From positions 2,923,390 to 2,987,389 of the forward strand of contig NC_061061.1 in the NCBI RefSeq assembly GCF_021917145.1: DNA of 64,000 bases, read 5' to 3'. Of the stretch, positions 1 through 64,000 are shown piece by piece; within the stretch, counting starts at the first letter, position 1; each line of letters starts with the position of its first letter. Made by a program: the position numbers and the translations under genes. The notes beneath the pieces were generated by a model. It did no database searches. It had not been told where the DNA came from and was given only the letters and a program-made list of their open reading frames with translations. This stretch comes from Hypomesus transpacificus. Lineage: Eukaryota; Chordata; Actinopteri; Osmeriformes; Osmeridae.

Positions 1-100
1 TAGCGATGGGCGCAGTTGGGTGTGACAGAGATTGAGACGGCGTTGTGAAGAGCCGCTCTGCCAGACAGAACCGTCCATGATAACCGGACCCGCCCTGGGG

Positions 101-399
101 TTAGACGGGGGGGCGGGTGACCAGCTCAGGAGAGGCCGGTGACCCAAGGTGACCCCAGTGTCGGGGCCGCAGCGATGACACCCACAGGGTGAGGGTAAGC
201 GTGGCAACAGAGAGAAACATCAACAGAAGCGTTTCAAAACAAGCCGAAGTGCAGCGACCAAGTCCAATGAGGGTCCACACGGTACCTGAGGATGGGCTGG
301 GCCGTGGTCGCTCTGATTCCAGCAATAGGAACCAATCATCCAGCTCAGTCCTGTTTGGGGTTGAGAGCTGCAGGCTTTGGGAAGAATCGTCCTCAACGG
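101..399 (-). other. epb41: Putative terminal epb41 exon encoding a hydrophobic C-terminal segment
   Basis: Acceptor TTGTAG precedes position 399. The first two bases (CC) complete a Gly-Ala junction with the overhanging G of exon 661-489, so the phase matches. The exon reads 99 residues to a TAA at 103-101. It contains an acidic stretch, [12 protein letters not shown] (about 980-991), and then a strongly hydrophobic stretch with core [16 protein letters not shown] (about 1019-1034) that could span a membrane. A possible donor, CAG|GTACCG, lies inside the exon just after SPSSG. Splicing there would skip the hydrophobic tail and continue to exons left of the window. Which form is used cannot be decided here. 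Confidence 0.6.
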
Positions 400-3300
400 C
401 TACAAGAGTGGGAGAGGTAACGTACAGGATGGTCCTGTGGCCTTAAACGCACGCACGCACACACACAGACAAACGCACACACACTAACCTCCGTCGATGG
501 TGCGGGACAGCCTCTTGCTGGCGGAGCGCGTGAAGCGCGGGGCGGGGCGGTCGATCATGGAGCTGGCGTGGCGGGTCTGGGCCTGGGTGCGCCCGCTGTA
601 ACGGAACTTGGAGCCCAGCCCCAGGAAGCGGCGGGACGACGGCGGCTCCACCGTGGACACCCTGCGGGAACATGACCAAACGACTCAGCCAAAAGCGGGA
701 ACCCTCCACCACGCCTTCCTGTACCGACGGGGCTCAACTCGAGCCGCCGTGACGGGCCAGACCGACGAGGCGAATCACCGTGACCGAGGTGAAGCGTCCA
801 GCTGTAAACCTCAGTCACGTTCCTCCAATGTCACGGTGCCAGCCGCTCGGACGAGGTGGCCGGTGTCACGTAACGAGATTACGCCGACCTCCAGGTGCCT
901 CCGTGACATGTCACATAACATGTCACGTAGGCGAGACCTTAAGAGATTTCATTCTGGGCCTCGGGACACACAGCGGGTGCTACGTGGAGATACCGTCGAT
1001 GGTTTAAATGGCCACGCTGCCTAATAGAATTACTCCATGAGAGGTTAAGCCGCGGGGGGGGGGGGGCTATTAGCCAATTAGCATCAGGGTCGCCTGAGAA
1101 GGGGCCTCTGTTGTCAGGCAGGTCAAGGGGAGGGGGCATGGCCTCACCTGAAGAAGGTGTGGTTCTCCACAGACACCTTCCACAGCTTCTTGGAGGCTTT
1201 GTAGTTGGGCAGCTTGAAGCCAATGGTGCTCTCGTACTGCTCCTGCTGCAGGGGAGGGGACACAAGCGTCACATGACTCGTCCTCTTACCCCAGTTCTTA
1301 CCACATCCTCATGTGGTAAGAATCCACATCCACGTCCTCTTACCACAGTTTAACAGCACATATGTTCCCATTGTATTGATACTAGTGAGAAAACAAATAT
1401 ATATGTGTTTGTTTTTTTATCATTACACATCGGATTAGGCGGAGGGTTTCAACGGGAAAAAGCATGATGGCGCGGTGCCTTGCACTACCTCTGACGGTCG
1501 GATCTTGATGAAGAAGCTACTGCGCTTGTAGGAGATCTTGAGGACTTTGGGCCAGGGGAAGCGATTGATCCTCAGCTTGTCCTTGTAGACCATTAGCCCA
1601 CCGGAGCACACCCCCAGCATGATATCTACACCCTCCAGGTCCTGTACAAACAGACACAAGACCCCACAAGGTGTCATTGACCCACTGGTCCCACAGGAAC
1701 GCTAAGGACTAGCTATTGCTCTAGGGTACTTCGTAGATTTGTGTCACAATCAATCAATAACAATTTTCCATTCAGAATCTTGTTGGCATCCATTTCGGCG
1801 TCTCGCGCTCGCCAAACATAACGCTAGCCTACTACTCTTTGGCCCAAACAAGTACGTGTGGCGTGCCTGTTGTTTTGTTTCCGGTCTAGCTAGATCCGGT
1901 GTGGTGTTGTAGTTTTTCTAACGTCAGTAGTTGTTGCAACAGCATGTGAAAAAAACTACAACATTTGCTAGGCCAAAAAGTAGTAAACGTGTATCATCAG
2001 CGGGGTGCACCTACAAGATTACGCCACAAGGAGGCAGGCTCTGCCCTGCTTTTAGGTTCATGAATAAAAAATACGAATTAATCCGAGTTGTGTTTTTTTC
2101 TTCTTCCTTTTTTGGGACGTGTGAGGGGGGGGGCAGGGGGGGGCAGGGTGCTGACATCAATTTTGTAATTACAATCTCTGTCCTTGTGTTGCACAAGCAA
2201 GCACGCCGTTAACACATCACAGCATTCTGCTTGAAAAATGTGAAAACCTCAAAAGCAGCTTTCAGCTAAGCATGCTAAGAGGCCTGCTGTACGGAAGGGG
2301 GATTAGATGAACTCTGACCAAAGTACTATTCAGAGTCTGTCCGATGGCAGTTTATTGACAGTACCTTAGCTTGATGGAGGTCCACACCGTACATGGAGAG
2401 CTTCTTAGCGTTCTCCAGAAACATCATGTCTGCCTGGGCTGGACTCATTGACCTGGAAACAAACACGATGACGTGTTCACATCGATACGTTTCACAGACT
2501 GAAAGGGTTTTTCTCCCGCTTCCTTAAGATGGACTCTCGTTTGACAACTGCTGCTCCCATGAAACAGCTACTAACCGTAGTATACGCTGTGCTACATTGC
2601 TATGCAGTACTGTGGTATAGCCTGGTCCCCCTTGTCTGGGTCTCTTGCCTCCGTGCCTCTCCTCTTCTCCCCAACACTTTGCCTCTCATCCCCAACTACC
2701 TCTCCTGTCCTCCTCTCAACATCCCCTAACCGGCTCCTCCCAACCTCCCTGCCTCTCCACTCCACCACTCCAGCCCAGCTCCTCTGCACCTCTCTGCCTC
2801 TCCACTCCACTGCCCGCCCCTCCAATCCCCTGCCCACCTCCTCTCTACCTGCCCTGGACCCTGCCTCCCTCCTCCCCCTCCCCCTCCCCCCTACCTGCCC
2901 TGGACCCTGCCTCCCTCCTCCCCCTCCCCCTCCCCCCTACCTGCCCTGGACCCTGCCTCCCTCCTCCCACCTCCCCCACCCACCCACCTCCCAGGGCTCA
3001 CCTGTAGGTGCGGTGCAGCTCCATCACCTTCTCCTCCAGCTCCTTGCTCTGGCCCGGGGCCAGGCGCAGCTCCTTGACGTAGTGTTCTCCGTGGACCTCC
3101 GGGTCGTACTCGCCCAGCTCCGACTGGGCCGTGTAGGAGCCCAGCAGGGCCAGCGTGACGAAGGAGCAGGGCAGGCTGCCGTTCATGATGTCCTTCCGCA
3201 GCTGCAGGCACAGGTAGTACCTGGAGGAGGAGGTGAGGGGAGGGGGGAGGGGGGAGGGGGACACAGGGTCATCATGAGTCTCAACCAGGAGAAGTGGAAC

Positions 3301-6300
3301 ACGGCCACGAGATGCACTCATCTTTGTTTGTGTACAAAGTCGTCCTGAAAAAAAACGGTGAATTCCTGTCAGGATTACTCGAGTGAATTGACTTGAACTG
3401 AATTAGCGCTAGCAGTCCAATAGGATTGTTTGTTTTGCTATTGGGAGGCTAAATGTGCATAAATGAATGGCATGACGTTTTATGGACGGAATTTATTCTG
3501 GGTTTTCAATATTAAGTGATCCTTGTGCTGTTTTGTAATGTACTGTGTGTTGTCTTGTGTGGTGTCAGGTATGCTGTTTATGTAGTATTGTATTATGGAT
3601 TGAATGTGTTTTAATACCTGTCTACAAGCAAATTTCCCCTCGTGGGATCAATAAAATTGACTTGACTTGGATGTTGTTGTTGTGAGTTTTACGAAAGGGC
3701 CCATGGCCGAGTGGACGTATGGAGAGAGGCGTACCGCGTGAGGTCCTCTGAGAGCTGAGCCGGATCGGGAGGGTAGAACTTGACGTTGAAGGTGAAGTCA
3801 TAGGTGGCACCTGAGGAGGAGAGAAACAGCCGGTGAACCCCCGAGCGACTCACACGTGAGCTACAGAGAGACACGTCAACGGACCCGATGACATAACCCA
3901 CCTGGAACCTGTTTCCGAATCTCTTTGTTGGGATCCAGCCATGTCTGAGAAGAGAAAACAGCTCATGAACCACTTGGATACCACAGTGCTGCCCCTTTGT
4001 TGGACGGACCTTCTCGTGCACTGCTCCAAAACGGCCTCACTCACTTCCTGTTTCCATTAGAAATGTTCCTTCGACTGGCGATTTTACGAATTTGCGTATC
4101 AGGTATTCAATTGTTAACTTAATTCTGTCGGTCCTTATTGTTATCATAAATTATGTTTTATGATTTTACCGTTTACTGTTTTGTAGCGGTCTGAGTGAAA
4201 GAAAGATGCATTACAAATTAAACACTATTATTGTTACTATTATTAATATTATTATTATTGTCATTTCACCAGCCATTTCCTGGTGAAATTGAACCAAGGC
4301 AGCCAGCCCATCCTATCCGGTGCAGTGACAGAGCTCCTACCCTGACGGTGGGCGTCTCCCAGACAGCCACCCCATAGTAGTCCTTCTCCAGCAGGTTGAG
4401 GTGGTCGCACACCTTGGCAAAGAGCTCCTGGCCCTTGGCGTGTTTCTGGACATGACAGAGGGGGAGACATCACTACTTGAAAACATGTATTCACTGTATA
4501 GAAGAAGGAACAATATGATTTATGGTGGAGTGTTGGTGTTATATATATATATATATATATAGATATATATATATCTATATCTATATCGAGAGAGAGAGAG
4601 ACACAGATATATAGATGAGATATATATAAAGATATACATAGAGAGATAAAGAGAGAGAGGGGGGGGGTCTCTCTTACATCGAGCTCGCACTCAAACACAT
4701 TGTCGTCCAGGAGGGTGACTTTGCACTGCATGGTCCGTGGGCGCTTGGAGGGTTTGGACTCCACTGCAGTCTTCTTCTTGTCTTTAGGCTTCTTCTCCTG
4801 CTCCTCCTCCTCGTCCTCTCCCCCCTCTTGAGACGACTCCGACGACTCCTTGGCCTCCTCGTCCTCCTCCTCCTCCTCTTTCTGCTCCGCCTTCTCTGGC
4901 TCTTCCACTCCTTTCACGGCGTCCTCCTCCTCTTTCTTCTTCTCCACCGGCGCTGCCTCTTGGACAGCCTCCTCCGTGGCCTCCTCCTGGACCGGCTACA
5001 CGATTCACAGAAAGGCAGCCATTTTAGATTATAGCTGCATGCAGACAGGAACGGTTGCACAGACGATTGGACTTGATATGATGGTACGTGCAGAGTTACT
5101 GCCCAGAAGATGGCAGTTGCTCAGATCTTTTTCTGAACACAGGCAAGATCTCTGAAGCGCTCTCCAGAATAATTTGTTCTGCTGAGCCAACTAGCCTATC
5201 GAATCACAAATTCATGACACCCAAAAAATAAACAGGAATTTACAGCTCTACGTGCTTTCCTTATCCTTTTATCTGACGCTAGGTCACAGATCCAAACAAT
5301 GTACATAGTCTGCCCTACCCAGCCATCTCACTTGAGACTCTTTCACTGTGATATATTCCCTATAGTCTCCTCACCCTGGATGCCCCTCTGGGAGTTTTTG
5401 TGTATTGTGTGTATGGCTGACTGCCACGTACGCCTCCCATGGACTCACCTGAATCTCCGTGCTGCTGAGGGAGATCTGGTCTGGGTCCTTCTCTGCCTCT
5501 GCTTTCAGCTCCGGCTCGGGGGCAGCGATGGGAGCCTTCACGGGCTCTTGCGTGGACACCTCGGGCTTCTCCTCCCTCCTTCCCTTGGATTTTCGCTTTT
5601 TCTTCTTCCCCTTCGCCTCTTTCTTCTCGCCCTTTTGGTCCTTTCCTTGTTTTGCCTTTTCCTTTTCCTCCTTCTGCTTCTTTTCTTTTTCTTCCTCTTC
5701 CTTTTTGGCCTTCTCCTCGTCCTCTTTAGCCTTTTCCTCTGCCAACTTTTTGGCTTTCTCCTCCTCTTTCTTTTTTGCGGCTGCTTCTTCTTCTTCTTCT
5801 TTCTTTTTTTCCTCCTCCTTCTTGGCCTTTTCTTTCTCCTCTTGCTTTTTCGCTTTTTCTTCTTCCTCCTTCTTGGCCTTCTCTTCCTCCTCTTTCTGTT
5901 TCGCCTTCTCGTCCTCCTCCTTTTTGGCCCTTTCTTCCTCCGCTTTCTTCGTGGCTTTCTCCTCGACCTTGGCCTTCTCCTCCTCTCTCTTTTTCAATTT
6001 GTCTTCCTCTTTCTTTTTCTCCTCCTCCTTCTTTTTGGCCTTTTCCTCTTCTTTCTTCTTGGCCTTCTCCTCCTCTCTAGCCTTTTCCTCTGCTTTCCTC
6101 TTTGCCTTTTCCTCGTCCCTCAGCCTCTCCTCCTCTTTCCTTTTAGCTTTCTCGGCCTCTTTCTTTTTCTCCTCCTCCTCTTTCTTTTTCGCTTTCTCGG
6201 CCTCTTTCTTTTTCTCCTCCTCCTCTTTCTTAGCCTTTTCTTCCTCTTTCTTTTTAGCCTTTTCCTCGTCTTTAGCTTTTTCTTCCTCTTTCTTTTTAGC

Positions 6301-7067
6301 CTTTTCCTCTTCTTTAGCTTTTTCCTCTGCTTTCCTCTTGGCCTTTTCCTCTTCCTTTTTCCTTTTCGTGTCCTCTTTCTTTTTACACTCTTTCTGTTCT
6401 TTGTCCTCCTCTGGCTTCTTCTCTTTACTGCTCTCCCCCTTTTCCACGTCTGTTTTCTTGGCCTCTTCTGTCTTCTCCTCTTTTACCTCTACTTTAGTCT
6501 TCTCTTTTTTCTTGTCTCCCTTGTCCTCCTTTTCACTTTGACTTGTTTTCTCGTCTTTTTTCTCAGCCTTTTCACTCTTCTTCACTTTCTTCTCTTCTTT
6601 CTTCTCCTCCTTTCCGTCCTTCTTGCCCTCCTTGGCCTCCTTGCCCTCTTCCTCCTCGACCTTGACCTCTTCTACCTTTCCCTTGTCAGCCTTCTCCTCC
6701 GCTTTCTCCTTGTCGGCCTTCTCCTCGCTGGCCTTCTCTGCCTCGAACCCCTCTCCCTCGGAACACTGGGAACGGCGCTTGAGGAAGGAGGAGAAGAGCC
6801 GCGAGAGGCCCCGCCCCGCGGAGGTTCTGGTGCGGGGCTTCAGCTGCTCTTCCTCGGTGGGGGAGCTGGCGCCGTCAGCCGGGCCGGGCCCCGAGGCCTT
6901 CTCCTGGGCCTTGTCGCTGGGCTCCTCTCCCTCAGCCCCAGCCTCTGCTGCTGCTGCTGCAGCCTCAGGCTTCTGGTTGTTCTCCGGCTCCGGCTCTGGG
7001 CTGGCCTTCTGCTTGCCCTCAGTGTCTGCCTCGCTCACCGCACTCGCCTCTGTCGTCATGGTAGCCA
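101..7067 (-). CDS. epb41: Protein 4.1R (erythrocyte membrane protein band 4.1), long form with Lys/Glu-rich headpiece
   Basis: Cytoskeletal adaptor that links spectrin-actin to membrane proteins. Exons in transcript order: 7067-5449 (ATG at 7059), 4995-4678, 4445-4341, 3944-3902, 3810-3735, 3220-3002, 2452-2365, 1641-1489, 1245-1148, 661-489, 399-101. The coding sum is 3183 nt, 1060 residues, with matching phases at every junction. 4.1R is chosen over 4.1N/B/G because the start [18 protein letters not shown] (about 82-95), [12 protein letters not shown] and the FERM motifs [20 protein letters not shown] and [15 protein letters not shown] are 4.1R-like. The FERM domain begins near residue 626 ([10 protein letters not shown]) and is followed by the FA segment ([16 protein letters not shown]). 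Residues about 105-480 are a repetitive KAKKKEEE-type stretch, much larger than in the mammalian headpiece. The ATG is preceded by an acceptor at 7068, so the gene has further 5' UTR exons upstream. The last exon ends in TAA at 103-101 after a hydrophobic segment. The usual spectrin-actin-binding and C-terminal domains are not in the window; an alternative donor inside that exon could lead to them. Confidence 0.9.
2846..2983. repeat. 46-bp tandem repeat (about 3 copies), pyrimidine-rich
   Basis: Three head-to-tail copies of a 46-base unit starting CTACCTGCCCTGGACCCTGC begin at about 2846, 2892 and 2938. The third copy degenerates at its end. The repeat lies in an epb41 intron directly downstream, in transcript sense, of the donor at 3001. 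On the transcribed strand it reads as repeated GGGGGAGGGGGAGG blocks. Confidence 0.85.
3480..3675 (+). mobile_element. Possible LINE 3' tail fragment
   Basis: The stretch ends with AATTTCCCCTCGTGGGATCA followed by ATAAAATTGACTTGACTT. This resembles the 3' ends of fish non-LTR retrotransposons. No coding part is visible. It lies in an epb41 intron. Confidence 0.35.
4535..4665. repeat. TA/GATA/GA microsatellite cluster
   Basis: Runs of AT, CTATAT and GAGA dinucleotides, ending in a G run, in the epb41 intron between exons 4995-4678 and 4445-4341. The repeat ends within about 15 bases of the splice donor at 4677. Confidence 0.9.
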
Positions 7068-8559
7068 CTGGAAGGAGAGGAGGAGAGAGTCAGCGATGGA
7101 CAAAGGTCACGGGTTGCCGTAGCACTCACAGACACGTCCCTCTGCGAGACAAGTCTGAGGGTTGTGACGGCTATCCGGACAATGACGTCGCTCGAAACAC
7201 CGAGCCAGAAATAACATACTAAAATAAACTGGGTCACTAAGACGATCACAGAGATGGCAATTTCACCTCAAAGCCCCACTGACTCACAGCATACATACGT
7301 CATCAAAAAAAAAACGGTTGTAGTCTCGAAATAAAAGAGCTGCTGAGAATGAATCCATTTCAGATGAAACCACCTAAAGACGACACGCTCTCTGAAAACA
7401 CAAACGCACGCACCGACACACTCACAAACACACAGTTATGAGAACGGATGCCACTTGACGACACAATGGCTTCTCTTGTTGTGATTCCTCCTGTTCGAGG
7501 CGGCCCTCTAGGGCCAAGCTCGCGGCCGTGCTTATCAGACTCTCATTAAAACTCAGTCGCACAAAGAGGCCATTCTTCTCTGAGGCGGACGAGGAGTACA
7601 GCCAATATCATCCTCATCGTCATCCTACCTCCACTCTACCATCCATCCCACGCCCAGTCCGCCCAAGCTGCCGATCTGACGATTCGAGATAACTGGGAAG
7701 TAACCATTTGGAATTGCCATTCTCCGGACGGCAGAGATGCCCCAAAAAGACTTGACTACAAGAGCACCACGGTGTCCATTTCACTGTCTGCTGGGGCTGC
7801 AGGCGGTCCACACTTTACATGGGTTGATTTGAGGCATTACTAACGTCTGGGCATGAATGATTAACCCACTTGCTAACGCTTCGGTTCACAGCCAGGTTAA
7901 GAGCCGGTATTCATCTGGTATTCACCGCTAACTGTCGTCGTAAGGTATCTAGCTGCTATTACCGATGACGATGCAGGTAATTGCAGTGCATTTTGCAGGA
8001 AATGACTTGCCAGGCTTGGTACTGTCGAACCAAACGGCCTACTCATTCAGCACAGACGTGACTGGTAGCAACAACATGTGAACGCTTGTTTTTTGTTTTT
8101 ATCGAGGGGGAGACAACATTAGCATGTTGTTTATTCATGACGAGCGTCTAGTCTGGCAGGGTCGGATCGTAGGTCCCTCACACTCCTCCGAATGTGGTTC
8201 ACGTCTAGCCCCACATATGGCTGGGGGAGGGGCGGAGGCAGGCTAGACAGGGTGGCAGGCAGGCCCAACCTCCAGATGCACAGGCCTGGGGGCTGGAGCC
8301 TGCAGGGTGGAGCCCTTCATACACGTCCCTCCAACACTATAGGAACAGCAGGGAAGTAAGAGGGGGGAGGGGAGTGTGGGGGGGAGACCCACAGGAGGCC
8401 CAAATCCTCTTCAGCCCTCCCATTGTTTATATCCAGTGACCAATAACTGTGCTGCACACTATAACTAATCCTGTGCACCCATCCCCCCACCCCACTCCGC
8501 CCCCCCCCCCCCCTGCCACCCCTATAGACCAGTTTCATGGGTCACCACACACGTGCACG

Positions 8560-8612
8560 CGCCCCCCCCCCCACACACACACACACACGTGCGTGTTCAC
8601 ACACACACACAC
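8560..8612. repeat. CA-rich microsatellite
   Basis: C run followed by two CACACA tracts split by CGTGCGTGTT, in the spacer upstream of epb41. Confidence 0.85.
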
Positions 8613-8832
8613 AAAGTACGCCTCAGTGCTCTGGGGCTCCTCTGGGTCTTTTAATGCACCGTCATCTCAACGCCGACTGTCAGGAAGCAGACAAGCCGCT
8701 AATGGACCAGCTGAGCTTGTGTCTGCTGCCTCCTCCATTTTGTGCTGGCGGTCTAACATCTCAAGCTCGGACCAGCTGAGCAGCGCTGACCTGCCACCGT
8801 GACTGATTAAGACAGCGAGCCGACTGACGGCT

Positions 8833-8956
8833 CCCCCCCCCCTCCAAATGGGGGGGGGGGGGGGGGGAGAGAGACAGAGAGAGACAGACAGAAAAAGAGA
8901 GAAAGAAAAAGAGAGAGAAACAGAGAGAGAAAAATAGAGAGAAAGAGAGAAAAAGA
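8833..8956. repeat. Poly-C/poly-G and GA-rich low-complexity tract
   Basis: CCCCCCCCCC and GGGGGGGG runs almost face each other, then about 90 bases of GAGACAGAGA / GAAAAAGAGA sequence follow. It gives rise to spurious long open frames on the minus strand. Confidence 0.9.
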
Positions 8957-9389
8957 AGATAAACAAGCGTTGCCGGTAAACACACCAGGAAGCAGTTTCC
9001 CTGTTGTAACCACACCCAGCAGCAGCTGAACAGAGAAGAGTCCCCAAAAAGTAGAGATGTCACAGACATCAGAAAAACAAACAAGCCACCCCGATACGCT
9101 TCTCGCTATGCGGTACTACCAAAGCACCCCGCTGAATCGTAAGCGAAGCCTCCTCGTGGGTGACCGTCTCATTAGCAGTGATTGACTGCTGCGCGACGCC
9201 CTCCAGGAAACAGCGTGCTCGCTGGGGCTGCGGGATCAGGTGCAGGCCAGATGCCGCTTCACTCGAGAGACCGAGACGGGGAGGAGAATGAGGCCAAAGG
9301 CACACAGGAAATGCACCTCAGAAGTGTTTACTTCTCAGGGTTGGTCAGGGCCCATGCCAGTCCACTTATACATCAGCCTACCTGATAAT

Positions 9390-9420
9390 GTGTGTGTGTG
9401 TGGTGTGTGTGGTGTGTGTT
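9390..9420. repeat. GT microsatellite
   Basis: Imperfect (GT)n tract interrupted by GTGGTGTGTGG. Confidence 0.85.
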
Positions 9421-9598
9421 CCCTGAGGTAGGTCGTTCTGACGGCATGCCAGTGCGTGTCAGCATGCGTGTTGCGATGGTTGGGCAGAGGAAGACAGAGC
9501 TGGCATGGGGGGAGCTATAAATAGCGATGGGTTGCAAAGATGCTGTGGACTCATTAATTGCCTTTACACACACTAGATGATGTCTATTTCTGTTCAGT

Positions 9599-9600
<2 letters not shown>

Positions 9601-9637
<37 letters not shown>
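9601..9637. repeat. CA microsatellite
   Basis: CGCGCG followed by about 15 CA units. Confidence 0.9.
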
Positions 9638-10555
9638 AAGCCGTACGAGTGTCCCAGAACATGTACGGGGCCGATCACGCGCACGTAACTCGACGCGGTT
9701 TCACCTTTTAGGAAATTGTAGATTAAACAGATGCTTCCTGGGTGCTGAGAGTGAAGTTGGGGATTTAGAAAGGAGTTCCCCATGAATTAGGTCTCTTGCG
9801 AGATTATCTCTCTCTCTTCTCTCCTCCTCTCCCTCTCTGTGTGCGAGGGAAGCCGGCAGCATCGCGATCAGCCGTGCTGATTCATGCTTTATTCTAAGTC
9901 ACACCTACTTGGCCTCGTCAACAGAAACATGCTGAGCGCCAGAATGTCAGTTCACGGACCACAGGGTCGCTCAGGGCCAGGACAGAGGCACAGCCACACG
10001 CGTCTTTGCAAACAGCCCTGAGTCATAAGCCCTCCTCCGCGGGCCCTCTACCCGCAGCTCCCTCGGTCTGCTGTGCCGTCCAGAGCACGGCTACGAGCGT
10101 GGCTCCAAACACAAGTGCCCTCGACGAGAGGACTCCCGCTGAAGAGGGGAAAATCCTCCACTTCTCCATCGACCACAGAGAAGCCTACCAGCCCATATGC
10201 GCCGCGGAGCGTCAGTGAAAAATGAATGACGACTGCTTCGAAACATAGGCAAGAAGCTTATATTGCCTTTGTGCGATCAGCGTAGTTCGAAAATGAATGA
10301 ATCTGAACTGAAGTGGGTACGGCTCACGTAAACGCACAGACACAGACAAGTGTCCTGGTCGTGAGTGAAAGCCTCAATTATCCAAGACAAGGTTTCAAGC
10401 TGATCAATATGGGCAGATGGCAGTTCTGGTGTTGTAACCTGAACTGTCGAGGGATGGTAATGGAACACGCTGATTGATTGACTGTGGTTGGCTTGGGAGC
10501 AGTCCTAAATCCATTTCCACCAGAACCTCAGCCCAAGCCAATTGATCGCACAGCT

Positions 10556-10904
10556 TTTTCTGTCTACTGGCATACGCTAATGTGGAGCAGAGTATCTGAT
10601 AACATTGGTAATTATCCATTTTTGTAACTCGATATCATGAACCTGACAGAACAAAACATGTACCGCACACAGTTGCATTTCCTAAGGTCCTGTTCAGAGA
10701 GAAAATTGCATTTCAAAATCTGGTATTTTCTGTCTACTGGCGTACACTAATGGGGATGAGAAAATCTGAGAACATTGGATGGGATCCATTCTTGTAGCTC
10801 GATATCATGAACCAGACAAAGAACCAATACATGCACTGCACATAGCTGCATTAGCCGTTTGGTGAGGTCCAATTCAGATGAACGGTTCAATTTGAAATCT
10901 GTCC
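10556..10904. repeat. Diverged 170-bp tandem duplication
   Basis: Two head-to-tail copies, 10556-10725 and 10726-10904, both start TTTTCTGTCTACTGGC. They share further blocks: CTCGATATCATGAACC, GAAAATCTGAGAACATTGG-like, and AGGTCC..TTCAGA. Copies differ at perhaps a fifth to a quarter of positions by eye. No coding potential is seen. Confidence 0.8.
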
Positions 10905-13900
10905 TGAAGTATTTCCATAAATCTGTGCCTGAGCTTTATGAACCATTAAAGACTCTTACAGCAGATCAATGCACCCTGCTCTCCCTCCCCACAAGAAAGA
11001 GCAATTAACTTCCTTTAAGAGGACGGCATTTCCCATTTGCACTCGTCAACACAACACAACAACGTAGCGAGGACGCTAATGCAGCATAACTCCCAAAAGA
11101 GGATTAACACCAGCTCCAGGGGCCCTCGTCGACCTCGCCCTCGTAGGACCGTGCCAACAACATCCTCCAACATCATCCCAGCAGCTCATTGGTGGAGGAA
11201 AGCCCGGGTGGGCTCTTCCTGATGGATAGGCCACGCCCCTCACCCCTCACCCGTCACATGCTCTGGGGTTGAGCCCCTCTCTCGTTGACGATCGAGATGA
11301 GATCTCGTCATCTCAAAAACTCTCCCTCTCCACTCTCTAATGCGCTCCCTCGCTCCCTCCCTCCCTTCCACGTCATGTTTTCAGCCCTTCATAAAAGATT
11401 ATCTTCCTATATATATCCACTGCCAGTATCAATGGACTCCCATCTTAGTGGATGAGCCCCATGCCAGTATGGGAGGGGAAAGCACACACCCAGGCCACCC
11501 TCCAGCAAAGATGGATTTGTTCTCAACGTATCCCCCTCCTCTCTAAGCTCAGGCGCAAGTCAACTGGAAGGAACGGGAAAAAGAGCAAATAAAAGTGGTT
11601 TGGTAGCTTTTAGGGAGACCGGGGGGAAAATGCTTGGGAAAAAGATGGCTTTGCACTAGCTCAGAGAGAGCAGGGTTGGTGTGTCCACTTAGTTTAGAGA
11701 AGCAAAAGACCCTACGTAGAGGTCAGATGACATACAGCACAGGTCTGCTGCTGAACGGGAGAAGGCTAACGTGCTCACGCACACCTGGAGGAGCTTGGCT
11801 AAGCAGGATAATGCATCAGGCTCTTTTTAACAACTAGTTACATCTCAATGACAACACCAAAGCCTTTTATTTTTATTTTCGTTAAATCATAAAGCTACAT
11901 ATATCCTATATAATAGAAACACATTCAATATATGAAAAAAAATCTAGCGCTAAATCTGCAGAAGAGAAATGAGACTTCACCTCGAGGGGTTATAAAAAGC
12001 TGATTATTCCGAGTCTCGCAACGGCCACTGATCATCATGGGATCCTTTCTGGGAAAGCACTCAAAGTGCACTCAAAGTGTTGGCAAGTACAATTATCAAA
12101 GTTCCAATTTTACTCCTGAAGAAGACATTTTATTTGGTTTGTATAATCAGAAATTCATGGTAAAATCGACTTCCTATCCAAAGTGGCTTACAACGGTCAC
12201 CCCTATATCACAGGACACGAGTGCTCTGCTGAAGTGCTATCAGCCAATTTAAATGCCCTAGCGTGCGCAGCTCATCCTTATCCCCCATTCATTCTTTTTT
12301 CGTAAATAAGTCGCGCACATGTTTTCAGAGTGAGACTCGCTAATACATGCAGCGCTCAACCACACAGTGTTTTTTTTAATATTTTTCATTGTCTTGAAGA
12401 AATATGTTGGTGTTGGCAACAACAACAAAAAACACACAACATAGAAAACAGCACATTACATCAAACACAACACGCGGTTTTGTGTTCCTGCAGGAAAATG
12501 AGTCCAAAACACAGATGTATTGACGATTGCATTTGATCGTTTCGTGTGGTCTAGTCTGCCCCTCGGAATTAAATAATGGACCACTCAATGTATAAAAAAA
12601 TGGCGCCGAATGTTTAAAACAAATAAATATCAACTTCAACAAGACAAAATACATACTTAATTGTGCTTACCTATATCACAATTATCATCAATGGAGAATT
12701 ATGAATCCCAATATCCAACTCAATCTATTATTCCGTACATTCAATGGAGAAACAATGTTGCAGATCGACACATGCTTTGCTTTGTTGTTCTTTAGGTGTT
12801 CGATGCTCGTAAAGGGGTGGAGTCATTCAGAGAGCGGACGAGTTAGTTGGCCGCATGCACCAATTACACGGATCGGATAAGCCCTCTAAGCCAATCGGAA
12901 AAGTCGGAGAAGACATTCAATGTGCGTTGAGGAATGGAGTAGCCTCCTGATCCAGTTCTAGATCAAATGTTCCGATTAATACATGGCCATATATTACTCA
13001 CTAGCGATGTGGAAAGCATGCCACAATTATCCTCACAATTACCTTTCTCAAATGGGTGGCCGAGAATGAAGGCTCACGGATAACGTGGCAATATGTGGTA
13101 ACTTTGCAACTGGGCTGGGCGGTCAAATAGGAACGAAGGCTGATACAAATCAACTTTCTAATTATGTTTTGTAATCGACAAAGTTATTTCCTTTTGAAGT
13201 TCATCGATTTCCCGCTCCCACAGAGAAGCAGTGAAAAGGTATTTAATCTAGCCTCAATTAATCAGCCCCAAATAATTTCATTTGTGGCCCAATCCATTAC
13301 ACTTCAAATCTGCAGCATGCGGTGCCCAGGGTCTCATGCTGCTGCTACCAGAGAGTACGTTCCAAAAACAGTAGGGAAGCAACAGGGGTGCAAATGGCTC
13401 CTTAACCCCTTTCAGACAACGCCCTAGTGCTTTCCTACACACAGCCAGAGATAGGCACGTCCCTTAACTCCTCACTCTGGTGTATGGGAGATACTGATTG
13501 ACACATTGGAATAGCTATCGGGTCCAGCCATTCCACACAAGGGTCCCGTTCGAGAGTACAATGGTCTCACCCAAGGAGGTGTCGCGCTCATTTTTATTCC
13601 CCTCAACCCCACCACTAACACACACACAGCACTACCAAGCTGTCTTTAGGGGGGGGGGACGGCACAGTCCCCGCCCATCTGCCTGACCCCATTAGTGCCA
13701 TACGGCTCATGGAAGAAGAAGCCGGGGTAGGGGTCTGGGGGGGCGGGGGGAGTTGGGGGGTGGGGGGGCTCGGGGTTCATTATTCTCCAAGAAACATGGG
13801 GGGCTCCTTAGCATCACCTTTGTCTCGTGACCAAGTTCACGGGCGAGACATCGTCAAAGTTTAAAATCCAACAGAAGCTCCACAATGACCAGTGCCCTTC

Positions 13901-16900
13901 CAAAGGTTTCTTATGCCATTTCTGAATAAATATATATATGTATTTTTTTTTTTAATGATCATTTAACCCCCAAAACCTTTGGAAACAGAACTTTGCTAAA
14001 CTGTTCCCTCAACGCACAAAGTAACAAGGGGCCCAGTCAAACACGCAGATGGAATGTGTATAGGTGAACTAGGTGGCTGGGAGCTTTTTGTTGTCCCCCC
14101 TGATGGAGAAGGGGACTAGTCGGAACCACCCTCCCTCCATACTCCAGTTGCCTAGGAACCCCTCCCTCGCCTGGTCTCCCAGTCCCTGATGCAGGGAGCA
14201 GGTGTTGAGCTCCACCTCTGTGAGGGAGGAGCCACACCACTAAAAGACACACGGTCCCCAAGAGACAGCGAGACCACAACCCCACACTCAGACAGCACAA
14301 CAGACGGGACGCCCGCTCGCGTCAAGAAAGTCAACCCTCTCGCACGACTGACATGCTTAGGTGTGCCTCCTCTCTCTCACCCTCTCCCCCTCTCTCCCTC
14401 TCCCTCTCCCTCTCTGGCAGATCCGCAAACGCAAACCACCACTGCACTCCAGCCGAACACATGGAGTGCGTTTGTTTTGCTCGTCTTTATCCCTCCCTGC
14501 CTCCGTCTCTGATTATATAACCCCCCACTTCCCCACCCCTCCCTCCACCTGAATCCTGTGCCTTTTCTTGCTCATGCTCCACGCCCGTGTTGTATCTGGG
14601 CAGATGTACAGTATCACGCCTCGTTCTCCCTGCCAAGGCATGTCTTATGTAAAACAACATGTGCCGCCATGAACATGCAGTATGAATGCAACACTGCTGC
14701 GTATGACCGCGGGCAAGTTTTAGGGAGGGGGGGGGCTTTATTTGTGCCGAGGGTCTAAGCTCTAAAGAGCACTGGTGGGTTAGATGTTGGGGCTGCATTA
14801 ATATTCATAGCACACCATTATGGTTTAAAGTATTTATGAACCAGGAATGTTTTATGTTTCTTCCATTATGTGGGTCTATGTGGGTCCTCCCCTCTTACTC
14901 CCAAGTTTGGGTCCTTCCATTCAAAGACACTCTGGTTGTATGTAAGATGTCTCCATTATTCCTAACATCTTATCTCCTTGCTCCCTTCTCTAAATACTCT
15001 CTGTTGCAATGAGAATGAGGCGAGAAATAGAAAGTATGCACCGCTGCTACACAACGGCAGGTGCGAATTGCAGTGTTATACTTGACTGTGACTATGCTGG
15101 TAATTAGCACGAATAGAAAGTCTGGGACTGAATCGAGACGGCCCTCTTCACGAATCTTGCTCCAACCCTTTTACATCCACAATGTAGGCTGCATATCTAT
15201 TTCTGCTCTTGTCCCATGTCAATCCTGAAATCTGAGGGGACGTAATCAGCATGTGGAATCCTTGGGTGTGTACCGCCACCTGGTGGTCAAATGGAGCATT
15301 GTCGTCATCCATGGGGTATAATCCTGGATTACAAACAGGGTGGTCTTCTGGGGACTCTGAAATAATGAGCCGTCAGAACTACGATGCAGAATAACTTAAA
15401 TCTTCAAATAGGTTCGCTTTGATAGGGAGAGAAAGAAACAGTATGGGACAGAAAGAAAAGAGAAAAAGAAAGAAAAGGAGAGAAAAATAGTAAGGAAGGA
15501 GGGGTAGAGCGGGAGAGATGGGTGGAGAGGGAGAGCAAGAAGGGAACCCCGCCTCGTTGGTTCTACTCCTCTATGCAGCAGTGCACACTGGGATAGCGAG
15601 TGTTTAGGAGAGATAAAGGTCATTTTCCGTCACGAGGCCTCCGATAGATGTGCCACTCCTCCTCGTTTTGGCAGTGCGAGTTTCCCAGTGTGGGTGCACC
15701 AGAAAACCACAACCAATCACACAGCGGCTGTATAGAGTAGTCAATAACATGGCATGCTGTCCTCAAATGCAAACCGTGTAAAGAGTCATGTTTCTTCTCA
15801 TTCCTGGTCTTTCCCTCATGCTGTCTGTGAGCTTCACATCTCATTGGCTATGACCCAAACAACTGCTGTTATAGGTCCCTCCTAGTCTGAGAGACAGTCA
15901 CATGGGATAACAGACTAGGCTTGACTCTCTATGGGATCAGCATGTTGTGAGTGAGAGCAGGGCTTTGACTGCTAGACACTCTAGCTGGCCCATGCCCCGA
16001 GATACCAAGCGAACCTGAAAACATTCAGGACAGAACTGAATGTCTATGATCTGGAGGCCAGAGGAGAGACAGAGTCATTCAACTTTGACTCTGGAGAATG
16101 CTGACATCCAGTATCTCCTTCGAGTCTTTTCATATGCATAACATTCAGAGGAAAACAAAAAAAAAGCACACCCACTCAGGATAGACAGCTATGCTTGGAA
16201 TCTTCACTGCTATACAGAGGAACGTCACATTACACAGCAGCACAACAAATACAGTTTTCTTTGAGCTTAGACGTAACAACATGACATACTCACCAAATGT
16301 CCACACAGGAAGGCATCGCAGATTGAAAAGGCCATCCGAGCCATGATTGAGGCACACCAACCAGATCCAGGGAGGAGAGAAAGTCAGATAATTAATCAGG
16401 TCAAATATGAACTTGGTCAATAATATCACCATTAAATTGTTAATCCTTTGTTGAAATGATTTGTGCAGTTAGTCATGAGCCAGAAGTAATGCGTGAGGCC
16501 ATAACAGATGGTGACTGGGAACAGTAGCACAACACTGTTTAGTGCAAGGCCAGGCTAATACACGATCAGCAGTCACACTCACACATACATACAACAAAAT
16601 TACTTCTATTACAAAAATCCAAAGTTAAGGTGATTTTTCCATAGGTCACGAGCAACGCTCGTGAGAAGGATTGGAGGGCTCGAAAAGCACCTGAACATAC
16701 GTGAACACGCAACAAAAGTCGTGTTCTATAAGAATGACGTATAGTCTACCTGAAAAGTGCCATAAAGACAGGTTCAATAAACAGTAAGCGTTCGATTGAG
16801 AAATGTCCAACATCCACCCAACTATTTAATTCACAATAAAAAATCGCCTGGACAGAAACGTCTACGCCATTCAGCTTAACTACCAATTTCGTTTTTTCAG

Positions 16901-18567
16901 TAATTACAGCAACCGACATACGAATGTCCCTGTTGCAGTTTGACATAATAAATGGGAGCACAGCGCACGTTGAACTTCGAACGAACTGTTACTGAGGAAA
17001 ATAAATAACACGACTGTTGCACCAAAGATAGGAAATAATTGTGAAATGTAACAGCAATTAATGTTACCTGAGATTTGTGTCCTGTACAAGTGTCAAACGG
17101 CATAACTCCGGTGGTTCCTGACACAAGTTGAAGCGTATTGATCTGAGGTTTCCAGTGACGCTTGTATCGCAATGACGAAGCACTTCAGCGCAGCAAAGGG
17201 TGGGGATGCCCCTGCGGACTAGGTGCTCAAAATCCAAAATCCTCCCCCGAAAGCTCAGAGAATTATTATGCCTGCATGCTTCCAGGAGAAACTGTAGATA
17301 GAGCGGGAGAATAACAGCAAGGCTGGAATTCTTGAATACACCGAAGTCTTTTCTGTCTTCCTCGTTACTGGGTTAATGTTTACCTGACTTCTTTGATAGC
17401 AGGTGTATGAATCACGTTTGGAATCACGTTTGGTCAAAGAAAGCTTTGTTCTTCGTGCCAGTCTAAACTCGCTGGCATCTGTTCTGGTATTCCCCACTGT
17501 TGGAACATTAACCCGAATCTTAACAGAACATGCTGCTTCTTCATATTTTAGACTGCTTGCACTGGTATTATAACAATAGCCCATAAAAAGTATCTCAAAC
17601 GAAATTGCATGAAAGGCCATGGGCTATGTCCCTGCTGTCTCTTATGAGTAACAGCATCGCTCTGGCCTGGCTGAGCCCACAGCTGGAGGGAACATGAACG
17701 ATGATGTCAGAGCATCTGTCTGTGTAGAATTACTTAAAACCAAGTGGCTTGTTTCCAAGCATCCCCCAAAAAACAGCAGGACATTACATGTGACCTGACT
17801 CCAAAATAAATCTATCATTGGGAACAATTTTCCACATACCAACCCCTCTTTTTCAGGACATATTGTCTTGTGTCTTAAAGGTTTTACCAGTGAGTCTATA
17901 GCTACACGATTAGCATGCAATCATTGAGCTATTTGCCCAGGAGCATACAGGCCTAACACATCACAGTTCACACCCAGTTGAATGGGACAACCTCTTTCCC
18001 ACTATCATGTTGAGCAGAAAAGATACACCCAATGTGTAGATTAGCTTCACTCAGCTGGCCAGCCCAAACACACACAGTCACACACACAGATAAAAGCAAC
18101 CGTCGCAACGCCAACGCACATTTACACACACATGGAAACACCAACACACATTTACATGCAAACAGCAATACACACATTCACACACACACACTCACACATT
18201 AAAGCACAAAAAACACAAGAGTACTTTTGTCAGCATCAAAGGACCTCCATTTCTGTGAATTCCCTGGGGACATAGTGACATATTCATTCATTTGAGCAGC
18301 ATGTCATTCAGTGGGAGCAGCAAAGGAATGAAACTTACTTAAAGGTTCATGAAAGTGAAGAATTTAATAGGTTATAAAGTAAACAAGTAAATGTAAACAC
18401 ATTTACAAATATATTTAAATTCATCAAGTGATGCAATTTTAACTATATACATACATATAAATAAATACGTATTTACTGTATCAATATATAGTTCAAATTG
18501 TATGAGCTATTTAAAGAGACCTAATTTGAACGTTTTCCTTAAAAACGTTTTGAGACCGATATGGTGT

Positions 18568-18582
18568 TACCTATAAAAAGTT
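18568..18582 (+). promoter_or_regulatory. Possible TATA box of kcnk5
   Basis: CTATAAAAAG about 295 bases upstream of the kcnk5 ATG. The position is only compatible with a promoter if the 5' UTR is about 260 bases. Weak evidence. Confidence 0.25.
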
Positions 18583-18872
18583 ACCTGACGTGAAGCCTAT
18601 CCTTAGCGTGTCCCTACAATGATTTCAGTTGAGATGGGTACTTCACCTCAAGAGTAAAAATGTGTACCCTTTTAAATGTAACCCAAGCATTTCAATAGCA
18701 ACCATCACTTGTGCCTGAAGATTGATCCCACAGGACCAGGAAGGAAAAAGTTAGAATGTTGGCACGCAAGCTTTGTTTTCCGTTGAGTTGAAGAACTGTG
18801 CTGTCTTGAGAGAACTCGTCGGACTGGTGTGAATTCTAGTGTGAAAAAGATGTTTTGATTTTAGATGTTGCA

Positions 18873-21800
18873 ATGGCTGATGACAAAGGACCCTTTCTCA
18901 CGTCTTGTATCATTTTTTACCTATCGATTGGAGCAGCCCTGTTTCAAATACTGGAGCAACCGAATTGGAAATTGGCCACGTTGGAATACAAGAACGAGAA
19001 GGACAGAATTCTTAACACATATCGGTGCTTACAAAAAGAAGACTTGGACGAAATTTTGAGGGTAACTGTCCATTCCACATCATTAATGTCTTGTTGTGAC
19101 AGTTTCACTGTTGCTTATCTGGCAATGTGTTCCAGCGACAATCGAAATTGAATATGGTCTCGCAGTATAACTAAACGACGGTTTCCTGTTATGGTTGTTC
19201 TCATAAAACAAATTCCAAGGCTTCCCGTAGAACCCTGAGGATAATGTGCCTTCTTTGGGTTGATCAGGTTGTATGAAAAGTGGGTGAAAAGATACAACAG
19301 CAGAAGTATTCACATACTGAACATGAATTGAGTAGCCATTAAGCATTTACTTCTCTAAAAATACAAGTAAGGGCATGCTGTATCCTTCCAAAACCAGTTT
19401 GGTTGGTCACAGTATGGAATGGTAAAAAAAGAAAAACAAGGGTTAGATCGGTTCAAGCAAGGTATTGGCCCTTTGAAAATGATTTCTAAACGTCTTGAAT
19501 TCGAATTCAAATTCAAATTAAAATCTCAATCTTAGTCTTACAAGTTAAACATGTAATTTCAGTTTGATAGAACACAACTAACAGGAAGTGAGACAGTTTT
19601 CCACATGCCCAGGCAGTCATAGTTTGAGTGGTTGTGGGGTGTGTACACTTACAGAGCACTAAAGGGAAACTGTAGATGTATATTTTAAAATAGGGTGTGT
19701 TTTCTTCAAACTCAGGTGCGAGATCATAATAATAAAGTAACTCAAAAGAAAACCCAACTCATCCAAACTCTTCTATATAGGTTGTGTCCCAAGCTGCTGG
19801 ACAAGGTGTGACCCTCACTGGGGAAAAGAACTACGAGAACTGGGACTGGGGCAACTCTGTCATCTTTGCTGCCACCATCATCACAACCATAGGTGGGTAA
19901 TTTCCATGAAATGGTCTTTGAAATCGATCTTCTCGTGTCAATATTGTAGGGAATCTGCGTTCAGGAATCATTTCATCCTCTCAAACATTGGATAAATGGA
20001 TGTGTGTGTAAAATACATGACAATGATTTCCCATACTGACGCTATGAGTGTTTGTATTGAATGACCGTCAAGGCATTGATGAAGTTTGCCGTCACATTTC
20101 TGGTTGCAGGTTATGGAAATGTGGCTCCCAAGACGGCGGGTGGCCGTGTGTTCTGCATCCTGTACGGTCTCTTTGGTATCCCTCTGTGTCTCACCTGGAT
20201 CAGTGAGCTGGGCTCCTTCTTCGGATACCGAGCCAAGCGCCTGAGCCAGGTTCTGATCCGTAAAGGCCAGAGCGTGGTAAGAAGGCCAGGAATTGTATTT
20301 GGAGGGGAATCAGAATGCCTGTGAATAAGTACATTGTATTGTACGGTTTGTCATTTCCCCTGGTATGAATTATTTGTTTAAATCTCAATCAAAACGTTAA
20401 CATTATTCAGATGTTGTATTGTTGTCTCAGATTTCTTTCATTCATCTTTTACAGAAAATGGTTCAGATTACATGCACAATGGTTTTCCTTCTCTGGGGAC
20501 TTCTGTTTCATCTGGTGCTCCCCCCACTGGTCTTCAGGAGCTTCGAGGGCTGGACCTACCTGGAGGGGCTGTACTTCTCCTTTATCACCCTCACCACTGT
20601 CGGCTTTGGGGACTACGTCGCAGGTATGCAATTTTACAGATTGAATGAAATCAAATGTCCATTTCTAATGGAATGGAATTGGATGAAATGGAATGAGCAG
20701 ATTCCACTAGCATTGAGTCGAGAACCCGTTTCCACGTCCGTTGGAGCTACGGTTCATGAGAAGATTTTTGTGGTTTTGGAATTATTTTCATTGTACAGAA
20801 ATATCCAAGATGGTGGCCGTTATGGGTTTTTGAGGCTTTTTTGTTCCCCATGAAAAATAAGGCAGGTGTACCAATTTTCAGGCATTTTGGGCTTATGGGC
20901 CGAAGGGAAAACACGTGGCCTGTGGGCTCATGTGGGCCATGGGTGGTGTGGTCGTTACTTTCTCATAGCCTGTAGTATCAATGTGCCAAATTCGAACACA
21001 TTTCAAGTGTGAGATCTTGAGTTATTGGGCACTTGAGAGCTACTAGAATAATTATTATAATAAAACCAACAATTCCAATAGGATTCCTTGTGACGGACAA
21101 ATGCTAATAATGATGACATTATTAAAATATGATGCATGTCCCTCTTCCTTAACCAGGTGTCAATCCAAGCATTGACTACCCAAGGCTATACCGGGTGGGT
21201 GTGGAGTTATGGATGTACATGGGTCTGGCCTGGCTCTCTCTGTTCTTTAGCTGGAATGTCCATATGGTAGTGGAGGTCCACAAGGTCTTTAAGAAGAGGA
21301 GGCAGAGACACAGGCTCCCTCCGGACCAACGGCACCACCCCGAAAAGGACAAACAAATCACCCCCCTACAACGGCCCATGGCCATCGACATCTTTAACTT
21401 CCTGTCTGAGAGGGAAGCGGAGGACTACAGCACGGTCATCAAGAAGATTGGCGTTGTGGCCAGGAAGAAGGTGATTCCGGAGGAGGTGTTGGGGCGCTCC
21501 AAGAGCTGTAGTGACCTCCTGGAGATCTGCACCCTGGAACACTCCCCTCGGCAGAGACGCCGCTTCAGCATCGGTGAACCCGTATTCGTCCGGCCCCCAG
21601 AGTCCTTTGCGATGGCGCAGGAGGAGGAGCCGTTGCTTCCTCAGGAGGACGACAGCGATCCGGCGCCCCAGGAGAAACTTCTGGATAAGGTCACCACAGG
21701 TGAGGCACAAGAGGGTGGCCGTGTAGACGACCCGAACGAGACCCCCTGTCCTGGCAACTCTCGACACACCTCCAGCACCAGCACAGAAGAGAGTGTCCTG

Positions 21801-21884
21801 CACCCTAGGGGCGGCTCTACCAGGTTTACCATATCCAAGGTAGTGATGGGAGATGGGAGAAAGGACAATGACGAGAACGGGTGA
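18873..21884 (+). CDS. kcnk5: Two-pore-domain potassium channel, TASK-2 (KCNK5) type
   Basis: Background K+ channel subunit of the plasma membrane, expected to dimerise. Exons: 18873-19061, 19781-19892, 20110-20276, 20455-20623, 21157-21884. The sum is 1365 nt, 454 residues. The ATG (CAATGG context) begins MADDKGPFLTSCIIFYL, like the KCNK5 N-terminus. Two selectivity filters are visible, TTIGYGN and TTVGFGD, with four membrane segments, the cap loop between M1 and pore 1, and KCNK5 signatures AAGQGV, NVAPKT.GR.FC and LCLTWIS. The last exon encodes the end of pore 2, M4 and a long cytosolic tail with basic RRQRHR and phosphorylation-like RRRFSIGEP and GRSKSCSD motifs. Teleosts have two kcnk5 paralogues (a, b); I cannot say which this is. 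It is convergent with the paraoxonase pair. Confidence 0.92.
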
Positions 21885-22362
21885 CGCTAGTCATGATCCC
21901 GAATGACACAGGAAAGTTTCCGTTTCATATTTTGTGCGTCAAAACAATTTTTGACAAAAAAACGGCAGCTTTGGTACCTCGATAAGCACACACCTGACGG
22001 GTATTCAGCAGTTAACCGTTGCAAAGAAACAATGAGCCTCCTATTGAGTTGGCTGTGTTCTTAGAGCTCTCCAAGCTTATTTTCTCTTTAAATTGTTTTA
22101 ATGACACAATTGGAGGATTCTAAAAGTAAGTTGCACTACATCGTTTACATTTTCATATACACTGTTCTCAAACTGTTCGTTTGATTCTACAGAAGTCTTA
22201 TCTACTACTGTATGAATTCAATGCTTTGTTATAACAAATGTAATGTTTCCAAACCATAAAAAACAATGGTATGTCTTTTTAATATGTCAATTTTCTCAGC
22301 GTTATAACAATTATGGCAACATTACATGGTTGTCAAACTGCTTCATCAAGTTTGAAGGGGCA

Positions 22363-25598
<3,236 letters not shown>

Positions 25599-25659
25599 AG
25601 CTGTGAAGACTTCCAAGCAACCCCTGGTCAAAGATTACGCGAGGTAAACAGGAGGCGTG

Positions 25660-25674
25660 GCTTCTATTTATAAA
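25660..25674 (-). promoter_or_regulatory. TATA box of paraoxonase copy A
   Basis: On the minus strand the sequence reads AACTTTATAAATAGAAG, about 65-75 bases before the ATG at 25598. That spacing fits a short 5' UTR. Confidence 0.5.
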
Positions 25675-26085
25675 GTTCATGGTTGCTGAAACTGCAGTTG
25701 CAGAGTTGAGCCAAAGTAGACGCCGTTTCACCAAACACCACTGCTTTTAAAATGACTGTACTGAGAAGGTAACACGGCAAGGATTTATTAATTTATTATC
25801 TATTATCAGTTTCACATTGAGCAGAAATTTGTTTCACATTCAAGTTCCAGAAGCCTTCCAATAACCAATTAAAAAAAAAACTACGTTCAAAATTTTTGTT
25901 ATCAATGTGCATGAGGCACTTAGTGTACTGTGGGGTCAGACATTGTATCAGTACCAGGTATTTCCCCTAAGAAGGCTTTGAGAGAAGGGCAGTGTAATAA
26001 AAAGGAGGCATTTCAGTTGTTGTTCTAAACATAGTCCTGTTAGATGCATTTCTTCTCTGTTGAGTCTTCTGGCTACTTCTACGGG

Positions 26086-28436
<2,351 letters not shown>

Positions 28437-29715
28437 GTTGATAATCTTGAGTAACGAACTCAAGAGTGAAAAAAGGAAACGCGAATCTGTTCACGATCTG
28501 TGATCACTCGTTTTATGCTCCAGTTGAGGCCGGCATTTATTCCTGCGTCATCCAAATATGATTACCCAGTTCCCTCAACAGCTGTTCAAAAGAGTTGAAA
28601 AGATTGGGTGTACCAATGGAATGCGTGCCCTTTGTAAAGACGGCACAGGTTATTTCCGGAGACACCCTTGCACCAGTTATTGGATCATTTTTGGCCCCTT
28701 CTAGAACATTTTGTGCGTTCAGTCATGGTCCTGTTCCATATTCATTGATTCATATCCAGATGCTTTGATACAATACTAGCATTGTCGTGTTGAGATATTA
28801 AAGGAAAGTAGACATTAACATGAAAAAGTATACACATGCAATATTATTTTTTGCCTTTGTTATCGATTAAAATCCCCTTTGAAAAACGTAAATCTGGTGA
28901 CTGAAAACACAGACATGCAAGGAAGGGATAACAAAAAGACAACATGCACTACTAAACGGATAATACCTGTTTAAATCATTTATTTCTGAAGTTGTTTTGC
29001 AAGTGATAAGACTCCTCCCAACATAAAAACAAAAAGTTACAAAATTGTATATGTAATCAAAACCATGTGTAAGAGACTTCATAAAAAACAAACACGAACA
29101 CACACATACTGAAGTGAAAGTAACACAAAATTGGCAAACTATTGACCCTGTTATAATCAGCATTGGGTGCATGCAACCTGACAGTAACTGTAGAATATCT
29201 ACAAAAGTCCAATCCAAGAATGATAGTTTCTAACAACTTCAAACACCAATAACTCCTGCACATAAGTGGTAGTGTGTGTGCAACCTTCCAAGAACTACAT
29301 CAGAATCTGGTCTTCTTATTCGAAGTTGTGTAAAGGTTCACAGTGAAATACAACAGCAGGATCCCCCAACAAACTGGTTCAAGCAAGACTGATTATTTGG
29401 GACATACAAAATAAATTTTATTATCCATTCTCTTCTTCATGTCTACATTGTATTAGAATTTCTAGACACTGGCATTGTGAAATAACACAACCATATTGAT
29501 TCTAATAATCCTGACAGGTGTGACTATACATTTCTGTCAAGTTCAGATCCCAAAATATAACTGAACATGAAAAGCAATTCCATTCTTTTTTTTTTTTGTG
29601 TTATTCTCAACATAATAAAAAGGAGACCCATGGGCCTGGCCTTCACTGAGAACTAGCTAGGCTGGATATGGGCGCACACAAACACAGGCGAGGAGGGTGC
29701 CATGAGGAGGTCGCT
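28437..29715. other. Spacer between paraoxonase B and csnk2a1, includes csnk2a1 3' UTR
   Basis: No coding region was found. The right part is the csnk2a1 3' UTR, with minus-strand AATAAA-type signals near 29416 and 28979. The left part holds the paraoxonase B promoter; a CATAAAACG TATA-like motif lies on the minus strand near 28509-28516. Confidence 0.6.
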
Positions 29716-34200
<4,485 letters not shown>

Positions 34201-34561
34201 GGGCTTAGCAGTGGTATGAAGTTCCATTCCTGCAGGGGGCGCGCTTCGTTCTTCTTCTTCTTCTTAGGATATCAAAGACCCACTGTTCCCCCACGAACTC
34301 TTTGCTACCACCAACAGGAATGTACAGGCTTTGGAATTCAATTGAGAAAACTGCATTTAACAACGATGATACTAATGTGCCAGATTACTTTTGATTACTT
34401 TTTGAAACACCTTACTTAACTAGCCATGGCAGTTAGCCCAGGTGGCTACCAGTGGGATACTATTGTCCGAAATTATTACTATTGAGAAAACCCCAAAGTG
34501 TAAAATAAGCTCAAACTACAAGATGCGTCTAACAAGTAAATCAAATTGAATTTAACTGTAT

Positions 34562-34702
34562 TCCCCACCGTGCCAAAGGAAGTTGTGTCCTTGGGCAAGG
34601 CACTTCATCCTACTTGCCTCGGGGGGAATGTCCCTGTACTTATTGTAAGTCGCTCTGGATAAGAGCGTCTGCTAAATGACCAAATGTAAATGTAAATGTA
34701 TT
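34562..34702 (+). mobile_element. 5'-truncated tRNA-headed SINE
   Basis: Body TTGTGTCCTTGGGCAAGGCA and tail GTAAGTCGCTCTGGATAAGA followed by GCGTCTGCTAAATGA, then a short TGTAAA repeat. The tRNA-like head is missing. It is the same family as at 26540 and 46685. Confidence 0.8.
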
Positions 34703-35280
34703 CAAAGCTCATGTGGTCCATAGTCTCAGACGGTTGCCTGTAAACAAATATTTCCAAACACTCACAGGCAGAATACATTGGGACAATGCAAAGCTGTTGT
34801 TCTGTCAATGGCCTCTATGTTCTCTTTGCTGTTCTAATGAAACCCAGAGGCATGGTTCTGTCTGCATCACCGACCATAGGCTCCAAACGCCCATAATTAA
34901 CTCAGAGACAAAGAATGTTTGCATTTTTAAATGTCTCGACCAGTTACGACAAAGATATCTCTGTTTTCAACACAGCAGATAACCATCCAATTGTCAACAG
35001 ACAAAACAGCTGTTTTAAGCCATGAATGTAGGTTATTCATCTCCCCTATTCCCACAGTCATGCACGGTTTCCTTCACAAATAACCCGGCACAATAACAAC
35101 AGTAGTCATTTCCTGTGACATGATATCCCTCTAAGTTGGGATGGACAGATGAACGGGTTTTGAAACCCACTCCTCCATTTGAGTCAAACCAATTATTGGC
35201 CCTGCTTTGGATGCTGTGTCATCTGTGAAGCTTTTGTCTCTGTAGTCGCCAGCCTATGAGAGCTCAGTACTGCAATAAAA
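34703..35280. other. Spacer upstream of the secreted-protein gene
   Basis: No exon, repeat family or RNA gene was recognised here. The right end leads into the promoter of the gene starting at 35371. Confidence 0.5.
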
Positions 35281-35315
35281 CAGCCAATCAGAGCTCAAGT
35301 AGTATTATAAAACCT
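35281..35315 (+). promoter_or_regulatory. CCAAT and TATA boxes of the secreted-protein gene
   Basis: AGCCAATCAGAG at about 35281-35292 is followed by TATTATAAAA at 35303-35312, placing a start near 35340 and a short 5' UTR before the ATG at 35371. Both elements are well spaced for a regulated RNA polymerase II promoter. Confidence 0.65.
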
Positions 35316-35370
35316 TTGATGCTCACTACCTGGACACCATAGTGGACGTCTGTTGCAACGTCATCCTACA

Positions 35371-38243
35371 ATGAAGCTGTGAGTATGACCTTTACATTTT
35401 CTTTTCCTCATTGCGCATGTGAATTCACAGCACATTTCATTTTGTTTGCTTTCCCCTTGGATGTTATAATAACAATATTACAACAATTATACAAATTAAC
35501 TTATAACGCACTTATGAGATGTATTACTAAATATGAAGACTTTTGTGAGTAATCAGTTGTTTCTTCCAGCCTCTTGTGCCTGTCCATTCTGGTACATCTG
35601 ACTGTTTCCTTCACAACACCAGTTCAAGGTACTACCTCTTTCAAACATGGGATGGCATGTTTCAATGTTAACCTTTTGGATAGGTTTTAATGTGCCTTTA
35701 ATGTGTGTAGGTTTTAATCATTACAATAAGTCAATATTTTGTTTCAGTAGTAAGACAGTTTACTTGTGTCAAAGCCACCATATTCTTCTCTTGTAAGACT
35801 ATTTGACTTGTGTACAAAGAGGATCCAGATAATACGAAATGTTGCATATCCACCCCCTTTTCTTTTATCTTCATCTTTACAGATGCAACTACAGGACAGG
35901 AAAACCCAGTCCCTGAAGATCTTAACGGTTTGTTCCTCAGACCTGACGTTTCCTCTCTCCTCGCTGGGTTGAATAAGGGACAAGATACATCTAAACATGC
36001 GGGATTCCATTGCTGAAGTGTAACCTATTTAAAACCCTCTCATTGCATTACACTCATCTCTCATGCATTCCAACCACCTTTTTCAGAGCATGGAAATACC
36101 CTTGACCACCCGGGCACAACACCAGGTCAGTGAGGATAATACAATTACGAGATGAAAAATCAGTTTTGTGTTCCATATTAAGCCAAACCTCTTTGTGTGT
36201 CAGGTGGTACCACAACCACTGAAGAGCAGGAGAAGCCCTCAGGAGGTAGGCAGAAGGTTTAGTGCACATATCAACCTATACCTACAGGCTTTCTGTTATG
36301 AGTTATATTTGTCATCCCCAACTACTTTCTTTACAGAAATGTCAAAAGTAAAACCAGCCCCGAATGCTGGGTCATCAGACAAGTTTCAAACTCATTTTAA
36401 ACCAATACACAAGGATATTGAGCACCCAATTAAACAATGTGAAAAAAATGTGTCTTCTTTGCAGAGACTGTAGATTCAGAGGCAAGATCCAGAGAGAGTG
36501 GTAACTCCCATGACTTTACAGGTGGGTATCGAGTTTGGCTTTGCCATAATTCAAGGTTACGGGATCAAAATGTTCGCAAATGTTTTTCTGAATTTGTTTC
36601 TCAATGTTGAATAGATGCAGGGCTACACGGGAAGAACTCAGTAGAGAAAGGTGTGTCGAATGTAGAATGATTTCATTTGTGTGACTACCAGACAGACAGA
36701 CAGACTTTCTTTCACACTTCTTTTGGCTCGATTTCTCTCTTCTCTTTCACATGTTCACACTCTTCAACTCCCTCCCCTCCCTCCATATAAAAGAGGACGA
36801 CAATTGAAGACACTTGACATGTTACTAATTGTATATTGTGCTCATACATTTCTATAATAATGCCCAACAATTGAATTCAGTGTGTTTAATTCAATGGGTG
36901 AGTCATAACTAATGACTCAATTATTCGAATCAGAAACATGGAGGATGGCGCAAGCAACTACTTCGGCAGGTAGGCACCTACATCTCAGTGTTATTGCATA
37001 TCAGTCAGTTATGTGCCACTAATATTTTAGCCCACACCTTTGTGTTTTTGTGGTAGTCAATGACAGTGAGGAGACAACAGCTACAGACAAAGATGTAGCT
37101 TCTGTCAAACACTCTGCAATGATGAGAGGTAAGGTGGGGGGCACTGGCAAGTCATGAGGCACCTTGTACTTGTCCATATAGACTAAGGATGTAAAGAAAG
37201 TCTCCCCCTTTCTGTCTTGCTATCTCTCTCTCTTTTTTTCTCTCTTTTTCACTCCCTCTCACTCACTCTCTTTTTCTCTCTCCATCCATCTCTCTCCCTC
37301 CCTCTCTTTTTCTCTCCCTGCCTCTGTCTAAAGACACTGTGAAGCAGGACATGAGCAGCAGAGAGGACGATGTCCTTAGTGACGTGGGCATTTCCAACAA
37401 GTCAGCCCATGTGTTGAAACCAGACAAGGTGGACCCCGGCAGCGCCGAACGCAGGGACACCCGGAAGGCCGTCCCCGCAGGGAGAAGCGTCACCAACCGC
37501 GAGCCCGTGGGTCTAAACAGCGAGGGGTCAAAGGTGGCAGACTGCCAGGATACCAGCTGTGTATCCACAGACCCGAGTGCTGCAGTCAAAGGGCTCCATG
37601 TTGCCGTGAATGCCAGTGGGGAGGGCAAAGATCGGCAGGGCCATGAGGGCCCAGAGAGGGAGGCCGTGCCTGGGGACAGTCGCAGACTTGGGGTGAATGC
37701 TATGGTGAAACCAGCCAGAGAGCCCCAGGACCTGGACAGTCTGGAGATGGCCCATGGTAGAATTCTTCAAGAAGGATACAGCAGAGATGATCTTGATGGT
37801 AGGTCTGTCTTCTGCACGGAAGACAGGTGCCGACAGGGGAAACTTGATCTTGTGTGATTTCATTTAGCAGATGCTTTGATCCAAAGCAACGTACAGGGGA
37901 CCTGTGACGTGTTGAACTTCTGTCAAATGTTCTACCACTGAATTATACTCACCCAAACAAACAAAAACAGTCATAACAACTGTGTTCAATCCTTCCACAG
38001 AAACCTTGGAGTTGATCAGTGCTGAGAGGATCCCAGCAGGTAAGTTCAGGATCTGGGCATACCATCGCAGGAGACACACCCTGGTTTACCTGTAGAACCC
38101 AGCTCTCTCCAGACCTCCAAGAGGCCATTGCATGTCATGATACTGGTTTCTGTTTTTAGAATGATGCATTGTAATGTCTCACTGGGAACTCTGTTTGCTG
38201 TGCTTTAGCGCTTGATCAGATTGTCAGAAGACCCGGCCAGTAG
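35371..38243 (+). CDS. Unrecognised secreted, hydrophilic, probably disordered protein
   Basis: Twelve exons: 35371-35378, 35570-35628, 35883-35927, 36087-36125, 36204-36245, 36465-36521, 36615-36650, 36934-36969, 37057-37128, 37334-37798, 38001-38039, 38209-38243. The sum is 933 nt, 310 residues. It starts MKLLLCLSILVHLTVSF, a clear signal peptide. All introns after the first are phase 1, so exons 3-11 are symmetrical and can be skipped or duplicated freely. The mature chain is rich in Asp, Glu, Ser, Thr, Lys and Arg, with no membrane segment after the signal and no domain I can name. A CCAAT/TATA promoter lies upstream and AATAAA at 38484-38489 lies downstream. It is divergent from csnk2a1 and faces tyrobp tail to tail. 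Matrix or granule proteins often look like this, but I assign no function. Individual short exons could be misplaced; the 465-nt exon is the firmest. Confidence 0.72.
37195..37330. repeat. CT-rich low-complexity tract
   Basis: TCTCTCTTTTT-type sequence extending to the acceptor of the exon starting at 37334. It serves as an unusually long polypyrimidine tract. Confidence 0.85.
37855..37915 (-). mobile_element. Old SINE tail fragment
   Basis: CATTTAGCAGATGCTTTGAT followed by CCAAAGCAACGTACAGGGGA matches the conserved tail of fish SINEs in reverse. It lies in an intron of the secreted-protein gene. Confidence 0.55.
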
Positions 38244-38483
38244 TCTTGTGGTGGACCACGGTGGACTCCTTTGTGCAAGCAGTCTCACTTCCCACCAGCA
38301 GGGGGCGTTTTTACCTTCGTCTCCACAGACCGTGGGGCTGCAGACTGCCTTGGAGAGCCGCCAATAACAGACACATCTGTATGTTCAGGCAGAGCAAGCT
38401 CCCGTGGCAGTAAAAATATCTGATGCCTTTCTGTTTTATTCTGGGTTGGGTGGATTGGCAACTCCACCCTCATCATTGTTTTT

Positions 38484-38489
38484 AATAAA
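38484..38489 (+). terminator. Polyadenylation signal AATAAA of the secreted-protein gene
   Basis: AATAAA 241 bases after the TAG stop at 38241-38243, followed by A/T-rich sequence. Confidence 0.55.
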
Positions 38490-38519
38490 GATATTTAAAA
38501 TACAATAGTTTAATATGGT

Positions 38520-39185
38520 ACATTTATTGTAATTAGCAGAAATTCATGTTTGTTACATTTTGAAACAGTCACATCCAAAGAATGTTCAAACAATCATTAT
38601 ATTCAATCATGAACGAGTTCTTTAATGTTCAAAATGTGATTAAGTACAACACTGGTGAGTCAGTGCCTACAACATTTGACTCATGGGAAACAACCTACCA
38701 GAATATCTTGTGGGATTTTTTATTTTCTTCTTCTCTTTTCTTCTCTAAAATTAATGCTTAGAAGGGATACTGTTTTTCTGTCAGTATGAAAGCCCACAGG
38801 GGAAACAATATGACCATAATTTAACAATATTGTAAAATGAAAGCAAATGTAGAAAATACATATTCAGTACAATTACATAAGAATGTGAATAATATAAGTA
38901 TATAAACAGTACAGAAACATAACAATGCAGATACTAACAGTTCCAATATAAACAATCATGCAAGAATTTCCAATATCCCAAATAACAACACTTTAATGTA
39001 AACCTTAAGTTAAATATGATCCTGTACTTTTTACAGACAAATAGATGCAGTATGTAAGGTAGACACATATATCTTAGCTCTACATCAGAAAAAAGCATAC
39101 TAATAGTACAGTCAGATCATTGTAACCTTGTTATTCTCATATTCCAGCCATAAACAATGTCCGAGAGTGTCACTCTTAAGATATC
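38520..39185. other. A/T-rich spacer between the secreted-protein gene and tyrobp
   Basis: It contains no coding exon. It must include the tyrobp 3' UTR; TTTATT near 38523 is a possible minus-strand AATAAA signal. Nothing else was recognised. Confidence 0.5.
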
Positions 39186-39459
39186 TCATTTCCTGAATGT
39201 TTGAAGATCTTCGTATACATTTAATTGGACTCCATGTAACTCCTACAACAGTCAAATACAGAGTCACATTCATTTGTGTGTATTTGTGTGTGTGTATGTG
39301 ATCGTGTTTGTGTATACATGTGTCTGTGTTTACCTGGTAAGGAGATTCAGTGATCTCAGCTGTCTTCCTCACAGAACTGGAGGTCTTTGCCATTACTAGG
39401 GAGAGAAGGAGCAAACGGGTATTTGGTTAGAATAACACACACACACACAATCACACAAT

Positions 39460-39501
<42 letters not shown>

Positions 39502-40753
39502 CACACACCCAGACACAAACTCACCCTCCTGATGGCTGGCTCTGCTCCTCTTCCTCTTGCACACTGTGAAACAGAACACCGAAGCAGCGAGGAAGAGGGT
39601 GAGGATGATGTCACAGATGATGATGCCTACCAATGCCCTCAAGTCCAGCTGGTAGCAGTGTCCACATTCTGCACAGACAAAAACATTCGTTCAAAACAGA
39701 GCCAAAGATACCAAGAATACGAGATAAGATGTGGAACACACAAGGTATCAATGGGCATATCATGCTTAATGATACCTAGCATGTGACAGAATGTTCTTAC
39801 CTTGCCCTTCTTCTGTAGGGCCTGGAAGTCAGAAGTCAGAAGGTAAAATCAACAAGAAACATGAAGCAAAGTGTTCAGGAAGTGCTGTGTGTTAACCGTG
39901 GCCGGACGGACCACACATCACCCAGAATGTGCCGTTTCTAGTGAGGCCGGACACGGTTTCCTGTAACTGCATCGCTCAGATCAACACCCACCCTCATGAA
40001 AAGACATGCTTCATCTGAGCAGTAAAGGCATCGTGAGGACATCTTCACATTATTATGGACATGTTCTCATAGCATCATCAGAGGCATTTTAGAAACAATG
40101 ACATTGATTTCAATTATTCCCAAAGGTAAAACACTTTACATTGAGGGTGACATAACGTACCTGAAGTACCTTATGTAATAAAGTACTACATAGAGATAAA
40201 ACATTATGGGTACATAGGAAATGCTATGTAACTCACTGGTATAACATATCAGTGGTGTAGGTTACTAGAAAAGTACTCTAGAAGGTCAGAAGACCCAAAA
40301 TGAGAAAAAAACAGCTAATGGTCCACTTAAAAGAACCCCCCCCCCTTCCACTAGGCTAGCTATGGGCCAGAAATGGTAGTTGAAGGTTGAGTTACCAAAA
40401 CGAGACAACATGTTAACATTCACTTTACAAGCCTTTAAACCCAATTTCCCCCATACCAAGTTTCACATGTGTATTAACTTCACTATACTGTAAGGAAGTG
40501 TAACTGCAAAGAAGTTTCTATCTATCAACAATGTTGTCAAAATAGATTTCGCCATGTAGTCAAAATAGATTTCGCCATGTAGTTACATGGTAGGTGTTGC
40601 AGATTTTAGTTTTACACACTACTACAGAACAACTTCTGAACGACACAACGAATAATACCTAAACTGCACACAGAATACAGTCGTCGTAAATTACTCGACA
40701 CACTCACCAAACATCCCATTCAGAGGAACGACAATACAAAGGCCCTTGGCCAT
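39186..40753 (-). CDS. tyrobp: DAP12 / TYRO protein tyrosine kinase-binding protein
   Basis: Homodimeric ITAM adaptor that pairs with activating receptors on NK and myeloid cells and recruits Syk-family kinases. Exons: 40753-40708, 39821-39801, 39668-39525, 39395-39334, 39242-39186. The sum is 330 nt, 109 residues. It has a short ectodomain with Cys24 and Cys27 (ECGHC) for dimer disulfides. The membrane segment (about 34-57) carries the essential Asp42 (GIIICDIILTL). The cytosolic tail has ESPY90QEL and Y101EDL, forming YxxL-x7-YxxL, a canonical ITAM spread over the last two exons as in mammals. The proposed first exon (MAKGLCIVVPLNGMFG) gives a weak signal peptide with a short hydrophobic core, so a missed 5' exon or sequence error there is possible. 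hcst lies 2.5 kb upstream, same strand. Confidence 0.9.
39430..39495. repeat. CA microsatellite in a tyrobp intron
   Basis: Several CACACA tracts interrupted by ATCACACAATCT, between the transmembrane and first ITAM exons. Confidence 0.9.
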
Positions 40754-43292
40754 CTTCAGATGGTTGTTGCTAGGCAGAGAACGAGGCGGATAGATAGCTG
40801 GAATCTGTGACAGAATATCTGGTGCTCCCAGTGATGTGTGCCCGGAGAGTCTGAGAGAAGACAGGAAGTCCACACACTGTAGGCCGAGTCAGCAGGGTGT
40901 CACCTACATCACCCTGTGTGTGTATGTGTGTGTGTGTGAGTGAGTAGGAAGAGAAATGATGAGGAAGCCAGGGAGTGGTATCAGTGGACTGGCTTTCACA
41001 AGCATTTTTCTCTTTCTGTGTCTCCACGTTCACCTGGAGACCAGTTAAACAGCTATGTTGTTGAACCATTTTTCTACATTGACCATCCTAGATAGAGGGG
41101 TCAGACCATCTACAAAGCCTGGTTTAGGGTGCGGTAAGGAAATTGTTGCATTGCTACATCCACCAAAGTGAATCTAATAAATATACACATACAGACATAC
41201 AGACAGGACTTTTCTATATCCTTCTTTCGAACTTTCACCAAAACAATCATTATTATGCCAACTAGCGGTTACCAGTTTCTGTCAAAAGGTTACCTTGACA
41301 CCTACACCAAAACATTTCCTCTCAGACCCTTTCAAATGAGTCCTGTGGTTCGCAGAAGTGTTTCAGCTGTCTCTTCAGAACTGCACTGGCCCTACCTGAT
41401 GGAAGCACAACCTCATGTGAAATGAAAGGACATTGAGAGTAAAACAAAACAAACACCCTTTATCCGGAAGGGCATCAGAGAGTCTAAAAGCTGATCAAAG
41501 AGAAAGACCGTCAATAAGTGATCTAACTGTCTGTGGAAGCCACAGCTGAAAAAATATTAATTCATGATGTGGTAGAGGGGATGGAGCTGGTTGTCCAACA
41601 ATCAATTGTCTAAACATTGCATCATAAGTTACATTTTTGACACTATTTACTACATAGACACTATTTGAAGAAACATGATGAAGGAAGCAACACTTTAACT
41701 AGCAGAGTGCTGGTATCAGAAGGGCCTGCTTCCTTTTTCAGTATTAGAAAAAGAGAGTATCTATACATCAGCTTTCACCTCCAGCTTGTTCTACTGTAAT
41801 AGAACATATAACGCCACATTACCGAGTTACTCACAGTTTGACTGGCTATTTCCATGTCATTGGCCAAGACAAAGGATTTCTTAGAAGTAACAAAGAGGCT
41901 GAGCTTAAGGCCTCAGAGTGTGAGAGGATAGATCAGATTAGAGAGAGGAAAGAAAGAAAAATGGGTCAGTCTAAACCGCCAGGACAGATAACTATCTAGG
42001 CCAACATACACTGCTAATGACTTGTTTGAAAAATGTTGAGATAATGTAACTCTGCGTGTGTGTGTGTGTGTGTGTGTGGTAGAACTGACCACCAGTGTAC
42101 AGACTACGTTTACAAACATATTTTTTCTCCTGTTAAACTGGAAGAATGTTTCACCAGCAGGTGGCAGTGAATGACAGTTGGTAAATGACAAGGTGTCATT
42201 TTCTGATGGCGAGTTTCCACTGTTTAACTGGAGTTGTCGATTTCCGTGAATTTACATAAAAAAAGGGAACATTTTACACAATGTTTTTAGTTATTCATGT
42301 ATTTTTATTTGCTTTGATGTAAGTTGAAATAAATAAAACGATGAACTATTACAAGTTTAGTTTATTTGCGTCCCTCCAGTGCAGGCTTCTTTGCACTGGC
42401 TTCCTGTCAATTTCAGAGTAGGCCTACAATACAAAGTCTTCCTAGTGGTGTTTAAAGGTTTATATGGTCTTACTCCACTGTATATTTCAAGTCTGTTGCA
42501 GAGATATCAAGCTGCTAGATCCTTAAGATTGGCACAGAGTCTCCTTTTAAATGTCCCTAAACCCAGATTAAGAACCTGAAGAGATTGTACTTTGGTTGTG
42601 GCAGCACCTACCCTCTGGAATAGCCTCCCACTACAAATTGGAGCATCTGACTCAATTGATTTTTTAAAATCTATGCTGTTGACGCATCTATTCTGTTTTG
42701 CTTGTGAGTGTCCTTTGATGCATGGAGATCCCAATGTGATGCTTCAGATGGGCTCTGTGTTCTGTGCATCTGTGATTGTTTGCTTGTTGCGATCTGGGGA
42801 TGTACTGCACTTTGGTCAATGTGTCATGTTTTTAAATGTGCTATATGAATAAATGTTGATTGATTGAATTATCGTATTACAGTGAGAGTACATTTGCACA
42901 AAAATCTTAATTTATGAAACATGGTCTCACCGCCGCCCCCCCCCCCCCCCACACACACACCCAAAAACATATAACAAATAAAAACGGTTTTACAGGTACA
43001 ATGTTTTATAAAATCCCACAACCCTTATTGATAACATATTGTAGGTCGAACTTAGCAAACGTTATCAATGGGAAGTATCTGGGACGGAATCGGACACCTG
43101 ATCATGCCTATGCATAGTGCAAATACAGAATATATTTACAATCCAAAAAGTTCAATACTGGTTGAGAGCTGCCTGAAAGAAATACATGCTTTCACATATA
43201 AATAAAAATTGTACAATTGTTGCGCATTTAACTCATCATCCAGTATCATGGAGATGTGAAACCTTATGGTATGTCGGATTCTCAGGGAAACG
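40754..43292. other. Spacer between tyrobp and hcst
   Basis: No host exon was found. Unlike mammals, where NFKBID lies between HCST and TYROBP, no ankyrin-repeat exon is visible here. The stretch contains a LINE fragment (listed separately), a GT repeat near 42055-42080, and a C/CA repeat near 42937-42962. Confidence 0.55.
42360..42870 (+). mobile_element. LINE (L2-like) reverse-transcriptase 3' end fragment, broken
   Basis: Translation gives LHWLPVNFRVGLQYKVF, YGLTPLYISSLL, then a stop, then APTLWNSLPLQIGASDSIDF and LKSMLLTHLFCF. These are the signature C-terminal motifs of L2-type ORF2 proteins (LHWLPV..R, LWNSLP, K..LKTHLF). The 3' end ATATGAATAAATGTTGATTG and ATTGA repeats are the usual L2-like tail. 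A stop codon at about 42578 breaks the frame, so this is a dead 5'-truncated copy. Confidence 0.8.
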
Positions 43293-44524
43293 TCATGTTT
43301 TGCAGTTTGCCCTGACATTCATGTAGATCTTGTCAGCTGAAAGGAAAAAGATAGGAATAAAAAAAGCAAGAGAAAGAGAGAGAAAACAGAGAAACAGAGA
43401 AAATTAGATTATGCTGAGTTCGAGAGACACTGTTTATTTAAACCTGTGTTAAAGGCAGGATAGGCAATGTTTTTTGAGGGTGTTGTACAAACCTAGCAAT
43501 TTTAGCTAGAGTGTGAATATTCAAACCAAATTATTCCACTCCCCCAAAACACATGAACCCGCTGCCTGACTACAGCCGACAGACAGGCCGATAGACAGGC
43601 AAATAGCCCGACCAATCACTGCATTTGGTACGAGTGCCGTTCAATCATTAATGCCGTTTCTCCCTTAATAATTGGTTGTGTTGATTACAGTCCTGCAACG
43701 TCCACAGATATCAGATTGATTTTATTTGGATTTATTGGTTGCTATCAGGGTGTGAAGTTTATTTCAGCAAATGTGACAAACGTTAATATTGAATATAATA
43801 TAGAACAACATGACAACAACATGACCCAACCTAGGGAAAGGGGAAGTCATATCTTTACTGGGAGGGAACTAGTAACTAAACAAGCTTCAACCTGCACCTT
43901 CAGCTTTCCCTTCCCTTCTCCGGCTGGCACAATGGTAGGTGACCAAGACAATGGCTAGGGTCAAGATCACATCTGCGATGATGATGCCAGCCATGGTGCT
44001 AGGCTCAATCCTGTAGCAGGACACATTCGTTTCTAGAAAAAAAGAGAGCAATGCGAGATGAGAGAGAGAGATGAGAGAGCTGACGTGGGCAGGGGTGAGC
44101 AGGATGTAAGTAAATCAGAAGATTAGAAAATGTTGGTATAAGGTTTTCAGGCTTAAACACAGGGCATGAGACTGACATTCCTGCCTGTACATCCTACTTA
44201 TTCAAGGACTGATTGATTCTTAGTTCTCAGTGTTGTTGCTATGGTATTATTGTATGTAGACCTACCTTCACCAGCCACAGTTACCTCTGAAGAAAAGAAA
44301 GGTGCAATATAAAAGTGTTATTGTGAAGGCTTAGTGAGAGGCGTCCATGCAACACCCATCCAAAAAGCAGTTCAGTTTCCGTTAACTTTTTGTGGTCTAA
44401 CTTTCCTGTTCCCCCTTTGCACTTTGCACACACACACACACACGCACCCACTAATACATTTTTGTATAAAATACATACCACAAAAGCAAAGGGTGAGAAA
44501 CAGCAGCAGTATGTGGTAGACCAT
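43293..44524 (-). CDS. hcst: DAP10 / hematopoietic cell signal transducer
   Basis: Small adaptor for activating NK/T-cell receptors. Exons: 44524-44479, 44286-44266, 44032-43898, 43336-43293. The sum is 246 nt, 81 residues. Signal peptide MVYHILLLFLTLCFC; short ectodomain with one cysteine (Cys28); membrane segment with Asp43 (MAGIIIADVILTLAIVLVTY); basic stop-transfer SRRR; then a short tail with DKIY72MNV. Mammalian DAP10 has YINM at this place. Here the tyrosine and the +2 Asn (Grb2-type YxN) are kept, but +3 is Val instead of Met, so the PI3K p85 YxxM consensus is absent. The first two coding exons have the same lengths (46 and 21 nt) and phases as those of tyrobp. Confidence 0.88.
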
Positions 44525-46156
44525 TGTCTGTATATGATTCGGAAAAATATTCAGTTAATCAATTAATGATTCATTTCACAGTACCTATTTGTTTGTAGAC
44601 CCCTGTGTACATGACATGTTAACGTTATCACTCACTTAAAGTAATTCTATATTAAAGTATATGATTTGGTATGGATCAGGACAGCAACACATTGTTTTAC
44701 ATGAGATTGACACCCCAAATGTCACCGCTATGAGTCATGTTGACCGTGTATGAATGATATAGGAACTTTTCCATCTGATCTAAGAACATGGAAAATACTG
44801 AGAGATAAATAATATACAATAGGAATAACAGATAATAAAAATGCTTGTATTATTAAGTCTATGTGATTAATAATTAAATTGTAAATGTATTAAACAGCAA
44901 TCACATTTCCTCACTGATTTACAACATTCATATGGGTAAAGCGAGGCGAAATTGGAACGTTTGCCGAAGTTTTTTGTTAAGTTGATAGTTAAAAACAATC
45001 CTTTTTACACAAGAATAAATACATGAAAGATATAAAATATATTCACATAGAGTACATACAGTGCATATATATAGATATATACAGTATATCTATATGTATA
45101 AATGTATTAAGGTATTTATATGAGAAGATTTGTTTGTCTTAGCCAGTCTTAGCCAAGGCATGTTCCCAAACAGTGTATTCAAGCCTTACCTTATATAAAG
45201 CCCAAGCCTTGATGAATAGTGAACAGAATCTTCTTACCCGAATGTAATTTTCGTGTTTGCTCAGACTTCCTTGTTACACAGATGTTTTACTATAAATGAC
45301 TGGCATAACTCTTTGATTCTAATCCCTCCCATGAAGAACCAGAGAGATTTCTGCCACAAACACAATCAGCACACGTGTGTTTGAACACTCAGTTATACCT
45401 GTCACATTACTTTGTCACATTACATTAATACTTACAAATCAGTTGGCCTTCATTGAATGAAATGTCTATAGTATTTAATCTGAGTATTTTGGTGTACTAT
45501 AAAAAGTACAAAAAGGTGTGTATTCTTGTGAGAGGTAGTGTTGAACACCCCCACAGTTCAGTCAGTGTGGAGTGAGGATCTTGCTGCCACCTTGTGTTCC
45601 TCATAAATTGTTCACTTTTTAAAATGTACAAAGTTTTCCACCACCACTTCCCAACAAGGCATACATTTTGAAGTTCATAACCTTAGAGGAATGTACAAGT
45701 AGGTGAAGAACGTCTAGGCCTACCTATCATGAAATTAGCTGATCACCTGCCATGTCACTGCTTATTTATATTAACCTAGCCTTCTTAACCTTAATTCAAA
45801 AAGATAGGTTGAGTGGGGAAATGTTTTCTCTCAATGATCGTTATCTGGTTTTAATTTGAAACGTGTACAGACGTCAAATTCTGTTGCCTGTACACGACAA
45901 AATGTGTCTGTACACGGACGTTGAATTTCGGGTTTTGGCACATATGGCATTCCATATAAGCATGAAGTATACTGAGTCCTTTAAGACGTTTGGACCATCT
46001 ACGCTTCCAATGCTATTGGTTGGAGACAAAATACCCTCCCCTTTTTCTGATGCTGGGACCAACGTATCCTCCCCCTTTTTGACGGTGTCTGCGTTGGGCT
46101 GTACATACGCCTACTTTGTGGTACTTTGTGTATCATGTGGGCGTAGCTATCACATT
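44525..46156. other. Spacer upstream of hcst
   Basis: A/T-rich with a TATATA cluster near 45060-45110. No coding exon was recognised. A stretch at about 45904-45960 (GAATTTCGGGTTTTGGCACA..) resembles 47266-47325 and is probably an old repeat. Confidence 0.5.
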
Positions 46157-46929
46157 AGGTGCGTTCGACATGGACTGTGGCTGTATGAAACGACCGGCAA
46201 GAGTAGCCGCTTGCAGTCGGGGAGGAGTTGAAAACGGCTCTGTGAAGTCGGACATTCCAGCTTCTCATGGTTTGCTGCGTTGACGTCAGTCATGGCCGAT
46301 CAAGCGCTGTTTGCTTACTTTACTTCATTTATAATTAAACTTAGTCTTTCGGTTAGGCTAGTGAAAAGGCGGACTAAAACCCTTTCTTCAACACATTTTT
46401 TATTTAATTAAACAGTTTGGTCCGGATTTGAGAATTGGCGAAATTGAAGGTGTCAAAATAATGACAAAACTTGCGTCAGTCGTCGTGTGTGAGTCTGGCC
46501 AATCATGAATAGCTGTGTCGTCATTAGAACCCGTGCAATTGCTCTTGAGAAAATGCGCTCTGCTACACAGCCGGCAGTTCTCGAATCGATCTCACGGTAC
46601 TTTGATGGCTACGTCAAAGTGACCTAGCCTCGGCGCCGTCTCAAGTCGGACAAAAAGTCTAACCAGAATTCACAATCCACACAATTGTGTGGGGGTCAGG
46701 TGGCTGAGCGGTTAGGGAGTCGGGCTATTAATCAGAAGGTTGTTGGTTCGATTCCGGCTGTGCCAGATGACGTTGTGTCCTTGGGCAAGGCACTTCACCC
46801 TACTTGCCTCAGGGAGAATGTCCCTGTACTTACTGTAAGTCGCTCTGGATAAGAGCGTCTGCTAAATGATTAAATGTAAAAGTTTCAAGCTGCAGCGCTG
46901 CATGAAGTCAGTCCATGTCGAACGCACCT
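46157..46929. mobile_element. Non-autonomous DNA transposon with 21-bp terminal inverted repeats (family G1), carrying a SINE
   Basis: The left end reads AGGTGCGTTCGACATGGACT(G) and the right end is its exact reverse complement at 46909-46929. Both sides are flanked by ATT, a possible 3-bp target duplication. No transposase frame is present. A SINE occupies 46685-46880 near the right end. The internal sequence reappears, reversed, split between 47952-48386 and 63415-63660. Confidence 0.8.
46685..46882 (+). mobile_element. Full-length tRNA-headed SINE
   Basis: The tRNA-derived head has an A box (GTGGCTGAGCGGTTAGGGAG) and B box (GGTTCGATTCC). It is followed by CCTTGGGCAAGGCACTTCA and the conserved fish SINE tail TCGCTCTGGATAAGAGCGTC, ending in TAAATGTAAA. 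It is nested in transposon G1. Confidence 0.85.
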
Positions 46930-47951
46930 ATTGTGATTTAGTATTTAGGACAGTCCAGCCCCGATTGCGTGGCTCCACCACCCGATCTACTGCGCAGGCT
47001 CCAAATGATGTCACCAGCGCAAGGTGGCAGCACCCGTATCCAGGATATTTTGGCTTCATTTTTGTACAGTGGGCGGAAGCAGAGACGCATCATCCATTCT
47101 TTTACAGTCATTGGTTTGGTCAAAGCCATGATTCTGGGTTTAGTTAACAAAACAATATTTTTTGCATCTTCCCTGATATAGCTAATACAGTGTGCTTGTT
47201 TGGCAGATGTGACCCTACGCTGACGCATTTGACATTGAAGCTTAAACTAGGCTTTAAGACTGCCAAATGTGTCTCTTAACATGAACGCTACATTTCAGGT
47301 TTTGACATATATGGCTTTCCATAGTTGCTACGCACACCTCCTGAAGGAGAGATTGCCACCCCACTACGAACAAGAACCCTGGGACCGTATGAGAGAAATG
47401 TGGAGTTGTGGTGCAAAACTAGGGAGGCGGAGGCCAACTACCGTTCAACAATTTATGAAACAGGAAATGCGCAGGGAAAATTAAACAGTTTTTATCCAAC
47501 CTTATCACAGTATTTCCCGAACTAGCACTGTAGTTCTGGCGCCACACTCTACCCAAAGTACAAGGGTTGGGTGGCCCAGGTCTTACCTAGTGTTTATATA
47601 CAAAAGATTATCCTGCGGGTGGTGTAAGCCCCGGGGCCTCTTGCTTAAAGCACGTAGCTTTCCCCTTGAGAACAAAAGCAAAAAGGTATTAACCCAAATT
47701 ATAACAGTTCCAAGCTTTGAATTTCAACTACACAATTTCGCAAAGCAGCACACAGCATACAGACCAAACCAAATAGCAGCCGCCAAGCTCCTGAGCTGGA
47801 CAACCGCTCAGGCAACACGAGTAACGACTCTTTTAGAAAGTTAACAATTTCTTTATCGCTGTTGATGTCTTCATTATCGTCTGGATAGTAAAACTCAGCT
47901 GACTCCTCGATATCGCTCATTTTGAAGATGACGTCAGAGGAAGCCAATAAT
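46930..47951. other. Unassigned repeat-like sequence between two G1 elements
   Basis: The part 46938-47160 (AGCGCAAGGTGGCAGCACCC .. TTTTGTACAGTGGGCGG) looks like an interspersed repeat, but I could not place it in a family. Short open frames (for example minus 47918-47699, starting MSDIEESAEFYYPDDNED) are too isolated to call. Confidence 0.4.
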
Positions 47952-48386
47952 AGGTGCGTTCGACATGGACTGACTTCATGCAGCGCTGCAGCCGGCTGCA
48001 GGTGTAACGGGTGTGAACCTGTGGAACTCACTCCTCAGGTATGTAATGGGCTACCCGCGTCAACGAATAGCTAGCTTTTCTTTAGCGTAGCTGGTAGTGG
48101 TCGCGCTTGGCAAGTCAGAGGTTGTGCGTTCGAGCCCAGCGAGTGGCGAACGACGCCTTTTAGTGACGGAGCGTGGCCACGTCCGTAACATACCGTCACA
48201 CAGGCGGCTGACTTGAATCAGTGAATTCTGGTTATACTTTTTGTCCGACTTGAGACCGCGCCGAGGCTAGGTCACTGTGACGTAGCCATCAAAGTATCGT
48301 GAGATCGATTCGAGAACTGCCGGCTGTGTAGCAGAGCACATTTTCTCAAGAGCAATTGCACGGGTTCTAATGACGACACAGCTATT
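47952..48386. mobile_element. Left half of a second, inverted G1 transposon, cut by a hAT-like insertion
   Basis: It begins with the same terminus AGGTGCGTTCGACATGGACT in inverted relation to the right end of the first copy. From about 48225 it is the reverse complement of 46500-46665. It stops at CAGCTATT (48379-48386), where a hAT-like element begins. Its continuation CAGCTATTCATGATTGGCC is found at 63415. A tRNA-like stretch (A box near 48084, GTTCGAGCCC near 48130) is inserted near its end. Confidence 0.75.
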
Positions 48387-51292
48387 CATGGGCGTCAGCA
48401 GCATTTTGAGAGGGGGGGGGACACATTTTGCCAGGGGGGTCTGGGGGTTTCTCCTCCAGAATTAAAAAAAAAAGATGTAGATGCAATTTCTATGGAGCTA
48501 GAAAGCTGACAAAAGTATCTGAATTTGAATATGAAAGATCTGAAATATTTGTGTGTCGAATTTCATAAAACTGAAATATTTTGTTGTTGAATATATCATA
48601 TCTGAATTATTTGTATGCCAAATTTCATAAAACTGAATTATTTTGATCCAAAAAAACAAACATATTTGTGTGTCGAATTTCATAAAACTGAAATATTTTG
48701 CTGTTGAATATATCACATCTGAATTATTTGTATGCCAAATTTCATAAAACTGAATTATTTTGATCCCAAAAAAACACATTTCTAAAATTCAGATTGCTGG
48801 AATTCAGATTCTTGAAATTCAGATTGCTGAAATTCAGATTGCGGAAATTCAAATTCAGACTGCGGAAATTCAGATTTTGCCTGAACTAGGCCAAAGGTGA
48901 AACAGCTTGCTTTCACAGGAAAAAGTAGACGATTTCAGAACGACCGAACTTTACCTCAGAACAAACTGAGTTGCTAGTTGGAGGAAGACCCAGATCACAC
49001 ATACGTATCTGGGTTAGCACACATACGTCTTGCCGACGTTGGCCCCATGTGTAGAAGATACGTCGGCAAGATGTGGTATGGAGATCGTTGGCATTTGATC
49101 GAAACTGACTCCAGACGATGTGTGGACGATGAATCAAATCACACCCGGCCGCACTACAGATATATTCTGATAGATAACTCCTTATATGCTGTTAAATACT
49201 AGGCAATGTCCGATCTCTCAGAAAGCAAATATTTCACTATCCATAACCGGAATGAAATGTCTCTTAGCAAATGAAGATAGCCTATAGGCTGAACATTGAC
49301 TTTGATAGGAATAAGGAGACAATGAAAAATATGCTTGACCATCCAAAATTGGTTATTAGCAATACAGTAGCTAGCTAGCGTGACTTGATTCAACCTGGGT
49401 TTTCTGTGTGGGTATTATAATTAAGAGACACAATTAAAGTTCATGATTTTATATCAAGCTGGATGTTGATGCCATCAAGCTCTTAAAAGAACTCCAACAC
49501 AGAAAAGAGAACAACGGAACATAAATATATAGGCTATAGCTTTGCCAGTTGATCCGCGTCTTCCATCGGTCTCCGTCGCCCTCCGACTCTGTCTCGACTC
49601 ACTTGGTAACTGCCGATTTTGGCAAAGGAGAAGACACAAGCTTTTACAAGTTTCATAAGCACTTGCTCCATACTCCTCCTCCAACGAGCAACTTAGCTTT
49701 TGTTCGGAGGTAAAATTTGGTCGTTCTGAAATCGTCTACTTTTCCCTGGAAAGCAAGCTGTTTCACCTTTGGCCTAGTTCAGACAAAATCTGAAATTCCG
49801 CAATCTGAATTTCAGCAATCTGAATTTCAAGAATCTGAATTTCAAGAATCTGAATTCCTGCAATCTGAATTTTGGCAATTTGTATTTTTGGATCAAAATA
49901 ATTCAGTTTTATTAAAATCGGCATACAAATAATTCAGATATGATATAGCCTATTCAACAGCAAAATATTTCAGTTTTATGAAATTCGACACACAAATATT
50001 TTAGATCTTTCATATTCAAATTCAGATACTTTTGTCAGCTTTCTAGCTCCATTAATTTCCCGCATTCTGGTGCATTTACCACAACTATTTACCATAGTTG
50101 TTATACATATACTTAGGGGCTGGACATAAATATATTTTGAAAATTAAACTTCCCAATAAGCAATGGGACATCTTCAACTACCTGTCACCTTTCAGCACTC
50201 ACCTCAGCAACAGAGCTGTCTCCACTGCCCCTGCATGCTGCCTCTGACTCACTCAATCTCAACCACCTATAGGCTATATCAGGAGACATGGAGATGCATT
50301 GAGCATTCTTTCATATTTATAATTGAAATAAGCTTAATGTAGATTGTTCATATGAAGATTTCTTAGATGTAAATCATGTTCAGCATATCAAATTCACAAT
50401 AGGTATAGGTTTAGAAGGCTAATAATTATGTAGGCTACATAAAAAATTAGCATCTCCCTAAGCCATGACTGGCCAGTTCAGAAATGGTCAAATGTGTGTT
50501 CGAACCTGTAGTCTTTTCCTTCACAGACTAACTTGTAGCAATGACATTGTGCAAATTGCCACAATTACAAGTTGAGCAACCCTGCTTAATTTGGAAGACA
50601 ATTCTGAAATAAAGGTTTTTTTCTTCTTTTCAGTCGTTAGAAAAACTAGCATGTTAGTAAGGTTTACTCCAGATTAGCTCACAGTTGTTTTGGCAATAAA
50701 AAAAACACACCAGCAATTTCTTTTGTAGCTACTTGGAAGAAACATCCTTGTCATCTCTTTCTGCTGAAACAGTCTAGCAGAGGTCTGAACACGGCCAAAA
50801 CCACAACATATTTTAGACCCAATTTAAGAAATAAACAACTGCTGTTCCACTTCTAATGGGTAAATAAAGTATGGTATTGCCTAGCGGTAGATGTAGGTAA
50901 AGAGCTTGCTTATCTAGCTAGCAAACATAATGTTTGCAGAAGGATCTTTGTGACTGAATTAATGCTATTATAGTCAGAGAATGTCTCATAAGGGTGCTTT
51001 GGCCACTGGAGGGAAAACTTGGGAAACTGACTTACTTTCCTCTTCCTCGAAAAAAACCTCCTTATGTCCATCTCGTCTGTGGGACAGTCATTTCTGAAGT
51101 GCTAGCTGCAAGCGCCATGCGTCGATCAAAGAGTATGGGAGTTGAATCTGCGTGCGTGATGCTGTTTGTCTAGAAAACACGGATTGGAATTCTATTGCTA
51201 TGGGTATTCTCCCTACTGATAAAGTGGAACGGATTTGATTGTGAAGCAATGGAAAGATCGCTGGACTACTAGACAAGTCAGTCAAGTCAAAC
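48387..51292 (+). mobile_element. hAT-like non-autonomous element H1, copy 1 (3'-truncated, contains a foldback insertion)
   Basis: It starts CATGGGCGTCAGCAGC, like copy 2 at 60840, after the target sequence CAGCTATT. The sequence 50054-51292 aligns along its length with copy 2. Homology stops at GACAAGTCA near 51290, so about 100 terminal bases present in copy 2 are missing. A 1.56-kb foldback element sits inside at 48491-50053. No transposase is coded. Relative to copy 2 it lacks about 250 bases near 50520. Confidence 0.75.
48491..50053. mobile_element. Foldback element with long inverted repeat arms
   Basis: The left arm starts TATGGAGCTAGAAAGCTGAC and runs to about 48990. The right arm, about 49670-50053, is its reverse complement and ends in TAGCTCCATT. 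The insertion is flanked by AATTTC (48485-48490 and 50054-50059). The uninterrupted site GCAATTTCCCGC occurs in the other H1 copy at about 60948. The arms contain a tandem ATTTGTGTGTCGAATTTCAT unit of about 115 bases and short TTCAGATTGC(T/G)GAAA repeats. No protein is coded. Confidence 0.8.
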
Positions 51293-52240
51293 TAATAAAA
51301 ACTAAAATGACAGCTTGACACAAAGACTAGACTAAAACTACAATTAAAACAGGCTGACAAAAAACAACACTAGATGTAGTTATACTAATACGAATAAGGA
51401 TGAAAACAACCCGTCCCCCGTTGTCTCCAACTTGTAACAGAAACTATAACAGTAACAATATACTGCAACGGAAACTATGGCAGTAACAATATACAGTAAT
51501 AGGTTTACTTTATTTGTTACATCAAGATGTAACATCTAGATGGGGCAATGTGAACATATACGCTATAATTTCAATTTAAAAGTTACATGTGATACACACA
51601 TAGGCAAACACACACAGAATGTAAATACACACATGCTTACCTTTAACAATTCAAGAAATGACTAAACAAGAATGTTTTTAACCTCATTTTAAATGTCGAA
51701 ACAGTATCAGCCTCCTTAATTGAGACAGGTAATTTGTTCCAGAGAGGAGGTGCTCTACATAGTATGTTGGACTCCAACAGACTTACGAATGACTTTGAAA
51801 ACATTCCAAATGGTAAAAAGGCACACCCTGTTTCCAAAGTGTTAAGCCATTGAGAAGCACTCATATATACACAGTTGTATTCTGACTGGGCCTTACCTAG
51901 GAAAAGACCTGCTGGCCATGTTTCAGTTCCAATGTGAACTCCTCCTCACCAAATGATGTCCGGCTGCATCAATATTTGACCCCTCAATCATGTTGGTTGA
52001 GATATGGCATCTTGGACACTATCAAACTATTATTATTGGTCCAATAGCTCTCTCTGTGCCACCTAGAACAGAGGCTTTACACCAACACCGTAAGTTGGTT
52101 GGGGCCCAAATCAAACATCAGTTTCACTGTACTGGTTTATCATTATCATTCAGTGGGATGAAATTGAAATACATTTGTAGAGCAGATGTTTCAACCTGTT
52201 GATACAGTTAAAAATGTAATAATCTTGGTACTTAACGTTG
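51293..52240. other. Spacer with LINE fragment
   Basis: Apart from the LINE fragment listed at 51640-51865, no exon or RNA gene was recognised. Confidence 0.45.
51640..51865 (-). mobile_element. LINE ORF2 C-terminal fragment
   Basis: The minus strand translates to RAPPLWNKLPVSIKEADT and STFKMRLKTFLFSHF. These match the (A)P.LWN.LP.SI and FK..LKTFLF motifs at the ends of L2/CR1-type reverse transcriptases. It is a short remnant with no upstream part. Confidence 0.65.
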
Positions 52241-52248
52241 TTTTTTCC

Positions 52249-53065
52249 CCTATATAAACCCTTTATCTGCTTCAGACAGTGGCTCAGACAGTTGACTCAA
52301 ACAGTAATCGAGCAGTGCTTTGACTCGTGCAGTTGAAGGAGAGGTGCAGTGTTTGCTGGAGATCAAAAACGGTTAGTTCCATGTACCGTCAACACAGTGA
52401 TTAACCATTGTCAACTCACAGAATATAAATGATTTGAGGGAGATTAACGGGGGCAAAACCGTGTTTTCAGATCATGGACAGTGTGTGCTTGTGCAGACAG
52501 TGTCCCCGCTATGGGCCCAGTATAGAGGGGACACAGGTGTGTTCCATCAGCAATCAAGGATGTTCCACCTACCTGCCACCTTGCAACTGCAATAAAAATC
52601 CAGGAGGACTCCAGTCAGGGAAGACAAGGAGAGTGAAAGAGGTGGCTTTGACAGAATAGTATATGTATATTTTATATACATTCTACAAGCTACACAAAGT
52701 AAGTATCCGTGGGGTTGATGTTCCTTGTAATGTTTCGAATCATGGAGTTCACCTGCTTGAACAATTCCTCTTTCTCTGGTATCCTGGCTCAGTCTGTGTA
52801 AAGGGTTTGAATGAAGAGAAATGTTGCGGTTGAGGTCTTATCTCGCCTGCCTTGGCCAGTCAATAGTGTTTGATTGCACCTAATATTCTGCAGACAGGAG
52901 GGTTAAACCTGTGGCAAAATATATAGAAAAACCATAGCAGTAAGTGTCTGTAACTTGCATCCATTTTAGAAAGGAACTTGAATGTGGATATGTAGGCTAC
53001 TATATTCATTTTAATTCTGAATTTGTTTTTTATTGCACTAAATTCAATGATGCCCTATGAATAAA
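52249..53065 (+). CDS. Possible small Cys-rich protein gene (61 residues)
   Basis: A TATA-like CTATATAAACCC at 52249-52260 is followed by a possible non-coding exon ending AAAAACG|GTTAGT near 52371. A TTTTCAG acceptor at 52470 precedes exon 2, which carries an ATG at 52474 and a stop at 52657-52659. AATAAA lies at 53060-53065. The product starts MDSVCLCRQCPRYGP and has seven cysteines in 61 residues (C5, C7, C10, C23, C30, C37, C39) and a basic end. There is no signal peptide and no family I recognise. The ordering TATA-exon-intron-ATG-polyA supports a transcript, but the frame could still be chance. It might also be an upstream exon set of the FCGBP-like gene. Confidence 0.35.
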
Positions 53066-53241
53066 GGAATGCAAGTCTCAATTAGGGGAAATTCCATGCA
53101 AGGGTGTTAATTATCAACATGGATCATCACTGTTGTAGTAGAATGCATCCTACTGTAAATGTGCTCCATAATCTTTGGTGTCTCTAGAAGGGCTTTTCCA
53201 TCTTGTCAACATTCAGGTGTAAAGGCAGATTTTGACACTCC

Positions 53242-53765
53242 CTAAAGGCCGATTTATACTTCTGCGTTTTTACGCACACGGGAAACGCCCTCTCTGTGCC
53301 CTCTCCGAGCCCCTCTCCGAGCTTTGCGTGCACCTCCTGATTTTCCTGACTGTCCGTCCGTCATTTTACGGATACCCCTTGGCTGTGATTGGTCCGTATT
53401 AAGAACCGCTTGCGTCAGGGGTGGGGGCGGGGTTGCCGTGACCAACAAGAGAACAGAATCCTTTGACCGCCATTGTTGTAGGTTTTTACAACTCTTATTT
53501 CAGCTAAACAGTACATGTAAATCAGCATCTGAATTAAAATGTGACGAGAGATGGGCAGTGTAGTTGCTGAAAATGTGCTTATTTTATTGATGAAACGGCT
53601 CATTTGTAAATTTGCTCTGACCTTTCGATAACCTAGCTAGCATTGCAGTGCAGCGCCATCTACTGTTCTGGCGGTGAATTGCTTTCAGCACGCAGAGCCG
53701 TCAGAAGTATAAATTCAACCTGTCTGTCCGTTAACGGAGACGCAGAAGTATAAATCGGCCTTTAG
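53242..53765. mobile_element. MITE with perfect 25-bp terminal inverted repeats
   Basis: The left end CTAAAGGCCGATTTATACTT (CTGCG) at 53242-53266 is the exact reverse complement of 53741-53765. The element is 524 bases with no coding sequence. It ends 215 bases upstream of the FCGBP-like ATG. Confidence 0.85.
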
Positions 53766-53980
53766 TTGTTTGGGAGCGTCTGTTTACTGTGCTAAACACC
53801 CGCTCAGTGACTAAGTGGCTCTTATTGGCTGTTAACTTGAACATGACACTATTTAAGCAGTAAATGTGTTCCGTTACCTTACGCTCCCCTCCAGGGATGC
53901 TTGTTTCAGTGACTTGTCAAAGTTGTGTAATTATGAACCTTGTGGGTATCCTGAGTAAAATAAATACTGTGTTTGCAGCC

Positions 53981-56900
53981 ATGGGGACCCAGTTATTGCT
54001 GAGTTTTGTTTCTCTACTAGTCTCTGGTAAGTGTTCATTTTTCAATTTTTCTGGTTTGAAACTGAATTGGGTTTGAAACTGGGTTATGGCACTGAAACTG
54101 CAGTAAAACAAGTTAATCAGCATTTGAGTGACACGGCAGGAAGGCAGGGAATTTGCAATGTCCTTCATGGAGAACTACAAGCCCAGCTACGCTGGCGCTC
54201 GTTTCTAGCGACAGATATATGCCCTGCAGGCCGACACCAGCGTGACCGTGAAGGTGTCCAGTTTGAACTTTGTGAAACAGCAGAAGCTGGGGGCCGAAGA
54301 GGCGGTCACCGTTACCCTCCCTGACGGGGTGGAGATGGGCGGAACTGAGATGTCCTCCAAGACGGTCCAGATTTGAGTCCTCCGCAGACGTAATGGTGGC
54401 TGCCTTCAACTACAAGCTCTACACTGCCGACACCAGTGTGATCTATCCCGTGAGCGAATGGGGCACAGACTACTACATTTTCACCCCGTCCGCCACGCCC
54501 TTGGGCACCTTCAAGGAGTTCTCCATAAGCAGTCCTCCTGCCCTACCAGAGCATCCAGATCCAGTCGACCTCTGAGCTGACGGGCACCAGAGTGTCCTCC
54601 CAGCTCCCTGTGGCCGTCATCATCCAGGCCACCCTCGTCACTGTGCGAAAGGGGAGCAAGGTCGACGTCGTCGTCTCACTGGGCCAGGGGAAGGCTAAGG
54701 AGTTTGGCAGCCAGACGCCATGACCATCCAGGTCGACCATGGCGTTCAGGTGCTGCTGCTCTTCAACAGGGTCACGCTGAACAATGGCCATATACGACCC
54801 CTTCCTGATCGCGTTGCCCTCCCAGCACTTCTGCTCCTCCTACTTCCTGGAAGGCCAGGAGAGCTTTGAGAACAAAGCCTTGCTGGTGGTGCAGACCAAT
54901 GAGCTTGCCACTGCGCTTTGACGGCAAACCCCCTGCCCAACACTGTCCAGTGGACGAGTATCTCAGCCAGCGAGTTCTCCTGGGCAGAGATTGCCTACCC
55001 TCAGGGGTACCCCGACAACAGACACACGATGACCCTTGGCTCTCCGTTTGCCCTCTACAGCATGGGGGTCAGTTACATGAATGGCTATGGTTCTCCTGCC
55101 CTCTGCCGCCAGGCAGGTAAATGACGCAAAGATTGCTGCATCAGAAGTGTTTCTATAGAGGAGGGAGCAAGTCTATCACAGTAGACTTGTTGATGGATAC
55201 CTTTTTAAAGACCGTGTGTCTTCAACCAATGTACTGAACTAGTTAACGGGTGTGGCTACAAAGGGTATAATCTGTTTTATTTTATTTCAGGTGGTTTGTC
55301 TTTCCCCAAGTCCTGCAGCGATCTGACCTGCAAGGCAGACGAGGTGTGCGAGACGAGGCAGGAGATGCCCACCTGCAGCAAGAAACCAGCCGAGGCCAGC
55401 ACCTGTTGGGCCATGGGGGATCCCCACTACCGCACCTTTGACGGCCGATTCTATGACTTCATGGGCACGTGCACGTACGTCTTTGCCAAGAGATGTGCGG
55501 TGGAAGACGTGCTGCCAGACTTCGAGGTCCTGTCCCAGAATGAGAACAGGGGCAGTCTCAGGGTGTCGTATGTGGGCGTGGTTACGGTGAAGGTTTACGG
55601 CCTCACCATCACAGTGATGCGGACTGAGACTGGCCGTGTCAGGGTAAGATGCTCCTTGGTGATCCACGCTGAGGCTGTGCCATTTACCGTTTCTATTTAA
55701 ACAAAGCCTAAAGATTATTATTATTATTATATATTTTAAGTCTCCCAACCCTGATTTGTAATACGATGAACATGGTGCTAATTGCATTAATGCTGAGCTC
55801 TTTTGTCTACAATTCTGTGATCAGATTGACTATGTTCTGTGGAATCTGCCCGTGGTTCTGAACGAGGGAAAGGTGGTCCTGTCCCAGATGGGTCGCTTTG
55901 CGGTCATTCAGACCGACTTTGGCCTGACCGTGAAGTATGACTGGGAACATCATCTTGTGGTTTCCCTGCCCGCCAGCTACGCTGGCAAGACCTGCGGCCT
56001 GTGCGGCAACTTCAACGGGAACCCCAACGACGACTACTCCACGCCATTGGGCACGCAGGCGCGTGGGGTGCCGGCGTTCGGGAGCAGCTGGAAGGTTGCA
56101 GGCCTGGTGAAGGACGCGCTGTGCACAGACGAGTGCGTGGGAGGCTGCGATCGCTGTGAGAGCAACCAGATGAAGCTAATTGAGGGCGAGCTGTACTGCA
56201 GTCTGATCGGCCTAGTGGCCAAAGGCCCATTTAGCAGCTGCAATTCTGTCGTCCCCCCACAAGCCTACCTGGACAACTGCAAGTTTGACTTGTGTATGGG
56301 AGGAGGCCTCAGGACCTTCCTATGTCGGGCTCTCGAGACCTACACCGAGGCCTGCCAGAAGGCTGGCGTCCAGGTCCAGGACTGGAGAGCCCTCGCACGT
56401 TGTCGTGAGTAACCTTTCATTCATGAAACCGGGAGTTGTTCATCGACTGTTGCCTGTACTGACTGCCTTGTCTCATCCTGTCCCTATAGCTTCCCAGTGC
56501 CCAGCCAACAGCCACTATGAACTGTGTGGGAGCCCCTGTCCTGCCACCTGTGCCGACCCCACTGCCCCAATGAAATGCAAAGGTCCATGTGTGGAGGCTT
56601 GCACCTGTAACAGGGGCTTTGTCCTGAGCGGAGGGCAGTGTGTGCCCACTGCCAAATGTGGTTGCACCTACCTGGGTCGCAATGTTCCTCCCGGGGAGTC
56701 CTTCTGGGATGACCAGGCCTGCAAGAGACGCTGCCGCTGTGTGCCAGAGAGCGGGCGCGTGGAGTGCCAGGACGTGGGTTGTCGGGCGGGACAGCAGTGC
56801 CAGGTGGTGGATGGCATTCGAGACTGCTTCCCCGTCTCCTACAGCACCTGCCAAGCCAGAGGCGATCCCCACTACCAGTCCTTTGACCAGCAGCGGTTCA

Positions 56901-59900
56901 ACTTCCAGGGCACGTGTGTGTACCAGCTGGCTGGGCTCTGCTCCAGGCGCCCTGGTCTGGTGTCTTTCCAAGTGTTGGTGCAGAACGACTTCCGGGGTAG
57001 CAGGGTGGTGTCTTACACCAAGGTGGTAGAGGTCAAGGTCTACTCTCAGACCATTTCCATCAGCAAGGACTACAAGGGCCTAGTCATGGTAAGCAAAATT
57101 GGCTTTTAGTCATTGCGTACAGGAATCTAAATGGAGCAATGTACTGGATCACTGCCAGGAAACGATTGAAGAAAAACGGCCCATTCCTGTCTGATCCATT
57201 TATCCCCAGGTAAATGGAGAGTTGCTGAACCTGCCAGTGTCCCTGAGTGAAGGCCAGGTAACGGTCTACAAGAGCGGCTGGTACGCTGTGGTCACCACGG
57301 ACTTTGGCCTCAAGGTCTCCTTCGACTGGAACAGCAACGCCTTCGTCACCCTCCCCAGCACCTACCAGGGCGCCGTCTGTGGCTTGTGCGGCAACTACAA
57401 CGGCAAGTCCCAGGACGACCTCGTGCCCACCAACGGAAAAGCTCCGGTGAGCGCTCTGGAGTTTGGCAGCAGCTGGCGGGTGGAGGAGATCCCTGGCTGC
57501 GTCCACGGCTGTAAGGGCACCTGTCCCGAGTGTGACGTGACCCAGAAGAGGGAGTACGAGACGGGCGACTTCTGTGGGCTCCTGAGGGACCCCAAGGGCC
57601 CGTTCAGGGACTGCCACGGCCAGGTGGATCCGGCGGGCCACTTTGAAGATTGCGTTTATGACGTGTGTCTGTACAAGGGCAGGAAGGACGTGCTGTGCCA
57701 GGCCCTCACTGCCTACACCTCAGCCTGCCAGGCCGCGGGAGCCAAGGTCTACACCTGGAGGTCGAACCAGCTCTGTGGTGAGAGCTGTTCATTGAAACAC
57801 ATTTTTTATTAACCTTCCTCTTTATCCAAATTCTATACATACTCCACAGAGGAGATCTCATTGATTGCTCCCGTCTCCCAGATGTGCGTTGCTCGGCCAA
57901 CAGCCACTACGACGTGTGTGCGTCCAGCTGCCCTGCCACCTGCAGCGGCCTGTCGTCACCGCAGGGTTGCCGGGCCCAGTGCAAGGAGGGCTGCTCCTGC
58001 GACGAAGGCCACATCCTCAGCGGGGACGGCTGTGTGCCTTTCTCCCAGTGTGGCTGTCTCCAAGGCGGTCGCTACTACCAGGTGGGACAGGTGTTCTACC
58101 CTAATGGGAAGTGTGACGAGGAGTGCAGCTGCACACAGGATGGACAGGTACGGTATACAAAGACCGGCTCTTGAACAATCAATAACGAATCTCGACGCAT
58201 CTCCAACAGGAAAACCAACCGCTTTCAGTGATTTATAGCAAATATTATCCCCAGGTGATGTGTAAGAAGTTCTCCTGTGGTCCGAATGAGAAGTGTGAGG
58301 TGGTGGACGGAGTCCAGAAATGCAATCCAGTGGGTAAGGCTGTGTGCCAAGCCTCTGGCGACCCACACTACTTGTCCTTCGATGGCCTGGCTTTCGACTT
58401 CCAGGGCACCTGCACCTATACCCTAGCCAAGGGCTGCGGGCTGGATGGCACCCGGCTGGTGCCTTTTGCTGTGCAGGTGGAAAACGAGTCTTGGAACAAC
58501 CGCAAGGTTTCTGTCACCAAACTGGTTGCGCTGGAGGTCTACGGCTTCACCCTCATCTTCAGAAACAACATGTTTGGTGTCCTGGTGAGGCTATGCGCAT
58601 CACTAACTAGTCGAATTATGATAAAGGAATCCTTCAGGATTAAAGTGAATTGAAACCTGATTCAATTGAAGTATGATATGGGCAAATCATTGTCAAATGT
58701 TTCCTCAGGTGGATGGCGTGTTCAACAACCTGCCCCTGAGTCTGAACAATGGGGCCGTGCAGGTGTACAAGCAGGGCTTCCACTATACCATCTCCACAGA
58801 CTTTGGCCTGCTTGTGACCTATGACCTCGTCTACCACGTCACAGTCACCGTGCCTGGCAACTACCGCGACAAGACTTGCGGCCTCTGTGGCAACTTTAAC
58901 GGAAACCGCGCTGACGACTTCACCATGTCCGACAATCGTGTGACAAAGAATGTCAATGCGTTCGGGGCTTCCTGGAAGGTGGCCATAAAGGGTGTGTTGT
59001 GCGACAACGGCTGCTCTGGAAACGCGTGTCCGGTTTGTGACCCCCCGAAGAAGGCCGTGTTTGAAAAGCCCAGCCACTGTGGGGTCATAACGGCTCCCAA
59101 GGGCCCCTTTGCAGCCTGCCACAGTAAACTGGACCCCGTGTCTTACTTCAACGACTGCGTGTATGATTTATGCGTCTCCGAGGGCGACGAGAAGGTGTTG
59201 TGTGACAGTGTGGCGGCCTACGCCTTCAACTGTCACATGGCAGGAGTGGACATCGACTGGAGGACTCCCTCCTTCTGTCGTGAGTGACGGTCCTGTTATG
59301 CCTTCTAGCTGGGGAAACGACAAACGTGATTGACGGCATGGTGTCAGCTTCGTACGCTTCAGCAATGCAAAATCATTTATGATTCTTCTGTTCCTCTTGC
59401 AGCCATGAAGTGTCCAGTTAACAGTCATTATGAGGTGTGTGCTGATGCCTGCTCTTCAGCCTGTCCTAGTCTGACTGACGCAGTGAAGTGCTCCAAGTGT
59501 TCTGAGGGCTGCGAGTGTGACGCTGGCTTCCTCTTCAACGGCCAGACCTGCGTCCAGCAGAAGCAGTGTGGCTGCTATGACCATGGACGGACATACCTGG
59601 TAGAGATGGGGTTATTCTGGGGTGTCGTACGGTTACAGTAATATGGGTGTTACAGTTGTAAAAGTGAGAAGTTTGTGTGGATGCAGCATAACAATGACCT
59701 TAATGGGTGTCCTTAATGTAACAAACTTCCTGTATGTGACCAGGCTGGTGAGGTGGTGTACTTGGCAGAGTGCAGTCAGAAGTGCTCCTGTGACCCTCTG
59801 AAGGGGCTTGTCTGTGTGGCTCACTCCTGCCCCACCAACACAAAGTGTCTGATCAAGAAAGACGTCAAGTCCTGCTACAACACAGGCAAGGCTCTTTTAA

Positions 59901-60244
59901 TCTTGCGCACGCGCACTTTCAAGAATTCTGGTGGTAATTACATTTCCCATCTTGAGGCTTTTCACAAATCGGAACTTGGCACCATATTTTTAATTGTAAA
60001 CGGAGAGGCACCATATTTTTAATTGTAAACGGAGAGGCTGTGGAACACCAACCGTCTTGACCCTCTATAGATCCCTGTAAGGATGCTGGTTGACTACCAA
60101 AGGGATGAGACTGATGTATCGTTCTCCTCTTTCTTTCCAGTGGCCTGTAAAAGATGTGGCTCCAACAGCATGGACTGTCCACTTCCAATGCCAGGAGGAT
60201 GTAGATGGTGGTGCTTAAGTCACTGCATTGTAGATGCCATTTAG
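53981..60244 (+). CDS. fcgbp: IgGFc-binding protein-like (FCGBP), VWD-domain mucus protein with damaged N-terminal region
   Basis: Large secreted Cys-rich protein of mucus. First exon 53981-54026 encodes signal peptide MGTQLLLSFVSLLVSG. The region 54130-55117 corresponds to the IgGFc-binding domain but is interrupted by stops and frame changes (separate entry). Intact exons follow: 55291-55643, 55825-56404, 56490-57088, 57210-57777, 57882-58147, 58255-58584, 58709-59279, 59403-59599, 59744-59885, 60141-60244. All phases match and they end at TAG 60242-60244. They encode three VWD units, with AMGDPHYRTFDGR, ARGDPHYQSFDQQ and ASGDPHYLSFDGL, and CGLCGN(F/Y)N in each. Each is followed by C8 and TIL modules (for example CPANSHYELCGSPCPATC, CSANSHYDVCASSCPATC, CPVNSHYEVCADACSSAC). 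The chain ends with a short Cys-rich tail. One intron (59886-60140) uses a GC donor. AATAAA is at 60384-60389. Human FCGBP has many more VWD repeats; fish FCGBP-like genes are numerous, so orthology is not claimed. Confidence 0.85.
54130..55117 (+). pseudogene. Broken IgGFc-binding domain region of the FCGBP-like gene
   Basis: Family-like peptides appear in shifting frames. FAMSFMENYKPSYAGARF meets a TAG at about 54210, followed in the same frame by RQIYALQADTSVTVKVSSLN up to a TGA at about 54376. Then VAAFNYKLYTADTSVIYPVS and GTDYYIFTPSATPLGTFKEF lie in another frame. SELTGTRVSSQLPVAV is in a third, and YDPFLIALPSQHFCSSYFLE and ISASEFSWAEIAYPQGYPDN come after further shifts. At least two stops and about four frame changes are needed over 1 kb. 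Either this domain has decayed while the VWD part is still maintained, or the assembly has errors here. Confidence 0.7.
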
Positions 60245-60383
60245 GAATGTTGTGTGCGAGAATGAATCATGCTTAATTCTGCTCAATGTTTCCATTTCTG
60301 TAATATCTACAAGTTCATGACTAACACTTTGTAATTGATACTGTTTTACTGACTATACTTAAACTGACTTGGTGTCTGCAAAA

Positions 60384-60389
60384 AATAAA
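60384..60389 (+). terminator. Polyadenylation signal AATAAA of the FCGBP-like gene
   Basis: AATAAA 140 bases after the stop codon, preceded by an A-rich stretch. Confidence 0.6.
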
Positions 60390-62263
60390 CATTCCTTGTA
60401 TCAATAGCACCATATTGTGGTCCAGGTTGAATATTCCATCTTGGTTAAATGTTCAGTTTCACAGTAGGAACATTCCCCACACTTGAGCTTACGAGTTTAT
60501 TTTGGAAATGCACCACCAATTGACCCATGGGCATCTAAACATGCGGCTCTGTGTTCTATGCATTACTTCCAACCTGGTTGCATAAACGGATATCTAACGC
60601 CTGTCGTGCTGTATGGCTGATTGCGATTCTTAGTGGTTCCCGTCAACTTCACGACGGTAAACCATGTTTATACAGTCAGTTTTCCCACATGGTTTATAAA
60701 TAAAATTGAACATTGACTGCATTCAAGTTTGTTCCGTGTTGGTTTTCCCTGAAAGCTGCTCACTTGAAGTCTTGTTTTCATGGCCCAGTCAGTTTAATAA
60801 TAAACTGAACGTTAGGCCTACTCTTCCCATTCATAGGCGCATGGGCGTCAGCAGCATTTTGAGAGTGGGGGGGACACATTTTGCCAGGGGGGTCTGGGGG
60901 TTTCTCCTCCAGAATAGAAAAAAAAAAAAAAAAAAATAGATGTACATGCAATTTCCCGCATTCTGGTGCATTTACCACAACTATTTACCATAGTTGTTAT
61001 ACATATACTGAGGGGCTGGACATAAATATATTTTGAAAATTAAACTTCCCAATAAGCAATGGGACATCTTCAACTACCTGTCACCTTTCAGCACTCACCT
61101 CAGCAACAGAGCTGTGTCCACTGCCCCTGCATGCTGCCTCTGACTCACTCAATCTCAACCACCTATAGGCTATATCAGGAGACATGGAGATGCATTGAGC
61201 ATTCTTTCATATTTATAATTGAAATAAGCTTAATGTAGATTGTTCATATGAAGATATCTTAGATGTAAATCATGTTCAGCATATCAAATTCACAATAGGT
61301 ATAGGTTTAGAAGCCTAATAATTATGTAGGCTACATAAAAAATTAGCATCTCCCTAAAGCATGACTGGACAGTTCAGAAATGGTCAAATGTGTGTTCGGA
61401 CCTGTAGTCTTTTCCGCACATCACACCCTTAGGATGTAAGCTTTCAGAAAATAAATGATTTTAGGTGGTTGAATCAGTTTCCCCAAATGGCACAGCCCAA
61501 AAAAGTATCAGCCATATACTCCCATTACCAATACTGAATTGATTATGCATCACCAGCATACTAATATGGAGAGAAGGATGTGTCTTGTCTCATTGGATAA
61601 CATCCTGAGGGTATAAGCTTTCAGAGAATATATGGTTTTAATGGTTGAATCAGTTTTGCCTTCATGTTACACAGACTAACTTGTAGCAATGACATTGTGC
61701 AAATTGCCACAATTACAAGTTGTGCAACCCTGCTTAATTTGGAAGACAATTCTGAAATAAAGTTTTTTTTCTTCTTTTCAGTCGTTAGAAAAACTAGCGT
61801 GTCAGTAAGGTTTACTCCAGATTAGCTCACGGTTGTTATGGCAATAAAAAAAACACACCAGCAATTTCTTTTGTAGCTACTTGGAAGAAACATCCTTGTC
61901 ATCTCTTTCTGCTGAAACAGTCTAGCAGAGGTCTGAACACGGCCAAAACCACAACATATTTCAGACCCAATTTAAGAAATCAACAACTGCTGTTCCACTT
62001 CTAATGGGTAAATAAAGTATGGTATTGCCTAGTGGTAGACGTAGGTAAAGAGCTTGCTTATCTAGCTAGCAAACATAATGTTTGCAGAAGGATCTTTGTG
62101 ATTGAATTAATGCTATTATAGTCAGAGAATGTCTCATAAGGGTGCTTTGGCCACTGGAGGGAAAACTTGGGAAACTGACATACTTTCCTCTTCCTCGAAA
62201 AAACCCTCCTTATGTCCATCTCGTCTGTGGGACAGTCATGTCTGAAGTGCTAGCTGCAAGCGC

Positions 62264-63138
62264 TAGTGATGTGTCGTTCGTGAACGATTCGTTCATTTTG
62301 AACGAATCCTTATAAGGACTCGGGAGTAACGAGTCCTCTCAACGAGTGATTCGTTCATTTCCCGACTCGGTCTTTCTACGAGTCTTTGGATCATTTTTCA
62401 CGTGACCTGCATAGGCTCTGTAGCTAGAGGAAACGAACGATTCGTTCCTTTCCCGACTCGGTCTTTCTACGAGTCTTTGGATCATTTTTCACGTGACCTG
62501 TATAGGCTGTAGCAAGAGGAAACGAACGATTCGTTCCTTTCCCGACTCGGTCTTTCTACGAGTCTTTGGATCATTTTTCACGTGACCTGCATAGGCTCTG
62601 TAGCTAGAGGAAACGAATGATTAGTTCCTTCCCCGACTCGGTCTTTCTACGAGTCTTTGGATCCTTTTTTCACGTGACCCGCATTGTATTTTTTAGTAGA
62701 GGAAACAGTTTCCTTATTCCCTTTTGCGTGGCCGCTGTTTTAGTAAGACGTGAATGAATGATATTCGCTCAAGTCATCATACTGACTGGTTTTGTTATTT
62801 TCACTTTACATTTACACTTACAGTTTAGTGCAGTGTAATTGTTTGACGTGATAATTAAATGCTAGTGTGATAATACATGACCAAATCATACAAACTCATG
62901 ATACATTATTTTAATGCAGGAATTTATTTTGAAATAGTATTTGCTGGTGCACATGTCATGCACTAACCTACAGTGGACGTATAGGGGCTATACGTCCTTT
63001 GCAGTGGACGTATAGCCCCCTAGCCCCCCCCCCCCCCCCCCCTGAAATGAACAAATGACTCAAAAAAAGATTCGTTCATTTTACTGAACGAGATTCAAAG
63101 AACCGAATCAGTAAAAAGAACCGAACTTCCCATCACTA
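62264..63138. mobile_element. hAT-type MITE with 8-bp target duplication GCAAGCGC
   Basis: The termini TAGTGATGTG.. and ..CCCATCACTA are inverted. The 8-bp flanks GCAAGCGC at 62256-62263 and 63139-63146 are identical. The empty site CTGCAAGCGCCATGCG is preserved in H1 copy 1 at about 51106-51121. Eight-base duplications are the mark of hAT transposition. The 875-base interior holds four copies of an about 90-base tandem unit and a C run (63013-63033). There is no open frame of note. Confidence 0.88.
62361..62695. repeat. Four tandem units of about 90 bp inside the hAT MITE
   Basis: Units starting CCCGACTCGGTCTTTCTACG occur at 62361, 62452, 62541 and 62633 (spacing 89-92). Each ends with GAACGATTCGTTC-type palindromes, which also recur near both ends of the element. 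Confidence 0.88.
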
Positions 63139-63414
63139 GCAAGCGCCATGCGTCGATCAAAGACTATGGGAGTTGAATCTGCGTGCGTGATGCTGTTTGT
63201 CTAGAAAACACGGAGTGGAGTTCTATTGCTATGGGTATTCTCCCTACTGACAAAGTGGAACGGATTTGATTGTGAAGCAATGGAAAGATCGCTGGAATAG
63301 TAGACAAGTCATGGACTAATATTTTGATCGGAAATGTGGGAGGGTCCAAACGACTTTTCTTTTTTAAGGGAAGGGGGACGTGACCCCCTAAGTTACGTTG
63401 CGGCGACGCCCATG

Positions 63415-63660
63415 CAGCTATTCATGATTGGCCAGACTCACACATGACAACTTTGAAGCATGTTTTGTCATTATTTTGACACCTTCAATTTCGCCAATGC
63501 TCAAATCTGGACCAAACTGTTTAATTAAATAAAAATGTGTTGAAGAAGGGTTTTAGTCCGCCTCTTCACTAACGGAAAGACTACGTTTAATTATAAATAA
63601 AGTAAAGTAAGCAAACAGCGCTTGATCGGCCATGACTGACGTCAACGCAGAAAACCAGAG
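63415..63660. mobile_element. Right half of the interrupted, inverted G1 transposon
   Basis: Starting with CAGCTATTCATGATTGGCCA, this is the reverse complement of about 46280-46525 in the intact G1 copy. It directly continues the half that ends at 48386. Its own terminus is replaced after about 63660. Confidence 0.75.
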
Positions 63661-63675
63661 AAGCAGGACGACTAA

Positions 63676-64000
63676 CAGTGCGTTCACACTGCAGCGACGC
63701 GATGCGAGCGACAACAGCGAGATTTTCTCAACTTTATGCAAATAAGGAGCGATTTTCGCTAGCGATGGCCAATCGGAGTGTTTTCTTGTTTCTCCTAACG
63801 TAGCAACCATGGCAAACATTTCTAGCTTTCTAGGTTTCAAGGTGAAGGAGAAACTAATCGTTTGTGTGGCTGCTTACCCAGTCCTGTACGATATATAGCT
63901 GTATTTGTACAGAGATGTTCATTTAAAAAAAACAATGCATGGCGCAAGGTTGCCGAAGTTGTTGGTGCTTGTACTTTCTAATTCAGTCTAGTGACATTAC
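63676..64000. other. Unassigned repeat-like sequence at the window edge
   Basis: GTGCGTTCACACTGCAGCGA and CGCGATGCGAGCGAC resemble the ends of small fish DNA transposons. The element runs out of the window, so its other end cannot be seen. Confidence 0.35.

Follow-up and report, generated by a model that had tools for sequence, protein, structure and literature searches.

A captured FCGBP-like gene copy between two sister hAT-type elements in Hypomesus transpacificus and its possible origin by template-switching repair

How did a copy of an FCGBP-like gene come to lie between two copies of the same hAT-type element, inside a transposon that is itself split? This is the question raised by a locus on contig NC_061061.1 of Hypomesus transpacificus. 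The window, meaning the whole stretch of DNA that was analysed, is 64,000 nucleotides long, and the coordinates below refer to it. We call the split transposon G1 (left and right parts G1L and G1R), the hAT-type element H1, and its two copies c1 and c2. The features of the locus are as follows.

47952..48386, + strand: G1 left part, interrupted by another small insert; AATAAT at 47946-47951 forms its outer flank
48379..48386, + strand: target duplication CAGCTATT, left copy
48387..51280, + strand: H1 copy 1 (c1), hAT-type, left terminus intact, with a 1.56-kb insert inside
48490..50053, no strand assigned: insert within c1; its arms are inverted repeats and its 5-bp flanks read AATTT
51281..60839, + strand: captured block between c1 and c2, ~9.6 kb
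53981..60244, + strand: FCGBP-like gene copy, its extent judged by eye from reading frames
60832..60839, + strand: CATAGGCG, left flank of c2; CATACCCG stands here in the downstream paralogue, without H1
60840..63414, + strand: H1 copy 2 (c2), complete, both termini present
62264..63138, no strand assigned: later insert within c2, 8-bp duplication GCAAGCGC
63415..63422, + strand: target duplication CAGCTATT, right copy
63415..64000, + strand: G1 right part, with a TAA-flanked insert from 63676; it ends at 64422, outside the window, and is followed by AATAAT

The outer edges are the clearest part of the locus. One G1 transposon is cleanly split by a 15,028-bp insert (48387-63414), and the 8-bp sequence CAGCTATT flanks both edges. 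Within the window CAGCTATT is found at these two sites only, and its reverse complement has a single occurrence, at 46508, within an uninterrupted G1 copy. Reading through the site, the uninterrupted copy carries ACACAGCTATTCATGATTGG, G1L terminates with ACACAGCTATT and G1R opens with CAGCTATTCATGATTGG. Aligned to the intact copy, G1L agrees with it at 165/170 and 44/44 positions and G1R at 240/262, with 10 gap columns counted in. Both outer ends of the split G1 are bordered by AATAAT. Because the outer flanks of the other G1 copy agree over 3 bp (ATT) only, this 6-bp agreement may be partly due to chance, yet it supports a single G1 and makes it unlikely that the halves come from two different G1 copies. 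The original prediction that both halves derive from one element broken at CAGCTATT is thus confirmed by the alignment to intact G1 and by the outer AATAAT. Its reading of the outer ends as the trace of one hAT-type insertion that duplicated 8 bp is likewise borne out by CAGCTATT at both edges, and the evidence supports such an insertion into a single G1. The predicted right half (63415-63660) was correctly identified as G1 but was given too early an end: beyond 63660 there is a 659-bp insert with TAA on each side, after which G1 continues to 64422. Finally, the genome holds a single instance of the G1L-H1 junction (21 bases, allowing at most 2 mismatches), at the present locus, which rules out a G1 carrying H1 as a multicopy unit.

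H1 ends in 10-bp terminal inverted repeats (CATGGGCGTC / GACGCCCATG). Both ends could be located at two of the six other H1 loci scanned, where the flanks agree at 8/8 positions (L007, GGTGTTTG) and 7/8 positions (L006). With its short inverted ends, 8-bp target duplications and many copies (404 core candidates), H1 resembles hAT non-autonomous elements, but differs from them in that a host-gene copy is carried here between two element copies. A transposase was identified in neither c1 nor c2, and none of the genomic Dimer_Tnp_hAT domains was tied to H1; the domain is common in this genome, with all listed matches over the cut-off among 150 scored of 766 candidates. The H1 left end had no matches among viral contigs.

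As had been predicted, c1 is truncated, lacking the final 103 bp of H1, and c2 has its own left flank, CATAGGCG. A further 254 bp present in c2 are absent from c1, and since five of the six other H1 copies match parts of this stretch, the deletion lies in c1. In their shared core c1 and c2 are ~98% identical (28 differences in 1225 positions, or 2.3%), and the next H1 match longer than 100 bp reaches 92%, among 40 scored of 404 core candidates in a genome search. An 11-row tree, built without an outgroup, also unites the two copies at 100/100. Judged from these comparisons, c1 and c2 descend from one element and are each other's closest relatives among the H1 copies scored. Independent copies should differ by ~8% or more, and independent H1 insertions are ruled out by the genome-wide core comparison, in which 40 of 404 candidates were scored.

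The captured block consists, in order, of 81 bp for which no match was listed elsewhere, a repeat from 51362 whose LINE nature was judged by eye, the FCGBP-like gene copy and the 3′ flank of that gene. The gene copy opens with a possible signal peptide and an IgGFc-binding start (Pfam 16.6 bits, under the cut-off of 25.6), directly followed by frameshifting indels, and it holds three VWD-C8-TIL units. Compared with a second copy downstream, it is missing ~6 kb of internal exons. The FCGBP-like gene originally placed between the H1 copies, which resembles a gene for a mucus protein, is here a shortened and partly broken copy rather than a whole gene. An Rfam search at the gathering threshold gave two matches, both to UnaL2, and an ARAGORN run found nothing.

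The second copy lies ~28 kb downstream, in cis and inverted, such that the 3′ ends of the two copies face each other. It is longer and fuller, and a 1,459-bp gene query found it to be the one other close copy in the genome (98%; 8/8 candidates scored). At the matching site of this paralogue no H1 was found; CATTCATACCCGTCTG runs uninterrupted, and the 8-bp CATACCCG is present once, neither duplicated nor with a footprint. A 625-bp query spanning and passing this site returned only itself from the genome, so seemingly nothing was copied past the H1 terminus. In the 164 kb around the locus no H1 was found besides c1 and c2. Homologous recombination between H1 at G1 and H1 at the source requires a source H1 and has none within that distance, and simple unequal crossing-over is ruled out by the orientation of the second gene copy.

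The best explanation, to which we give roughly even odds, is that an H1 within G1 was cut or broken, and that repair recopied H1, switched to the FCGBP-like locus and joined c2. In the order of steps that we infer, a single non-autonomous hAT-type H1 would have resided inside G1 with its duplication CAGCTATT. On one chromatid its left end would have been cleaved by a hAT transposase, or broken there, and the G1L side would have been extended on the sister-chromatid H1 as template as far as 51280, producing c1. From there, synthesis would have moved to the FCGBP-like gene, ~28 kb distant, and run through ~9.6 kb in inverted orientation, down to the 3′ flank of that gene; the end would finally have been ligated precisely to the left terminus of the H1 that had been cleaved. 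That element would be c2, whose right end would never have left G1R.

Several features are in favour of this repair model, including the single G1 with one 8-bp H1 duplication and a genome-unique G1L-H1 junction, the ~98% core identity of c1 and c2 against at most 92% for the other scored matches, the one other close gene copy in cis, inverted and lacking H1 at the matching site, and the abundance of hAT dimerisation domains in the genome. In addition, non-TE filler lies between H1 parts within an outer target duplication, but on the right that part is an entire second H1. At the left junction, 103 bp before the H1 end, CAAGTCA..ACTAATA is common to both templates, a score reached by a fraction of 0.006 of 5,000 random window pairs for a stretch that was picked after being seen.

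The organization of the locus suggests an unusual Pack-TIR (gap-filling) event, with the gene copy written during repair and not circle-borne. Among Pack-TIRs in 100 animal genomes, 208/370 were hAT, the commonest host superfamily there (PMC8277862). In that survey, 56.9% of 281 unique cases lay within 15 kb of their source, microhomology at one or both breakpoints was present in 67.6% of these 281, and breaks inside elements were favoured over excision in most cases. Like gap-filled Pack-TIRs, the present locus contains a TIR element that has taken in a copy of host sequence from elsewhere, in this instance from a source in cis; it too is hAT, single copy and with possible microhomology at one breakpoint. 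It is unlike the cases described there in that its 9.6-kb filler has introns and abuts the exact terminus of a second, complete element copy, and its source, ~28 kb off, falls outside the 15-kb range that holds most published examples.

Four observations count against the repair model. First, a single event predicts one age. Fourfold sites of the gene copy (16/583, 2.7%) agree with the H1 pair (p=0.62), but introns (45/1050, 4.3%; p=0.008) and 5′ non-coding sequence (66/1657, 4.0%; p=0.011) exceed it, and the final ~750 bp of the block, at the 3′ end, differ from the source by 8.8% (60/678; p=3e-10). To reconcile this last value with a single event, one would have to assume that one of the copies underwent exchange afterwards or that the source allele was divergent. 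Second, the sequences that meet on the c2 side share no more microhomology than chance allows (0.21 in the comparison with random windows). Third, CATAGGCG at the precise H1 terminus would equally be left if an H1 had inserted in the ordinary way into the 3′ flank; CATAGGCG matches the H1 terminus CATGGGCG at 7/8 positions and may be a copy of it. Fourth, PMC8277862 mostly favours breaks inside elements, whereas both relevant ends here are at or near H1 termini. A more specific proposal is that, once a vertebrate hAT element had been cleaved at one end, template-switching repair added a second full element and a 9.6-kb inverted gene copy, and so produced in a single step a 15-kb unit with both outer ends, a potential macrotransposon bearing a host gene; this is rather unlikely and is offered as tentative.

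Alternative transposition is an unlikely origin but the best of the competitors. Here H1 would have sat in the 3′ flank of the gene, and the left end of one sister copy would have been co-inserted into G1 with the right end of the other; copying of the trailing flanks would have aborted, and end joining would have linked the two arms at 51280/51281, in the manner of maize Ac/Ds composite insertions. The anatomy is the same as that of sequenced maize composite insertions, which measure 14.3, 19.3, 23.2 and 23.6 kb, three end-joined examples having inner microhomology of 0, 3 and 4 bp (PMC4270019). With the composite insertions and macrotransposons described in PMC4270019 and PMC9910405 the locus shares hAT ends on the outside, a single 8-bp duplication around two element copies and a segmental duplication, and an inner non-homologous junction. 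This origin accounts for the sister relationship of the H1 copies, the source flank attached to the c2 left end, the one inner junction and the source in cis. Excision of the ends would lead us to expect loss of the source H1, and the 6/8 correspondence of CATAGGCG and CATACCCG suits a real target site. However, the source site has a single 8-bp copy, no H1 and no footprint, though H1 may have been lost from it perfectly, and the age mismatch between the 3′ end and the H1 pair is the same. Unlike the maize cases in those papers, this locus has no H1 found at the source, a truncated element copy at the inner junction, and the status of an old natural allele rather than an observed event.

Macrotransposition seems less probable again: an older gene duplicate between two direct sister H1 copies would have been cut and pasted into G1 as a 15-kb unit, with c1 truncated before or after the move. 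Macrotransposons 10.3 and 28 kb long have been reported from maize (PMC9910405), a third gene copy is not required, and the gene duplication could predate the H1 pair, in keeping with their respective divergences. Against this, more steps are required, the inverted neighbour 28 kb away becomes a coincidence or the result of local hopping, and the vacated site should keep the 3′ flank beyond H1, but the genome-wide search with the paralogue flank found only itself.

The mechanisms originally put forward are now very doubtful. A circle carrying H1 and the gene, recombining into the H1 resident in G1, accounts for both c2 flanks and, provided that its closure lay within H1, for the truncated c1. 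The claim that the gene block came in at H1 or along with it survives, but a circle bearing an independent H1 is unlikely because c1 and c2, as sisters, descend from one element; a circle may instead have borne a freshly duplicated sister H1. The predicted source, bordered by H1 with CATAGGCG at either side, has no counterpart: no other close gene copy was found, and the only source-like locus is inverted and without H1 at the matching site. Tandem duplication followed by deletion predicts a same-orientation second copy ending in H1 and fails for the same reason. An assembly artefact (a chimeric join or false duplication) is highly improbable even though the gene copies and the H1 pair are near repeats, given a 17.2-Mb contig with no N within the window, copies 2-10% diverged, private inserts in c1 and c2, and an exact target duplication at the outer edges.

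The gene copy looks broken, and therefore we claim no new function for it. Nevertheless, with its target duplications, unique sister H1 pair and nearby source, the locus is a well-preserved vertebrate case in which recombination, transposition and repair can be separated as routes of gene duplication by DNA transposons. It also illustrates how repair could build a gene-bearing unit that is movable by transposase.

The G1 transposon is one element interrupted by 15,028 bp of inserted DNA, and this insert begins at the left terminus of one copy of the H1 element (c1) and ends at the right terminus of another (c2). The features are listed in coordinates of the window (C2:2923390-2987389, in a genome of 437 Mb and 376 contigs, probably a fish to judge by its repeats and genes), with positions beyond 64000 continued along contig C2.

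47952-48386 and 63415-64422: G1 transposon, one element in two halves
48387-51280: c1
51281-60839: the block, with an FCGBP-like gene copy
60840-63414: c2, in direct orientation to c1
88909-105857: inverted FCGBP-like gene copy, ~28 kb from the block

The 8 bp preceding the insert, CAGCTATT, are also the first 8 bp after it, and the uninterrupted G1 copy at 46157 carries this site once, read straight through. AATAAT stands at both outer ends of G1, a match invisible from the window alone because the right end lies beyond it. The junction between the left G1 half and H1 occurred a single time in a genome-wide search. UnaL2-type LINE tails are present at 34632-34685 and 46822-46875, the latter as part of a repeat within the intact G1 copy. 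Mutually similar gene-like stretches occupy the minus strand at 22216-27700, with reading frames that may resemble paraoxonase; within them, 150 bp at 22363-22512 are 94% identical to 26086-26235.

From left to right, c1 ends 103 bp short of the H1 right end and is followed by 81 bp with no listed match elsewhere, a LINE-like repeat, and the FCGBP-like gene copy, which has VWD, C8 and TIL domains and an IgGFc_binding match of 16.6 bits, under the Pfam cut-off of 25.6. The insert is closed by c2, in which both termini are present; tandem units of ~90 bp, 85-95% alike, lie at 62341-62706 within a later insert of c2.

H1 is a hAT-type family, and at two of six other loci scanned (L002, L004-L008) both ends were found, with flanks agreeing at 8/8 and 7/8 positions. 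Among the best 40 of 404 candidates from a genome-wide search with a 1,227-bp c1 core, c2 matched at 98% and the next match above 100 bp at 92%, with short pieces of 70 bp at 93% and 34 bp at 97%. When c1 and c2 were compared directly with 21 other copies (the six loci and 15 more; L051 had no core match), their identity in three core segments was 98.3, 97.6 and 96.5%; other copies reached at most 93% over matches above 200 bp, up to 97% over shorter stretches, and up to 95% in the third of these segments, which lies near the right end. A tree with a midpoint root only, holding c1, c2 and nine others (15 of the 21 were offered, of which nine covered the first core segment over 400 bp or more), grouped c1 with c2 at 100/100. 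Core identity and tree grouping together show that c1 and c2 derive from one element. All H1 copies are alike in the outermost ~100 bp, so this sisterhood rests on the core and not on the outermost ends.

The inverted gene copy, located by BLAST against the surrounding region, is 96.6% identical to the block over 5,417 aligned columns and is longer, with ~6 kb of internal exons absent from the block. A 6.9-kb query from the block, run against the whole genome with 11 of 12 candidates scored, listed only the two 3' pieces of the inverted copy, at 85 and 86%, along with short matches at 64-89%. The 5.4-kb stretch escaped this search, which therefore does not by itself show copy number. With a 1,459-bp gene query (8/8 candidates scored), the genome yielded the block, the inverted copy (98%) and seven short matches of 67-83%. 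Given indels of +3, -7, +1, -3, -2 and +1 in the exon at 54.6-55.1 kb, whose frame is open in the inverted copy, the gene copy in the block is probably non-functional. A repeat at 105868-106276, where the inverted copy stops matching the left part of the block, has another copy at 66210-66601.

The 3' flanks of the two gene copies are homologous as far as CATTCATA, beyond which the block has GGCG and then H1, whereas the inverted copy has CCCGTCTGATTAAG. Neither H1 nor a footprint was found at the matching site of the inverted copy in the flank comparison, and a 625-bp query across and beyond that site matched only itself genome-wide (1/1 candidate). At 51280, the stretch CAAGTCA..ACTAATA, picked after inspection, is common to both templates, a score reached by 0.006 of 5,000 random window pairs; microhomology at the c2 junction is no better than chance (0.21 of random window pairs). 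At 60832-60847, CATAGGCG beside the H1 start CATGGGCG forms a near-tandem 8-mer (7/8 alike), which might be either coincidence or the trace of a slipped join.

Three constraints bear on mechanism: one H1 was turned into two, the end of the copied gene segment coincides exactly with an H1 terminus, and the source-like copy is found in cis, in inverted orientation and with no H1. All three fit a repair in one step, in which an H1 had been cleaved or broken and copying switched template to the gene nearby; this requires no lost third copy. The locus also resembles maize composite insertions, as described in PMC4270019 and PMC9910405. We moderately prefer gap repair to composite insertion because the source has neither H1 nor footprint.

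Divergence is uneven. It is 28/1225 for the H1 pair (31/1320 uncleaned, with the left end included) and 16/583 at fourfold sites, in agreement with the H1 pair, and reaches 45/1050 in introns, 66/1657 in 5' non-coding sequence and 60/678 in the last ~750 bp, almost fourfold that of the H1 pair (p=3e-10). These cleaned counts, with exon limits placed by eye, omit alignment columns close to gaps, the left end of H1 and, on the 5' side, two short pieces (53925-54057, at 7/133, and 54534-54632). The alternatives are a later exchange of the 3' end of one gene copy, a divergent allele as the source, or a gene duplicate that predates the H1 event; this last would speak for macrotransposition.

Gap repair places the locus with the Pack-TIRs formed by gap filling, as these are presented in PMC8277862. 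Among the papers listed by our searches, which lay outside most subscription papers, none described this locus, or a Pack-TIR in which the element is present in a second, complete copy.
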